Shown here piece by piece: positions 1-64,000 of a stretch of 64,000 nt of DNA (positions are counted from its first letter, which is position 1; each line of letters opens with the position of its first letter). The position numbers and the translations under genes were made by a program. Under the pieces are notes generated by a model. It made no database searches. It was not told where the DNA came from and saw only the letters and a list, made by a program, of their open reading frames with translations. The DNA lies in contig CP037918.1 in NCBI GenBank assembly GCA_019356535.1, positions 1,054,001 through 1,118,000 on the forward strand, given 5' to 3'. This DNA is from Chromatiaceae bacterium (GTDB taxonomy: Bacteria > Pseudomonadota > Gammaproteobacteria > Chromatiales > Chromatiaceae).

Positions 1-1295
1 TGGTTCTCGGTGAGCAGGAAGGTCTCGTCGCCACGAGTCACGCGCGCGGTGCCGCGTACCACGATCCAGTGTTCGGCGCGGTGGTGGTGCATCTGCAGGG
101 ACAGGGAGGCCCCGGGCTTGACCGTCAGGCGCTTGACCTGGAAGCGGTGTCCCCGGTCGATGCCCTCGAAGGTACCCCAGGGGCGGTACACGCAGCGGTG
201 GAATTCGTGTTCGCTGCGGCCATCGGCCTGCAGGCGCTCGGCGATCTGCTTGACGTCCTGGGCGCGCGACTTGTCGGCAACCAGCACTGCGTCCGGGGTT
301 TCGACCACCACCAGATCCTTCACGCCCACCGCGGCGAGCATGCGGTGTTGCGAGAACAGCAGGTTGTTCTGTGCGTTCAGGGTCATGACATCGCCATGCA
401 CCGCGTTGCCCTGTTCGTCCTGATGCGAGACCTCCCACAGCGCTTCCCAGGCGCCGATGTCCGACCAGCCGGCATCCAGCGGCACCACCACACAGTCCCC
501 GCCCTGGCGTGACAGCGGTTCCATCACCGCATAGTCGATGGAGTCGGAGGGACAGGCGGCGAAGGCCTCGGCGTCCACGCGGACGAAGTCGAGATCCTGT
601 TGCCCGCCGGCATGGGCCGCCGATACGGCCTGGTGGATCTCGGGGGCAAAGGATTCGATCAGTTCCAGCCAGCGGGCGGCGCGTACCATGAAGATGCCGC
701 TGTTCCACAGGTAGCCGCCATCGTGCAGGTAGCGCTCGGCCGTCTCCTGGTCGGGTTTTTCGACGAAGGCATCGAGCCGGTGCACCCCGTTGTCGAGTGC
801 CTCGCCCTGACGGATATAGCCGTAACCCGTGTGCGCTGCCTGCGGCACGATGCCGAAGGTGACCACCTTGCCGTCGGCGGCCTGGTGCACGCCGGTCGTC
901 AGTGCCTGGGTAAAGGCCTGCTCGTCCTGGATCACGTGATCGGCCGGCATCACCAGCAGGATGGGATCGCCGATCTCGTGCGTGGCGTGCAGGGCCGCAA
1001 GGGTCAATGCCGGGGCCGTGTTGCGGCCCACCGGCTCGAGCAGGATGCTGCTGGCCGGACGGCCGCAGGCGAGCAACTGGTCGGCGACCAGGAACCGGTG
1101 CATCTCGTTGCACACCACCAGCGGTGCGGCTACCTCGTGGCCGGATAGCCCATCGCAGCGCAGCGCGGTGGTCTGCAACAGGGTGAGGTCGTCCACCAGG
1201 TTGTGGAATTGCTTGGGAAAGGCACGACGGGACAGTGGCCACAGGCGGGTCCCCGCGCCTCCGGAGAGGATCACGGGCAACAGCACGGATGACAT
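1..1295 (-). CDS. manC: Mannose-1-phosphate guanylyltransferase / mannose-6-phosphate isomerase, C-terminus cut by window edge
   Basis: The protein would make GDP-mannose from mannose-1-phosphate and GTP in the cytoplasm, a precursor of exopolysaccharide or O-antigen. The minus-strand reading frame begins MSSVLLPVILSGGAGTRLWP, the nucleotidyltransferase signature GGxGxRLWPLSR, followed by FPKQF. At the window edge it reads HHHRAEHWIVVRGTARV, the C-terminal cupin (type II phosphomannose isomerase) domain. About 431 codons are visible; the family is usually 470-485 aa, so roughly the last 45 residues lie off the left edge. The ATG at 1295 has an AAGGAGTG ribosome site eight bases upstream. The algA and cpsB names are also used for this bifunctional type; sequence alone does not show which polysaccharide it serves. 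Confidence 0.93.
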   Translation of the reverse strand, partial: MSSVLLPVILSGGAGTRLWPLSRRAFPKQFHNLVDDLTLLQTTALRCDGLSGHEVAAPLVVCNEMHRFLVADQLLACGRPASSILLEPVGRNTAPALTLAALHATHEIGDPILLVMPADHVIQDEQAFTQALTTGVHQAADGKVVTFGIVPQAAHTGYGYIRQGEALDNGVHRLDAFVEKPDQETAERYLHDGGYLWNSGIFMVRAARWLELIESFAPEIHQAVSAAHAGGQQDLDFVRVDAEAFAACPSDSIDYAVMEPLSRQGGDCVVVPLDAGWSDIGAWEALWEVSHQDEQGNAVHGDVMTLNAQNNLLFSQHRMLAAVGVKDLVVVETPDAVLVADKSRAQDVKQIAERLQADGRSEHEFHRCVYRPWGTFEGIDRGHRFQVKRLTVKPGASLSLQMHHHRAEHWIVVRGTARVTRGDETFLLTEN

Positions 1296-1663
1296 CGGGT
1301 CGGCACTCCTTGTCAGCAACGTCTCGGACCGCGCAACGCTACGGCCCTGGAGGGGAATTGTCAAAAACGTCGCCGAAGCGGCCCGGCAATATAGAAGAAG
1401 TTCTGTTAAACAGCGTAATTCTGCCGAAGAGTGCTATCTTCAGGTAACCACCGATGAATAACGGTGGGCGGAGTGATTCCCGGCAACCGAGAAACCGACC
1501 AGAGGGAATCTGCACAAAGGAGTTTCTTTCCCTCTCCCGCATGTGAGCCTGGCCGGCAGGGGACTCCAGGCGAGTCTTCATCCCTTCCTGATCTCCCTCG
1601 CGCAAGGCGGGGGAGGGATCCGGTCGGAGGTCCCAGGGAAAGCGTGAGAACGGAGGAAGAGAC
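1296..1663. other. Intergenic region between manC and the DUF2173-like genes
   Basis: This 368-bp gap separates divergent genes and must hold both promoters. It is AT-richer near 1355-1440, with a near-palindrome CTGTTAAACAG at 1403-1413 and a TATCTT box at 1435-1440, but no convincing -35 partner was found. The part nearer the plus-strand gene holds a family-A palindrome at 1593-1617. No coding sequence is supported. Confidence 0.5.
1593..1617. repeat. Family-A intergenic palindrome
   Basis: CTCCCTCGC, a short loop and GCGGGGGAGGG form an imperfect hairpin. The same CCCTCC...GGGGAGGG pattern recurs near 17413, 29903, 34367, 39347 and 63685, always between genes. Confidence 0.5.
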
Positions 1664-2017
1664 ATGTTGACAGCCGAGCTGATGCGTCAGCCGGGCGTGA
1701 TCGCGGCGGGAGAGTATTCCTATCGCGGTGACCGCTTCAGCTACAAGGGCGAGATCGATGACGAGATGGCGCGTATGGCCTCCATCATGTGTCGCGCCAC
1801 GACCATGAGCGAACACATGCAAGTCGGGATGCTCGAGCAGTTCTGCCCTGATTGTGGCAGCTCGCCGGCGAACGGCTGGATCGTGCGCGGGCCGATGTTT
1901 ACGGTGTGCAACGTGGCCAATGTGTTCGCCTTTCTTGACAACCAGTCGGCATCGCTCAACGACATCATGGCACTGATGCACAAGCGATTGGCCGATGAGG
2001 GTACTGACCTGGTGTGA
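1664..2017 (+). CDS. DUF2173-like small protein, paralogue 1
   Basis: A 117-aa cytosolic protein with no signal peptide or membrane segment, starting MLTAELMRQPGVIAAGEYSY. The pattern is a LxxxPGVxAAGE start, a central MASIMCRATTMSEHM helix, then GW-hydrophobic-G-x-x-x-TVCNVANVFAF, and matches what I remember of the DUF2173 family in sulfur-oxidising proteobacteria. Function is unknown. It carries a FCPDC pair at about residues 65-68 that the other two copies lack. The start has a GGAGGAAGAG ribosome site. It is the first of three related genes (next at 2061 and 2411), which suggests one operon. The family name is from memory of the pattern and was not checked by a search. Confidence 0.75.
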   Translation: MLTAELMRQPGVIAAGEYSYRGDRFSYKGEIDDEMARMASIMCRATTMSEHMQVGMLEQFCPDCGSSPANGWIVRGPMFTVCNVANVFAFLDNQSASLNDIMALMHKRLADEGTDLV

Positions 2018-2060
2018 GGGGTACTGAGACAACAAGAAACCCGACGGAGGGAGAGAAGAG

Positions 2061-2414
2061 ATGGCGAATCTGGATCAACTGATGGCGATCGATGGCGCGC
2101 TGGCCGCGTTCGAGATGAACGAACGGGGCGAGCTGCAGCAGCATCGCGTCGTCGAGGACAGCGCATTCGACGAGCGCACCCTGGACCTGCTGGGGCATAT
2201 GTGCGTGGCGAACATGGCGATAGCCACCATGCAGGCGCGGGGCTGGGAAGCTTCCTTTGGCAAGCAGGGTTTCTATCCCGTCAACGGGTTCACCCTGGTG
2301 GGCCTGAAATGGTCGGCAGTGACCAACGGGTGCCATGCGGTGGTGATGAGCAACGCATCGGCGGATTACGAAAAGGCCTACGAGGTGCTTGGCGTCGGGG
2401 GAGGTGCGGCGTGA
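2061..2414 (+). CDS. DUF2173-like small protein, paralogue 2
   Basis: A 117-aa soluble protein starting MANLDQLMAIDGALAAFEM. It shares with its neighbours the LMxxxGxxAA start, the middle CVANMAIATMQARGW helix and the end turn GFTLVGLKWSAVTNGCHAVV. A strong GGAGGGAGAGA ribosome site precedes the ATG. It lies 43 bp after paralogue 1, and its stop overlaps the GTG of paralogue 3, so paralogues 2 and 3 are probably translationally coupled. The C-terminus GVGGGAA is low complexity. Function unknown. Confidence 0.75.
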   Translation: MANLDQLMAIDGALAAFEMNERGELQQHRVVEDSAFDERTLDLLGHMCVANMAIATMQARGWEASFGKQGFYPVNGFTLVGLKWSAVTNGCHAVVMSNASADYEKAYEVLGVGGGAA

Positions 2415-2743
2415 TCCGGAGCTTGCTTGCGGTGGACGGTGTGGTCGCCGTCTGTCATTTTCGGGACGACGGCGCCCTCGTCGAAGGGTACGGACGGATG
2501 CCGGACCAACAGTTGCAGGCGCTGGCGCGCTTTGCGCACGACTACAAGCGTCTCGTCCAGGGCAACATCGATCAGCTGGCAATGTTCACCGGTATTGACG
2601 GCTGGACCCCGCCGGGGGGCTGGATCGTGCACGGCGTCGGGATGACCGTGTGTGGCGTGGGCAACCTGGTGTGCGTGCTCGAGAACGCCGCGGGCAATCC
2701 CAGCGAGGTGATGCGGGAGCTGGCTGAGGCGGCACGTTACTGA
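2411..2743 (+). CDS. DUF2173-like small protein, paralogue 3
   Basis: A 110-aa soluble protein. The GTG start at 2411 overlaps the TGA of paralogue 2 by four bases and gives MIRSLLAVDGVVAVCHFRDD, the characteristic opening of this family. The middle reads ARFAHDYKRLVQGNIDQLAM and the end WTPPGGWIVHGVGMTVCGVG, aligning with the GW...TVC segment of paralogue 1. Three divergent paralogues in a row suggest a hetero-oligomer or a set of specialised subunits; that is inference. No catalytic motif is recognisable. Confidence 0.78.
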   Translation: MIRSLLAVDGVVAVCHFRDDGALVEGYGRMPDQQLQALARFAHDYKRLVQGNIDQLAMFTGIDGWTPPGGWIVHGVGMTVCGVGNLVCVLENAAGNPSEVMRELAEAARY

Positions 2744-2842
2744 ACGGCGCGTGAGGGGCGCAGCGCGGATCAGTCCTATGGTGACCAGGTCCGCAAAGAT
2801 GTGAGACATCGAAGACATGCGTCCCGGCCCAGCCGCTCGTGG

Positions 2843-2859
2843 GTCGGCCTTCAGGCCCG
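2843..2859. repeat. Family-B palindrome (TCGGCCTTCAGGCC)
   Basis: GTCGGCCTTCAGGCCCG is a degraded member of the dispersed GTCGG-nn-TTCAG-nn-CCGAC palindrome family. It lies just before pcnB; the first possible in-frame GTG of that frame (2839) falls beside it, an argument against that upstream start. Confidence 0.6.
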
Positions 2860-2913
2860 CTCCGCATCGGAGCCAGGACACATGGCTGCTCCCCGGCCCC
2901 GGCCGTTGTATCA

Positions 2914-4248
2914 TTGCGCGACCTGTTTGTCCGCAAACCGAGGAAATCTGTCATCGTTACGCCTGCCGTCATCCCGCGGGACCAGCATTGCATCTCCAGG
3001 GCCAATATCTCCAAGGCCGCCCTGAAGGTGCTGTACCGCCTGAAGGATGCGGGTTACGACGCCTACCTGGTGGGCGGCGGGGTGCGCGACCTGCTGCTGG
3101 GGCGCGAGCCCAAGGACTTCGACGTGGCCACCAATGCCACGCCGGAGCAGGTCAAGGCGACCTTTCGCAACTGCCGCCTGATCGGTCGGCGCTTCCGCCT
3201 GGCGCACGTGCATTTCGGGCGCGAGATCATCGAGGTGGCCACCTTCCGCGCCAACCGCCCTGCTGACGAGGCCCTGGCGCATACCGACAACGGCATGATC
3301 TTGCGCGACAACGTCTACGGCACCATCGAGGAAGACGCCCTGCGCCGCGATTTCACGGTCAATGCGCTGTACTACAACATCCGCGATTTCTCGGTGGTCG
3401 ATTACGCCGGAGGCATGCAGGACCTGCAGGAGGGCGTGTTGCGCCTGATGGGCGACCCCGAGACCCGTTACCGTGAAGATCCGGTGCGCATGCTGCGCGC
3501 CGCGCGCTTTGCCGCCAAGCTGGGCTTTCGCCTGCATCCCGATACCGAAGCGCCAATCGCCGAGCTGGCTGGACTGCTCGCCGACGTGCCGCCGGCGCGC
3601 CTGTTCGAGGAGGTCCTCAAGCTGTTCATGGCGGGCTACGGTGTGGCCTCGTTCGAGAAACTGCGCCAGTACGGTCTGTTCGCCCAGTTGTTCCCCGATA
3701 CCGAGGCGGCGCTGGCGACCGAAGAGGAAGGCTTTCCGCATACCATGGTGTTGCAGGGCCTGAACGATACCGACGAGCGAGTGCGCCAGGGCAAGCCGGT
3801 CACCCCGGCCTTCCTGTTCGCGGTGCTGCTCTGGGAGCCAGTGCGTCTGCGCGCGCAGGCGCTGGAGGCCGAGGGAATGGCGCCCTATACCGCTTTGCAG
3901 GTGGCGGCGGGTGACCTCGTCGAACGGCAATTGGCGCGGGTGGCCATTCCGCGGCGCTTCAACACGCCGATGCGCGAGATCTGGACCATGCAATCGCGCT
4001 TCCATTACACCAAGGGCAAGCGTCCTCAGCGTCTGGCGGCCCATCCGCGGTTCCGTGCGGCCTACGATTTCCTGTTATTGCGTGCACGCGCCGGTGAGGC
4101 TGACCCGGCGTTGGCCGAATGGTGGACCCGCTTTCAGGAAGAAGGTGGTGCGCCGCCTTCGCCATCAGCCGATGGGGAGACGCCCGCGCGCTCGCGTCGT
4201 CGCCGGGGCGGCCGACGGCGCCGGCGCAAGGCGGCCCCTGCGGAGTGA
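2914..4248 (+). CDS. pcnB: Poly(A) polymerase I
   Basis: Adds 3' poly(A) tails to RNA, promoting decay in the cytoplasm. The class II nucleotidyltransferase head is clear: AYLVGGGVRDLLLGREPKDF with catalytic DFDVAT, then RRDFTVNALYYN and the neck REDPVRMLRAARFAAKLGF. The IPRDQHCISR motif before the head and the Arg-rich tail (SRRRRGGRRRRRK) are PcnB traits that separate it from the CCA enzyme. There is no in-frame ATG before residue ~100 of the conserved part. TTG at 2914 gives an LRDLFVRKPRK opening like other PcnB N-termini but has no ribosome site. An ATC at 2953 sits eight bases after an AGGA. The start is therefore uncertain. folK follows after 5 bp. Confidence 0.92.
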   Translation: MRDLFVRKPRKSVIVTPAVIPRDQHCISRANISKAALKVLYRLKDAGYDAYLVGGGVRDLLLGREPKDFDVATNATPEQVKATFRNCRLIGRRFRLAHVHFGREIIEVATFRANRPADEALAHTDNGMILRDNVYGTIEEDALRRDFTVNALYYNIRDFSVVDYAGGMQDLQEGVLRLMGDPETRYREDPVRMLRAARFAAKLGFRLHPDTEAPIAELAGLLADVPPARLFEEVLKLFMAGYGVASFEKLRQYGLFAQLFPDTEAALATEEEGFPHTMVLQGLNDTDERVRQGKPVTPAFLFAVLLWEPVRLRAQALEAEGMAPYTALQVAAGDLVERQLARVAIPRRFNTPMREIWTMQSRFHYTKGKRPQRLAAHPRFRAAYDFLLLRARAGEADPALAEWWTRFQEEGGAPPSPSADGETPARSRRRRGGRRRRRKAAPAE

Positions 4249-4253
4249 GTGCC

Positions 4254-4736
4254 ATGACACGGGTCCATGTCGGGCTCGGCAGCAACCTGGATGATCCGCG
4301 CCGGCAGCTCGAGAGCGCCTTCGAGGCCCTGGCGACTCTACCCGAGAGCGTCCTGGTGGCCCGTTCCTCGCTGTACCGCTCCGCGCCCATGGGCCCCGCC
4401 GACCAGCCCGATTACCTGAACGCGGTGGCCGAACTGGACACGCAACTGGCGCCGCTGGCCCTGCTGGATGCCTTGCAGGACATCGAACAGGCACAACGGC
4501 GGGTACGCAGTCGCCGCTGGGGGCCGCGCACCCTGGATCTCGACCTGCTGCTCTATGGCGACCGCCAGATCGACCTACCGCGCCTGCAGGTGCCGCATCC
4601 GGGCCTGCACCAGCGCTGTTTCGTGCTGCTGCCGCTGCTGGAAGTGGCCGGCGACATCGAGATACCGAGGCGAGGGCGGGTATCAGCGCTGCTGCCCAGC
4701 TGCGGGCCGCCGGCGGCCTTTCGCCTGGATGATTGA
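4254..4736 (+). CDS. folK: 2-amino-4-hydroxy-6-hydroxymethyldihydropteridine pyrophosphokinase
   Basis: Transfers pyrophosphate from ATP to the pterin in folate synthesis. The 160-aa protein has the HPPK opening VGLGSNLDDPRRQL, the substrate loop SSLYRSAPMGPADQPDYLNA, and the signature RRWGPRTLDLDLLLYG with catalytic Asp residues, then PHPGLHQRCFVLLPLLE. The ATG at 4254 lies five bases past the pcnB stop, so translation is probably coupled. The pcnB-folK-panB order is common in Gammaproteobacteria. Confidence 0.96.
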   Translation: MTRVHVGLGSNLDDPRRQLESAFEALATLPESVLVARSSLYRSAPMGPADQPDYLNAVAELDTQLAPLALLDALQDIEQAQRRVRSRRWGPRTLDLDLLLYGDRQIDLPRLQVPHPGLHQRCFVLLPLLEVAGDIEIPRRGRVSALLPSCGPPAAFRLDD

Positions 4737-4789
4737 TCCGCGGGGCGCGGCTGGTCACAATGCCGCCCCACGAATAAGGGGTACCCCGG

Positions 4790-5587
4790 ATGAACAAGAT
4801 CACCATCACCACCCTCGAGCGCATGAAGGGCGCGGGTGAGAAGATCGTCGCGATCACAGCCTACGACGCCAGCTTCGCCCGCCTGTGCGAGAACGCTGGC
4901 GTAGACCTGCTGCTGGTCGGCGACTCACTGGGCATGGTGGTCCAAGGGCATGACAGCACGCTGCCGGTGACCCTGGACCACATGGTCTACCACACGGCCT
5001 GTGTGGTGCGCGCCACCGAGCGCGCGCTGGTCGTGGCCGACATGCCGTTCATGGCCTATGCCACCACCGACCAGGCACTGGCCACTGCCGCGCGCCTGAT
5101 GAAGGAAGGTGGTGCACAGATGGTGAAGCTGGAAGGTGGCGTGCCCCAGCTCGAGACGGTGCGTTATCTCACCGAGCGGGGTATCCCGGTCTGCGGCCAC
5201 CTCGGGTTGACCCCGCAGTCGGTGCACCAGCTCGGTGGTTACCGGGTGCAGGGGCGTGAGCCGGATGCCGCCAGTGCCATGCTGGAGGAAGCTGTGGCCC
5301 TGCAACAGGCCGGCGCGCAGTTGCTGGTACTCGAATGCGTGCCGCAAGGGTTGGCAACCGAGATCAGCAACCATCTCGATATCCCGGTCATCGGCATCGG
5401 CGCCGGTTCCGGCACTGACGGACAGGTATTGGTGCTCTACGACGTGATCGGCATCAGCGTGAACCGTATCCCGAAGTTTGCGCACAACTTCATGCAAGGG
5501 GCGGGCAGCATCGAGGGGGCGGTTCGGGCCTATGTCGAGGCCGTGCGCGAGGGCACCTTCCCGGGCCAGGAGCATACCTTCGAATGA
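4790..5587 (+). CDS. panB: 3-methyl-2-oxobutanoate hydroxymethyltransferase
   Basis: First committed step of pantothenate synthesis: ketoisovalerate plus methylenetetrahydrofolate gives ketopantoate. The 265-aa length fits the family. Signatures are ITAYDASFARL, VGDSLGMVVQGHDSTLPVTL (metal and substrate loop), GGAQMVKLEGG, GHLGLTPQSVHQLGGYRVQG, and IPVIGIGAGSGTDGQVLV. It overlaps panC by four bases (ATGA), indicating coupled translation. Its one-carbon donor ties it loosely to the neighbouring folate gene folK. Confidence 0.97.
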   Translation: MNKITITTLERMKGAGEKIVAITAYDASFARLCENAGVDLLLVGDSLGMVVQGHDSTLPVTLDHMVYHTACVVRATERALVVADMPFMAYATTDQALATAARLMKEGGAQMVKLEGGVPQLETVRYLTERGIPVCGHLGLTPQSVHQLGGYRVQGREPDAASAMLEEAVALQQAGAQLLVLECVPQGLATEISNHLDIPVIGIGAGSGTDGQVLVLYDVIGISVNRIPKFAHNFMQGAGSIEGAVRAYVEAVREGTFPGQEHTFE

Positions 5588-6432
5588 AGACGGTCGAGCG
5601 GGTCGAGGCGCTGCGCGAGGCAGTGGCTGGGCTGCGAGCCCGTGGCCGGGTGGCCTTCGTGCCGACCATGGGCAATCTGCATGCCGGTCACCTGACACTG
5701 GTGCGCGAGGCGCGCCGGCATGCCGACAGCGTGGTGGTGAGCATCTTCGTCAATCCCCTGCAGTTCGGACCGAACGAGGACCTCGACAAGTACCCGCGTA
5801 CGCTCGAGGCCGACCGCCGCGCGCTCGAGGCAGAAGGCGTAGACGTGCTGTTTGCGCCGCCGGTGGAGGTCATGTACCCGGTGTCGCTGGAGCAGCAGAC
5901 ACGGGTCGAGGTGCCGGAGATCAGCGCCCTGTATTGCGGCGCCTCGCGTCCCGGGCATTTCGCCGGCGTGGCCACTGTGGTGTGCAAGCTGTTCAACATG
6001 GTACAGCCGGACCTGGCGGTATTCGGCAAGAAGGACTACCAGCAGCTGCTGGTGATCCGCCGCATGGTGCGTGACCTGGCTATGCCGGTGGAGATCCTGG
6101 GGGTCGATACGGTGCGTGAACCCGACGGCCTGGCCATGAGTTCGCGCAATCAGTACCTCGACGTGGCCGAACGCGGCATTGCCCCACGGCTGTATGCCAC
6201 GCTGCGCGCAGCGGCCGCCCGTGTGGCCGAGGGGGAGCGCGACTGGGACAAGCTGGCCGACTGGATCCGGACTGAGCTGGACGGTGCGGGTTTTCGTACT
6301 GACTATGCGGTAGTGGTGGATGCTGCCACCCTGCTGCCGCCAACGGACAAGAGCAGCAGGCTGGTGATTCTTGTTGCCGCCTGGCTCGGCAAGGCACGCC
6401 TGATTGACAATCTGGAGATGGAAATCAAGTGA
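5584..6432 (+). CDS. panC: Pantothenate synthetase
   Basis: Joins pantoate and beta-alanine using ATP. The 282-aa protein carries FVPTMGNLHAGHLTLV (HIGH-type nucleotide-binding loop), VSIFVNPLQFGPNEDL, GHFAGVATVVCKLFNMVQPD, FGKKDYQQL and the KMSKS-like end GLAMSSRNQYL. Start ATG overlaps the panB stop. The usual third partner panD (aspartate decarboxylase, source of beta-alanine) is not next to it; an mscS-like gene overlaps the panC stop instead. Confidence 0.97.
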   Translation: MKTVERVEALREAVAGLRARGRVAFVPTMGNLHAGHLTLVREARRHADSVVVSIFVNPLQFGPNEDLDKYPRTLEADRRALEAEGVDVLFAPPVEVMYPVSLEQQTRVEVPEISALYCGASRPGHFAGVATVVCKLFNMVQPDLAVFGKKDYQQLLVIRRMVRDLAMPVEILGVDTVREPDGLAMSSRNQYLDVAERGIAPRLYATLRAAAARVAEGERDWDKLADWIRTELDGAGFRTDYAVVVDAATLLPPTDKSSRLVILVAAWLGKARLIDNLEMEIK

Positions 6433-8156
6433 CGGGAACGACGTACCGGATTCCGATCCTTCTGACCTTCTTCCTGGCCTTCCTGAGCCTCGCAGCGGTT
6501 GCTGCGGAAACGCTCGCAGAACCACCGCAGGCGAGTGCGCCCAAGGCACCGCCCGCACACCTGGCCTCGCCGCGCGAGACCCTGCGTACCTTCCTGAGCG
6601 CCATGAACGACATCAAGCGCGGGGATGCCAAGCGTATCGAGGATGCCCTGGAGACGCTGGACCTGTCGCAGATCAGCGCCCCGGTGCGCCGTGAGATCGG
6701 CGAGAAGCGCGCCTGGATGCTGCTCGAGATCATGGACCGCACGCGCAAGGTAAACCTCAAGCGGGTGCCCAAGCGCCCGGACGGCAGCGAATGGATCTTC
6801 GCCCGGTACGACGACGGCATCATCCGCCTGCGTCGCCAGGAGGATGGTCGCTGGTTGTTCGACGCCTCGACCATCGAGCAGTTGCCGACGGTCTATGAGC
6901 GCATCGCCAGCCGCGCCCCGGTCAAGGGGCTGAACGACAACGCCGACTACCTGCCCTGGGAGATCCGCCTGCAACGCATGATGCCCGAGGCGCTGCGGCA
7001 CAAGACCTTCCTGCTGGAAAACTGGCGCTGGGTGACGCTGCTGCTGGTGATCGTGCTCGGTGTGCTCGCCGACTGGGTGGTGAGCCGTACGTTGCGATAC
7101 TTCATGCGCCGCTGGATGCGGCGAAACCCCGGCGATTATGCGGCGGTGGAAGATGGCGAGAACCGCCTGCGTCCGCTGGGCATGGTGGTCATGGCCGGCA
7201 TCTGGTGGGCCGGTATCAACGCAATCGGCCTGCCGGAACTGGCGTTGCTGATCCTGCTGGTGGCGGTCAAGACCCTGGCCAGTCTGGCTGCGGTCTGGGC
7301 GGCCTACCGAGTGGTGGACATCTTTGCGGTCTGGCTGCGCGCCCGTGCCGCGGCCACCGAGAACAAGGTCGACGATGTGCTGGTGCCGCTGATCACCCGT
7401 TCGCTGAAGATCTTCGTCACCGTGATCGGCCTGGTGTTCATCGCCGACAACCTCAACATCGACATCACCGGGTTGCTGGCCGGCCTCGGACTGGGCGGTC
7501 TGGCCTTTGCCTTGGCTGCCAAGGACATGGTGCAGAACCTGTTCGGCTCGGTGACCGTACTGCTCGATCGCACGTTCACCGTGGGCGACTGGATCGTGCT
7601 CGACGACGTGGAAGGCACGGTGGAGCACATGGGCTTCCGCAGCACACGCATCCGTACCTTCTATAACTCGTTGGTGACCATCCCCAACTCGCGCTTCATC
7701 ACCGCCAAGGTGGATAATATGGGCGCGCGCCGCTACCGGCGCTACAAGGCACATTTCGGGCTTACCTACGACACCCCACCGGAGCGTGTCGAGGCCTTCT
7801 GCGAGGCCCTGCGCGAGCTGGTGCGCGAGCATCCTTACATGCGCAAGGACTACTTCCACATCTATCTCAACGACTTGGGCGACAGCGCCCTGTCGGTGCT
7901 GATCTACGTCTTCTGGAAGACGCCAGACTGGACCACCGAGCTGCGTGAACGGCACCGCTTTCTGCTCGACTGCCTGCGCGTGGCGCGCGAGCTGGGCGTG
8001 GAGTTCGCCTTCCCCACGCAGACGCTGTACCTGCGCAACGAGGATTACGAACCGCCACAACCTGGCCAGCCACCGCTTTCCGAGGCGGCCGACCGAGGGC
8101 GCGAGGCCGCGCGCCGCGTAGTGGAGCAGACTCGGCAGGCCCTGAGGACGGAATGA
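6429..8156 (+). CDS. MscS-family mechanosensitive channel with signal peptide and periplasmic domain
   Basis: An inner-membrane channel likely gating on membrane tension during osmotic downshock. The GTG start overlaps the panC stop. Residues 1-27 are a signal peptide ending AAVAA. A periplasmic domain runs to about residue 195, then membrane segments near 199-222, 250-268, 272-295 and 322-340. The pore helix at about 348-367 is glycine- and alanine-rich (GLLAGLGLGGLAFALAAKD), followed by the MscS beta-domain motif FTVGDWIVLDDVEGTVEHMG and IPNSRFITAKVDN. At 575 aa it is larger than MscS (286 aa) and smaller than MscK. Its stop overlaps the start of the Sel1/SPOR gene. Confidence 0.92.
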   Translation: MTGTTYRIPILLTFFLAFLSLAAVAAETLAEPPQASAPKAPPAHLASPRETLRTFLSAMNDIKRGDAKRIEDALETLDLSQISAPVRREIGEKRAWMLLEIMDRTRKVNLKRVPKRPDGSEWIFARYDDGIIRLRRQEDGRWLFDASTIEQLPTVYERIASRAPVKGLNDNADYLPWEIRLQRMMPEALRHKTFLLENWRWVTLLLVIVLGVLADWVVSRTLRYFMRRWMRRNPGDYAAVEDGENRLRPLGMVVMAGIWWAGINAIGLPELALLILLVAVKTLASLAAVWAAYRVVDIFAVWLRARAAATENKVDDVLVPLITRSLKIFVTVIGLVFIADNLNIDITGLLAGLGLGGLAFALAAKDMVQNLFGSVTVLLDRTFTVGDWIVLDDVEGTVEHMGFRSTRIRTFYNSLVTIPNSRFITAKVDNMGARRYRRYKAHFGLTYDTPPERVEAFCEALRELVREHPYMRKDYFHIYLNDLGDSALSVLIYVFWKTPDWTTELRERHRFLLDCLRVARELGVEFAFPTQTLYLRNEDYEPPQPGQPPLSEAADRGREAARRVVEQTRQALRTE

Positions 8157-9007
8157 TGCGGCGTCCCGGCCTGCTGCTCCTGCTCATGGTGCTGTGGCTG
8201 GGCGAGACGAACGCCACTGACATGACCCTGGACGACGGTCGCCTGGCACTGGCTTTGGGTGACTATGCTCGTGCCAGGGCGCTGCTCGAACCACTGCACG
8301 CACAGGGTGAGCCGCGCGCCACCTTTTACCTGAGCCTGATTTACCAGAAGGGACTGGGCGTAGAGGCGGATCCTGAACGGGCGCGTCGCCTGTTACGGCA
8401 GGCCGCCGATGGTGGCGATCCAGCGGCCCAGTACAACCTGGGCAATGAATACCTGCGTGAGGGTACCGAGGCCGGTGCCGCACGCGCTGCCGCCTTGTGG
8501 CGCCAGGCGGCGGAACAGGGTCTGGTGCTGGCGCAGCACAACCTGGGCAGCCTGTATGCACTGGGCAAGGGTGTAGAGCGCGATCTCGAGCAGGCGCGCT
8601 ACTGGTACCGCATGGCGCAACGCAATGGTTCCACCCGGTCTGCCGAGCTGCTCGCTGCACTCGACAAGCTGCAGGACGAAATCAGGGAAGGACAAGGGTC
8701 AGGGACAATCGTGGTGAATGCCGCCTGGCTGGCGGCGCGTCGGGACCAGGAGTTCACCCTGCAACTGCTGGCCACGCGCGATCGCGCGGTATTGGAAAAA
8801 CTGGTGAGTTCCCGGGTCTGGCGACGTTCTCTGTTGCGTTATCGGATCCGCGCTGGCGACGGACAGGTCCTGTGGGCCCTGGGATATGGCATCTTTGCCG
8901 ATGCGAAGCAGGCGGGGCGGGCCCGTCAGGAGTTGCCTGCGTGGCTCCGCGGCATGGACCCCTGGCCGCGCAGCCTGGCCAGCATCCGCGAGCGCCTGGC
9001 CGAGTAG
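8153..9007 (+). CDS. Exported Sel1-repeat protein with C-terminal SPOR-like domain
   Basis: Signal peptide (MMRRPGLLLLLMVLWLGETNA) then three or four Sel1-type repeats at about residues 30-165, for example ATFYLSLIYQKGLGVEADPE, AQYNLGNEYLREG and AQHNLGSLYALGKGVERDLE. The last 90 residues look like a SPOR peptidoglycan-binding fold: FTLQLLATRDRAVLEKLV, YRIRAGDGQVLWALGYGIFA, then A..A..LPAWLRGMDPWPRS. It would sit in the periplasm, probably at septal or denuded glycan. The SPOR call is by pattern. Start overlaps the mscS stop; a second ATG directly follows the first. Confidence 0.82.
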   Translation: MMRRPGLLLLLMVLWLGETNATDMTLDDGRLALALGDYARARALLEPLHAQGEPRATFYLSLIYQKGLGVEADPERARRLLRQAADGGDPAAQYNLGNEYLREGTEAGAARAAALWRQAAEQGLVLAQHNLGSLYALGKGVERDLEQARYWYRMAQRNGSTRSAELLAALDKLQDEIREGQGSGTIVVNAAWLAARRDQEFTLQLLATRDRAVLEKLVSSRVWRRSLLRYRIRAGDGQVLWALGYGIFADAKQAGRARQELPAWLRGMDPWPRSLASIRERLAE

Positions 9008-9013
9008 CGTGTC

Positions 9014-9871
9014 TCATCCGGAGAGCAGGGAACGTACCTCGGCGATCTGCTCGGCTGGGCCTTCCAGTTCCAGCACCGTGATCTCGGTGTCCACGCCGAC
9101 CCGTGCAAAAGCGCTGTAGTTGGGCCATTCCATCGGGCAGGTATCCGCATCCACCTTGCCGCTGGAAGCCAGGTGTTCCAGACGGGCGACCAGCACCAGG
9201 TCGGCGTAGTCGGCCTTTTCGCGTTCGCGCTTCAGGTCCAGGCAGGCTACCGGTACTTCAGCCAGACAATCCGCGAACTGCCATTCGCGCAGCATGTCGC
9301 GACCAAGTGCTGGGGCGACTTCGTTCAGCAGGCGCTCGACCAGCGCCTGATCGGCCTCGAAGCCCAGTTCCAGCTCGAGCCTGGTGAACACCGGCAAGGC
9401 GCCGATGTTGTGGATCAGCCCGGCGAGCATGGCCTGTTCGGGGTCGAGCCCGTGCACGCTGGTGGCCAGTACGCGGGCGATGGCGGCAACCTCCACGCTG
9501 TCGTTCCAGATGCGGCGAAAGGCATGGTCCAGTGCGTCGGAGGTGGCCTGGAATATCTGTTTCATGGCCAGGCTGATGACCAGGTTCTTGACCAGCTTCA
9601 GACCCATGCGGGTGACGACCGTCTGGATATTGTCGATGCGGCGTGCACCACCGTAGAGGGCACTGTTGGCGACTTGCAGCAGGCGCGCGGTAAGCGCCGG
9701 GTCCTGGGTCACGATCTCGGCGATGGTCGCAGCGTTGCTGTCTTCGCTCTCGACCGCTTCGCGCACCCGAAGCGCGACCTCGGGCAGGGTGGGCAACTGG
9801 ATACGGTTGGTGGCGATATCCCCGAGGATCTGCTCAGCGAAGGTGGAGGGATCGAGTACGACAGCAGACAT
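9014..9871 (-). CDS. HDOD-domain signalling protein
   Basis: A 285-aa soluble protein. The HDOD domain (a degenerate HD-like fold used in signalling) covers about residues 18-215: LPTLPEVALRVREAVESED, IVTQDPALTARLLQVANSAL, RIDNIQTVVTRMGLKLVKNL, then AGLIHNIGALPVF. The HD metal pair is not conserved in the usual form, so no hydrolase activity is expected. The C-terminal 70 residues end in an acidic, leucine-rich segment. Transcribed toward the Sel1/SPOR gene, with six bases between the two stops. Confidence 0.88.
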   Translation of the reverse strand: MSAVVLDPSTFAEQILGDIATNRIQLPTLPEVALRVREAVESEDSNAATIAEIVTQDPALTARLLQVANSALYGGARRIDNIQTVVTRMGLKLVKNLVISLAMKQIFQATSDALDHAFRRIWNDSVEVAAIARVLATSVHGLDPEQAMLAGLIHNIGALPVFTRLELELGFEADQALVERLLNEVAPALGRDMLREWQFADCLAEVPVACLDLKREREKADYADLVLVARLEHLASSGKVDADTCPMEWPNYSAFARVGVDTEITVLELEGPAEQIAEVRSLLSG

Positions 9872-9971
9872 GAATGGGTGCCCCTTTTCAGCGAGATACC
9901 TCTGTAACGGCCAGTTGTGGTGAACTTGAATCGAACACCTGGCCAGCGGGGGCGTCCCATAAATGCCGTGA

Positions 9972-9989
9972 GTCGGGCTTTCGCCCGAC
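9972..9989. repeat. Perfect palindrome GTCGGGC-TTTC-GCCCGAC (family B-like)
   Basis: Seven-base arms with a four-base loop, 18 bp after the ygfZ stop on the minus strand. Read on the minus strand the loop is GAAA, a stable tetraloop. No T-run follows, so it may stabilise the 3' end rather than terminate by itself. It resembles the GTCGG...CCGAC repeats elsewhere in the window. Confidence 0.6.
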
Positions 9990-10007
9990 CAATTGGGCTA
10001 GGAACCG

Positions 10008-10991
10008 CTACTGGGTGAAAGTGTAGGGCAGATCGAGGAAGGTCAGTTGCGGGCCGTCTACGGTGCCCAGGTGTATGTCGCCGGCCTCGGCGGCGGCGAT
10101 CTCGATCACCGCCAGGGCCTCGTAGCCGCCGTCCGGCGAGGGGGCGGACGAGACGATGCGTCCGGTGCCTTGGCCCGAGGCGCTGTGCGGCGAGTAAAGG
10201 GTCTCGCCGGGCGCGGGCTGATCGCTGCTGTCGATGCGCACCCGGTACATGCGGCGCTTGAGTTTACCCAGGTAGTGCATGCGCGCAACGATCTCCTGGC
10301 CGGTATAGCAGCCCTTGGTGAAACTCACGCCGTCGATGATATGGAGGTTGGTCATCTGCGGGACGAAGGCTTCGACCGTGGCCTCGTATACCGTGGGGAT
10401 GCCGGCTCGGATGTCGAGCAATGCCCAGGCGACCGCCGAGGTGGGCCGGGCTGTGCCAGCAGCCTTTTCCCACAGGACCTGCATGGCCTCTGGCTCGCCC
10501 AGCACCTGGAAGCGTGGGCGGTCACCGGGGATGCGGATCACGGTGTAGCCGTCGAGACTGTGCACGCCGTTGTCTTCACTCGGCGGATCGATGGGCAGTA
10601 GGCCGGGGGCGCAGTCGCCAGACAGTTCGATGCGCACCAGCCTGTCGCTGACATCCTCGATCTGCACCTTCGAGCGCAACACGAACATGCGCAGCCGCTG
10701 CAGGGTGGCAGCCAGACGCTCAGCGGGGAGCATCAACAGCAGCGCGTCGTCGCGTTCGAGGATACGGAAGCTCGCCAGCATGCGCCCCTTGGGGCTGCAA
10801 TAGGCGCTGAGCTGGCTGTGGGTGGCGTCGACCTTGTTGATGTCGTTGGTGAGCTGACCCTGCAGGAAGTTGCGTGCGTCTTCTCCGCTCACCTGGAGCA
10901 GGCCGATGTGCGAGAGATCGGTCAGGGCACAGTCGGGGAGGGGGCCGTCGTCGAGCCGTTGTTGGTTCAGGAATTCCTGCCAGTCCAGCAT
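10008..10991 (-). CDS. ygfZ: Folate-binding protein YgfZ
   Basis: A GcvT-like folate-dependent protein that helps assemble or repair iron-sulfur clusters. The diagnostic KGCYTGQEIVARMHYLGK motif with its conserved cysteine is present near residue 225, preceded by LLQVSGEDARNFLQGQLTND and YCSPKGRMLASFRI. The ATG at 10991 is chosen (327 aa) because a GGAGAAC ribosome site lies just upstream and the protein starts MLDWQEFLNQQ; the longer upstream reading frame has no support. Divergent from RNase II, with an 86-bp shared promoter gap. Confidence 0.95.
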   Translation of the reverse strand: MLDWQEFLNQQRLDDGPLPDCALTDLSHIGLLQVSGEDARNFLQGQLTNDINKVDATHSQLSAYCSPKGRMLASFRILERDDALLLMLPAERLAATLQRLRMFVLRSKVQIEDVSDRLVRIELSGDCAPGLLPIDPPSEDNGVHSLDGYTVIRIPGDRPRFQVLGEPEAMQVLWEKAAGTARPTSAVAWALLDIRAGIPTVYEATVEAFVPQMTNLHIIDGVSFTKGCYTGQEIVARMHYLGKLKRRMYRVRIDSSDQPAPGETLYSPHSASGQGTGRIVSSAPSPDGGYEALAVIEIAAAEAGDIHLGTVDGPQLTFLDLPYTFTQ

Positions 10992-11077
10992 GGATGTTCT
11001 CCGCAAATCCTCGGGGTGGGCAGGTATCATAGCCAACTTCCGAGTCGATTTTTCGCAGTCTCCCGAGGGAATTCCAC

Positions 11078-12889
11078 GTGTCCGCATCCATCCGCGCCGG
11101 CAGTCTGGTGCTCTACAAGATCCACCCGGCCCGGGTCAGCGCGGTGGGCGAGAAGATCGAGATCGAACTGGCCGGCGGTAAGTCGCGCAAGGTGCGTCCC
11201 AAGGACGTCAGCTTGTTGCACCCGGGGCCGCTGAATTCGCTCGCTGCCCTGGAAGCCCCGGAAGCCAATGTCGAGGAGGCCTGGGAGCTGTTGCAGGGCG
11301 AGCAGCCGACCTTCGAGGAGCTGGCTGAGCTGGTGTTTGGCGAGTTCACCCCGGCCAGCGCCTGGGCCACCTGGGAACTGTTGCAGAATGGTCTGTATTT
11401 CGCCGGTGACCCTGCAGCCGTGAAGGTCAATGCCCCCGAGGTGGTCGCCGCGCTACGCGCCGAACGCGAACGCAAGCAGCGCGAGGCCGAGGAATGGGAG
11501 GGCTTTCTCGTCCGCGTGGAGCAGGCGGCGCTCGAGGAGGAGGACCGCAAGCGCCTGGCCGAGGTGGAACGTGTTGCCCTGGGGGATGCCACGAGGAGCC
11601 GCATCCTGAGCCACTTCAAGGTGGACGCCACGCCGGAGGCGGCACACCGTTTCCTGTTGCGCTGCGGCTACTGGCCGGCCGAGTACAACCCCTGGCCGCA
11701 GCGCGCCGGCGTGGTGCTCGAATCGCCGGAGATCGGTGTGCCGGCCCTGCCCGAGGAAGACCGGCTCGACCTGACCCACCTCGAGGCCTGGGCGATCGAC
11801 GATGTCGGCAACCAGGACCCGGACGATGCCATCAGCCTGGACGGCGACTACCTGTGGGTGCACGTGGCCGATGTGGCTGCCCTGGTGCGCCCCGATGGGC
11901 ATCTCGACCAGGCGGCGCGCGAGCGCGCGAGCAATCTCTACCTGCCCGAGCGTACCGTCACCATGTTGCCGCCGGCGCTCACCGAGCAGCTGGGCCTGGG
12001 CCTGCAACCGGTCTCCCCGGCGCTGTCGATCGGCCTGCGCCTGGTCGACGGCGAGCCGCGTGACATCCGTATCGAGCGCACCTGGGTGAAAGTCTCGCGC
12101 ACCAGCTACGAGGCGGCCAACGAGCGCCTGCACGAGCCGCTGTTCGCGCGCCTGGCAGAACTCACCACCGTCTATCGCGCGCGACGGCTGGCGCGCAATG
12201 CGGCGCGCATCGACCTGCCCGAGGCCGCGGTCCGCGTGATCGACGACGAAGTGGTGATCCGCCCGCTGCCCAAGATGCCGGCGCGCGACCTGGTGACCGA
12301 CGCCATGTTGATGGCCGGCGAGGCGGTGGCCCGCTTCGCCGAGGCCAATGAGTTGCCTATCCCCTATGCCATGCAGCCCGAGCCTGAGGAGATCCGCCAG
12401 CCACAGACCCTGGCCGAGATGTATGCCTACCGGCGGCTGTTCAAGCCGAGCAATACGGTGCTGCACCCCGAGCCGCACTTCGGCCTGGGGCTGGAACGTT
12501 ATGCCCGCGCCACCAGCCCGCTGCGCCGCTATGCCGACCTGCTGGTGCACCAGCAGTTGCGTGCCTTCGTCGCCGGGATGGAGCCCATGTCACGCGAGAC
12601 CCTGGCCGAGCGCATCGCCGGTATCGACGTGGCGGGCGGGCGCATCCGCCGCGCCGAGCGCCAATCCAACCTGCACTGGAAGCTGATCTACCTGCAGCGT
12701 CACCCCGGATGGGAGGGTGAGGCGGTGGTCGCCGCACTCGAGGAGCGCAAGGTTGTACTCATCATCCCCGAGCTGGCGATGGAGATCCGCATGCGCCCGC
12801 ACGATCGTTTCGCGCCCGATCAGACGGTGCGCCTGCGCCTGCGCGACCTCGATCTCACCACCCAGGACGTCTGGTTCCAGGTGGTCTGA
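11078..12889 (+). CDS. rnb: RNase II family exoribonuclease
   Basis: A 603-aa 3'-to-5' exoribonuclease with an RNB catalytic domain. The active-site string AIDDVGNQDPDDAISLDGDY holds the four metal-binding Asp residues, and RYARATSPLRRYADLLVHQQ holds the catalytic Arg. The N-terminus VLYKIHPARVSAVGEKIEI looks like an OB/SH3-type RNA-binding fold; a short S1-like end (MRPHDRFAPDQTVRLRL) follows. GTG start with GAGGGAA seven bases upstream. It is shorter than E. coli RNase II (644 aa) and may belong to the RNB variant class common in this group rather than being a strict rnb orthologue. Confidence 0.9.
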   Translation: MSASIRAGSLVLYKIHPARVSAVGEKIEIELAGGKSRKVRPKDVSLLHPGPLNSLAALEAPEANVEEAWELLQGEQPTFEELAELVFGEFTPASAWATWELLQNGLYFAGDPAAVKVNAPEVVAALRAERERKQREAEEWEGFLVRVEQAALEEEDRKRLAEVERVALGDATRSRILSHFKVDATPEAAHRFLLRCGYWPAEYNPWPQRAGVVLESPEIGVPALPEEDRLDLTHLEAWAIDDVGNQDPDDAISLDGDYLWVHVADVAALVRPDGHLDQAARERASNLYLPERTVTMLPPALTEQLGLGLQPVSPALSIGLRLVDGEPRDIRIERTWVKVSRTSYEAANERLHEPLFARLAELTTVYRARRLARNAARIDLPEAAVRVIDDEVVIRPLPKMPARDLVTDAMLMAGEAVARFAEANELPIPYAMQPEPEEIRQPQTLAEMYAYRRLFKPSNTVLHPEPHFGLGLERYARATSPLRRYADLLVHQQLRAFVAGMEPMSRETLAERIAGIDVAGGRIRRAERQSNLHWKLIYLQRHPGWEGEAVVAALEERKVVLIIPELAMEIRMRPHDRFAPDQTVRLRLRDLDLTTQDVWFQVV

Positions 12890-12953
12890 CCGGCCTTGAC
12901 CGCCGGGGGCGAAAGCTGGCCTACTCGGGTTCCGGTAACTGAGGGTGCTGGAC

Positions 12954-13529
12954 ATGCTCGATAAGTTCTGTCGCTGGCTGGCCATTTGTTCAATGATGCC
13001 TCCGCTGGCATTTGCCGAGGTGCAGACCGGCAGCGACCCGGAGACCGGCCTGCGCTTCTGGCAGTGGTCGGAGGATGGAGTCTCTGTGCGGCTGGTGCAG
13101 CGTCTACCCGACCAGACCCGGGGCTTTTTCCTGGCGCGCGGCTTCCGTGCTGCCGAGGCTGATCGCATCGCCCGGGCCTGCGTGTTCCAGACAATCTTCC
13201 GTAACGACGGTGCCCGCCCGGTGGATTTCGATCTGCGTGACTGGCGGGTGCTGCACCAGGGTCAGTCCTCGCGGCTGCGCGTGCGCGAGGACTGGGACGC
13301 GCTCTGGCCGGAGGATGCGGTGTCCAAGGCGGCACGCATTGCCCTGCGCTGGTCGCTGCTGCCGACCCGCCAGCACTTCGAGCCCGGCGACTACAACTGG
13401 GGCATGAGCGCTTACGGGTTGGCGCCGGGCAGCCGTTTCGACCTCCGCCTGGTACTGCACATCGGCGGGCAGCCGGTGGAGGCGTTGTTGCCCGGTATCG
13501 AATGCCCCCGTGACGGAGACAAACCATGA
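12954..13529 (+). CDS. Exported protein of unknown function
   Basis: 191 aa with a probable signal peptide (MLDKFCRWLAICSMMPPLAFA). The mature part is rich in Arg, Trp and beta-prone stretches (RLVQRLPDQTRGFFLARGF; DFDLRDWRVLHQG; YNWGMSAYGLAPGSRFDLRL). Two cysteines (ARACVFQ and GIECPRD) could pair. ATG 12954 is eight bases after GAGGG; the GTG nine bases upstream is inside the ribosome site. Its stop overlaps the start of the TlpA-like thioredoxin, so that enzyme may act on it. I do not recognise a family. Confidence 0.75.
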   Translation: MLDKFCRWLAICSMMPPLAFAEVQTGSDPETGLRFWQWSEDGVSVRLVQRLPDQTRGFFLARGFRAAEADRIARACVFQTIFRNDGARPVDFDLRDWRVLHQGQSSRLRVREDWDALWPEDAVSKAARIALRWSLLPTRQHFEPGDYNWGMSAYGLAPGSRFDLRLVLHIGGQPVEALLPGIECPRDGDKP

Positions 13530-14035
13530 AAACGATTTTCCGCTTGTTCGGGTTGCTGTTGCTGACCGGGCTCGTGCTGGCGCAGCAGCCCGGACGCGGC
13601 CTGACCCCGGTGGAGGGGCGGCCCGAGGCCCCGGATTTCACCTTGCTGGATCTGGATGGCGAGACTCACCGCCTGGCCGACTATCGTGGCAAGGTCGTCA
13701 TCGTCAACTTCTGGGCCACCTGGTGCCCACCCTGCCGTGCCGAGATGCCGTCCATGCAGCGTGCCTGGGAAAAACTCCGGGAACAGGGCGTGGTGATGCT
13801 GGGTGTCGATGTGGGCGAAGACGAGGAGACGGTGTTCCAGTTCCTGGCCGATTACCCGGTGGAGTTTCCCCTGCTGCTGGACCAGGACTCCCGGGTGATC
13901 GAGCGCTGGGGTGTGCGTGGCCTGCCCACCACCTTCGTGGTCGATCCTGAGGGGCGGCTGGCCTATCGTGCCGTGGGCGGGCGCAAATGGGACAGTCCCC
14001 GGTTGCTGGAAGCAGTGCTCGCTCTACGCCATTGA
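13526..14035 (+). CDS. TlpA/ResA-like periplasmic thioredoxin
   Basis: A 169-aa exported thiol-disulfide oxidoreductase. A signal peptide (about residues 1-20, ending LVLAQQ) precedes a thioredoxin fold: APDFTLLDLDGETHRLADYR, VNFWATWCPPCRAEMPSMQ with the CPPC active site, and GLPTTFVVDPEGRLAYRAVG with the cis-Pro. It probably reduces or shuffles disulfides in envelope proteins, as in cytochrome c maturation. Its start overlaps the preceding unknown exported gene by four bases, and moaA follows about 100 bp later. Confidence 0.92.
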   Translation: MKTIFRLFGLLLLTGLVLAQQPGRGLTPVEGRPEAPDFTLLDLDGETHRLADYRGKVVIVNFWATWCPPCRAEMPSMQRAWEKLREQGVVMLGVDVGEDEETVFQFLADYPVEFPLLLDQDSRVIERWGVRGLPTTFVVDPEGRLAYRAVGGRKWDSPRLLEAVLALRH

Positions 14036-14091
14036 TGACGTCGATGGCGATATTCGGCACAACATCGGGCGGGAAGTGCTATCTTGTGCAT

Positions 14092-14111
14092 CAGTGTATC
14101 GCCATATACTG
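14092..14111. promoter_or_regulatory. Imperfect inverted repeat and TATACT box before moaA
   Basis: CAGTGTAT-CGCC-ATATACTG has 8-bp arms with one mismatch. TATACT at 14105-14110 may serve as the -10 box, with TTGTGC at 14084-14089 as a -35 at a short 15-bp spacing. An overlapping repressor site is possible; evidence is weak. Confidence 0.3.
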
Positions 14112-14131
14112 ATTCGCCGTCGGGGGGCCAC

Positions 14132-15118
14132 ATGAAACCGCCATTGCGCGACAACTTCGGCCGGACCATCGACTACCTGCGCCTGTCGGTCACCGACCGT
14201 TGTGACCTGCGCTGCCAGTACTGCATGCCCAAGGGGTTCAAGAATTTCGCCGAACCCGGTAGCTGGTTGAGCTTCGAAGAACTGGCGCGCCTGATGGCGG
14301 TGTTCGCCCGTCTGGGCCTGCGTCATCTGCGGCTGACCGGCGGTGAGCCGCTGGTACGCCGTGACCTCCCAGTGCTGGTGCGCATGCTCGCCGAGATCCC
14401 CGGCCTGCAGGATATCTCGCTCTCCAGCAACTGCATGCGCATGGAGAAGCTGGCCGGTCCGCTGGTCGAGGCCGGGGTGAAGCGGCTGAACGTGAGTCTG
14501 GACTCGCTGCGCCCGGAGCGTTTCCGCGAGATCACCGGCGGGGGACGGCTGGACAAGGTGTTGCGCGGTATCGAGGCGGCGCGCGAGGCCGGCATGTGGC
14601 CGATCAAGATCAACACTGTGGCCATGAAGGGCTTCAACGACGACGAGTTCGACGACCTGATCGCCTATTGCGTCGAGCATGGCTACGCCCTGCGCTTCAT
14701 CGAGACCATGCCGGTGGGCGACACCGGGCGCCGGGCCCTGGGCAGTTACCTTAACCTGCAGCAGGTGCGCCAGGAGCTGGTCGAGCGGCACGGCCTGGTG
14801 CCGGCTTCAATGGTCGGTGCCGGACCTGCCCGCTATTACCGGGTGCCCGGCAGCGAGACGCGCATTGGCTTTATCACCCCCATCTCCCAGCACTTCTGCG
14901 CTACCTGCAACCGGGTGCGCTTGTCCTGTGAGGGTGATCTGTTCGCCTGTCTGGGTGACGAGCACCGTTATGGCCTGCGCGAGCCTCTGCGCGCCGGGTG
15001 CAGCGATGAGGAACTGGCCGAGCACGTGCTTGCCGCGATCAACCTCAAACCCGAGCGCCACGAGTTCAACGAGCGCCAGGAGAAGGTGGTGCGCTTCATG
15101 TCCATGACGGGCGGTTGA
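14132..15118 (+). CDS. moaA: GTP 3',8-cyclase (molybdenum cofactor synthesis)
   Basis: Radical-SAM enzyme that starts Moco synthesis from GTP. The N-terminal cluster ligands are CDLRCQYC within LRLSVTDRCDLRCQYCMPKG; the second 4Fe-4S site is CATCNRVRLSCEGDLFACLG (C-x2-C-x13-C). The protein ends in the Gly-Gly tail (SMTGG) needed for GTP binding or activity. The ATG at 14132 gives 328 aa with a GGGGGG ribosome site; the upstream in-frame ATG would add a non-conserved leader. It implies molybdoenzymes elsewhere in the genome. Confidence 0.96.
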   Translation: MKPPLRDNFGRTIDYLRLSVTDRCDLRCQYCMPKGFKNFAEPGSWLSFEELARLMAVFARLGLRHLRLTGGEPLVRRDLPVLVRMLAEIPGLQDISLSSNCMRMEKLAGPLVEAGVKRLNVSLDSLRPERFREITGGGRLDKVLRGIEAAREAGMWPIKINTVAMKGFNDDEFDDLIAYCVEHGYALRFIETMPVGDTGRRALGSYLNLQQVRQELVERHGLVPASMVGAGPARYYRVPGSETRIGFITPISQHFCATCNRVRLSCEGDLFACLGDEHRYGLREPLRAGCSDEELAEHVLAAINLKPERHEFNERQEKVVRFMSMTGG

Positions 15119-15273
15119 GTCGTTCTTGATCCGGCGCATTATTCTGTAGGAGCAAACCCGATATACTCCGCGCCTGGAAGGAACCTCTGATCAAGCTCTT
15201 GGCCACGCGTGGGGGAGGGGAATGCAGCACTTGATTCAGAGCTCCCCTGAACGTCCGCCTGCAGGAGAACGGC

Positions 15274-15468
15274 ATGTCCGACAGCGAGACCCCGAATACC
15301 GGCGACATTTCCCCCAACACCCCGGCGGCCGAGTTCGCCGCCTGGTGTGAGGCCGAGTTCGAGCGCCGTCGCAACTCGGGTGACGACTTCGATGAGGGGC
15401 ATTATCGCAAGGCCATGCAGTTGGTCATCGAGCGCCTGCAACGATTGGAAGACGAGGGCCGGGCATGA
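15274..15468 (+). CDS. Small acidic protein encoded before the membrane SMC-like ATPase
   Basis: A 64-aa acidic, soluble protein with a Pro/Thr-rich, probably disordered first 20 residues and a helical remainder (AEFAAWCEAEFERRRNSGDD, YRKAMQLVIERLQRLEDEG). An AGGAG ribosome site precedes the ATG. Its stop overlaps the ATG of the ATPase (ATGA), so the two are made together; it is probably an accessory or regulatory subunit. No family is recognised. Confidence 0.75.
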   Translation: MSDSETPNTGDISPNTPAAEFAAWCEAEFERRRNSGDDFDEGHYRKAMQLVIERLQRLEDEGRA

Positions 15469-17381
15469 TCATCACGCGCATCAAGGGCTGCAACATCCTC
15501 AAGTACCGCCGCCTCGAGCTGGCCTTGCCGGAGAGCGGCCTGATCGCCATCAGCGGGCAGAACGAGTCGGGCAAGAGTAGTATCGGTGAGGCGGTCTGCT
15601 TCGCCCTGTTCGGGCGAACCTTTTCCATCGGTCCCGATGAGCTGGACAAGGTGGTGCGCTGGGGCGAGAACCACTGCACGGTCACCCTCGACTTCACCGT
15701 CGACGGGGTGGCCTGGGAACTCTCGCGCATGCTCGATCGTGATGGCAACCACGGCGCCAGCCTGACGAGGGCGGGGGACGAGGAGCCGGTTGCGCGGGGC
15801 GTGAAGGTGGTCAACGAGCGGCTGGTGGAGCTGGTCGGCTTCGAGTACGAGCAGTTCGTCGAGTCCTTTTACCTGGCGCAGCGCGAGATCACCACCCCGC
15901 ATCCGCACAGCCAGGCGGTCAAGATCATGGCTGGCATCGCCCCGCTGGAGCGGGTGCGCGAGGAAATCGCGGGCGAGATCCGTGAGCGCCACGAGCTGCT
16001 CGGCGAGGTGCAGGCCGAGATCGACACGGTACGCAGCGACCTGGACGCGCTGGATGTCGAGCCGGGGCGGCTGGAACGACTCGAGCGCGAGCGTGCCACC
16101 CTGCGCGACCAGGCCGACCAGGTCGGTGGCCTGGGAGAGGAGATCGCGCAGCGCGTGGATACCTATGCAGAACACATGCGCGCCATCTACCAGGCGCAGT
16201 CGGCACGCTCGCGCGCGGCCTTCCTGCGTTTTGTCTTCTTCCTGCTGGCGCTGGCCGCCCTGGCCCTGTGGTGGCTGCTGGGCGAGGGCGCGGAGATGCC
16301 GCTGGCCGGACAGGTGCGTGGTCTGCTCGACCAGTATGCGCCGCAATATGTCCAGGTGCCGCTGCAGTGGTGGCTGTGGGGCGCCGCGGGGCTGGGCGGC
16401 TTGTTCCTGTTGAGCTGGCTGCGTGTTGCCGCCAAGGGGGGGCGGGTGCGCCGCTTGCGCGCCGAGGCCGGACAATTGGCCGAGAGTCTGCAACGCGCGC
16501 GCGACCTGGAGATCGAGATCGAGCAGCCGTTGCCCGAGGCGCTGGAGGAGACACCGGCGGCGCCTGCCGGGGAGAGCGCCGAGGAGGCGTTGGACGACGA
16601 GGCCGGGGAGGAGGCGTCGGTCGAAGTGGTACCCGAGCGGCCCGATGCCATGGCCTTCGAGTCGCTGGTCGAACGCATTGCCAGCGGCGAGGCTGCGGTG
16701 CGCCAGGTGCGCGCTTATGTCGAGCCCGAACTGGTCTGGCTGGACTGGGTGCGCGAGCAGCTGGGGGCGGAGGTCGCGACGCTCGATGCGGCTATCGAGG
16801 AGGAGCAGGCACGCCTGCGTGAGGCAACCAACCTGGGACAGGTGCTAGAGGGGCTGCGCGAGCAACGCGAGGAGGTCGAGGCGCGCATCCGCCTGCGCGA
16901 GACCGCGATCGAGCTGCTGGAAGGCGCGGTCGGTGCCCTGTCCAACCAGTTCAACCGCGACATCAAGGAGCTGGTGGCACGACTGCTGCCGCGTTTCACC
17001 GACGGGCGCTACGAGCACCTGCAGATCGACCGGGATCTCAGCGTGCGGGTCTTCTCCGCCGAGAAGCGCGATTTCATGGACCTCGAGGAAGTCTCCAGCG
17101 GCACCCAGCGCCAGATCATGCTGGCGCTGCGCCTGGCCTTGTCGCAGAAGCTGCTGGCGCGCAAGGTGCGCGGTCGCCAGTTCGCCTTCCTCGACGAGCC
17201 CTTCGCCTTCTTCGACGAGGAACGCACCCGCCGCGCATTGGCGGCCCTGGCCGAGCTGGGCGAGGACATCAGCCAGGTGTGGATCGTGGCGCAGAGCTTC
17301 CCCGAGGATGCCGGGGTGGGCTTTGATGTGCACATCGAATGCCGTCGTGAACAGGACGAGCTGGTGCGGGGTATCGAATAG
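15465..17381 (+). CDS. SMC/Rad50-like ATPase with two internal membrane segments
   Basis: A 638-aa ABC-type ATPase of the RecF/Rad50/SMC class. Walker A is SGQNESGKSS at residues 30-39. The C-terminus has the signature EEVSSGTQRQIMLALRLALS and Walker B with D-loop QFAFLDEPFAFFDEERTRRA. Coiled coils run at about 155-245 and 415-500. Between them lie two hydrophobic helices, about 251-273 (FLRFVFFLLALAALALWWLL) and 302-324, separated by a short loop, then a Glu/Ala-rich linker near 350-380. It should sit on the inner membrane with both ATPase halves in the cytoplasm. There is no SbcD-type nuclease nearby. It recalls Bacillus YhaN, but orthology is unproven. Confidence 0.85.
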   Translation: MIITRIKGCNILKYRRLELALPESGLIAISGQNESGKSSIGEAVCFALFGRTFSIGPDELDKVVRWGENHCTVTLDFTVDGVAWELSRMLDRDGNHGASLTRAGDEEPVARGVKVVNERLVELVGFEYEQFVESFYLAQREITTPHPHSQAVKIMAGIAPLERVREEIAGEIRERHELLGEVQAEIDTVRSDLDALDVEPGRLERLERERATLRDQADQVGGLGEEIAQRVDTYAEHMRAIYQAQSARSRAAFLRFVFFLLALAALALWWLLGEGAEMPLAGQVRGLLDQYAPQYVQVPLQWWLWGAAGLGGLFLLSWLRVAAKGGRVRRLRAEAGQLAESLQRARDLEIEIEQPLPEALEETPAAPAGESAEEALDDEAGEEASVEVVPERPDAMAFESLVERIASGEAAVRQVRAYVEPELVWLDWVREQLGAEVATLDAAIEEEQARLREATNLGQVLEGLREQREEVEARIRLRETAIELLEGAVGALSNQFNRDIKELVARLLPRFTDGRYEHLQIDRDLSVRVFSAEKRDFMDLEEVSSGTQRQIMLALRLALSQKLLARKVRGRQFAFLDEPFAFFDEERTRRALAALAELGEDISQVWIVAQSFPEDAGVGFDVHIECRREQDELVRGIE

Positions 17382-17412
17382 CCTGGTCCAGTTGGAGATG
17401 TGTCTGTTGCGA

Positions 17413-17446
17413 CTCTCCCTCCCGCCCCCCGTGATTGGGGGAAGGG
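17413..17446. repeat. Family-A palindrome between the ATPase and alaS
   Basis: CTCTCCCTCCCGCCCCCC, a GTGATT loop and GGGGGAAGGG form a strong hairpin about 30 bp after the ATPase stop. A T-rich stretch follows only later, so terminator function is uncertain. Confidence 0.5.
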
Positions 17447-17581
17447 TTAAAACACTTTGTCCATGAGATTTCTTTGCGAGGGCGGGGGCACGGAGATAGC
17501 CGCCGCCATGCTTCTCCAGGTGACATTCCCAGCGAAGCTGCATACCATTCGCTGTCTGTCGTAACCACTGCTCCAGCCTGT

Positions 17582-20206
17582 ATGAAGACCAGCGCCGAAA
17601 TCCGTTCTGCCTTTCTTGACTACTTCGCGGAGAAGGGCCACCAGATCGTCGACTCCAGTCCCCTGGTGCCGGCCAACGATCCGACCCTGTTGTTCACCAA
17701 CGCCGGCATGGTGCAGTTCAAGGACGTGTTCCTGGGTAAGGACAAGCGTTCCTACACGCGTGCGGCCAGCGCCCAGCGCTGCGTGCGTGCCGGCGGCAAG
17801 CACAACGACCTCGAGAATGTCGGCTACACCGCGCGGCATCACACCTTCTTCGAGATGCTGGGCAACTTCAGCTTCGGCGACTACTTCAAGCGCGAGGCCA
17901 TCGGTTTTGCCTGGGAATTCCTGACCGAACGCCTGGGTCTGCCGCCCGAGCGGCTGTGGGTGACCGTCTACGAGGAGGACGACGAGGCGGCCGAGATCTG
18001 GCTGAACGAGATCGGTGTCGATCCGGCGCGTTTTACCCGCATCGGCGACAAACCGGGCGGCAAGCGCTTCGAGAGCGACAATTTCTGGAGCATGGGGGAC
18101 ACCGGTCCCTGCGGTCCCTGTTCGGAAATCTTCTACGACCATGGCCCCGAGGTCTGGGGTGGCCCTCCTGGATCGCCCGAGGAGGACGGGGACCGTTACA
18201 TCGAGATCTGGAATCTGGTGTTCATGCAGTACAACCGTGACGCCGAGGGCAACATGACGCCGTTGCCCAAGCCCTCGGTGGACACCGGTATGGGGCTGGA
18301 GCGGCTGGCCGCGGTGTTGCAGGGGGTGCATTCGAACTACGAGATCGACCTGTTCCAGGGGCTGATCCGCGCCGCCGCCCGGGCCACCGGTACCGACGAC
18401 CTGGAATCCAAGTCGCTGCGCGTGCTTGCCGATCACATCCGCTCCTGCGCCTTCCTGGTGGTCGATGGTGTGCTGCCGGGCAACGAGGGCCGGGGCTATG
18501 TGCTGCGCCGCATCATCCGTCGTGCCATCCGTCACGGCTACCAGCTCGGCCAGCATGAGCCCTTCTTCCACACCCTGGTCGATGCCCTGGACGAGCAGAT
18601 GGGCGACGCCTATCCCGAGCTGCGGCGTTCGAAGGAACACGTCAAGCGGGTGTTGAAGGTTGAGGAAGAACGTTTCGCCGAGACCATCGAACACGGCATG
18701 CGTATCCTCGATGAGGCCATCGAGGGCCTGGACGGCAAGGTGATCCCCGGCGAACTGCTGTTCAAACTGTACGATACCTACGGTTTCCCGCTGGATCTGA
18801 CCGCGGACATTGCACGCGAGCGCGGGCTGGAAGTGGACGAGGCCGGCTTCGAGCGCGAGATGGCCGCGCAGCGGGAGCGGGCGCGCGCCGCTAGCCAGTT
18901 CAGCACCGAGCAGCAGGCCACGGTCGCGCTGGAGGGGGTGACCGACTTTACCGGCTACGAGCGTCTGGAGGACCAGTCCACCGTGGTGGCCCTGTTCCAC
19001 GACGGCGAGGCGGTGGACCGCCTCGGCCCGGGTGAGCAGGGCATGGTGGTGCTTGATCGCACCCCCTTCTATGCGGAGTCGGGCGGCCAGGTAGGCGATG
19101 CCGGCGAGCTGGTCGCCAACGGTGTGCGTTTCGAAGTCGAGGACACGCGCAAGCAGGGTGGGGCGGTGTTCGGGCACCTGGGTCGCATGGCCGAGGGCGA
19201 ACTGAACATCGGTGATCGCGTGAGTGCGCAGGTGGACGAGGCGCGCCGCCACGCCATCGCGCTCAACCATTCCGCCACCCACCTGTTGCACGCGGCGCTG
19301 CGCCAGATCCTCGGCGAGCACGTGCAGCAGAAGGGCTCGCTGGTCGAGGCCGCACGCCTGCGTTTCGACTTCTCGCACTTCGAGCCGGTCTCGCGCGAGC
19401 AGCTGCAGGCCATCGAGCGCCTGGTCAACGAACAGGTCCGCGCCAATCATCTGGTAGAGACGCGCATCATGTCGCTGGATGATGCCAAGGCCGTTGGCGC
19501 CATGGCCCTGTTCGGCGAGAAATACGACGAGCAGGTGCGGGTGTTGCGCATGGGCGATTTCTCCATCGAGCTGTGCGGCGGCACCCATGTCAAGGCCACC
19601 GGCGATATCGGCTTGTTCCGCATCGTTGCCGAGTCGGGCATTGCCTCGGGAGTGCGACGTATCGAGGCAGTCACTGGTGCCGCGGCCATCGAGGCCATGC
19701 AGCGTGACGACGACCGCCTGTTCGAGATCGTCGGCCTGCTCAACGCCGGGCGTGACGACGTGGTGGACAAGGCCGCGCGCTTGGTCGAGCAGGAACGCCG
19801 GCTGGAGAAGGAGCTGGCGCAGCTGAAGTCGAAGCTGGCCGCCGCGGCGGGTGCCGATCTGGCCGGCCAGGCCGAAGAGATCGCCGGCATCAAGGTACTG
19901 GCCGCCAAGGTGGAAGGCGTGGAACCGAAGGCGCTGCGTGACCTGCTCGACCAGCTCAAGCAGAAGCTGGGCAGCGGGGTAATCCTGCTGGCGGTGGAGA
20001 ACGGCGGCAAGGTCAACCTCATTGCCGGGGTCACCAAGGATCTGACCGACCGCTTCAAGGCCGGTGACCTGGTGCGCGAGGCTGCGGCCAAGGTCGGCGG
20101 CAAGGGTGGTGGGCGGCCTGACATGGCGCAGGCCGGCGGCAGTGATCCGGCCGGCATCCCCCAGGCCCTGGCACTGGTCGCCGAGTGGGTGCGCGAGCGC
20201 GCCTGA
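17582..20206 (+). CDS. alaS: Alanyl-tRNA synthetase
   Basis: Charges tRNA-Ala; 874 aa, the usual length. The catalytic domain begins [20 protein letters not shown] with motif [20 protein letters not shown] and [20 protein letters not shown]. The editing domain has [13 protein letters not shown] and [15 protein letters not shown], the zinc/editing ligands. The C-terminal oligomerisation (C-Ala) domain ends with [17 protein letters not shown]. The ATG at 17582 is chosen by homology; the frame stays open about 150 bp upstream but that part is the repeat region. Confidence 0.98.
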
Positions 20207-20260
20207 AACCCCTTCGCGGCGGGGACGCCACAACGACAGGACCAAAAAGGTCACCTGTAG

Positions 20261-20300
20261 GTCGGCCTTCAGGCCGACATGTCGGGCTCAAGTCCGATCC
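20261..20300. repeat. Family-B repeat, two units, upstream of lysC
   Basis: GTCGGCCTTCAGGCCGAC is a perfect 18-bp palindrome (20261-20278), followed after 2 bp by a second, degraded unit GTCGGGCTCAAGTCCGAT. It is preceded by TGTAG. This is the clearest family member and lies in the alaS-lysC gap. Confidence 0.75.
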
Positions 20301-20384
20301 ACGTCGGAACCAGAACAGGCTCTTTATCGTGACGGGGGAATGCGGTCTAATACCGCGCTTTCCAGTAATCGGCAGTAAAGCAAG

Positions 20385-21611
20385 ATGGCACTGATCGTCC
20401 AGAAGTATGGCGGCACCTCGGTCGGCACGGTGGAACGCATTCAGAACGTCGCTCGCCGGGTGAAGAAGCGCCGTGACGCCGGTGACGACGTGGTGGTGGT
20501 GGTCTCGGCCATGTCCGGCGAGACCAATCGCTTGATCGCGCTCGCCGGCGAGATCACCGATAACCCCGACCCGCGCGAACTCGACGTGCTGGTGACCACC
20601 GGCGAGCAGGTGACCATCGCCCTGCTGTCGATGGCCCTGCAGGCGATTGGTTGTGATGCTCGCTCCTACACCGGCGCTCAGGTGCGCATCCTCACTGACA
20701 GCGCGCACGGCAAGGCGCGCATCAGCGACATCGATGATGTGCGCGTGCATGCCGACCTCAAGGCCGGCCGCGTAGTGGTGGTGGCCGGTTTCCAGGGCGT
20801 GGACGAGCACGGCAACATCACCACCCTGGGACGCGGCGGCTCGGATACCACTGCGGTGGCCATGGCGGCGGCGCTGAAGGCTGACGAGTGCCAGATCTTC
20901 ACCGATGTCGATGGGGTGTACACCACCGACCCGCGCGTGGAGCCGCGTGCGCGCAAGCTCGACCGCATCACCTTCGAGGAGATGCTGGAGATGGCCAGTC
21001 TTGGCTCCAAGGTGTTGCAGATCCGCTCGGTGGAGTTCGCCGGCAAGTACAACGTGCCCCTGCGCGTCCTCTCCAGTTTCGAGGAGGAGGGCGAGGGCAC
21101 CCTGATCACATTCGAGGAGGAAGGCGTGGAAGCGGCAAAGATCTCGGGCATCGCATTCAACCGTGACGAGGCCAAGCTGACCATCCGGGGCGTACCCGAT
21201 CAGCCAGGCGTAGCGTACGAGATCCTCGGCCCGATAGGTGACGCCAACATCGAAGTCGACATGATCGTGCAGAACATCGCCAACGATGGCACCACCGACT
21301 TCACCTTCACCGTCAACCGTGGCGAGTTCGCCAAGGCCAAGGCCATCCTCGAAAAGACCGCCAGCGAGCTGGGCGCGCGTGAGGTCATCGGCGACGACAA
21401 GATCGTCAAGATCTCGCTGGTCGGCGTCGGTATGCGCTCGCATGCCGGCATCGCCAGCAAGATGTTCGAAACCCTGTCGAAGGAAGGCATCAATATCCAG
21501 ATGATCTCCACCTCCGAGATCAAGATCTCGGTCGTGGTGGATGAAAAGTACCTGGAGCTCGGTGTGCGCGCCCTGCACGAGGCCTTCGGACTCGACCAGG
21601 AAGGGGAATAA
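20385..21611 (+). CDS. lysC: Aspartate kinase
   Basis: Phosphorylates aspartate for lysine, threonine and methionine synthesis. 408 aa, monofunctional type. Motifs: VQKYGGTSVGTVERI, VVSAMSGETNRLI, TTGEQVTIALLSMAL, GRGGSDTTAVAMAAALKADE, and FTDVDGVYTTDPR. Two ACT domains follow from about residue 265 (LTIRGVPDQPGVAYEILGPI and ISLVGVGMRSHAGIASKMFE), the site of feedback control by lysine and/or threonine. Lies between alaS and csrA, a known order in non-enteric Gammaproteobacteria. The ribosome site is weak (GTAAAGCAAG). Confidence 0.97.
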   Translation: MALIVQKYGGTSVGTVERIQNVARRVKKRRDAGDDVVVVVSAMSGETNRLIALAGEITDNPDPRELDVLVTTGEQVTIALLSMALQAIGCDARSYTGAQVRILTDSAHGKARISDIDDVRVHADLKAGRVVVVAGFQGVDEHGNITTLGRGGSDTTAVAMAAALKADECQIFTDVDGVYTTDPRVEPRARKLDRITFEEMLEMASLGSKVLQIRSVEFAGKYNVPLRVLSSFEEEGEGTLITFEEEGVEAAKISGIAFNRDEAKLTIRGVPDQPGVAYEILGPIGDANIEVDMIVQNIANDGTTDFTFTVNRGEFAKAKAILEKTASELGAREVIGDDKIVKISLVGVGMRSHAGIASKMFETLSKEGINIQMISTSEIKISVVVDEKYLELGVRALHEAFGLDQEGE

Positions 21612-21640
21612 TAATTGCCATTCGAGCAGGGTCTCTGATC

Positions 21641-21669
21641 TTCTGCTATGAATGGGTTACTGGTAGAAT
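21641..21669 (+). promoter_or_regulatory. Sigma-70-like promoter for csrA
   Basis: TTCTGC, 17 bp, then TGG-TAGAAT, an extended -10 box. It lies in the lysC-csrA gap, about 95 bp before the csrA ATG, giving csrA its own transcript with a long leader. Confidence 0.5.
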
Positions 21670-21765
21670 ATCGGCTGCCCGAACAACAACAGACAACCGG
21701 GTTGGTTGGCAAACTCAGGACACGAGGCCAAGACAGGCCCCGTGCAGGCACGCAGGAGAGATCTC

Positions 21766-21948
21766 ATGTTGATTTTGACGCGCAGGGTCGGAGAGACCTT
21801 GATGATTGGCGACGACGTTTCGGTAACCGTGTTGGGTGTCAAGGGTAACCAGGTTCGCATCGGGGTCAATGCCCCGCGTGATGTCTCTGTACACCGCGAG
21901 GAGATCTACGAGCGGATCAAGAACGAGCAACAGGCCAAGTCCGAATAA
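21766..21948 (+). CDS. csrA: Carbon storage regulator
   Basis: A 60-aa RNA-binding regulator that blocks or stabilises target mRNAs at GGA motifs. The sequence starts [20 protein letters not shown] and includes [18 protein letters not shown] with the conserved Arg44-type residue. The ATG at 21766 has a CAGGAGAG ribosome site that itself contains GGA, consistent with the autoregulation known in this family. Position between lysC and tRNA-Ser matches the widespread alaS-csrA-serV order. Confidence 0.98.
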
Positions 21949-21993
21949 GTTGCTTCGCGACTGGCCCTGAGGGGCCAGAATATGCGAGAATGC

Positions 21994-22020
21994 GCCCCGC
22001 TGACGCGGGGCTTTCCGTTT
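21994..22020 (+). terminator. Intrinsic terminator after csrA
   Basis: GCCCCGC-TGAC-GCGGGGC followed by TTTCCGTTT. A second hairpin, CTGGCCC-TGA-GGGGCCAG, lies just upstream at 21961-21978. Confidence 0.75.
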
Positions 22021-22122
22021 CATCTTCAGAAGGCTCCCAGTTCGGCACAGGGGATAGTGAGGCTGCATACAGTGTGATCCCCTGCCGCGCCCGTGAGGGC
22101 CGCTGGAAAGCTGCACAATACC

Positions 22123-22215
22123 GGAGAGTTGGCCGAGTGGCTGAAGGCGCTCCCCTGCTAAGGGAGTATGGGGTTAATAGCTCCATCGAGGGTTCGAATC
22201 CCTCACTCTCCGCCA
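22123..22215 (+). tRNA. tRNA-Ser (anticodon GCU)
   Basis: 93 nt class II tRNA. Acceptor GGAGAGT pairs with ACTCTCC, followed by G and an encoded CCA. The anticodon loop CTGCTAA gives GCU (reads AGC/AGU). A long variable arm and GGTTCGAATCC T-loop are present. Same position after csrA as E. coli serV. Confidence 0.96.
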
Positions 22216-22531
22216 TTTTCTTAAGCTGTTGAATAAAAACAAGAAAGCCTGGAAGGCTTCGGGCCCTTATCCACAATCCCATCCACTACGGCCAAGCCAT
22301 GCAAGCACGCAAGGTGCGCCAGATCACGGGACAATGAGGGCGTAGGCCCTGATCTCCAGCCAAAACCGGCATGACCAGGAGATTCCAGATCTGCTCGACG
22401 TCTTTTCCTTGTCTGCCCGGGTACTTGTTCGCCCCTTGAAGAGGGACTCCAATGGGAATCCCATGAGCAAGGGAGGGACTGCATGAATGATTGTCTGAAA
22501 AGCTTCATCAAAGGTGCCCAGGAAACCCCTC
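22216..22531. other. Intergenic region after tRNA-Ser
   Basis: The 316 bp hold a short AAGCCT-GGA-AGGCTT hairpin around 22245 and otherwise no recognised element. A tRNA 3' end is a common integration target, but no integrase and no repeated tRNA end was seen here. An ATG with a good GGGAGGGA ribosome site occurs at 22483; its frame gives a Cys/Gly-rich product that looks non-coding. Confidence 0.45.
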
Positions 22532-22789
22532 GTGGATTTTGTGCGCCGGCAATCGTTGCGTGGTGTTGGAGGGGCTTGGCCCGCTCTGCTGACTGCCCCT
22601 ATATCCCGATGTCTGTACAAGGTGACGGGCAAGTTTGCACTGGTGGCTGGCCCGGTTCTGGTGGGCGCTGTGGTGGCGTTGTCCGGGGATGTCCGGCTGG
22701 GCATCCTCATGCTGGTGTTGGTTGCCAGTGCCTGGCTGCTCTCGAGGGTGGACGTGGCCGCGGGTGAGCGGCAGGCGGGCGCGGCATGA
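22532..22789 (+). CDS. Small membrane protein upstream of the zinc protease
   Basis: About 85 aa with two adjacent hydrophobic segments (KFALVAGPVLVGAVVALSGD and LGILMLVLVASAWLLSRVDV) and a basic N-terminus, so a likely inner-membrane hairpin. The GTG at 22532 is eight bases after AGGAA; another GTG lies 18 bases upstream. Its stop overlaps the ATG of the zinc protease gene. Unknown function; the pairing suggests a partner or chaperone for the protease. Confidence 0.6.
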   Translation: MDFVRRQSLRGVGGAWPALLTAPISRCLYKVTGKFALVAGPVLVGAVVALSGDVRLGILMLVLVASAWLLSRVDVAAGERQAGAA

Positions 22790-23469
22790 GCTGGCTGCTG
22801 CTGGGCCTGCTGTTGTTCGCGGTCATCGCGGGGCCCCAGTGGTGGGTGCAACGGGTGCTGGCGTACTACCACCGTGAACCCGAGCCCAATTTCCCGGGTA
22901 CCGGTGGCGAGCTAGCGCGGCATCTGCTCAATCGTTTCGGTCTGGAAGAGGTTCGGGTGGAGGCGACCGAGCAGGGTGACCACTACGATCCGGTCGCCCG
23001 CGCGGTACGGCTGACACCGGACAAGCTGGAGGGCCGTACCCTCACCGCCATCACGGTGGCGGCGCACGAGGTAGGCCATGCCCTGCAGCATGCCGCGGGC
23101 GAACCGCTGTTCGCCTGGCGATCCCGCCTGGCCCGCCTGGCTATCGCGGCCGAGCGTTTCGGTTCTTTCCTGCTGTTCGCCGCCCCCGTACTGGTGTTGT
23201 TGATACGCTTGCCGCAGCCGGCCCTGTTGAGCGCGGCGGGCGCCTTCCTGATGATGGGGTTCAGCCTGCTGGTGCAGTTTCTGACCCTGCCGGTGGAACT
23301 GGATGCCAGCTTTCGCAAGGCCTTGCCACTGCTGGAAGCCGGTTATCTGGATGAGAAGCAGGTGCCTGCGGCGCGGCGCATTTTGCGGGCGGCAGCCTGG
23401 ACCTACGTGGCAGGTGCCCTGGCCGGCTTGCTCAATTTCTGGCGTTGGCTGGCGGTGTTGCGCAGGTGA
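22786..23469 (+). CDS. Membrane zinc metallopeptidase, YugP/DUF2268-like type (Zn-peptidase family 2)
   Basis: 227 aa. The active site is AAHEVGHALQHAAGEP (HExxH plus a third ligand outside), after a membrane anchor at residues 3-25. Further hydrophobic helices lie near 125-145 (FGSFLLFAAPVLVLLIRL) and 150-168, and a last one near the C-terminus. The RYDP-like DHYDPVARAVRLTPD before the motif and LPVELDASFRKALPLLE after it match the neutral zinc metallopeptidase family that includes Bacillus YugP. Substrates unknown. Overlaps the small membrane gene upstream. Confidence 0.85.
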   Translation: MSWLLLGLLLFAVIAGPQWWVQRVLAYYHREPEPNFPGTGGELARHLLNRFGLEEVRVEATEQGDHYDPVARAVRLTPDKLEGRTLTAITVAAHEVGHALQHAAGEPLFAWRSRLARLAIAAERFGSFLLFAAPVLVLLIRLPQPALLSAAGAFLMMGFSLLVQFLTLPVELDASFRKALPLLEAGYLDEKQVPAARRILRAAAWTYVAGALAGLLNFWRWLAVLRR

Positions 23470-23497
23470 GTCGTCGCGTTGTCGGCCAGACTTCTTG

Positions 23498-23517
23498 TAG
23501 GAGGCCCGTCCTCGGGC
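23498..23517. repeat. Hairpin TAGGAGGCCCGTCCTCGGGC
   Basis: Shares TAGGA-n-GCCCGTCCTCGGGC with the copy after ppiD at 54274-54292, so it is a dispersed repeat. It lies 29 bp after the zinc protease stop and may act as its 3'-end hairpin. Confidence 0.6.
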
Positions 23518-23538
23518 AGAATGGACGCCTATTCCGGG

Positions 23539-23567
23539 CTTGAAACCGGCCGTCTCCGCCCCCACAT
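23539..23567 (+). promoter_or_regulatory. Sigma-32 (heat-shock) promoter for htpG
   Basis: CTTGAAA, 14 bp, CCCCACAT: an exact match to the -35 consensus and a near match to CCCCATnT at the -10, with allowed spacing. The predicted start site leaves a leader of about 33 nt before the htpG ATG. Confidence 0.8.
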
Positions 23568-23607
23568 TGGCGCGCATCCGATCCACAGTACAGCAAGAGG
23601 ACCGCAC

Positions 23608-25521
23608 ATGACTGCTGCTGCACAGAAGGAGACACGGGAGTTCCAGGCTGAGGTCAGCCAGGTGCTCAACCTGGTGATCCGCTCGCTCTATTCCAACAAG
23701 GAGATCTTCCTGCGCGAGTTGATCTCCAATGCCTCGGACGCCGCCGAGAAGCTGCGTTTCGAGGCTCTGGGCAACGATGCCCTGTATGAGGACGATCCGA
23801 ACCTGCGTATCCGCATCGAGGTGGACCGCGAGGCGCGCACCATCACCATCGACGACAACGGCATTGGCATGAGCCGCGATGAGGTGGTGGGGAACATCGG
23901 CAGCATCGCCAGCTCGGGCACCCGCAAGTTCCTCGAGCAGCTCTCGGGCGACCAGGCCAAGGACAGCGCCTTGATCGGCCAGTTCGGGGTGGGTTTCTAC
24001 TCGGCCTTCATCGTCGCCGACCGGGTGACCCTGGAGACTCGCCGCGCCGGTCTGCCCGCGGACCAGGGGGTGCGCTGGGAGTCTACCGGCGAGGGCAGCT
24101 ACACGCTGGAGACCATCGACAAGCCGGCTCGCGGCACCCGCATCACCCTGCACCTGCGCGAGGAGGACGCCGAGTTCGCCGATCCCTGGAGGCTGCGTGG
24201 CATCATCAACAAGTTCTCCGATCACGTCGCCATCCCCATCGAGATGCGCAAGGAGGCGGTCGGCGAGGAAGAGGACGACAAGGATAAGGACAAGGCCCCC
24301 GAGTGGGAGCAGGTCAACAAGGGCACGGCGTTGTGGCTGCGCAACAAGTCCGAGGTCAGCGAAGAAGAGTACAAGGACTTCTACAAGTACCTTACCCACG
24401 ACTTCGACGAGCCGCTGGCCTGGACCCACAACCGGGTGGAGGGCAAGCAGGAGTACAGCACGCTGCTCTACATTCCGAAGCATGCCCCCTTCGACCTGTG
24501 GGACCGCGAGCAGAAGCATGGGGTCAAGCTGTACGTGCGCCGGGTCTTCATCATGGACGAGGCGGACAAGCTGATGCCCCACTACCTGCGCTTCGTGAAG
24601 GGCGTGGTCGACTCGTCCGACTTGCCGCTGAATGTCTCGCGCGAGCTGTTGCAGAGTGACCGGCGCATCGACAGCATCCGCTCGGCCAATACCAAGCGCA
24701 TCCTCAACCTGCTCGAGAAAATGGCCAAGGACGAGCCGGAAAAGTACGCCACCTTCTGGAAGGAATTCGGCAAGGTGATGAAGGAAGGCCCGGCCGAGGA
24801 CTTCGCCAACCGCGAGAAGATTGCCTCGTTGCTGCGCTTCCACTCGACGAAGGCCGAGGGCGACGAGCCGACGGTGTCGCTGGATGCCTATCTCGAGCGC
24901 ATGCCCGAGAAGCAGGAGAAGATCTACTATCTCACGGCCGACACCCTGGCCGCGGCGCGCAACAGCCCGCATCTCGAGGTGTTCAAGAAGAAGGACATCG
25001 AGGTGTTGCTGCTCACCGACCGGGTGGACGAGTGGCTGGTCTCGCACCTCACCGAATACAAGGGCAAGTCCCTGCAATCGGTGGCCAAGGGAGAACTGGA
25101 TCTGGGCGAGCTCGAGGACAAGGCAGACCGCGAAAAGGCCGAGAAGGCTGCCGAAGAGCACAAGGACCTCATCGAGCGCATCGAGAAGGTGCTGGGTGAT
25201 GCGGTTAAGGATGTACGCGCCTCGACCCGGCTCACCGAGTCACCCGCCTGCCTGGTGGTCGACCAGTACGAGATGAGCCAGAACCTGGCACGGGTGCTCA
25301 AGCAGCTCGGGCAGGATGCGCCCATGCCCAAGCCCATCCTCGAGCTGAATCTCGAGCACCCGCTGCTCGAGCGCCTGGAGAAGGAGGCTGACGAAGAGAA
25401 GTTTGCCGACCTCACCCGGCTGATCTTCGAACAGGCCATGCTCGCCGAGGGCGGTCAGCTCGACGACCCGGCCAGTTTTGTGCATCGGCTCAACCGGCTG
25501 ATCCTCGACATGCAGGGGTGA
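23608..25521 (+). CDS. htpG: Chaperone HtpG (Hsp90)
   Basis: Cytoplasmic ATP-dependent chaperone; 637 aa. The GHKL ATPase motifs are [20 protein letters not shown] (catalytic Glu and Asn), [30 protein letters not shown] and GTRITLHL. The middle domain has [12 protein letters not shown] and [11 protein letters not shown], and the dimer domain ends [20 protein letters not shown]. The ATG at 23608 follows AGAGGACC; the frame stays open upstream but that part is the promoter. Confidence 0.98.
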
Positions 25522-25529
25522 AGGGCGAT

Positions 25530-25606
25530 GTCGGTCTGAAGACCGACCTGCAGGGGCTGTGGTTCTCCCCCGGCCCCATGGGGCGCAGGTCGGACTTCAG
25601 TCCGAC
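25530..25606. repeat. Inverted pair of family-B palindromes
   Basis: GTCGGTCTGAAGACCGAC at 25530-25547 and GTCGGACTTCAGTCCGAC at 25589-25606 are the same 18-bp palindrome in opposite orientations, about 41 bp apart. Paired inverted units recall BIME-type arrangements of REP elements. Confidence 0.75.
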
Positions 25607-25690
25607 ACCTCGCCGCTCAAGGGAAAGGCCGGGAAGGGGGATTCCGGGGGTGCTAGACTTTGACCTACCACTTTCCACTCGGTTTTCCCT

Positions 25691-25927
25691 GTGTCCGACG
25701 ACAACATCATTCCTTTCCCAGGCCAGCTCAAGGATGCTATCGACGACGAGCGTTGGCAGCAGCTTCAGGGCGAGTTTTACCTGAATTGTTTCCAGGCCCA
25801 GCACGGGCGGCCGCCGCAGGATCCCGATGAACTGGGTGGCTGGCTGCGCGAGGCGCGACTCTATGCCGATACCAGCAATCCCTTTTTTCGCGGCTGGCTG
25901 GTGCGGCGTCTGAGCGAGGGCCTGTGA
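25691..25927 (+). CDS. Short hypothetical protein
   Basis: 78 aa, GTG start, soluble. It opens SDDNIIPFPGQLKDAIDDE and ends FFRGWLVRRLSEGL. The NIIPFP start is seen on several small proteins of unknown role in Gammaproteobacteria. The start has no strong ribosome site (TTTCCCT precedes it). It ends 13 bp from the convergent GGDEF-EAL gene. Confidence 0.6.
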   Translation: MSDDNIIPFPGQLKDAIDDERWQQLQGEFYLNCFQAQHGRPPQDPDELGGWLREARLYADTSNPFFRGWLVRRLSEGL

Positions 25928-25940
25928 GCCGCATGCCCCA

Positions 25941-28535
25941 TCAGGAGGCTTTGGATTTGGACGGGGACAGGCTGTCCGACAACTTGCTGTCGGCAGCGAG
26001 GTGCTGGGCGACCTGGCGTTCGAGCTCGGTGAGATGGTGCAGCACCTGGTCCTTGAGGCCTAGCAGTCTGGCGCACTGGTGTTTTGCCTGCGCCATCTGA
26101 CCGTTTTCAGTCAGGCGAACGATCTCGCTGCCAGCCTGGTGCACCGCGACGTGCACGGGATAGAGCGCCTGGAAGGCAGGAAGATGTCCGTAGTGTTGGC
26201 GTCCGTAGCTGTCATACCACTTGCCCAGCCGGCAGCAGTGGTGATCGGCCAGCTCGTCGTGCGGGAGCGTGAGGGACTCGCCTTCGGCGACCTGCAACAC
26301 TTGCTGAATCCAGTGCAGGTGATCGTGTTGTGCCGCCAGCAGGGGCAGGTCGTCCAGTTTCCATGGCGTATCGCACCAAAGCCGCCACAGTTCCGGTGTT
26401 TCCCATTGCGCGCTCCAGTCGTCGATCTGTTCGGCGGGCATCGGCCGGGCGATGCCGAAGCCTTGTGCCAGATCGCATCCCAGACGCATCAGCAGCACGC
26501 CCTGTTCGGGGGTCTCCACGCCTTCCGCTATCGGTGTCTGGCCGAACAGGCGCGCGAGCGTGATCATCGACTCGATGAGAATGCGATCGCCGCGGTCGTT
26601 GAGCATGTCCTGCACGAAGCTGCGGTCGATCTTCAGGCGATCGACCGGCAGATTCTTGAGATAGGCCAGGGAGGCATAGCCGACGCCGAAGTCGTCCAGC
26701 GCCACCGAGATGCCGCGACGATGGCAGGCTTCGATGACTCGGGTGGCCGCTTCGATGTCCGAGATGGCCGCGCTCTCGAGGATCTCGAACTCGAGGCATT
26801 CCGGCGGCAGGTCGGGATGGCGCTCCAGGATGGCATCGAGTTGTTCGAGAAAGTCGGGTGAGAGCAGGTGTGCCGGTGCGATGTTTATCGACAGGGTCCA
26901 GTCGCGTCCGGCCTGGTGCCATCGTACGAGCTGCCGGCAAGCCTCGCCGATGGCGAAACACCCCAGCATGCTGGCCAGTTCTTTGCTTTGCATCCATGGC
27001 AGGAAGTGCGCCGGTAACAGCACCCCCCGTTCCGGATGATGCCAGCGGGCCAGTCCTTCGAATCCCAGGATGCGTCCCGCGCGCATGTCGACCTTGGGTT
27101 GATAGTGCAGGTGAAACTCCTGGTTGAGCAGGGCCTGCATGATGACCTCGCCGTGCTGATGCATGGCCAGGCGTTGCTGCTGTTCCCGTACATCGAATAG
27201 TCGATAGCAGTTGCGTCCAGCGAGCTTGGCCTGGTACATGGCCTTGTCGGCATGGCGCAGCAGGGTGTCGGCATCGGTTTCTTCCAGCAGCGGGTAGAGG
27301 GTGTAGCCGAGGCTGGCAGAGATACGGACCTCCTGACCTTCGATCTCGAATGGCTGGGATAGCTGCTCGATGAGCCGATCGAAGATCTTTTCTGCGTGGT
27401 TTATGTTGTCCAGGTCATCGAGAATGATGACGAATTCGTCGCCTCCCAGCCGTGCCAGGGTGTCGCTGGCGCGCAGAGCTTCTTGCATGCGTTGGGCAGC
27501 GGCGCACAGCAGCTTGTCGCCGGCAGCATGGCCGAGGTGATCGTTGACTGGTTTGAATTCGTCGAGATCGACGAGCGCCACGGCGAGCAGCTTCTCGTGC
27601 CGGTCGGCTTGTGCAAGCAACCAGCCCAGGCGTTCGCTCAGCAAGGATCGGTTGGGCAGTCCGGTCAGCACGTCATGGGTGGCGCGCCAGGCGACTTCCT
27701 GTTCCAGGGCGTGCAGGTCGCTGATGTCGCGTAGCACCATCACCCGGCCCATGAGCTCGCCGCTGGAGGCAGTGATGTCCTGAATGTTGAATTGCACTGT
27801 GATGATCGACTGGTCCGGGCGCTGAAGGCACGCGGTGCCATCGGTGTTGCGCGAGATGTCGATTGGTTCGGCATTCCGGATGGCGGCAGCGTCCATGCCG
27901 ATGTAGACCGAATACAGATGCAGGATCTCGTGGAGAGGGTGCCCGATCAAGTGTTTTCGCGGATTCCCCAGGAGCTGTTCGGCTGCGGGATTGGCCTCCT
28001 GTATCCGGCCTTCAGTGTCGGTGGTGATGACAGCATCGCCTATGGCCAGCAAGGTCTCGCGGTGTAGGTCGGCCTCTCTGGCGAGTTGTGTTTGCACGGC
28101 TTGCAGCTGGGCATACTGGTGACAGCCCAGCAATGCCATGCCAAGCTTGCCGGCAATCTGGCCGATCTCGTGGCACATCGACTCTTCGAGCTGTCTGCCG
28201 CGAAGCAGCACCAGGACGCCGAAGCTGGGAACCTGCCAGGCATGGCTCCAGTAGTGACCGGTTCTGCAGACGAGCCAAGGGGGGTGCTTCTGTTTGATGA
28301 GCTTCCTGGCTGTCTGCAGCTGTCCATCTGTTTGCGCATGCCGGGGCAAGTGGAATGCCGGTTCGAGGATGTCGCCGTTATCGTGTTGTTCGAACAAGGT
28401 GATGGCACGACCACCCAAGCGCCGTAGCATCAGTGGCAGGCAGGCGTTCAGCATGTCCTGCTGATCCAGGCTGGAACCGATGGCCATGGATAGCTCGTGC
28501 AGAATAACCAGCTCGTAGAGACGGTCATTGTTCAT
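25941..28535 (-). CDS. GGDEF-EAL cyclic-di-GMP protein with PAS and C-terminal CZB zinc-sensing domain
   Basis: 864 aa, no membrane segment. An N-terminal GAF-like region (1-150) precedes a PAS domain (about 165-280: LLAIGDAVITTDTEGRIQEA). GGDEF follows at 295-450 with an intact RLGGDEFVIIL active site, so cyclase activity is possible. EAL is at 465-715 with EGL in place of EAL (GFEGLARWHHPERG) but intact NIAPAHL, ALDDFGVGYASL and IAEGVETPEQ. The last 120 residues match the CZB fold: HWIQQVLQ, HHCCRLGKWY, HVAVHQAG, as in DgcZ, where zinc inhibits the cyclase. The FIST gene overlaps its start by four bases, so sensing and turnover are coupled. Confidence 0.88.
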   Translation of the reverse strand: MNNDRLYELVILHELSMAIGSSLDQQDMLNACLPLMLRRLGGRAITLFEQHDNGDILEPAFHLPRHAQTDGQLQTARKLIKQKHPPWLVCRTGHYWSHAWQVPSFGVLVLLRGRQLEESMCHEIGQIAGKLGMALLGCHQYAQLQAVQTQLAREADLHRETLLAIGDAVITTDTEGRIQEANPAAEQLLGNPRKHLIGHPLHEILHLYSVYIGMDAAAIRNAEPIDISRNTDGTACLQRPDQSIITVQFNIQDITASSGELMGRVMVLRDISDLHALEQEVAWRATHDVLTGLPNRSLLSERLGWLLAQADRHEKLLAVALVDLDEFKPVNDHLGHAAGDKLLCAAAQRMQEALRASDTLARLGGDEFVIILDDLDNINHAEKIFDRLIEQLSQPFEIEGQEVRISASLGYTLYPLLEETDADTLLRHADKAMYQAKLAGRNCYRLFDVREQQQRLAMHQHGEVIMQALLNQEFHLHYQPKVDMRAGRILGFEGLARWHHPERGVLLPAHFLPWMQSKELASMLGCFAIGEACRQLVRWHQAGRDWTLSINIAPAHLLSPDFLEQLDAILERHPDLPPECLEFEILESAAISDIEAATRVIEACHRRGISVALDDFGVGYASLAYLKNLPVDRLKIDRSFVQDMLNDRGDRILIESMITLARLFGQTPIAEGVETPEQGVLLMRLGCDLAQGFGIARPMPAEQIDDWSAQWETPELWRLWCDTPWKLDDLPLLAAQHDHLHWIQQVLQVAEGESLTLPHDELADHHCCRLGKWYDSYGRQHYGHLPAFQALYPVHVAVHQAGSEIVRLTENGQMAQAKHQCARLLGLKDQVLHHLTELERQVAQHLAADSKLSDSLSPSKSKAS

Positions 28536-29632
28536 TCGAGAACTCCCACGACCACAGTCTTGTTGTAGAACTCCAGGTAGTCGTCGCCGTGATTGGCGAT
28601 CTCCCCGATCGTCAGTGCGCCCAGCATCGGCAGGCCGGGCTGGGCAAAGGCTGTCAGTTCATGTTCGAAACGGTCATCCAGGAACAAGGCACGCGATATA
28701 CAGTCCATGACCAGTTGGCAGCGCCCTGGTGTGCTGCCGGCTGTCGCCTGTGCGCGCTGGCGGGCTTCCGAGGCGGCATCGAGCAGGTGCTGTTCCTTGC
28801 CGTGCATGATGTGGATATGACTGCCTGCCGGAATGTCGCCCAGGCAGAGAATATCGTCCCCGTCCAACATATAGGGGTCGCGGACGACCATTTCGGTATC
28901 CAGTCGGGCGATGCCGAACGGGTAGGTGGGGGCCAACAAGGGGAAATTTTTCTCGTCAATCTCCGTGCCGGTGTATTCGAGCAGGTGTTGACAGTACACC
29001 TCTCGCGCCGGTTTCCAGTCGAGCGTGATCAGGCGGCCGTCACGTGATTCGGTGACCTTGATGGGTTTTGATATGGGCTGCCAGCCATGGGCGACCCCGA
29101 TATGTGACTGGATACCTTCGGCAAAGCACAGTAGGGCGGCGTTTCGGGATACGCCTTGATTGCTGAGGATACAGTCATGGTTTTTCAGGTCCCAGCTGCC
29201 GCATCCACCGCCGAGATAATGAACGTCCAGCGCAAAGGTGTTGAAGATCTTGTCCATCAGTGCCCCGATTCTGGGGGCCAGTCCGTCTATCAGGACAAAC
29301 AGTGTCCCCTTGTCGGTTGTGTCGAGAGCACACAGATCCCGTTCTGTCAGATTGTCCAGTGGTTCGATCAGGCAGTATTCCGCCGGCGCGGGGAGGCCGA
29401 ACAGCAGGTGCCCCTGGCGATACATTTGGCCATTGTGGATGACAGCGGGAAAGATGCCGCCGAACAGCGGTTTGCGGGCGGCCTTCAGCAGTGGGGTGAG
29501 CGCCGATACCGGGTGGTTGTTGCCCGAAGGCAGCATGACCATGATCGCGCCGATGTCGGGATCTTCTTCGAGACGTTGAAGCGATTGTTGAAATAATTCG
29601 AGACTCGAAGAAGTATCAAAAAGTATTCGCAT
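28532..29632 (-). CDS. FIST sensory domain protein
   Basis: 366 aa, soluble. The FIST N-domain covers about 30-210 (FGGIFPAVIHNGQMYRQG; HYLGGGCGSW; IGVAHGWQPISKPIKVTE) and the FIST C-domain 220-355 (FPFGIARL-type and GALTIGEIANHG). FIST domains are thought to bind small ligands such as amino acids. No output domain is fused; the output is presumably the GGDEF-EAL-CZB protein encoded in the overlapping next gene. Confidence 0.87.
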   Translation of the reverse strand: MRILFDTSSSLELFQQSLQRLEEDPDIGAIMVMLPSGNNHPVSALTPLLKAARKPLFGGIFPAVIHNGQMYRQGHLLFGLPAPAEYCLIEPLDNLTERDLCALDTTDKGTLFVLIDGLAPRIGALMDKIFNTFALDVHYLGGGCGSWDLKNHDCILSNQGVSRNAALLCFAEGIQSHIGVAHGWQPISKPIKVTESRDGRLITLDWKPAREVYCQHLLEYTGTEIDEKNFPLLAPTYPFGIARLDTEMVVRDPYMLDGDDILCLGDIPAGSHIHIMHGKEQHLLDAASEARQRAQATAGSTPGRCQLVMDCISRALFLDDRFEHELTAFAQPGLPMLGALTIGEIANHGDDYLEFYNKTVVVGVLE

Positions 29633-30186
29633 CCTTTCTCCCGCAGCTGAGATGGATTATCTTTTAGCGTCAGGAGACTATAGCCATTGCGCTGGCGGGT
29701 AAACGTCATCCTGACAAAGATACTCCGGTCCTTTGGCAGTAAAGTCAATCAACTTCCTGAGCCCATACGCCTCTGAGAAATCGTACCGGCCTCTTTCCCC
29801 GTGGACTGTGGCGCAACAGGGATGACAGGGTAGTCGGCCCCGTTACGCAAAAGTTGAGCGTTGCTCGCCGGTCTTTGGGAAAACTCCGAAAAAGGGCACA
29901 TTCTCCTCCCCCGCTAAATGGGGAAGGTTGGGAGGAGGCTTTCGAACAAGGACATCTGCCCCTTCCTGACGCCCGAAGAACACGAGTTCCCGTCGTTAGT
30001 CCATGATCGACACCTCTTTCCACGGTATCCGAACCCCTTTCGTTGAAAGCAGTGCGGATAGTGTCAACCATGTCTCCGAACGCCTGTCGGCTATCTGTCC
30101 GGGCTGAACACTTCGCAAGCGGGGAGAACTTGTTCGGAGATTCTTCAGCGTAGGCCGGTCTTCAGGCCGACAGGAAGGGCTGGAGG
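29633..30186. other. Intergenic region between the FIST gene and the malate synthase remnant
   Basis: About 550 bp without a supported gene. It holds a family-A palindrome (29903-29938), a family-B repeat (30154-30171) and, on the minus strand, a possible FIST-gene -10 box TATAGT (29677-29682). Open frames here have no recognisable product. It may be the deleted 3' part of the adjacent malate synthase gene replaced by other DNA. Confidence 0.45.
30154..30171. repeat. Family-B repeat at the truncated end of malate synthase
   Basis: GCCGGTCTTCAGGCCGAC, preceded by GTAG. It lies 15-20 bp past the last codons that match malate synthase G, so it marks the breakpoint. Confidence 0.7.
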
Positions 30187-31380
30187 GAAAATTGATAATC
30201 GTTTTCCAGTCTTCGTAGGCGTCTATCCAGGTCTGCTTTTTCATGTCGACCTTGCGCACCACGCGGCCGCCCAGTCGGTTGGTGTGGATCTCGTCGCCGG
30301 TGCGGTCGAGAAAGCCGGTGTTGATGTAGATCAGGCGTTTGCGCGCGGCATGGATGCAGGCCTCGAGGTTGAGTGCGGTGCGCCGTTCCTCGTCCATCAG
30401 GCCCAGCTTGAGGGTGTGGCGTGGCATCGCCAGGGCTTCTTCCATCGCGGCGAACAGCTCGCAGGTGAAGGCGACCTCCTCGGACCCGTGCATCTTGGGT
30501 TTCACGATGTACACCGAGTCGGTCTTGCTGTTGCGCCAGCGCCCCAGGCCGTTGAGGTCGTGTAAAGCGATCAGGCTGGTGACGAAGGCGTCCAACAGTC
30601 CCTCGAACACCTCCCAGCTCGCCGTGTCGCGCTGGCCGACCGGATGCCGGGGATCGAGACACAGCTCGATGTGCAGGTTGTGGTGGCGCAGCAGCACCAC
30701 CTCGGGCGAGGCCGGGTCGCCCCGCCAGCCGCGAAACGCCTCGGGTGTGACCAGCGTATGTGTCCCCCGTGCGCTGTGCGCGACCAGGCGGCCATCGCGT
30801 ACCTGCCAGGCGGTGATCTCGCGATGCGAGGCGCCACGCAGGGGCAGGTGACGGTCGAGGAAATCGGCCGCCCAGGCGACCACGGCTTCGGCGCGTTCAG
30901 GGTCGATGTCGGTGCCCTGACGGGTCGGGGGCTCGGGCAACATGTCGCCGCCGTAGAGGGTGTCGTAGAGTGACCTCCAACGCGCGTTCGCGGCATTGAT
31001 GGCATAGCGTGCATTGTCCAGTGGCACCACTAGCTGCGGAGCGCAATGTGCGCGATTTCCGGATCGACGCCGGTGGTGGTGATCCGGAAATCGGGTACTT
31101 CAGGGGCCAGGTAATCGGTCTCGCGCAGGAAGGCCTCATAGCCTGGGTCGTCGGGAGCGTGTCGCAGGTGCCAGTCTTCGATGCGCCGTTGCAGCCAGTC
31201 GCGGCGCGCCAGCAGGGCCCGGTTGCGCGGGGTGACGCGTTGAATGATATCGGCCAGCGCCTGCCAGATCCCTTCCGGGGCCAGGCCCAGCGGGGGCAGG
31301 ACCTCGTCGTTCAGCAAGGCATGCAGCAAGGGGTCGATGTGCAGCCCCGCCTGGTGTACGGAGTCTTTGCGTAGGGACAT
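30187..31380 (-). pseudogene. glcB: Decayed malate synthase G
   Basis: An intact family would make malate from glyoxylate and acetyl-CoA in about 720 aa. Here the first 116 codons read as the MSG N-terminus (NRALLARRDWLQRRIEDW, VDPEIAHIAL) and hit TAG at 31030-31032. Shifting frame by one base gives PQLVVPLDNARYAINAANAR, the expected continuation, so one G was probably lost near 31036. About 120 residues are missing after HPVGQRDTA, including the catalytic-core GRSLLFIRN segment. The match then resumes at FEGLLDAFVTSLIALHDL and KMHGSEEVAFTCELFAAMEE, and stops after AYEDWKTIIN, losing some 190 C-terminal residues including the catalytic Asp region. The ribosome site GGAGG is still intact. Confidence 0.92.
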
Positions 31381-31429
31381 GTTGCGCCTCCGCCTGATCG
31401 TTTTGGCTTCAGCCTAGTCCGCGGGTTGC

Positions 31430-31460
31430 CCCCGCGCATTGTTTTTTCCAATGCGCGGGG
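31430..31460 (-). terminator. Perfect 12-bp hairpin after the LysR gene
   Basis: CCCCGCGCATTG and CAATGCGCGGGG flank a 7-base loop. It begins 8 bp after the LysR stop and separates it from the malate synthase remnant. No T-run follows on the minus strand, so it may stabilise the 3' end instead of terminating. Confidence 0.55.
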
Positions 31461-31467
31461 AGGGGGT

Positions 31468-32427
31468 TCAGCAGTTGGCGCAGCGGCTCACGTCGGAGGG
31501 GTCGCGGTCTTCGTAGAACTCGCGCAGCATGTCGATATAACGCACCGCGGCCGGCGACAGGAACTTGCCGCGTCGTGAGACGATGCCGTAGGAGCGGGTG
31601 GGGAAGTACTTGCCCAGCGGCTTGACCGCCAGGCGTTCGCGGTCGGCCTCTGTGAGGCAGACGTCGGTGACAATGGAGATGCCCATGTCCAGCTCGACGT
31701 ATTTCTTGATGACCTCCCAGCCGCCGGCCTCCAGGGCCACCTTGAACTGCAGGTCATGCTGCTGAAACACCAGCTCGACGATGCGCCAGGTCGAGAGGTG
31801 ACGCGGCGGCAGGATCAGGCCATATTCGGCGATGTCCTCCAGGCCGATCTTGTCCCGGTCGGCCAGGGGGTGACTGCGCGCAGTGATCAGGGCTGGGTAA
31901 TAGGTCACGATGGGTTCATAGCGGATGTCGTCAGGGACCTCGAGCATGGAGCCCACGGCGAAGTCCACCTGGTCGGCGCGGATCATGGACAGGCCGTCGC
32001 GCCCGGTGACGTTGTGCAGCTTGAGGCTGATGCCGGGGTACTGGTCGGCAAACTGCTTGGTGGCGTCGGGTAGCACGTAGAGGATGGTGGACTCGCCGGC
32101 GGCGATGTTCAGCTCCCCTTTCTGCAGGTTGCCCATGTGGGCATGAAAGGATTCCTGCAGGCCATCGATGGCCTCGACCAGCGGGCTGGCCAGGCGATAG
32201 AGCACCTCACCCTCGGGGGTGAGGCTGATCTTCGGCCCCCGGCGTTCGAACACCGTGATCTCCATTTCGCGTTCCAGGGCCTGGATCTGCAAGGTGACCG
32301 AGGGCTGGCTGAGGAACAGATTTTCTGCTGCCTCGGTGATGCTGCCGCATTGCGCGGCATGACAGAAGGCGCGCAATTGCTTGAGTCGGTTCTGCTTGTA
32401 GTAGGGCGTCTTGAGTTTGTTGCTCAT
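31468..32427 (-). CDS. LysR-type transcriptional regulator
   Basis: 319 aa. The winged helix-turn-helix is at about 14-75 (LKQLRAFCHAAQCGSITEAA, ENLFLSQPSVTLQIQALERE). The ligand-binding domain covers 100-300 (GELNIAAGESTILYVLPDAT; ELDMGISIVTDVCLTEADRE). It ends RCANC, with two cysteines that might respond to redox or metal. The nearest downstream gene in the same direction is the dead malate synthase; the divergent gene across a 482-bp gap is the zinc-type adenylate kinase. Targets and effector are unknown; the core resembles CysB-related regulators only loosely. Confidence 0.9.
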   Translation of the reverse strand: MSNKLKTPYYKQNRLKQLRAFCHAAQCGSITEAAENLFLSQPSVTLQIQALEREMEITVFERRGPKISLTPEGEVLYRLASPLVEAIDGLQESFHAHMGNLQKGELNIAAGESTILYVLPDATKQFADQYPGISLKLHNVTGRDGLSMIRADQVDFAVGSMLEVPDDIRYEPIVTYYPALITARSHPLADRDKIGLEDIAEYGLILPPRHLSTWRIVELVFQQHDLQFKVALEAGGWEVIKKYVELDMGISIVTDVCLTEADRERLAVKPLGKYFPTRSYGIVSRRGKFLSPAAVRYIDMLREFYEDRDPSDVSRCANC

Positions 32428-32909
32428 CGCCGGCTCGTGCTCCTTCTATTATTGGCTTGCAGAATGGTTGTTGGAGGAACGATTGGATATGTTAATGCTT
32501 TGGCTAGCATAGTCTCTTTTACACCAAATGGAAGGCCACGAGGTAACAGGAACGGTCAGTGTAGGGAAGAAAGTTCCCGTCTTGCCGCAGGGGGGCAGGT
32601 CGTTGTTTCTAAGGGGACTGCCAAGGATGAAGAGGCGACAAGAACAGGTTGCCGAACTGGAGCGCGACTGGGCCACGCCCCCCGCTGCGCCGACGTGAGG
32701 GGCGGCTAGACCGCCAAGGATGTGGAGGGTACAGTTCACCAGAGGGCGAGGCCATAGAATGTTGCTTGTTCAGCGGCCATATATTTTGCCTTGATAAATC
32801 CGCTGAATCGACCCATTTGGAGGGTCGAATGCCGGGTGCGCCGGCCCTGTGGCAGACTCGCCGCCACTCAATTGATTCCCTATATACTGATATTCTCAAG
32901 GAGCTAGCC
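32428..32909. other. Intergenic region between the LysR gene and adk
   Basis: 482 bp between divergent genes. The end near LysR is AT-rich (32450-32530), as expected for a promoter or LysR operator. The end near adk holds TTGATT (32872), TATACT (32883-32888) and TATTCT (32891). No convincing gene; a long plus-strand open frame joined to adk has no conserved residues before the adk ATG. Confidence 0.45.
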
Positions 32910-33551
32910 ATGCGACTGATTCTTCTGGGCGCCCCCGGTGCCGGCAAGGGCACTGTTGCCAAGATGCTGACCGCGATCGACGGTTCGGTCCAGATCTCCA
33001 CCGGCGACATCCTGCGTGCCGCGGTCAAGGAGGGCAGCGAGCTGGGCAAGAAGGCCGAGTCGTACATGAAGGCCGGCGAACTGGTGCCCGACGAGCTCAT
33101 CATGGACATCATGGGCGAGCGCCTGCTGGAAGACGATTGCAAGGCCGGTTTCCTGCTCGACGGTTTCCCGCGCACTATCCCGCAGGCCGAGGCGCTCAAG
33201 GAGCTGTTGGCGAAGCTGGGTATCGAGCTGCAGGCCGCTGTCAACCTGAACGTGCCGCGCGAGGTCATCCTCGACCGTCTGACCACCCGCCGCACCTGCG
33301 AGGACTGTGGTGCCATCTACAATGTCAAGAGCAATCCGCCCAAGGTCGAGGGCGTGTGCGACAAGTGTGGCGGCAAGGTGGTGCAGCGCGACGACGAGAC
33401 CGAAGAGGCCATCTCCAAGCGGCTGGACGTGTTCAACGAGCAGACCGCTCCGCTGGTCGGTTTCTACGAGAAAGAGGGCCTGCTGCTGGATGTGAACGCC
33501 ACCTCCAGCGACGCGGTGGTCGCGGCCATCCGCAAGCACGTTGGTGTCTGA
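32910..33551 (+). CDS. adk: Adenylate kinase, zinc-LID type
   Basis: Interconverts ATP + AMP and 2 ADP. 213 aa: P-loop GAPGAGKGT, AMP-binding ISTGDILRA and [22 protein letters not shown]. The LID carries four cysteines (CEDC and CDKC), the structural zinc site found in many bacterial and sulfate-reducer kinases. ATG 32910 has an AAGGAG ribosome site. A second kinase without the zinc site follows 165 bp later, so the cell has two AMP-recycling enzymes. AAGGAG start and intrinsic terminator after it suggest a separate transcript. Confidence 0.93.
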   Translation: MRLILLGAPGAGKGTVAKMLTAIDGSVQISTGDILRAAVKEGSELGKKAESYMKAGELVPDELIMDIMGERLLEDDCKAGFLLDGFPRTIPQAEALKELLAKLGIELQAAVNLNVPREVILDRLTTRRTCEDCGAIYNVKSNPPKVEGVCDKCGGKVVQRDDETEEAISKRLDVFNEQTAPLVGFYEKEGLLLDVNATSSDAVVAAIRKHVGV

Positions 33552-33574
33552 AGGCGATTGATCGACGCCCCGGC

Positions 33575-33601
33575 AAAGCCCGGCTTCGGTCGGGTTTTTT
33601 T
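33575..33601 (+). terminator. Intrinsic terminator between the two adenylate kinase genes
   Basis: AAAGCCCG, GCTTCGGT loop, CGGG then seven Ts. It isolates the zinc-type kinase transcript from the second kinase. Confidence 0.75.
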
Positions 33602-33625
33602 CGTGTGCGGGCCAGGCGCCGATAA

Positions 33626-36010
<2,385 letters not shown>

Positions 36011-36321
36011 GTCGTCGGAAACGGAAGGAACAGTTCTGATCGACCACGAAGGGCACGAAGAACACGAGGGAGTGGGGGCGCATCCTTGACCGGATCCATA
36101 CCGGGACCGGTTCATCGGGCCGTGGCCCGATCCTTGGGGATAGCGGGATACCCCCTGTGGTTTGCAGGTCGGGATTCATGCCGACGGGCCGCTTTGCGAA
36201 ACAGTCTGATCGGTGAGGGAGGTGGAGACGCTCCCCTGCTGAACGGCTTGCGTCCGCAAGCGCCTTTGTGTTTTTTGTGCTCTTCGTGGTTTCCCTTTAC
36301 CGCCCCTGAACCTGAATCGCC
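36011..36321. other. Intergenic region between guaB and guaA
   Basis: 311 bp. Almost all of it is a segment bounded by imperfect inverted repeats (36043-36290). No gene is supported. Confidence 0.5.
36043..36290. repeat. 248-bp segment bounded by 27-bp imperfect inverted repeats
   Basis: The left end (36043-36069) starts ACCACGAAGGGCACGAAG; the reverse complement of the right end (36264-36290) starts ACCACGAAGAGCACAAAA. They match at 22 of 27 positions. A family-B unit (GTCGGGATTCATGCCGAC, 36168-36185) lies inside. The ACCACGAAG-type end is a common dispersed repeat in Gammaproteobacteria. It has no transposase; it could be a MITE or two independent insertions in opposite orientation. Confidence 0.65.
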
Positions 36322-38389
<2,068 letters not shown>

Positions 38390-38393
38390 ATTC

Positions 38394-39341
38394 ATGAAGT
38401 CACTGTTCAAACTGGTCCTGTTGTTGCCCGTGTTGGCCTGGGCGGCCACCCGATATGCCCCGGTCGATGTGGACATGCAGGTCAGGCAGGTCGGGCCGCA
38501 CAGCTACTATGTACAGGGGGCGGCTGGTGCGGCGACCGAGAACAAGGGTTTCATCTCCAACGCTGGTTTCGTGGTCACCGATGCCGGCGTGGTGGTGATC
38601 GACACCCTGGGCTCGCCCTCGCTGGCCGAGAAGTTGCGCGGCCTGATCGCCGGCATCACCGACCAGCCGGTCGTGAAGGTGATCCTTACCCACTACCACG
38701 CTGATCACATCTATGGTCTGCAGGTGTTCAAGGATGAGGGTGCCGAGATCATTGCGCCACAGGGGGCGCTCGAATACCTGGATTCGGACGCGGCAGTGAA
38801 CCGTCTTGAGGAGCGCCGGGTCTCGCTGTTTCCCTGGGTGGATGAGGATACCCGCCTGGTGTCGCCGGATCGTATCGTGGACGGGGTGGAGCAGTTCGAA
38901 CTGGGGGGTGTGGGGTTTCGCCTGAATTATCTCGGCAAGGCACATTCCGATGGTGACGTGTCGGTGTTCGTCACCCCCGACCGCGTGCTGTATTCCGGTG
39001 ACATCATCTTCGAAGGGCGTGTGCCCTTCGTTGGCGATGCCGATACCAAGCACTGGCTGGATACCCTGGAAGGATTCGAGAGCAAGGGGATCACCGCGCT
39101 GGTGCCAGGGCACGGTCCCGCGGCACGCGACCCCGCCGGCGCCATCACTTTGACCCGGCATTACTTGCAGCGCCTGCGCGAGGTGATGGGCGCGGCAGTC
39201 GAGGAGATGGAAGACTTCAAGACCGCCTTCGAATCTGCCGACTGGTCGGAATTCTCGCAACTGCCGGCCTTCGAGGCGGCGCATCGCATCAACGCTTACA
39301 ACGTCTACCTGTCGATGGAGGCGGAATCGCTGGCGGAGTAG
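38394..39341 (+). CDS. Exported metallo-beta-lactamase-fold hydrolase, SoxH-like
   Basis: 315 aa with a signal peptide (KSLFKLVLLLPVLAWAA), so periplasmic. The metal site is LTHYHADHIYGL (HxHxDH) with later ligands GKAHSDGD and VPGHGPAARDP. It resembles the SoxH / quinoprotein-associated zinc hydrolases of sulfur and methylotrophic bacteria rather than a beta-lactamase, because of the DTLGSPSLAEKLRGLIAGI lead-in and the C-terminal AYNVYLSMEAESLAE helix. True substrate unknown. It is four bases after tadA, probably cotranscribed. Confidence 0.85.
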   Translation: MKSLFKLVLLLPVLAWAATRYAPVDVDMQVRQVGPHSYYVQGAAGAATENKGFISNAGFVVTDAGVVVIDTLGSPSLAEKLRGLIAGITDQPVVKVILTHYHADHIYGLQVFKDEGAEIIAPQGALEYLDSDAAVNRLEERRVSLFPWVDEDTRLVSPDRIVDGVEQFELGGVGFRLNYLGKAHSDGDVSVFVTPDRVLYSGDIIFEGRVPFVGDADTKHWLDTLEGFESKGITALVPGHGPAARDPAGAITLTRHYLQRLREVMGAAVEEMEDFKTAFESADWSEFSQLPAFEAAHRINAYNVYLSMEAESLAE

Positions 39342-39346
39342 CTTTT

Positions 39347-39443
39347 CTCCCTCCCGGCCCCCCGCGAGCGGGGGAGGGGTGAACCTTATAGGCAGTTGGA
39401 GAAAAGTGCTCCCTCCTCGTGTGCGGGGAGGGTCAGTGAGGGG
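39347..39443. repeat. Family-A repeat pair
   Basis: CTCCCTCCC-GGCCCCCCGCGAG-CGGGGGAGGGG and, 20 bp on, CTCCCTCCTCGTGTGCGGGGAGGG. Same layout as the pair after adk at 34367. Confidence 0.65.
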
Positions 39444-39642
39444 ATGCCCAAGCATTGCCCGGAGTAGACACTTTCGCCATCCCGAGCGGCCTCTACCCTC
39501 TAGTCATCCCGACCGCAGCCGAAGGCGGGGCGGAGAGATATTCCGCCTCCTTCGGGTGCTGCGCGCGACCAATGGCTGCGCCGTTGCCGAACTGCCATTC
39601 TGGAACGTCGTTGCTTCGAACCCAACCGGGGGCGAGGGCATG

Positions 39643-39668
39643 AAAAAGCCCGGCACATTGGCCGGGCT
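39643..39668 (-). terminator. Intrinsic terminator of tRNA-Asn
   Basis: Read on the minus strand: AGCCCGGC, CAATGT loop, GCCGGGCT, then TTTTT. It lies eight bases past the tRNA 3' end. Confidence 0.88.
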
Positions 39669-39675
39669 CTGTGTA

Positions 39676-39750
39676 TGGCTCCCCCGGTTGGATTCGAACC
39701 AACGACCAACGGATTAACAGTCCGCTGCGCTACCGCTGCGCCACAGGGGA
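39676..39750 (-). tRNA. tRNA-Asn (anticodon GUU)
   Basis: 75 nt including encoded CCA. Acceptor TCCCCTG pairs with CGGGGGA. The anticodon loop CTGTTAA gives GUU. The T-loop is GGTTCGAATCC. A strong promoter lies upstream and a terminator downstream on the same strand. Confidence 0.96.
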
Positions 39751-39767
39751 GTGGCTTGAGGCCGCGA

Positions 39768-39796
39768 ATATTACTGAGCAGCAGGAGGGTGGTCAA
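39768..39796 (-). promoter_or_regulatory. Sigma-70 promoter for tRNA-Asn
   Basis: On the minus strand TTGACC, 17 bp, TAATAT. The start site would be about 8-10 bp before the mature tRNA. The divergent aroA begins 89 bp away on the other side. Confidence 0.85.
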
Positions 39797-39884
39797 CCCC
39801 CCTTTGTCACTGGGCTGGCTTGTAATTGCTATGGGCAGGCGCTAGCCTTTGCTGCCTTCCGTGATCCAGCAGGGCCTAGAGAGC

Positions 39885-41198
39885 GTGTCTTCCATTCAGT
39901 TCAGGGTGCAGCCCGGTGGTCGTCTGTGCGGCGATGTCCGCGTGCCTGGCGACAAGTCCATTTCTCACCGTTCCATCATGCTCGGTTCGCTGGCCGAGGG
40001 CACGACGCGGGTGCAGGGTTTTCTCGAGGGAGAGGATGCGCTGGCCACGCTGAACGCCTTTCGTGCCATGGGAGTCGAGATCGAGGGTCCCGAGGACGGT
40101 CGGGTGACCATTCATGGCGTGGGCATGCATGGCCTGCGCCCCCCGGAGGCGCCGCTGGACCTGGGCAACTCGGGCACCTCGATGCGCCTGCTGGCCGGCC
40201 TGCTGGCGGGGCAGGGCTTCGAGGTCAGGCTGATCGGCGATGCCTCCCTGTCGCGCCGCCCCATGAAGCGGGTCACCGAGCCGCTGGCGCACATGGGGGC
40301 CGAGATCAACACCACCCCGAAAGGCACTGCACCATTGGTGATCCGGCCGGTAGACGGGTTGCGCGGCGTCGACTACGACATGCCGGTGGCCAGCGCCCAG
40401 GTGAAGTCCTGCCTGCTGCTGGCCGGATTGTATGCCGAGGGCGAGACCTGGGTGACCGAGCCCGCACCTACGCGCGACCACACCGAGCGCATGCTTCAAG
40501 GCTTCGGCTACGAGGTGATGATCGACGGACCGCGGCGCGGGGTGCGTGGCGGTGGTCGTCTGCTCGCCTGCGACATCGACGTGCCCTCGGACATCTCCTC
40601 GGCGGCCTTCTTCCTGGTGGGGGCGAGCATCGCCGAGGGGTCGGACTTGACCCTGCGCCATGTCGGCATGAACCCGACGCGCGACGGGGTGATTCACATC
40701 CTGCGCGCCATGGGGGCGGACATCACGGTGAGCAACGAACGCGTGGTCGGTGGCGAGCCGGTGGCCGATCTGCGGGTGCGCAGTGCCCCGTTGAAGGGGA
40801 TCCGCATCGACGAGGCGCTGGTGCCGCTGGCGATCGACGAGTTTCCCGCGCTGTTCGTGGCCGCGGCCTGCGCCGAGGGTGAGACAGTGCTCACCGGTGC
40901 CGAGGAGCTGCGGGTCAAGGAGTCCGACCGCATCCAGGTGATGGCGGACGGTCTGCAGGCACTGGGGGTGGATGCCCGGCCCACGCCTGATGGCATCGTG
41001 ATCCGCGGCGGACGCATTGGTGGCGGCCGGGTGAACAGCCATGGTGATCACCGCATCGCCATGGCGTTTGCCATGGCCGCATTGCGCGCCGACGGTGAGA
41101 TCCTGATCGACGACTGCGCCAACGTGAACACTTCTTTCCCCGGCTTTGTCGAGCTGGCACGGGGGGTTGGTCTGGCCATCGAGGTGAACGGTGACTGA
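39885..41198 (+). CDS. aroA: 3-phosphoshikimate 1-carboxyvinyltransferase (EPSP synthase)
   Basis: Sixth step of the shikimate pathway. 437 aa from GTG 39885 ([20 protein letters not shown]). Motifs: [80 protein letters not shown] and [19 protein letters not shown]. The GTG is chosen over upstream codons because homologues start a few residues before FRVxPGG. It overlaps cmk by eight bases. The sequence around LGNSGTSMR has the sensitive class I-like form, though the N-terminus resembles class II enzymes; class not settled here. Confidence 0.95.
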
Positions 41199-41865
41199 GT
41201 CGGTGCCAGTGATCACGATCGACGGCCCCAGTGGCTCGGGCAAGGGTACTGTTTCAGCGCGCCTGGCGGAGGCCTTGGGCTGGCACGTACTGGATTCGGG
41301 CGCGCTTTATCGCCTGACCGGTCTGGCGGTCGCAAGGGCAGGGATTGGCTTTGAAAATCCGCAAAAGGCCGCGGAAATCGCAGCCAGCCTCGATGCTCGC
41401 TTCGAGCAGGGGCAGGTCTTTCTCGATGGCGAGGATGTGACCCTGGCGATCCGCTCGGAGACTGCCGGCAACAATGCCTCCAAGGTGGCTGCCATGCCCG
41501 AGGTACGCGCGGCCCTGCTCGACTGGCAGCGGCGTGCGGCGCGTCCGCCCGGGCTGGTGGCCGACGGGCGCGACATGGGCACCACGGTGTTCCCCGACGC
41601 GCCGCTCAAGGTGTTTCTTGATGCCAGCGCCGAGGAGCGTGCGAGAAGGCGTTATAAGCAGTTGAAGGAAAAGGGTATATCGTCTAACATTGATAGTCTC
41701 GCCGCCGAGATTCGCGAGCGCGACGAGCGCGATCGCAATCGCGCCGTGTCGCCACTGGTCCCGGCGCCGGGGGCGCTGGTCATCGATTCGACCGGCATGA
41801 CCATCGACGCGGTGGTCGAACGTATCCTGCAGGCGGCGCGTGAGGCGTTTCCGTCGGTGGATTGA
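41191..41865 (+). CDS. cmk: Cytidylate kinase
   Basis: Phosphorylates CMP and dCMP. 224 aa. P-loop [20 protein letters not shown], then [51 protein letters not shown] and [14 protein letters not shown] start within the aroA end. Standard aroA-cmk-rpsA arrangement. Confidence 0.97.
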
Positions 41866-42016
41866 GCAGGTCCCGGTTCGCCGGGGCTGTTTCGTTATGG
41901 GCGTCCCGCAAGGGACATTGGGGGCAGGTCGTGTGGCCTGCGTTCGTTCAACTTCAACCAGTGCCGGAGCCTCGGCTGCGGCGAATTTGGCCCGAACGGG
42001 CCTTGGGTAACTCAAC

Positions 42017-43693
42017 ATGTCTGAAAGTTTTGCCGAGCTCTTCGAAGAGAGCCTCAACAGCACCAACCTCCAGCCCGGTGGCATCGTCATCGGCACCGTG
42101 GTCGCCATCGACGGCGACGAAGTGATCGTCAACGCTGGCCTCAAGTCCGAGGGGCGAATCCCGATCAGCCAGTTCACCGACAAGGACGGCAACGTCGAGG
42201 TCAAGCCGGGCGATCAGGTCGAAGTGGCTCTCGAGGCCGTGGAGGATGGTTTCGGCGCGACGCGCCTGTCGCGCGAGAAGGCCAAGCGCCACTATGCGTG
42301 GCGGAAGCTCGAGAAGGCTTTCGAAAACGACGAGATCGTGGTCGGGCGCATCAACGGCAAGGTCAAGGGCGGCTTCACCGTCGAACTGGACGAGATCCGC
42401 GCCTTCCTGCCCGGCTCGCTGGTCGATGTGCGCCCGGTGCGTGACACCGCCTACCTCGAGGGCAAGGACCTCGAGTTCAAGGTCATCAAGCTGGACCAGA
42501 AGCGCAACAACGTGGTGGTCTCGCGCCGCGCCGTGGTCGAGAAGGAATACAGCGAAGAGCGCGAGAAACTGCTCGCCAACCTGGCAGAGGGGCAGGTGGT
42601 CAAGGGTGTGGTCAAGAACCTCACCGACTACGGCGCCTTCGTGGACCTGGGTGGCATCGATGGCCTGCTGCACATCACCGACATGGCCTGGAAGCGGGTC
42701 AAGCACCCCTCCGAGGTGGTCGAGATCGGTGACGAAATCGAGGTCAAGGTGCTCAAGTTCGACCGCGAGAAAATGCGCGTCTCGCTGGGCCTGAAGCAAC
42801 TGGGCGAAGACCCCTGGGTCAACATCACCCGCCGTTATCCGGAGGGTACCCGTCTGTTCGGCAAGGTCACCAACATCGCCGACTACGGCGCCTTCGTCGA
42901 GATCGAAGACGGTGTCGAGGGTCTGGTGCACGTCTCCGAGATGGACTGGACCAACAAGAACGTCCACCCCAGCAAGGTGGTCACCTTGGGCCAGGAAGTC
43001 GAAGTGGTGGTGCTCGACATCGACGAGGAGCGTCGCCGCATCTCGCTGGGCATGAAGCAGTGCCAGCCCAACCCTTGGGAAGAGTTCGGCGAGCGCTACA
43101 AGAAGGGCGATCATGTCACCGGCGTCATCAAGTCGATCACCGATTTCGGCATCTTCATCGGCCTGGACGGCGGTATCGATGGCCTGGTGCACCTGTCCGA
43201 CATCTCCTGGGACGACACCGGCGAGGACGAGATTCGCAACTACAAAAAGGGCCAGGAGATCGAAACCGTTGTGCTGGCGGTCGATCCCGAGCGCGAGCGT
43301 ATCTCCCTGGGCATCAAGCAGCTCGACAAGGATCCCTTCTCCACCTGGCTGGCTACCCACGACAAGGGTGCCATCGTCAAGGGTATCGTGCGCGAGGTCG
43401 ATGCCAAGGGTGCCATCGTCGAACTGGACGAGGGCGTGGAAGGCTACATCCGGGCCTCCGACCTGTCGCGTGACCGCGTCGAGGATGCGCGCAGTGTGCT
43501 GAAGGAAGGTGACGAGATCGAGGCCAAGTTCATGGGGGTCGATCGTCGTAACCGCAGCATCAGTCTGTCGATCAAGGCCAAGGACTACGAAGAGGAAAAG
43601 GCGGTCATCTCGCAGTACAACAGCGATGCGAGCTCGGCCGGCAAGACCTCCATGGCCGATCTGCTCAAGGAGCAGCTCGACGCCGACAAGTAA
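42017..43693 (+). CDS. rpsA: 30S ribosomal protein S1
   Basis: Binds mRNA leaders for translation initiation. 558 aa with six S1 (OB-fold) repeats, e.g. [80 protein letters not shown] and [20 protein letters not shown]. The ATG lacks a good Shine-Dalgarno (TTGGGTAACTCAAC), as is usual for rpsA, whose product represses its own leader. 151 bp separate it from cmk. Confidence 0.98.
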
Positions 43694-43712
43694 GGAATAG
43701 CCTGGGCTGCAT

Positions 43713-43740
43713 TGGCGGGGCAGCATGTGCTGCCCCGCCA
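43713..43740. promoter_or_regulatory. Perfect 13-bp-arm hairpin between rpsA and ihfB
   Basis: TGGCGGGGCAGCA and TGCTGCCCCGCCA flank a two-base centre, 20 bp after the rpsA stop and 19 bp before the ihfB ATG. No T-run follows, so it is more likely a stabilising 3' hairpin, attenuator or processing site than a full terminator. Confidence 0.65.
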
Positions 43741-43759
43741 CATCATCGGGAAACACCTA

Positions 43760-44068
43760 ATGACCAAGTCGGAATTGATCGAAGTCATTGCCAGGGAGCA
43801 GAGCCATCTGGCGTACAAGGATGTCGAACTGGCGGTCAAGTGCATGATCGAACAGATGAGTCAGGCGCTGGCCACGGGTAACCGGATCGAGATCCGGGGA
43901 TTCGGCAGCTTCTCCCTGCACTACCGGCCGCCGCGCATCGGGCGCAATCCCAAGACCGGCGAGGCGGTGCAACTGGCAGGCAAGTACGTGCCACACTTCA
44001 AGCCCGGCAAGGAACTGCGCGAGCGGGTCAACAAGAACTACCGGCCGCCACAGGAAGAGGCAACCTGA
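43760..44068 (+). CDS. ihfB: Integration host factor beta subunit
   Basis: DNA-bending protein, partner of IhfA. 102 aa from ATG 43760 ([20 protein letters not shown]). Signature [20 protein letters not shown] followed by [15 protein letters not shown]. The frame is open upstream through the hairpin, which argues for the downstream ATG. Follows rpsA as in E. coli. Confidence 0.97.
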
Positions 44069-44084
44069 AGAGTCCTGGGTGGAT

Positions 44085-44118
44085 ACACGAAAACCGGCGT
44101 CAGCCGGTTTTTTCGTGT
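44085..44118 (+). terminator. Intrinsic terminator after ihfB
   Basis: AACCGGC-GTCA-GCCGGTT then TTTT, extended by ACACGAAA / TTTCGTGT, so it could work in both directions. Confidence 0.85.
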
Positions 44119-44178
44119 TAGGGGGAAGGCAGGATTCCCTGTTCTCTTCCCTCTGGTGAAATGACAGGGAAACTGGGT

Positions 44179-44349
44179 TCAGTTGCTGAGCCCCAGGGCG
44201 AGCAGGTAGGCGAGGGTGGCCAGTGCGAACAGCAGTAGTTCGCCGAAGGAGTTTCTCAGCCGTCGCCCGCCCTGGGCGTCGAATCGCATCAGATCGGGAA
44301 CCAGGTCGCGGACCTGGTCGTGCATGACATAGCGACTATCGAATTTCAT
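44179..44349 (-). CDS. Small single-span membrane protein
   Basis: 56 aa from ATG 44349 (MKFDSRYVMHDQVRDLVPDL). The C-terminal 20 residues are hydrophobic (GELLLFALATLAYLLALGL), after a basic RRLRNSFG stop-transfer. Ribosome site GGAGGAC eight bases upstream. Unknown family; it lies downstream of the CPBP protease gene on the same strand. Confidence 0.6.
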   Translation of the reverse strand: MKFDSRYVMHDQVRDLVPDLMRFDAQGGRRLRNSFGELLLFALATLAYLLALGLSN

Positions 44350-44457
44350 GGCGTCCTCCACAGTCGTTCTTGGTTTGTTCTCCAAAATGCTAGCACATGG
44401 AGAGAACAAGGCAAGAACGTTGTGCGAAACCGGAGTCGCCGGTGTTCGGGCTGAGGA

Positions 44458-45336
44458 TCATGTCCGGCTAGTGGTATGTGTACGCCTTGCATAGAGCAGA
44501 ACGCTTCCCAGCAACACCCCGCTGGCCAGCCAGCCGGTGATGTTGTCGTAGTCGCCAATCAGGCTGATCCAGGGTGACTGATGGTCGGTGTTGGTCAGGC
44601 GCTTGGCGATGCGGATCACCATCACCCAGCCGGCGTGGGCGCCGATGGCAAACCAGATGGCGCCGGTGCGTTCGCGGGTCAGGCTGAGGAAGACCCCGGC
44701 GATGACCAGAGTGGCGAAGCTGTCGGCGTACTCAGCAAACTGCTCAAGGTTGGCCAGGCCGCCGCCGAGCATGCCCAGGGCGCTGGTGATAGTCAGTGGG
44801 GTGTCCGGGGGCAGGGGGGTGGGGCGGATGAAATGCACCACTGCGTAGAACAGGCCGATGGCCAGGGCGGTAGGCCACAAGCCCTGTGACCGGCGCATGC
44901 CGCCCTGCAAGGCGCCGCGAAAGAAGAATTCCTCGATCAGGCCGACGGCCAGGCCGGAACCCAGGCCAGCGAGCGCCGCCGAGAACAGGCTGCCTGCCGA
45001 AAGTGCCCCGGGTGGCAGGTAGCGCACCCCGATGACCATCAGCAGCCCAAGTACGGCCCCGAGCATGCTCAGTCCCCAGAGCAGTCCCTGGCCCAGTGGG
45101 CGGCGCCAGCCTTCCGGGCCGGTGGCCAGCCCCAGGGTCTGGCGGTCGCGCAAATCCAATGCGCGCATGAGCAGCGGCAGGCCCAGAAGCATCAGCAGCA
45201 TGCCGAAGCGGTACAGGGCGCGGTCGGGCGTGGCGCCGAAGGCGGCATGGAACAGCGGTTGCAGCCAAGGCAGCAGCAGCGCCGAGGCGGTCATGCAGGC
45301 GACCAGGTACAGGACGAAGGCAGTGAAGACGCGCAT
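44458..45336 (-). CDS. CPBP-family intramembrane metalloprotease (CAAX protease-like)
   Basis: 292 aa, about eight membrane helices. Motif 1 is IEEFFFRGALQG (EExxxR), motif 2 FYAVVHFIRP, motif 3 GAHAGWVMV, the expected glutamate/histidine set of the ABI/CPBP family. Role may be in lipid-modified or bacteriocin-type peptide processing, but the substrate cannot be read. The gene is divergent from tRNA-Leu and the small membrane protein gene follows 108 bp downstream. Confidence 0.85.
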   Translation of the reverse strand: MRVFTAFVLYLVACMTASALLLPWLQPLFHAAFGATPDRALYRFGMLLMLLGLPLLMRALDLRDRQTLGLATGPEGWRRPLGQGLLWGLSMLGAVLGLLMVIGVRYLPPGALSAGSLFSAALAGLGSGLAVGLIEEFFFRGALQGGMRRSQGLWPTALAIGLFYAVVHFIRPTPLPPDTPLTITSALGMLGGGLANLEQFAEYADSFATLVIAGVFLSLTRERTGAIWFAIGAHAGWVMVIRIAKRLTNTDHQSPWISLIGDYDNITGWLASGVLLGSVLLYARRTHTTSRT

Positions 45337-45401
45337 GGGAACGGACTATGTCGAGAGGGCAGGTATTGTATACTAGGCGTTTCCCGCGACGAGCGGTTGA
45401 T

Positions 45402-45486
45402 GCGAAAGTGGCGGAACTGGTAGACGCGCTGGATTTAGGTTCCAGTGGGGCAACCCGTGAGAGTTCGAGTCTCTCCTTTCGCACCA
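45402..45486 (+). tRNA. tRNA-Leu (anticodon UAG)
   Basis: 85 nt class II tRNA with encoded CCA. Acceptor GCGAAAG pairs with CTTTCGC. The anticodon region ATTTAGG gives UAG (reads CUN, mainly CUA). A TATACT -10 box is at 45369-45374, without a clear -35. Confidence 0.95.
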
Positions 45487-45513
45487 GGATTCGGGGAAGT
45501 GCCGAGTGACTCC

Positions 45514-45533
45514 GGGCCGCGATCTCGCGGCCC
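45514..45533. promoter_or_regulatory. Perfect hairpin between tRNA-Leu and tig
   Basis: GGGCCGCGA-TC-TCGCGGCCC, followed by another stem CGGGGCG...CGCCCCG (45544-45571). No T-run; either may terminate or process the tRNA-Leu transcript before tig. Confidence 0.5.
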
Positions 45534-45630
45534 GTGGGCTGTTCGGGGCGTCCCCCCCGGGGTTCGCCCCGATCTGGATCACCCGTAATTTGAACCGATA
45601 TGGGCAGTCAGGGCTGCCGGAGAATGTTTC

Positions 45631-46944
45631 ATGCAAGTTTCTGTTGAGTCTGGCGAGGGCCTGGAAAGGCGTTTGTTGGTGGACCTGCCGAAAGAGCGGG
45701 TCGAGACCGAGGTGGAGAAGAAGCTCACCGAGCTGGCGAAGAATATTCGTCTCGATGGTTTCCGCCCCGGCAAGGTGCCGGTGCGCGTGGTGCGTCAGCG
45801 TTTCGGTGACCAGGTGCGTCAGGAGGTTTATGGCGACCTGATCCAGGCCACCTTCTACGAGGCGGCTGAGCAGTCCAGCGTGGCCCCGGTTGGTGATCCC
45901 AGCATCGAGCTGCGCGATGCCGCCGAGGAAGGTGGTCTGAGCTACACCGCCACCTTCCAGGTGATGCCCGAGATCGAGCTGGCCGACCTGTCCGGCAAGG
46001 AGGTCGTCAAGCCGGTGGCCGAGGTCACCGAGGCCGACGTGGACGAGATGATCGAGCGCCTGCGCCAGCAGCGCCGGACCTGGGAAGAGGTTGATCGTGC
46101 CGCGCAGGACGGTGACACCGTTCACATCGACTTCAAGGGCTTCATCGACGGCGAGGCCTTCGAAGGCGGCAGCGCCGAGGACGTGCCGCTGGTGCTGGGT
46201 TCCGGCTCCATGATCGATGGTTTCGAATCCGGTCTACTGGGCGCCAAGGCCGGTGAGACCCGTACTGTGGAGGTTACCTTCCCCGAGGACTACCGTGCCG
46301 AGCACCTGGCTGGCAAGCCTGCCAGCTTCGAGATTACGGTGCGCAAGGTGCTCGAAGCCCGTCTGCCCGAGATCGACGAGCAGTTCGTCAAGGACTTCGG
46401 CGTCGAGGAGGGCACCGAGGAGGCCCTGCGCGCCGAGGTGCGCAAGAACATGGAGACCGAACTGGAGCAGAAGCTGTCCGGACTGGTCAAGGATAACGTC
46501 ATGACCCTGCTGCGCGAGGCCAATCCTCTCGAGGTGCCCGATGCGATGGTCAAACAGGAGGCCGAGCGCATGAAGCAGCAGGCCCTGGCGGACATGCAGG
46601 CGCGTGGGCAGCAGTCGTCGCTGGACCTGCCGGCGAGCCTGTTCGAGGAGCAGGCGCGGGTGCGCGTGCACCTCGGTCTGCTGGTCGGCGAGATCATCGA
46701 CAAGCAGGGCCTCGAGGCTTCCGAGGACGATGTGCGTCAAATGATCGAGCAGCTGGCACAGTCCTACGAGGACCCGCAGGAAGTCGTGGACTATTATCTG
46801 AACAATCCCCAACAGCGGGCCTCGCTCGAAAACTTGGTGCTCGAGAACAAGGTTGTGGACTGGGTGCTCGACCAGGTCGAGGTCAAGGAAGACAAGCGCA
46901 CATTCTCCGAGGTGATGAACCCCGAGCAACAGGCGCAGAATTGA
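45631..46944 (+). CDS. tig: Trigger factor
   Basis: Ribosome-bound chaperone and prolyl isomerase. 437 aa. N-terminal ribosome-docking loop GFRPGKVPVRVVRQRFGDQV; FKBP domain at about 160-245 (DTVHIDFKGFIDGEAFEGG, LGSGSMIDGFESGLLGAKAG, FPEDYRAEHLAGKPA); long helical C-terminal arms. Followed by clpP after 36 bp, the usual tig-clpP-clpX-lon order. Confidence 0.98.
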   Translation: MQVSVESGEGLERRLLVDLPKERVETEVEKKLTELAKNIRLDGFRPGKVPVRVVRQRFGDQVRQEVYGDLIQATFYEAAEQSSVAPVGDPSIELRDAAEEGGLSYTATFQVMPEIELADLSGKEVVKPVAEVTEADVDEMIERLRQQRRTWEEVDRAAQDGDTVHIDFKGFIDGEAFEGGSAEDVPLVLGSGSMIDGFESGLLGAKAGETRTVEVTFPEDYRAEHLAGKPASFEITVRKVLEARLPEIDEQFVKDFGVEEGTEEALRAEVRKNMETELEQKLSGLVKDNVMTLLREANPLEVPDAMVKQEAERMKQQALADMQARGQQSSLDLPASLFEEQARVRVHLGLLVGEIIDKQGLEASEDDVRQMIEQLAQSYEDPQEVVDYYLNNPQQRASLENLVLENKVVDWVLDQVEVKEDKRTFSEVMNPEQQAQN

Positions 46945-46980
46945 TCCGGTCTCGTAAATAACACTCAAGGATTTTCCTGC

Positions 46981-47616
46981 ATGATCGATACCAAGGGCAT
47001 GAACACTTTCGAACCGCAGAACCTCGGCCTGGTGCCGATGGTGGTGGAGCAGACGGCGCGCGGTGAGCGCGCCTACGACATCTATTCGCGACTGCTCAAG
47101 GAGCGGGTGGTGTTCTGTGTGGGACCGGTGGAAGACCACATGGCCAACCTGATTGTGGCGCAGCTGCTGTTCCTCGAGTCGGAGAATCCGGACAAGGACA
47201 TCCACCTGTACATCAACTCGCCGGGCGGTTCAGTGACCGCCGGGCTGGCGATCTACGACACCATGCAGTTCATCCGCCCGCACGTTACCACCATGTGTAT
47301 CGGTCAGGCGGCGAGCATGGGCGCGGTGCTGCTGGCCGCAGGCGAGAAGGGCAAGCGCTATGCCCTGCCCAACTCCCGAGTGATGATCCACCAGCCGCTG
47401 GGCGGTTTTCAGGGGCAGGCGACCGACATCGAGATCCACGCCCGCGAGATCCTGCAGATCCGCGAGCGCCTGAACGCGATCCTGGCCGAGCACACTGGCC
47501 GTTCGCTCGAGGAGATTGGCCGCGATACCGACCGGGACAACTTCATGAGTGCCGAGGAATCCCGCGAGTACGGGCTGATCGACGAGGTGGTGACACGGCG
47601 CGGCGGCAAGGATTGA
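46981..47616 (+). CDS. clpP: ATP-dependent Clp protease proteolytic subunit
   Basis: 211 aa. Catalytic Ser in [20 protein letters not shown], His in [15 protein letters not shown], Asp further on ([20 protein letters not shown]). Entry [25 protein letters not shown] ribosome site. The ATG at residue 7 is a possible shorter start. Confidence 0.98.
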
Positions 47617-47689
47617 GCGGGCTTACAGGCCGTGTCGAAGCCCCTGCGGAGACCGGAATTCGCAGGCAAAGCCGGCGGTAATTGGCGGC

Positions 47690-47717
47690 TTGTCAATGGA
47701 ACGGTTTCCGATATGAT
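47690..47717 (+). promoter_or_regulatory. Sigma-70 promoter for clpX
   Basis: TTGTCA, 16 bp, TATGAT in the clpP-clpX gap. It implies clpX is not made only from the tig-clpP transcript. Confidence 0.75.
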
Positions 47718-47790
47718 GGGATTGTAAACCGTGGAAAGGGAGGCGAAAGGTTCGCCGCCGTCCCGGTCGCAACGCAACAGGGTGTAGAGT

Positions 47791-49065
47791 ATGAGTGACG
47801 ACAGACACGGCAAGAACGACGATGGCAAGCTGCTCTACTGCTCTTTCTGCGGAAAGAGTCAGCACGAGGTGCGCAAGCTGATCGCCGGCCCGTCCGTGTT
47901 CATCTGCGATGAATGCGTGGAGTTGTGCAACGACATCATCCGCGAGGAGATGCAGGAAAGCGCCCCGGAGTCCGCGCGCGGACTGCCCACGCCGCATGAA
48001 ATCAACGAGACCCTCGATCAGTACGTTATCGGCCAGGAGCGGGCCAAGAAGGTCCTCTCGGTAGCGGTCTATAACCACTACAAGCGCCTCGAGGCCTCTG
48101 GCAAGAAGGACGAGATCGAGATCTCCAAGAGCAACATTCTGCTCATCGGTCCCACCGGATCGGGCAAGACCCTGCTGGCCGAGACGTTGGCGCGGTTGCT
48201 CAACGTACCCTTCACCATCGCCGATGCCACCACGCTGACCGAGGCGGGGTATGTCGGCGAGGATGTCGAAAACATCATCCAGAAGCTGTTGCAGAAGTGT
48301 GACTACGATGTCGAGAAGGCTCAGACCGGCATCGTCTACATCGACGAGATCGACAAGATCTCGCGCAAGTCCGACAACCCCTCGATCACCCGGGATGTCT
48401 CAGGCGAGGGCGTGCAGCAGGCCCTGCTCAAGCTCATCGAGGGCACGGTGGCCTCGGTGCCGCCGCAGGGTGGGCGCAAACACCCGCAACAGGAATTCCT
48501 CCAGGTCGATACCTCGAACATCCTGTTCATCGTCGGTGGCGCCTTCGCTGGGCTCGACAAGGTGATCCGCAACCGCTCCGAGAAGGGCGGCATCGGCTTC
48601 TCCGCCGAGGTACACAGCAAGGATGAGAAGCGTAACCTGGGCGAGATCCTGCACGAGGTGGAGCCCGAGGACCTGATCTCCTATGGTCTGATTCCCGAAT
48701 TCGTCGGTCGTCTGCCGGTGGTCGCCACGCTCGAGGAGCTGGATGAGGAGGCCCTGGTGCGGATCCTTACCGAACCGAAGAATGCACTGGTCAAGCAGTA
48801 CCAGCGCCTGTTCGAGATGGAGGGCGCCGAGCTCGAGTTCCGCGACGACGCCCTGCGCGCCATTGCCCGCAAGGCCATGGAACGCAAGACCGGCGCGCGT
48901 GGCCTGCGTACCATCCTTGAGCACATTCTGCTCGACACCATGTACGACCTGCCCTCGCTGAAGAATGTCAGCAAGGTGGTGATTGACGAATCGGTGGTGC
49001 AGGGCGAGTCGGACCCGCTGATCATCTTCGAGGGGGCGGACCAGCAGATGGCCGCTTCCGACTGA
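47791..49065 (+). CDS. clpX: ATP-dependent Clp protease ATP-binding subunit ClpX
   Basis: Unfoldase for ClpP; 424 aa. N-terminal zinc finger [20 protein letters not shown] with CDECVELC, Walker [21 protein letters not shown], Walker [32 protein letters not shown] and the ClpP-docking loop [12 protein letters not shown] region. Weak ribosome site (GGTGTAGAGT). Confidence 0.98.
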
Positions 49066-49070
49066 TTCCG

Positions 49071-49096
49071 AATGCCCGGCCTGCCGGGCATTTTTT
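49071..49096 (+). terminator. Intrinsic terminator after clpX
   Basis: ATGCCCGGC-CT-GCCGGGCAT followed by TTTTT. Five bases downstream the lon sigma-32 promoter begins. Confidence 0.85.
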
Positions 49097-49100
49097 ATAA

Positions 49101-49128
49101 CTTGATTTTGTCGGGGATGTCCCCAGAT
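49101..49128 (+). promoter_or_regulatory. Sigma-32 (heat-shock) promoter for lon
   Basis: CTTGATT, 13 bp, CCCCAGAT. The spacer contains GGGG that pairs with CCCC, much like the E. coli lon heat-shock promoter. Leader to the ATG is about 95 nt. Confidence 0.75.
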
Positions 49129-49230
49129 TGATCTCAATCGAGTTCACACCCAGATCGTCGGCCCGAACCCGGGACGGCAGACAGACATTCAGGCGCTTCC
49201 CGGTCCGGGGAACGTCTTTCGGAGGAACCC

Positions 49231-51657
<2,427 letters not shown>

Positions 51658-51724
51658 TTATTGGCGCGATCGCTGGTAGAAATAGGTCTGCGCGGCGGCC
51701 CGCTTGTGGAGGCGCCGCCAGCGC

Positions 51725-51761
51725 TTGACTGGACTCGGGAGCGGCTGCTATAAAGCCGCTC
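51725..51761 (+). promoter_or_regulatory. hupB promoter overlapping a hairpin
   Basis: TTGACT (51725-51730), 18 bp, TGC-TATAAA (extended -10 at 51749-51754). GAGCGGC (51739-51745) and GCCGCTC (51755-51761) form a stem around the -10 box, followed by TTTCTC, so the same DNA looks like the lon terminator and the hupB promoter. Confidence 0.7.
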
Positions 51762-51856
51762 TTTCTCTTGCGGCAGGAGCTGCTTACTCTTAAGATTGAT
51801 TTGGATGACGTCCAGGCCTGGGTAGGCTGGAGTCTCCGAAGGGGGCATTCAACGAC

Positions 51857-52129
51857 ATGAACAAGACCGAGCTTATCGAAGCCATGGCAGACGCTGCCGA
51901 TATCTCCAAGGCCGCCGCAGGCCGTGCGTTGGATGGCATGATCGATGCCATCACTCAGGCCATCAAGTCGGGCGACAGCGTGTCCATCATCGGCTTCGGT
52001 ACCTTCACCCTGCGCGAGCGTGCTGCGCGCAAGGGCCGCAATCCCAAGACCGGCGAGACCATCGAGATTGCGGCTTCAAAATCTCCTGCATTTAAGGCTG
52101 GCAAAGCGTTCAAAGATGCTGTAAATTAA
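51857..52129 (+). CDS. hupB: DNA-binding protein HU-beta
   Basis: 90-aa nucleoid protein: [40 protein letters not shown], then [16 protein letters not shown]. The lon-hupB order is conserved. Two tRNA genes follow from 14 bp after its stop, and are probably on the same transcript. Confidence 0.97.
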
Positions 52130-52143
52130 CGCACCTCGAAACG

Positions 52144-52219
52144 GGGTGCTTAGCTCAGCTGGGAGAGCATCGCCCTTACAAGGCGAGGGTCGCAGGTTCG
52201 ATCCCTGCAGCACCCACCA
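52144..52219 (+). tRNA. tRNA-Val (anticodon UAC)
   Basis: 76 nt with encoded CCA. Acceptor GGGTGCT pairs with AGCACCC. The anticodon loop CTTACAA gives UAC (GUN codons). Confidence 0.96.
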
Positions 52220-52228
52220 CGGGTCATA

Positions 52229-52305
52229 GGAGTGGTAGTTCAGTTGGTTAGAATACCGGCCTGTCACGCCGGGGGTCGCGGGTTCGAGTCCCGTCCACTC
52301 CGCCA
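52229..52305 (+). tRNA. tRNA-Asp (anticodon GUC)
   Basis: 77 nt with encoded CCA. Acceptor GGAGTGG pairs with CCACTCC. The anticodon loop CTGTCAC gives GUC. It is nine bases after tRNA-Val. Confidence 0.96.
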
Positions 52306-52315
52306 ACTCTGAAAG

Positions 52316-52347
52316 ACGGGGTATCATTGCGATACCCCGTTTTTTTT
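52316..52347 (+). terminator. Intrinsic terminator of the hupB-tRNA-Val-tRNA-Asp unit
   Basis: ACGGGGTATC-ATTGC-GATACCCCGT followed by eight Ts. A textbook terminator. Confidence 0.93.
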
Positions 52348-52382
52348 GCATCGAATTCAATCCGGACGAACAAAGACAGATC

Positions 52383-54275
52383 ATGCTGCAGGCAATCAGA
52401 GAAAAGGCTCAGGGGTGGATCGCCTGGGCAATCGTGATCCTCATCAGTATTCCCTTTGCGCTGTTCGGCATACAGCAGTATCTCGGGGTCAGCTCCGACC
52501 CGGTAGTGGCCTCGGTCGATGGTACCGACATCACTGTCCGGCAGCTCGAGCGCCGGGTGCGCGAGTTGCGTGATTCCATGCGTCAGCGCCTGGGGCCAGC
52601 CTTCAATGCCGATATCTTCTCCGACAAGCTACTCAAACCGCAGGTGTTGCAGGCGATGATCGACGAGACCCTGCTGCGCCAGGCGGCTGACGATTGGGGC
52701 ATGCGGGTGAGTGACGAGCAGGTGGCGGCCTATATCCGCTCGTTGCCGGGCCTGCAGAACGGCGGCAAGTTCGACATGCGCCTGTACGAGGCCACGGTAC
52801 GTAGCCGGGGGTTGACCAAGGCCGGCTTCGAGGCCCTGGTGCGCGAGGAGATGATCCGTGCGCAGCAACAGTCGGGCATTCGGGATACCGCTATCGTCAC
52901 CCACACCGACCTGGCCGAGCAGGTGCGCCTGGGCGAGCAGCGGCGGCAGATTCGCTATGTGCGTATTCCCGCCGATGGTTTTCTCGATGTCGAGTCGATC
53001 GACGACGAGGAGGCCCGGCAGTACTACGAACGTTCGCAACGTGACTACCAGGTGCCCGAGCGGGTCAAGCTGGCCTGGATACTGCTGGATGTGAAGGATC
53101 TGGCCGACGAGGTGCCGGTGGATGATGAGAAGGTGCGCCAGTATTTCGAGGACCACCGCGGTGAGTTCGTCGCCGAGCAGGAACGCCGAGTGAGGCACAT
53201 CCTGATCCCCGTCGAGGGTGACGACGACCAGGCGCGCCAGCAGGCCGAGCAACTGATCGAACAGTTACGCCAAGGTGCGGATTTCGCGGCGCTGGCCAAG
53301 GAACATTCCAAGGACCCGGGTTCTGCGGCCGATGGTGGCGACCTGGGCTGGGTCAATCGCGGGGTGATGGTCAAGCCCTTCGAGGACGCGGTGTTTGCAG
53401 CCAGGCCGGGTGAGATCACCGGCCCGGTCAAGACCGAGTTTGGCTATCACATCATCGAGGTCACCGAGGTTCGCGGTGGTGCCGAGGCGAGTTTCGAGCA
53501 GGTGCGCGACAAGGTCGAGGCGGCCTATCGTCGCGCCCAGGCCGAGGAGATCTATTACGAACGCCTCGAACGCCTGGCGGATCTGGCCTACGAAACGCCC
53601 GATAGCCTGGCTCCGGCGGCCGAGGCGTTGGGGCTGAAGATCCAACACAGCGACTGGGTCACGCGCAATGGTGGTCTGCCGCTGGCGATCGAATCGCCCA
53701 AGGTGGTCGGTGCGGCCTTCTCCGACGAAGTGCTCGGCGAAGGCAACAACAGCGACGTGATCGAGCTGGCGCCGACTCGTGCGGTGGTAGTGCGTGTCGA
53801 GGAGCACGAGGAGGCCATGGTCAAGCCCTTCGAGGAGGTCAAGGACGAGGTGCGTCAGGCCGCAGCCCGTGCCAAGGCCTCGGACAAGGCGCGTTCCGAG
53901 GGGGAGAAGCGGCTGACGGAATTGCGTGAAGGAGGTGATCTCGACGGCCTGGCCAAGGCGAATGGCTGGGAGCTGAAGCAGGCCACGGTCGGTCGGCGGG
54001 GTGGCGAAGGTGCCCCGGCCGAGGTGGCACGTGCCGCTTTCGACGTACTGCGCCCGGCCGATGGCAAGCCTGCCTATGGCGGCGTGGTCTCGGCCAATGG
54101 TGATTATTTCCTGGTCGCGGTGGACCAGGTGATCGATGGTGATCTTGAGGCGCTCGACCAGGCTCAGCGCGAGCAGCGCCTGGCGCGGCTTCGGCAAGTC
54201 CTAGGCAGTACCGAGTTCCGGGGCGTGCTGCAGGCCCTGCGTGCCCGTGCCGACATCGAGGTGATGCTCAAGTAG
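52383..54275 (+). CDS. ppiD: Periplasmic peptidyl-prolyl isomerase PpiD
   Basis: 630 aa, one N-terminal membrane anchor ([20 protein letters not shown]), the rest periplasmic. The SurA_N-like region covers 45-190 and a parvulin domain about 265-365 ([65 protein letters not shown]). Acts as an outer-membrane protein chaperone at the Sec translocon. Same position after hupB as in E. coli, with two tRNA genes in between. Confidence 0.94.
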
Positions 54276-54293
54276 GAAGCCCGTCCTCGGGCC
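54274..54293. repeat. Hairpin TAGGAAGCCCGTCCTCGGGC
   Basis: Second copy of the TAGGA-n-GCCCGTCCTCGGGC element at 23498. It begins inside the ppiD stop codon and may serve as its 3' hairpin. A further palindromic stem CCTGACAGG...CCTGTCAGG follows at 54348-54374. Confidence 0.6.
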
Positions 54294-54492
54294 GAACCCG
54301 TTCGCGGCGGGGATGCTCCCCCCTGCTGTGCGTTTTATCGATACCCTCCTGACAGGGTCGAGGATCCTGTCAGGGTGGGAGTCTGCTGATCGTGGGCCGG
54401 GCTCAAGCTCTGCGTCGGCACCAGGAAAGGGCATGGGCGGTATGCACGGAAGGCGATAGAATCGTCCCCAGGTGTCGTAACCCCGGCAGGCC

Positions 54493-56163
54493 ATGGAGAT
54501 TCAAGTCAGCGAGCTGATCGTCCGGTTTCTGGAGCGTCTGGGCATCGATTGCGTCTTCGGCATGCCGGGAGCGCACATTCTGCCTGTTTACGATGCCCTG
54601 TATGACTCGTCCATTCGCACGGTGCTCGCCAAGCATGAGCAGGGTGCGGCCTTCATGGCCGGTGGGCATGCGCGGGTGAGCGGCGGCATCGGCTGCTGCA
54701 TTACCACCGCGGGTCCGGGCGCCACCAATACCGTCACTGCGATCGCCAGTGCCTATGCCGATCGTCTGCCCCTGCTGCTGATCACCGGCGAGACCTCCAC
54801 TCACATCTTCGGCAAGGGTGGTTTGCAGGAGAGTGCGGGCGAGGGCGGAGCCATCGATCAATGCGCCCTGTTCGCCGGGATTACCCGCTACCGGCGGTTG
54901 ATCGAGCGCACCGACTACCTGGCCAATGTGCTCAACCAGGCGGCGCGTGAGCTGCTGTCGGACACCCCGGGGCCGGTGTTGCTCAGCCTGCCGTTCAACC
55001 TGCAGAAGGAGTGGGTGGACGAGTCGATACTCGACCGGGTGGTCACATCCAGGCCGCTCAACGGTATCCACGTGCGGCACGAGCAGATAGACGCCTTGGC
55101 CGACCTGTTGCTCGATGCACGCAATCCGGTGATCGTCGCCGGTTACGGCTGTATTCGCTCGGGCAGTGAGCCGCTGGTCGAGCGCCTCAGTGCGACCCTC
55201 GACATTCCGGTGACCACAAGTCTCAAGGGCAAGGGGGTGATCGCCGAGAACTCGCCGCGTTCGCTGGGTAGCCTGGGGGTGACCTCGACCGGATTCGCCT
55301 ATCGCTACATCGTGGATCATGCCGACTCGGTGATCTTTCTTGGTGCCGGTTTCAACGAGCGCACCAGTTACCTGTGGGACCAGGCCCTGCTGGCCGGCAA
55401 GCGTATCGCCCAGGTGGACAACGACCCGCAGCAGCTCAACAAGGTGTTCAAGGCGGATGTGGCGGTGAACGGCGATATCCGTGCGGTTCTCGACGGGGTG
55501 CTCTCGCGCATCGACCAGCAGGGCAGGAAGCGTAATCGCGCCACCGGTAGCCGTGTGCCGCATGTCCCGGCCAGGCGCCGTGAGACCGGCACCAGCGAGA
55601 TTTTCCGCGCCGGCTTCGCGGTGGTCGAACGTTTCTTCCAACGCCTCCAGGCCCAGCGCCTGCCGGGGCTGATGGTATTCGACGACAACATCATCTTCGC
55701 GCAGAACTTCCTGGACGTGACCGAGAGCGTGCGTTTCTATCCCAACAGCGGCATCTCCTCGTTGGGGCATGCCATCCCCGCGGCTATCGGTGCACGCTTC
55801 GCCCGCGAGGTGCCGGTCATGGCCATCCTCGGCGATGGCGGCTTCCAGATGTGCTGCATGGAGCTGATGACCGCGGTGAACTACGACATCCCGATCACGG
55901 TGGTGATGTTCAACAACGCCACCATGGGGCTGATCCGCAAGAACCAGGCACAGAACTACGGCGGTCGCTATGTCGACTGCGATTTCGTCAATCCCGACTA
56001 CCGCCAGCTGGCGGCCAGTTTTGGCATGGCCCATCACTGCATCGCGCGGCCAGACGAGGTGGATGCGGTACTCGAGCAGGTCGATCTCGTCGAAGGGCGC
56101 ACCCTGATCGAGATCCTGCTCGAGCGTGACGCCTTCCCCCATTACGATTCACGCCGACACTGA
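54493..56163 (+). CDS. Acetolactate-synthase-like thiamine pyrophosphate enzyme
   Basis: 556 aa. TPP Pyr domain with catalytic Glu in VLAKHEQGAAFMAGGHARVS, then TTAGPGATNTVTAIASAYAD. A central domain (about 195-330: VIVAGYGCIRSGSEPLVERL, LGAGFNERTSYLW). The PP domain has ILGDGGFQMCCMELMTAVNY with the GDG...N metal/TPP motif. It is close to AHAS, sulfoacetaldehyde acetyltransferase or pyruvate-oxidase types, but the C-terminal sequence MCCMELMTAVNYDIPITVVM does not single one out. No ilvN regulatory subunit lies nearby. A glycosyltransferase-like gene follows after 6 bp, an unusual partner. Substrate unknown. Confidence 0.85.
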   Translation: MEIQVSELIVRFLERLGIDCVFGMPGAHILPVYDALYDSSIRTVLAKHEQGAAFMAGGHARVSGGIGCCITTAGPGATNTVTAIASAYADRLPLLLITGETSTHIFGKGGLQESAGEGGAIDQCALFAGITRYRRLIERTDYLANVLNQAARELLSDTPGPVLLSLPFNLQKEWVDESILDRVVTSRPLNGIHVRHEQIDALADLLLDARNPVIVAGYGCIRSGSEPLVERLSATLDIPVTTSLKGKGVIAENSPRSLGSLGVTSTGFAYRYIVDHADSVIFLGAGFNERTSYLWDQALLAGKRIAQVDNDPQQLNKVFKADVAVNGDIRAVLDGVLSRIDQQGRKRNRATGSRVPHVPARRRETGTSEIFRAGFAVVERFFQRLQAQRLPGLMVFDDNIIFAQNFLDVTESVRFYPNSGISSLGHAIPAAIGARFAREVPVMAILGDGGFQMCCMELMTAVNYDIPITVVMFNNATMGLIRKNQAQNYGGRYVDCDFVNPDYRQLAASFGMAHHCIARPDEVDAVLEQVDLVEGRTLIEILLERDAFPHYDSRRH

Positions 56164-56169
56164 GGCGGT

Positions 56170-57843
56170 ATGGCGGAGACGGCGTTCGAAGTGGCCCGGC
56201 AGCGGCTGGGCATGAGCACGGCGGAGGCCGTCGATGACGATACCCTCTTGTCGCGTCTCGAGCAGGCGCTCTGGGACGACCCTACTGCTGAACTCGAAAG
56301 GCTCTACCAGGCCTGTTGCCGCGAGGCGGCGGGGCGCGAACGGGCCGCCAAGCATCACCTGGTCGTAGTGGTGCCGGTCGCCGACCGGCCGCGCCAGTTG
56401 CGGCACTGTCTCGAAAGCCTGATCGAGCACCAGCGGCGGTTCGCGCATGCCGGCGGCGTGTCGCTGGTGGTGGTCGAAGACTCGCTCGATCCCGCCAACC
56501 GGCGTGCCCATGCCGACCTGGTGCGCGAGATCCACGGCGCCGGGCTGGATGCTCACTACCTGGATACGGCGGCGCAATGGGCGTTGGTCGAACCGCTGCA
56601 AGCGGCGCTGCCGCTGTTCCTGGGGCGGCAGCGAGCCGAGGCCATGGGCCACAAGGGGGCCTCGGTGACGCGCAACATCGCCATGCTGTGGCTGGCGCGT
56701 CAGGGTTTCGAGCGACCGCTGTTTCACTTCATCGACAGCGACCAGGTGTTCCATGTCGATCCGTTCGCCGAGCGACCGCGTTACCTGCTGGATCATGCGC
56801 GTCACCTCGACCGCCTGTTCCGTACCCGCGACATCGAGGTGCTGACCGGCAAGGTGGTGGGCGATCCGCCGGTATCGCCGGCGGTGATGGCCGGCACCTT
56901 GTTGCAGGATCTCAACGGTATTCTGGAGGCTGCGTTGCCCAGTCCCGGTGCCGCCTGTACCTTTCACGGTGCGAAGGCGGGTGCTGGCCACGGGGCCTAT
57001 CATGACATGGCGGCCCTGTTCGGGCTCGACCAGGCAGCGCAGGGATTCGAATATGCCTGTCCTCTGGCCGGCGTGCACACCCATCTCGAGGCACTGCAGC
57101 TGCTGGGTGAACGCCTGTCACGGTTCTTCGACGGTGAACACCCGACCCGCGTCACGCCCTTTGCGCCGGTCAATGTCGAGACCAGCCTGGCCCCCGCGCG
57201 CACCGTCTATACCGGCAACTATGTGCTCAACCGTGACGGGTTGCGGCATGGCATCCCCTTTGCCGCGCTCAAGCTGCGCATGGCCGGCCCCACGCTCGGC
57301 CGGCTGTTGCAGCAGGGGCTGGGTGAACGTTTCGTGCAGGCGGCCTTGCCGCTGTTGCACCGGCGTGCCGAACCGGAGAGCGGAAGGGCGGAATACCGTC
57401 CCGGGGTACGTCACGATGGCGCGCTGGTGGATCTGGCGGGCGAGTACCAGCGGCAGTTCGTAGGTGATCTGATGCTGTTCGGCATCATCGAGTTGCTTGC
57501 AGATGGCTACCCGCAGCACGTGCCGCCACCCGATCGATTGGTGGCGGTATTCGATGCGGTAGCCGCGCGCCTGCTCGGCGAATATCGCCAGGTGCGTGAG
57601 CGGGTGATGGATGGCCTCGCGGTCTTCGCACGCCGGGTCGACAGCGCCGGGCAGCTGGATGACGCCGTGCTCGCGCCCTACCGCCGCTTTGCGCAACGGG
57701 TTCGGCACAACTACTCACCGCAGGCAACTGCCGTGCGCGCCCTGGAAGATCCCGCCTTTCGCGCAGACTGGATAGGGCGCCTGACCGCGGCCGTGCGCGA
57801 TCTCCCGGCTCAGCAAGCGCGCTGGATGGAGACGATCGGCTGA
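56170..57843 (+). CDS. Predicted GT-A-fold glycosyltransferase-like protein of unknown specificity
   Basis: 557 aa, no membrane segment or signal peptide. A Rossmann-like strand KHHLVVVVPVADRPRQLRHC and VSLVVVEDSLDPANRRAHAD precede a DxD-like PLFHFIDSDQVFHVDPFAER, as in nucleotide-sugar transferases. TRNIAMLWLARQGF lies before it. The middle has TFHGAKAGAGHGAYHDMAAL and CPLAGVHTHLEALQLLGERL. The C-terminal half is helical. ATG 56170 follows the TPP-enzyme stop by 6 bp, so the two form one operon. Family assignment is tentative; acceptor and donor unknown. Confidence 0.7.
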   Translation: MAETAFEVARQRLGMSTAEAVDDDTLLSRLEQALWDDPTAELERLYQACCREAAGRERAAKHHLVVVVPVADRPRQLRHCLESLIEHQRRFAHAGGVSLVVVEDSLDPANRRAHADLVREIHGAGLDAHYLDTAAQWALVEPLQAALPLFLGRQRAEAMGHKGASVTRNIAMLWLARQGFERPLFHFIDSDQVFHVDPFAERPRYLLDHARHLDRLFRTRDIEVLTGKVVGDPPVSPAVMAGTLLQDLNGILEAALPSPGAACTFHGAKAGAGHGAYHDMAALFGLDQAAQGFEYACPLAGVHTHLEALQLLGERLSRFFDGEHPTRVTPFAPVNVETSLAPARTVYTGNYVLNRDGLRHGIPFAALKLRMAGPTLGRLLQQGLGERFVQAALPLLHRRAEPESGRAEYRPGVRHDGALVDLAGEYQRQFVGDLMLFGIIELLADGYPQHVPPPDRLVAVFDAVAARLLGEYRQVRERVMDGLAVFARRVDSAGQLDDAVLAPYRRFAQRVRHNYSPQATAVRALEDPAFRADWIGRLTAAVRDLPAQQARWMETIG

Positions 57844-57921
57844 AAGCGCTTCCGGCCTGTTCAGCTCGTTTTCAGCTTCGCCCGCTAAGCTCTCCCCCAA
57901 CAGTCGTAGAGGAGGTATGCC

Positions 57922-58515
57922 ATGACTGCATCAACTATCAAGGTATGGGACCCCTTGGTCCGCATCTTTCACTGGAGCCTGGTCGCCGGATTCTTTGTCG
58001 CCTACCTCACCGAAGACGATTTCATGAGTCTGCATGTCTGGGCCGGTTACCTGGTCGGTGCACTGGTGGCCGTGCGCATCGTCTGGGGATTTGTCGGGCC
58101 GCGCTATGCTCGATTCTCCGATTTTGTCCGTTCTCCCGGTGAGGTGATCGCCTATCTGAAAGCAGAGCTTGCCGGCCATGCTCGGCGTTATCTCGGTCAC
58201 AACCCCGCGGGGGGCGCCATGGTCGTGGCCTTGTTGTTGTCGCTTGCCCTGACTGTCATCACCGGCCTGGTCACATACGGTGGGGCGGAATGCGCCGGGC
58301 CACTGGCGGGGAGTCTTTGCAGCAGTGGTAATGAAGTTGCTGAACTCGGGGAAGAGGTACACGAATTCTTCGCCAACCTGACGCTGCTGCTGGTAGTGCT
58401 GCACGTGGCCGGGGTGGTGTTCAGCAGTCGCTTGCATGGCGAGAACCTGGTGCACGCCATGCTCACTGGCCGCAAGCCGGCAAGTGTGGATGAAACGCAA
58501 GGAGAAAACGCATGA
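57922..58515 (+). CDS. Cytochrome b561-like membrane protein
   Basis: 197 aa with four membrane spans. Haem-ligand candidates: VRIFHWSLV, SLHVWAGYL, EVHEFFANL and VLHVAGVVF. The loop after span 2 carries GHARRYLGHNPAGGAM, typical of b561 proteins that pass electrons to c-type cytochromes. GGAGG ribosome site. First gene of the SHP/diheme operon; it would take electrons from quinol. Confidence 0.92.
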   Translation: MTASTIKVWDPLVRIFHWSLVAGFFVAYLTEDDFMSLHVWAGYLVGALVAVRIVWGFVGPRYARFSDFVRSPGEVIAYLKAELAGHARRYLGHNPAGGAMVVALLLSLALTVITGLVTYGGAECAGPLAGSLCSSGNEVAELGEEVHEFFANLTLLLVVLHVAGVVFSSRLHGENLVHAMLTGRKPASVDETQGENA

Positions 58516-58907
58516 AGACAACCGTTTTTCTTGTCACTGCCAGTCTGGTGCTGGCGCCGTTCGAGCTGGCCAGCGCAGCAGGTGCCAGTCGGGAAGGGGT
58601 TGTACAGCAGTATGTGCAGGCTGCTGGAGGGCAGGCCGATGCGACTGCCGGTAAACGCCTGTGGATGAAAGAAGGTATCAAGGGCCGCTCCTGCACGACT
58701 TGCCACGGCAGGGACCTGACCCGCCCGGGGAAGCACAAGCGCACGGGCAAGCGCATCGAGCCGATGGCGCCGTCAGTCAACCCGAAACGCTTCACCGATC
58801 CGAAAAAGGTCGCCAAGTGGTTCAAGCGCAATTGCAAGTGGACCTTGGGAAGGGAGTGCACGGCGGCTGAAAAGGCCAATCTGCTGAGCTGGCTGAATTC
58901 ACTTTGA
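58512..58907 (+). CDS. SHP-type monohaem cytochrome c (DUF1924)
   Basis: 131 aa with signal peptide (VFLVTASLVLAPFELASA). One haem site CTTCH in RSCTTCHGRDLTRPG, late in the sequence. Family hallmark: the NC pair in KWFKRNCKWTLGREC; in Rhodobacter SHP this Asn ligates haem and swings away on O2 or NO binding, with a disulfide next to it. Start overlaps the cytochrome b stop. It can act as an oxygen- or NO-responsive electron acceptor; target is unknown. Confidence 0.9.
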   Translation: MKTTVFLVTASLVLAPFELASAAGASREGVVQQYVQAAGGQADATAGKRLWMKEGIKGRSCTTCHGRDLTRPGKHKRTGKRIEPMAPSVNPKRFTDPKKVAKWFKRNCKWTLGRECTAAEKANLLSWLNSL

Positions 58908-58923
58908 TTTGGAGGTACTGGCT

Positions 58924-59475
58924 ATGAAAAATTTTCGCTCTTTCGGTATGACCGTTGCGGTGGCCCTGGTCGCCGGGCTTTCGCTCCAGGCCTGTGCCGA
59001 TGACGACGACTGGGGCCGGGGGTGGTGGAAACGCGCCGATTTTGCGCCGCTGAACGATCCGCAGTACGTGGCTGAATGTGGCGACTGTCACATGCCGTAC
59101 CAGCCGGGTATGCTGCCGGCCGCTTCCTGGCGGCGTATCATGAACGGACTTGATGATCATTTCGGTGACAACGCGGAACTCGACGAACCGGTCCGACAGC
59201 ATATCCTTTCGCTGCTGGAGAGCAACGCGGCCGATCGCGTGGACACGGGACGTTCGCCCGGCGTGGCGCGCTCGCTGGCCGGGCAGGCGCCGTTGCGCTT
59301 CACCGAGACCCGCTATTTCCGGCGCAAGCATTACGAGATACCGGAGCGCCTGGTCAAGAACAACCCCGATGTCGGCAGCTTTTCCCGCTGTGATGCCTGT
59401 CACCTCAAGGCGGATCAGGGCAACTACGATGAACACCAGGTGCGTATCCCGGGGGTTGGCCGCTGGGATGACTGA
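58924..59475 (+). CDS. Diheme cytochrome c (DHC-type)
   Basis: 183 aa, signal peptide or lipoprotein-like start (MTVAVALVAGLSLQAC). Two haem motifs: AECGDCHMPYQPGMLP and SRCDACHLKADQGN, separated by about 100 residues. It is the known electron donor partner of SHP. ATG 58924 is eight bases after GGAGG; an upstream TTG in frame is inside the ribosome site. Confidence 0.92.
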   Translation: MKNFRSFGMTVAVALVAGLSLQACADDDDWGRGWWKRADFAPLNDPQYVAECGDCHMPYQPGMLPAASWRRIMNGLDDHFGDNAELDEPVRQHILSLLESNAADRVDTGRSPGVARSLAGQAPLRFTETRYFRRKHYEIPERLVKNNPDVGSFSRCDACHLKADQGNYDEHQVRIPGVGRWDD

Positions 59476-59782
59476 TGAACATCGGGGGCGCGCTGTCCTG
59501 CTGGCGATGCTGATGACCCTGGCGCCTTTCGCTGGTGCGGATGACGACGAGGCCGATTACGAACAGGCGCGTCGCCTGCTGGCCAGCGGGCAGATCCTGC
59601 CGCTGGCGGAAATCGTCGAACGGGTCGATGTGCCACCCGGTGCGCGTCTGCTCGATCTGGAGCTCGAGAACGAAAACGGGCGTTGGGAATACGAGCTTGA
59701 ATATCTGGTCGACGGGCAAGTCAAGGAATTCAAGATCGACGCCGCTACCGGAACTGTGCGAGAAGAAGAGGAACACGACTGA
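59468..59782 (+). CDS. PepSY-like small exported protein
   Basis: 104 aa with signal peptide (AVLLAMLMTLAPFAGA) and acidic mature end. Sequence ILPLAEIVERVDVPPGARLL and LENENGRWEYELEYLVDGQV, then FKIDAATGTVREEEE, fit a PepSY domain (often found with sensor kinases or as a periplasmic inhibitor). Start overlaps the diheme cytochrome stop, and its stop overlaps the response regulator start. Probably the signal partner of the two-component system. Confidence 0.8.
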   Translation: MTDEHRGRAVLLAMLMTLAPFAGADDDEADYEQARRLLASGQILPLAEIVERVDVPPGARLLDLELENENGRWEYELEYLVDGQVKEFKIDAATGTVREEEEHD

Positions 59783-60456
59783 TGCGGCTGTTGTTGGTCG
59801 AGGACGACCGGGAACTGGCGGCACGCCTGATCCGCCGGCTGGGCGATGAAGGCTACCTGGTGGAGCAGGTGGGCGATGGTGAGCGTGCCCTGCGCATGGG
59901 GGAAGACAACGACTACGCTTTGGTGATCCTCGATATCGGCCTGCCGGGGTTGGATGGCATGGAGATCTTACGCCGCTGGCGCGCGCGGGGACGCAGCATG
60001 CCGGTCCTGATACTGACCGCACGTGACGGCTGGCGACAGCGCGTCGAGGGTCTTCGCGCCGGGGCCGATGATTACCTGGGCAAGCCGTTCGAGCCCGAGG
60101 AGCTGCTGGCGCGTATCGATGCCATCGTACGGCGTTCGCATGGCCAGCCGGCCGACCGGCTGGTCGTGGCGGGGCTGGAACTGGACCGCGAGCGTCACTG
60201 CGCGGTCTTGCCCGACGGCCGGGAGGAGCCCCTGACGGGCACCGAGTTCCGTCTGTTGCAAGCCCTGATGCTCCGCGCCGGCCGGGTGGTCAGCCGTGAA
60301 CAATTGGCCATGGCGGCCTTTGAAGATGGTGATCAGATCGGCAATGGCCTGGAAGTCTACATCCGACGCCTGCGCCGCAAGCTGGGTGCCGAACGCATCG
60401 TCACCCGGCGCGGCCTGGGCTACCTGATGCCCGACGGGCGGGAAGGAGTGGCTTGA
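59782..60456 (+). CDS. OmpR/PhoP-family response regulator
   Basis: 224 aa. Receiver domain: MRLLLVEDDRELAARLIRRL, phospho-Asp in ALVILDIGLPGLDG, Thr/Lys in ILTARDGW and DDYLGKPFEPEEL. Winged helix from about 125: TGTEFRLLQALMLRAGRVVS, IRRLRRKLGAERIVTRRGLG. Likely controls this cytochrome operon. Confidence 0.95.
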   Translation: MRLLLVEDDRELAARLIRRLGDEGYLVEQVGDGERALRMGEDNDYALVILDIGLPGLDGMEILRRWRARGRSMPVLILTARDGWRQRVEGLRAGADDYLGKPFEPEELLARIDAIVRRSHGQPADRLVVAGLELDRERHCAVLPDGREEPLTGTEFRLLQALMLRAGRVVSREQLAMAAFEDGDQIGNGLEVYIRRLRRKLGAERIVTRRGLGYLMPDGREGVA

Positions 60457-61769
60457 CCTCACTGCGAAGGCAACTGTGGCGCAGCGGTGTCCTGGTGGTG
60501 CTGCTGCTCTCGCTGGTGCTCTGGGGCGCCGGGCGCTGGGCCATGCACGATGGGGTGGCGACCCTGATCGGCAGCCGCCTGCAACATGACGCAGAAACCC
60601 TGGTCTCGGCGCTCGACTGGTCCAGCGGGCGGCTGGTATTCGATGAACATGCGCTGGCCGGCCCCTATCTGCAACCCCGTTCGGGTCACTACTATCACTA
60701 CTACATGGTGCGTGTCGACGAGCGCCGCTTCCAGTCGCGTTCGCTGTGGGACGAGGATCTGCCGTTGCGCCCCCTGCGAGCCGGCGAGGTGGAAACGGCC
60801 GTGGTGCCGGGTCCGGGGGGCAGGCCGGTATTGCTGCGGCAGGCGGCCTACCGCAAGCAGGGACACCTGATCTGGACAGTGGTGGCTGAAGACATCGAGC
60901 CGCTGGAAGAGGCGATGGAGCGGCTCGATCTGGTGTTCGTGGTCATCACCCTGTTGGCGGCATTGGTATTGCTGTTGCTGCAACGCTGGCATATCCGTCG
61001 CGCGCTGCGCCCGCTGGCCGGCGTGCGGCAACAGCTCGACGAGCTCGCCGAAGGGGGGCGCGAGTGTATCGACCAGCCAGTCCCCGAGGAGATCCAGCCC
61101 CTGATCGACACGCTCAACCGCATGGTGCGCTCGCTGCACCAGCGCCTGCAACGCTCGCGCAACGGCCTGGGCGACATGGCCCACGCGCTGAAGACGCCGT
61201 TGAACCTGCTGATGCAGGACATCGCCGCGATAGAAGCAGATGCCTTGCGCGAGCGTCTGAAAGGACAGGCGTCGCGCATCGGCGAGATCGTGGAACGCGA
61301 ACTGCGACGCGCGCGCATCGCCGGCAGCGGGCCGACCGGTGAACAATGGCAGCCGGGTCCTGATTTACAAGATCTGGTCGAGGTGCTGGGGCGCATCCAT
61401 GAACAGGTCACCATCGAGTTGATCCTGCCCGATACCTTGCGCGAGCTGGCACTGGACCGGGAAGATATGCTCGAACTGGTCGGCAACCTGCTCGACAATG
61501 CCTGCAAGTGGGCAGCTTCGCGCGCCGTACTGCGCCTGTCGATCGAGCAGGGCACGTTCGTGCTTGTCATCGAGGACGATGGCCCGGGCGTGCCTGAGCC
61601 ACAGCGCGAACGTCTGCTCGAACGTGGCCTGCGGCTTGATGAACGGGTCGAAGGACATGGCCTGGGCCTGTCCATCGTGCGCGAGATCGTCGACAGCTAC
61701 GATGGCCAGCTCGAACTCGATGACAGCGAATTGGGCGGTCTGCGCGTGATGGTGCGCTTGCCGTTCTGA
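60453..61769 (+). CDS. PhoQ-like sensor histidine kinase
   Basis: 438 aa from TTG (four-base overlap with the regulator). Membrane helices at 8-28 and 165-187, with a periplasmic sensor between (rich in Tyr/His: SGHYYHYYMVRVDERR). HAMP follows (RALRPLAGVRQQLDELAEG), H-box DMAHALKTPLN, N-box LLDNACKWA, G1 EDDGPGVPEP and G2 GHGLGLSIVREI. Sensor input could be the PepSY protein or redox state of the cytochromes; that is inference. Confidence 0.94.
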   Translation: MTSLRRQLWRSGVLVVLLLSLVLWGAGRWAMHDGVATLIGSRLQHDAETLVSALDWSSGRLVFDEHALAGPYLQPRSGHYYHYYMVRVDERRFQSRSLWDEDLPLRPLRAGEVETAVVPGPGGRPVLLRQAAYRKQGHLIWTVVAEDIEPLEEAMERLDLVFVVITLLAALVLLLLQRWHIRRALRPLAGVRQQLDELAEGGRECIDQPVPEEIQPLIDTLNRMVRSLHQRLQRSRNGLGDMAHALKTPLNLLMQDIAAIEADALRERLKGQASRIGEIVERELRRARIAGSGPTGEQWQPGPDLQDLVEVLGRIHEQVTIELILPDTLRELALDREDMLELVGNLLDNACKWAASRAVLRLSIEQGTFVLVIEDDGPGVPEPQRERLLERGLRLDERVEGHGLGLSIVREIVDSYDGQLELDDSELGGLRVMVRLPF

Positions 61770-61809
61770 CGACCGCAAAAAAGCGCGGTCTTTTACGCCT
61801 ACTGCCGCT

Positions 61810-62748
61810 TCACGAGGTGAACACGATCGGCGACTGGCGTCGGGTGTCGACTTGCAGGGTGAATACGTCGGGTCGCGCATAGTGGCCGGCCACATCGAAG
61901 GTGCGACGGGCGATGGCGGCGCGGCCGGGATCCACTTCGGCGTAGAGGATCGCCTGCTCCCGGTGCAAGGGCCCGGCCTGGATCTCGCCGCCCGGCGCGA
62001 TCACCACGGAGTCGCCGGGGTTGATCCAGTCCTCCTCCGGTGGATAGACCCTGTCGCGCCCGGGGAAGTCGTCGGGCAGGTCGTGGTTGCGCAGGGCCAC
62101 GCCCGCGCCGATCACCCAGCAGCCGCCCTCGCGGGCGATGTGTTGCAGGGTGCCGGTCCAGGCCTCGCCGCTGTCGTAAGTTGGCGCGATATGGATGTCG
62201 ATGCCCTGGGCGTACAGTGCGAAGCGCGCCAGCGGCATGTAGTTCTCCCAGCACAGCAGCACGCCGATGCGTCCCACCGGGGTGTCGGTGACGCGCAGTC
62301 CGGCACCGTCGCCGAAGCCCCAGATCATGCGCTCCGGATTGGTGGGCATCAGCTTGCGGTGGTGATTGAGGATCTCTCCGTCCTCGCCGATCACCACGGC
62401 GCTGTTGTACAGGGTGCTGTGGCTCACAGTGCCATCGCGTTCGTCGATGCCCATGACCACGGTCACACCGGCCTCGGCAGCGGCCTGACGCACCGGCGCC
62501 AGGTCGTCACGGCTCAGGTCGACGGCGTTCTCCAGCAGGCGCTGATGGATCTGCTCGCTCAGGTCCCAGTCATCGCCGGGGCGCAGGCGCCACGCCCAGG
62601 CCGGATAGCCGGGCACGAAGGCCTCGGGGAAGACGATCAGCCGTGCGCCAGCGCCGGCGGCCTCGTGGATCAGCGCCACCGCCTTTTCCAGGGTGGCCTC
62701 GCGGTCGAGGACGTGAGGGGCGTGCTGAACGATGGCGATCCTGTGCAT
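61810..62748 (-). CDS. Nitrilase
   Basis: Hydrolyses a nitrile (possibly cyanide or an aliphatic nitrile) to acid and ammonia. 312 aa. Catalytic triad: Glu in IVFPEAFVPGYPAWAW, Lys in NHHRKLMPTNPER, Cys in GVLLCWENYMPLARFALYAQ; the CWENYMPL form is typical of true nitrilases. ATG 62748 has GGAG seven bases upstream; an ATG two codons earlier is possible. It is downstream of the methyltransferase gene by 20 bp. Confidence 0.93.
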   Translation of the reverse strand: MHRIAIVQHAPHVLDREATLEKAVALIHEAAGAGARLIVFPEAFVPGYPAWAWRLRPGDDWDLSEQIHQRLLENAVDLSRDDLAPVRQAAAEAGVTVVMGIDERDGTVSHSTLYNSAVVIGEDGEILNHHRKLMPTNPERMIWGFGDGAGLRVTDTPVGRIGVLLCWENYMPLARFALYAQGIDIHIAPTYDSGEAWTGTLQHIAREGGCWVIGAGVALRNHDLPDDFPGRDRVYPPEEDWINPGDSVVIAPGGEIQAGPLHREQAILYAEVDPGRAAIARRTFDVAGHYARPDVFTLQVDTRRQSPIVFTS

Positions 62749-62768
62749 GATCATCTCCAGGGTAGGGT

Positions 62769-63647
62769 TCAGCGGGTGCCGACCGCGATCAGCATCTCGC
62801 AGGGGCCTTCGAACTGCTGGCCGTTCTCGTACTGCTGCAGGGCCTGTTCGATCTCCTCCCAGGCCGCGTCCTTCTCGGCGTCCGAGACCCCGGCGAGCAT
62901 CTGGTGCAGGGCGCCGAAGGATTCCTGCTCGAACTGCAGGCATTCCGAGGCACTGGAGACCCGTATCGGGGCATCGACCTTTGCGATCTGCACGTCGCGG
63001 AAACCGGCGTCGGTAAGCGCCTTCTCCAGCACCTCCGGGTGGCCGAGGCTGAAGGGGCCTGGCTGACCGGCCAGGGGCGGTGGCAGGGCGGCACGGCGGC
63101 GAATGATGGATACCGGTAGCGAAAAGAAGCCGTTGTGCTCGGCACGGGAATAGACCATGGCGGCCATCCTGCCGCCCTCGACCAGCTTGTTGTACATGCC
63201 GCGCAGGGCTTTTTGCTGGTCGGGGAAATAGATCAGCCCGACCCGCGAGATCACTGCGTCGAAGGGGCCAGCCTCCAGCTCGTCCAGGCGTTCGCCGTCG
63301 ATGGCGTGGGTATGGATGTTGTCCAGTCCCTGCAGGCGCGCGGCGCGCTCGGCATATTCGAGGATCACCGGCGAGAGGTCGGTGGCCAGGACATGTCCCT
63401 TTGGCCCGACGCGCCGCGCTGCGGCCAGGCTCTGCTCGCCGGCACCGGCGGCGACATCCAGTACCCGCGAGCCCTCGCTGATGCCGGCCATGTCCAGCAT
63501 GGTCTCGGTGGCCGAGCCCAGCCAGCGCGACAGCAGGGGGCCCCAGCGGTCCCATGACTCGGCGGCCGCGTTCCATTGCTGCAGCGTGGTCTGCTTGTAC
63601 TTGACCGGATCAAAGACGGCCTGCGTGGTGGTGAGTACCTGGTGCAT
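62769..63647 (-). CDS. Class I SAM-dependent methyltransferase
   Basis: 292 aa from ATG 63647 with a GAGGAGAGAG ribosome site. Motif I is RVLDVAAGAGEQSLAAARRV, motif II DAVISRVGLIYFPDQQ, and a post-motif GGRMAAMVYSRAEH. UbiE/Coq5-like in form. Substrate unknown; pairing with a nitrilase suggests a nitrile or cyanide pathway in which the methyltransferase acts on a product, but this is not shown by the sequence. Confidence 0.9.
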   Translation of the reverse strand: MHQVLTTTQAVFDPVKYKQTTLQQWNAAAESWDRWGPLLSRWLGSATETMLDMAGISEGSRVLDVAAGAGEQSLAAARRVGPKGHVLATDLSPVILEYAERAARLQGLDNIHTHAIDGERLDELEAGPFDAVISRVGLIYFPDQQKALRGMYNKLVEGGRMAAMVYSRAEHNGFFSLPVSIIRRRAALPPPLAGQPGPFSLGHPEVLEKALTDAGFRDVQIAKVDAPIRVSSASECLQFEQESFGALHQMLAGVSDAEKDAAWEEIEQALQQYENGQQFEGPCEMLIAVGTR

Positions 63648-63684
63648 GATCTCTCTCCTCGTTGGTCTGGCAGTCTCCGACCGT

Positions 63685-63779
63685 GCTTCCCCGCGTTTTC
63701 TGCGGAGGTTGGGAGGGGGACAACTACTTGTCTGGATTCCCCTTTCCGGCCTCCCCAGGGTGTAGGGTAGGGGGGAAGG
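63685..63779. repeat. Family-A-like G/C palindromic stretch
   Basis: Contains GAGGTTGGGAGGGGG and CCTTTCCGGCCTCCCCAGG...GTAGGGGGGAAGG, close in style to the family-A copies. It lies between the methyltransferase start and the LysR gene. Confidence 0.4.
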
Positions 63780-63873
63780 TGCCTTTATCGGAGGTTCCTT
63801 GGCTCCCGGGTGGGATGATGGAGAGTCTAGGTCTATGCCCTGGTTTGCCCATTGCCAAAAAAAGGAAAGTCGA

Positions 63874-63889
63874 TGTGCAGAAATGCACA
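63874..63889. promoter_or_regulatory. Palindrome TGTGCA-GAAA-TGCACA before the LysR gene
   Basis: Perfect 6-bp arms and 4-bp spacing, 25 bp before the LysR start and on the far side of the methyltransferase promoter. Fits a LysR or other dimeric regulator's site controlling divergent genes. Confidence 0.5.
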
Positions 63890-63913
63890 AGGCTTTACGC
63901 GGAGGAAAAGCGG

Positions 63914-64000
63914 ATGAACTGGGACGACCTGAGAATCTTTCTGGCCGTGGCGCGGAGTGGCTCGATCTCCAGCGGCGCCAAGCAACTGGGACTGCAACAT
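63914..64000 (+). CDS. LysR-type regulator, N-terminus only (cut by window edge)
   Basis: Only 29 codons are visible: MNWDDLRIFLAVARSGSISS then GAKQLGLQH, the start of a LysR winged helix-turn-helix. GGAGGAAAAG ribosome site. Divergent from the methyltransferase-nitrilase pair, so it is the likely regulator of them. Confidence 0.85.
   Translation, partial: MNWDDLRIFLAVARSGSISSGAKQLGLQH

Follow-up and report, generated by a model that had tools for sequence, protein, structure and literature searches.

At one locus of a Chromatiaceae genome a Rad50-like ATPase is encoded directly behind a 64-aa protein. An earlier reading of the letters alone (further referred to as the sequence-only reading) had suggested that two hydrophobic helices interrupt the coiled coil of this ATPase and anchor it in the membrane, and that the pair could form an undescribed system. 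The window, i.e. the whole stretch of DNA analysed, is 64,000 nucleotides long.

The gene pair and its conservation

The two-gene arrangement with an ATGA overlap was confirmed with exact coordinates. The features of the pair are as follows.

15263–15267, + strand: AGGAG, read directly, a putative Shine-Dalgarno-like element 5' of the small gene
15274–15468, + strand: ORF of the small partner, 64 aa, predicted helix-loop-helix
15465–15468, + strand: ATGA start/stop overlap of both genes, read from the sequence
15465–17381, + strand: ORF of the ATPase, 638 aa, Rad50-type with transmembrane hairpin according to family, structure and alignment matches

The small protein is acidic, as had been claimed (15 D/E vs 8 K/R). 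Nothing from a scan for promoters and terminators enters the argument.

The pairing proved to be conserved across genomes. In the order, the ATPase is present in 79 of 147 genomes, and a profile search found the small protein in the same 79, with one match each (the genome lists were compared by eye); the places compared adjoin the ATPase. Members of this order contributed to the profile, but this does not account for the zero hits in the 68 ATPase-negative genomes. In total 85 loci were gathered, including four duplicates, that is, 81 distinct ones. The small gene is recognisable upstream of the ATPase, on the same strand and within 400 nt, in 76 of the 81 distinct loci, and the overlap is exactly 4 nt in 66. 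Among the exceptions, one locus (L109) begins at a contig end, and another (L116) has a diverged 64-aa ORF at −4. In L185 (7027–10336; genome G684, same genus) the small gene is intact, while the ATPase gene is split by an insertion whose frames look IS3-like by eye and has a further break downstream. At −4 in L063 and L064 there are short ORFs, neither recognisably similar to the small protein. The small protein is a dedicated, obligate co-encoded partner of the ATPase.

The diverged loci L063 and L064 adjoin an S4-domain gene (Hsp15-like, by eye).

The ATPase head

The catalytic motifs named in the sequence-only reading are all present in the 638-aa protein:

15555–15578, + strand: Walker A GQNESGKS, residues 31–38
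17094–17114, + strand: ABC signature SSGTQRQ, residues 544–550
17181–17225, + strand: Walker B and D-loop FAFLDEPFAFFDEER, residues 573–587
17292–17294, + strand: Q610 at the switch (H-loop) position, where the aligned Rad50 has His

Residues 573–586, covering the Walker B and D-loop, read FAFLDEPFAFFDEE, and the Q-loop residue is Q139. Conservation was assessed in 82 aligned homologue rows, which include four duplicate genomes; L185, L038 and L116 were removed beforehand. N33, E34 and K37 of the Walker A are invariant (82/82), and D577 and E578 are each found in 79 rows, the remaining three being gaps. Since D577 and E578 are kept, hydrolysis is plausible, and judging from its motifs the ATPase looks competent for it, with one unusual switch residue: position 610 is Gln in 79 rows, Pro in two and a gap in one.

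Two relatives, L033 and L185, lack the short Walker B stretch holding the catalytic Asp-Glu (its equivalent in the window is at about 17181–17225). In the window this stretch is flanked by the two copies of a 9-base direct repeat, so its loss may reflect slippage; an assembly error is also possible.

By sequence and predicted fold the head is Rad50-like. Pfam AAA_23 matches the ATPase above the cut-off (44.6 vs 27 bits), the SMC_N match is barely over it (40.1 vs 40), and no NCBIfam model reaches its cut-off. Among solved structures, the sequence searches matched Rad50 exclusively (13 distinct sequences). The AF2 model, built from eight sequences (pLDDT 77.6, pTM 0.47), is closest to Rad50 3auy_A (Z 27.1, rmsd 4.3, 347 aligned residues); a second Rad50 is tied with it (Z within 1), and further Rad50 and SMC heads are close.

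The arm and the transmembrane hairpin

The two hydrophobic helices had been placed at about residues 251–273 and 302–324; the measured peaks fall at residues 254–272 and 304–322. The arm includes the following features.

16224–16280, + strand: transmembrane helix 1, residues 254–272, KD19 2.31
16281–16373, + strand: short inter-helix loop, residues 273–303, predicted to be periplasmic by the positive-inside rule
16374–16430, + strand: transmembrane helix 2, residues 304–322, KD19 1.39 in this protein
16506–16646, + strand: acidic, variable, mostly disordered linker, residues 348–394

KD19 is at least 1.3 for both segments in 80 of the 82 homologue rows and at least 1.5 in 73; the median for helix 2 over these rows is 2.09. 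The control set contained 34 ATPase reads that were retrieved with AAA_23 or SbcC models or adjoined such reads, several of them partial genes, with classes (SMC, RecN, RecF, SbcC, YhaN-like and others) assigned by eye. The four reads in it that belong to the protein family of the window ATPase have the hairpin pair, whereas none of the 30 other ABC/SMC-type reads has paired segments beyond residue 150; a single segment of at least 1.3 occurs in 11 of these 30. Over 81 rows the density of K/R rises from 0.049 in the loop to 0.120 in the arms and 0.280 in the flanks, and in 80 of the 81 rows the loop is below the flanks.

In the AF2 model the helices of the N-terminal side span residues 158–196 and 202–272, and those of the C-terminal side, 300–335, 337–347 and 412–511. 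The membrane segments are predicted to be the ends of the arm helices 202–272 and 300–335. The possibility that they are buried core helices, raised in the sequence-only reading against its own proposal, is not borne out, given that they continue the arm helices in the model and that the hairpin is conserved, obeys the positive-inside rule and is absent from the controls. In the linker, pLDDT falls under 50 at residues 353–386, and conservation there is the lowest of the whole ATPase. The homologues form two size classes, with 53 short and 29 long rows; the long forms exceed the short ones by about 109 residues, placed behind residue 241 and immediately ahead of the first membrane helix. One genome (G345) has two long-form copies (L108 and L109) on different contigs. 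The data support a Rad50/SMC-type ATPase with a conserved transmembrane hairpin, which takes the site of the Rad50 zinc hook or the SMC hinge.

Neighbouring genes

The seven neighbours of the pair in the window (10008–21611) are a GCV_T gene, an RNase II gene, a gene without family, a thioredoxin-type gene, a molybdenum-cofactor radical SAM gene, an alanyl-tRNA synthetase and an aspartokinase-type gene. No phosphoesterase family occurs among them, and in the 85 loci phmmer found no relative of the genome's own SbcD/YhaO-like protein, a search that very distant forms would escape. The claim that no SbcD/Mre11-type nuclease gene is nearby agrees with both results. The only partner found beside the ATPase is the 64-aa protein.

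The RNase II-family gene (11078–12889) lies 2.4 kb upstream of the pair, with three genes between. Over the loci gathered, RNase II is upstream in 22 rows (two duplicates), always on the same strand, and within 200 nt in 15 distinct loci, 14 of which come from the 37 distinct own-family loci. A second class of bacteria carrying the pair (L100–L118), probably Magnetococcia, has other neighbours. In 12 of its 19 loci the gene behind the ATPase belongs to one cluster, and 10 of these 12 genes overlap the ATPase or lie within 15 nt of it (start calls are rough); the single member of the cluster that was scanned is a PstS-like binding protein. Upstream of the pair, this class often has an MFS-type transporter and a gene family that matches nothing in Pfam. 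As neighbours differ between lineages, the constant core is the pair alone. RNase II and the PstS-like gene were considered as constant components and rejected, both being lineage-specific.

The PstS-like gene that often continues the second-class operons points to the envelope rather than DNA, and it favours the main rival of the DNA-based mechanism proposed below. ABC systems of the FtsEX and MacB type couple an ATPase to transmembrane helices and pass an ATP-driven signal or force to the periplasmic side. Similarly, closing of the heads could move the arm and the hairpin and transmit a signal or force to a periplasmic partner, DNA not being the substrate. The presence of the hairpin in nearly all homologues and the loop length, with a median of 29 residues in both size classes (ranges 12–37 and 6–52), speak for such coupling, as does the second-class downstream gene. 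On the other hand, the loop has few residues and low conservation (block mean about 0.29), the loci of Gammaproteobacteria show no recurrent periplasmic partner, RNase II being commoner there, and the head resembles Rad50 by sequence and fold. The window ATPase shares with FtsEX and MacB, in their familiar features, the coupling to transmembrane helices and differs in being one polypeptide with a Rad50-type head and arm and only about 29 residues outside. We regard trans-envelope coupling as unlikely, though it ranks as the main rival.

Distribution and inheritance

A search of the class (E ≤ 1e-10) gave ATPase matches in 28 of 274 genomes; one of them (G249) is an SbcC of 1172 aa, which leaves 27 carriers. 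The phylum sample contains 34 positive genomes out of 398, namely the own genome and 33 of the second class, in which 33 of 48 genomes are positive. Occurrence in Gammaproteobacteria is scattered. The relatives that bear a name in GTDB contigs are metagenome assemblies of Gammaproteobacteria and Chromatiales, Sedimenticola included.

At E ≤ 1e-10, 50,697 phage records and 72,556 plasmids contained no ATPase homologue, and of 122 pattern hits in viral contigs not one was confirmed. Among the genomes listed for the order (79 positives and 20 of the 68 negatives) carriers and non-carriers occur together in a single genus (g426), as they do in genus g328 of the second class; the order of the neighbours is partly preserved within lineages. 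Because confirmed phage, plasmid or viral homologues are lacking, mixed genera are few and neighbour order is partly kept within lineages, chromosomal inheritance with loss of the unit fits better than mobile spread. In the tree of the heads, rows group together by lineage group, yet the own family needs eight label changes and does not form a single clade. YhaN sits among second-class sequences on a very long branch (length 10), and the outgroup is split; for these reasons no rooting or descent is drawn from it.

These data also bear on the idea that the pair is a relative of Lamassu (LmuB) or MADS and serves in defence against phages or plasmids. PADLOC profiles mad3 (3.3e-20) and LmuB (3.2e-14) do match the ATPase, and SMC-like ATPases are known in defence according to PMC10586767. 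LmuB is similar in length (~600–650 aa), in being Rad50-like with short arms and in having a small companion gene. PMC10586767 also describes LmuB as generally carrying an E-to-Q change in Walker B, whereas the window ATPase keeps the catalytic E578 and has a membrane hairpin. Further, the pair was not found on the mobile elements searched, and the seven window neighbours match no PADLOC defence profile save radical-SAM cross-hits of the molybdenum-cofactor gene, with no Lamassu profile, hence no LmuA effector, among them. Recurrent neighbours elsewhere include RNase II, a GCV_T gene and HrpB. The defence reading was rejected for want of a homologue on the mobile elements searched and of any defence profile beyond these cross-hits among the seven window neighbours, and we consider it very improbable.

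Comparison with Rad50, SbcC, SMC and YhaN

With Rad50 and SbcC the window protein shares the ABC head fold and its motifs (Q-loop, signature, Walker B and D-loop), the head-proximal arm helices and, possibly, a helix-loop-helix at the neck. It differs from them in having no CxxC zinc hook (the only cysteines are at positions 9, 45, 71 and 626), in an arm that turns in a membrane hairpin, in the absence of an adjacent Mre11/SbcD-like gene, in the Gln at the switch and in the separate 64-aa partner. The family cut-offs are missed by far: the score is 56.8 vs 478.5 for sbcc and 61.9–81.8 vs 700–1087 for the Rad50 models. From SMC it differs in that no hinge family appears among the Pfam matches (E ≤ 1), the turn being the hairpin.

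YhaN had been named as a protein of broadly similar plan. The two have in common the N-E-x-G-K-[ST] style of Walker A, the G-T style of signature and the lack of a CxxC hook, but the resemblance is not close. The genome encodes a separate YhaN-like ATPase (882 aa; the label is our own, from motif style, an AAA_27 hit and the adjoining phosphoesterase), which has no hairpin. Next to it lies a 375-aa phosphoesterase that we read as SbcD/YhaO-like and that does not reach the SbcD cut-off (55.4 vs 77.65); the two genes together span L099:2161–5933 (about 1624660–1628432 of the genome). The window pair has no such neighbour. The window protein is under the AAA_27 cut-off (18.5 vs 22 bits). Membership in YhaN was rejected on the AAA_27 score and the separate YhaN-like pair.

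A related possibility is that the ATPase is a divergent SbcC or YhaN whose nuclease is encoded elsewhere in the genome, the hairpin being an elaboration. It agrees with the BLASTP match to the YhaN-like protein (35% over 118 head residues, E 3e-9) and with the existence of the SbcD/YhaO-like phosphoesterase. That phosphoesterase, however, already has an ATPase next door, the zinc hook is lacking, and YhaN is placed unreliably in the tree. In the class, 10 of the 27 genomes with the ATPase and 27 of the 247 without it gave an SbcC match (sets compared by eye, uncorrected for relatedness, few candidates scored per genome), which is the opposite of replacement; substitution for SbcC is thus unsupported. 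In the own genome no SbcC match was seen at E ≤ 1e-30 among two of 30 candidates scored. We find such a divergent SbcC or YhaN hard to credit.

Since the head is Rad50/SMC-like while hook, hinge and nuclease neighbour are lacking, we set the pair apart and file it as a variant of the superfamily distinct from Rad50, SbcC, YhaN and LmuB. Among the models examined no Pfam or NCBIfam family covers the pair, and in the openly licensed (CC) literature searched no paper appears to describe it, in keeping with the earlier suggestion of an undescribed system; the role in DNA or envelope stress that was suggested with it is a conjecture.

The small partner and a proposed mechanism

The small protein is predicted to fold as a helix-loop-helix (helices 17–34 and 41–60; pLDDT 81.3). 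Its prevailing residues are F21, E28, R31, F39-D40, Y/F44, A47 and L55 (80 rows, including four duplicates). It has no Pfam or NCBIfam family, 28 diverse members giving single weak hits only. Foldseek found no significant relative (best E 3.3), and its profile gave only weak matches to solved structures (SOX-17, 0.019; cullin-3). Mre11 is absent from both the fold and the profile matches, two helices offering little to compare.

PMC7260605 describes the Rad50-binding domain (RBD) of Mre11 as a helix-loop-helix in contact with the base of the Rad50 coiled coil. As the fold and profile searches lacked significant relatives, the likeness of the small protein to this domain is one of secondary structure alone; its position at the neck is a hypothesis by analogy. 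Covariation between the two proteins was computed after removal of four duplicate and three near-identical rows (72 pairs, effective 68). Neck columns account for 13 of the top 60 pairs vs 10.4 expected; restricted to the helix-loop-helix columns, the count is 10 vs 10.4, near chance.

We tentatively propose, at somewhat less than an even chance, that the pair is a two-subunit, membrane-tethered Rad50-type machine acting as an ATP-gated clamp that keeps DNA at the membrane without cutting it. Two ATPase heads would point into the cytoplasm, their arms being rooted in the inner membrane, and ATP binding would close them around DNA or a DNA-protein target. The small protein would sit at the arm base, like the Mre11 domain, gating the ATPase and contributing no nuclease. 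DNA as the substrate is inferred from the Rad50 family, and the PstS-like gene after the second-class operons argues against the clamp.

A broader formulation, which we also hold at somewhat less than an even chance, is a new class of SMC/Rad50-superfamily complex with a dedicated 64-aa neck subunit, whose dimerising hinge or hook has been replaced by the membrane hairpin. Such a machine would anchor or move chromosomal DNA at the inner membrane, or transmit head closure across it.

Work on Rad50 and SMC ATPases treats them as soluble machines with a hook or a hinge at the end of the arms. With two genes, a short loop and no nuclease, the pair would be a simple system for the action of such an ATPase with one end fixed, and a candidate for a bacterial connection between DNA and envelope.
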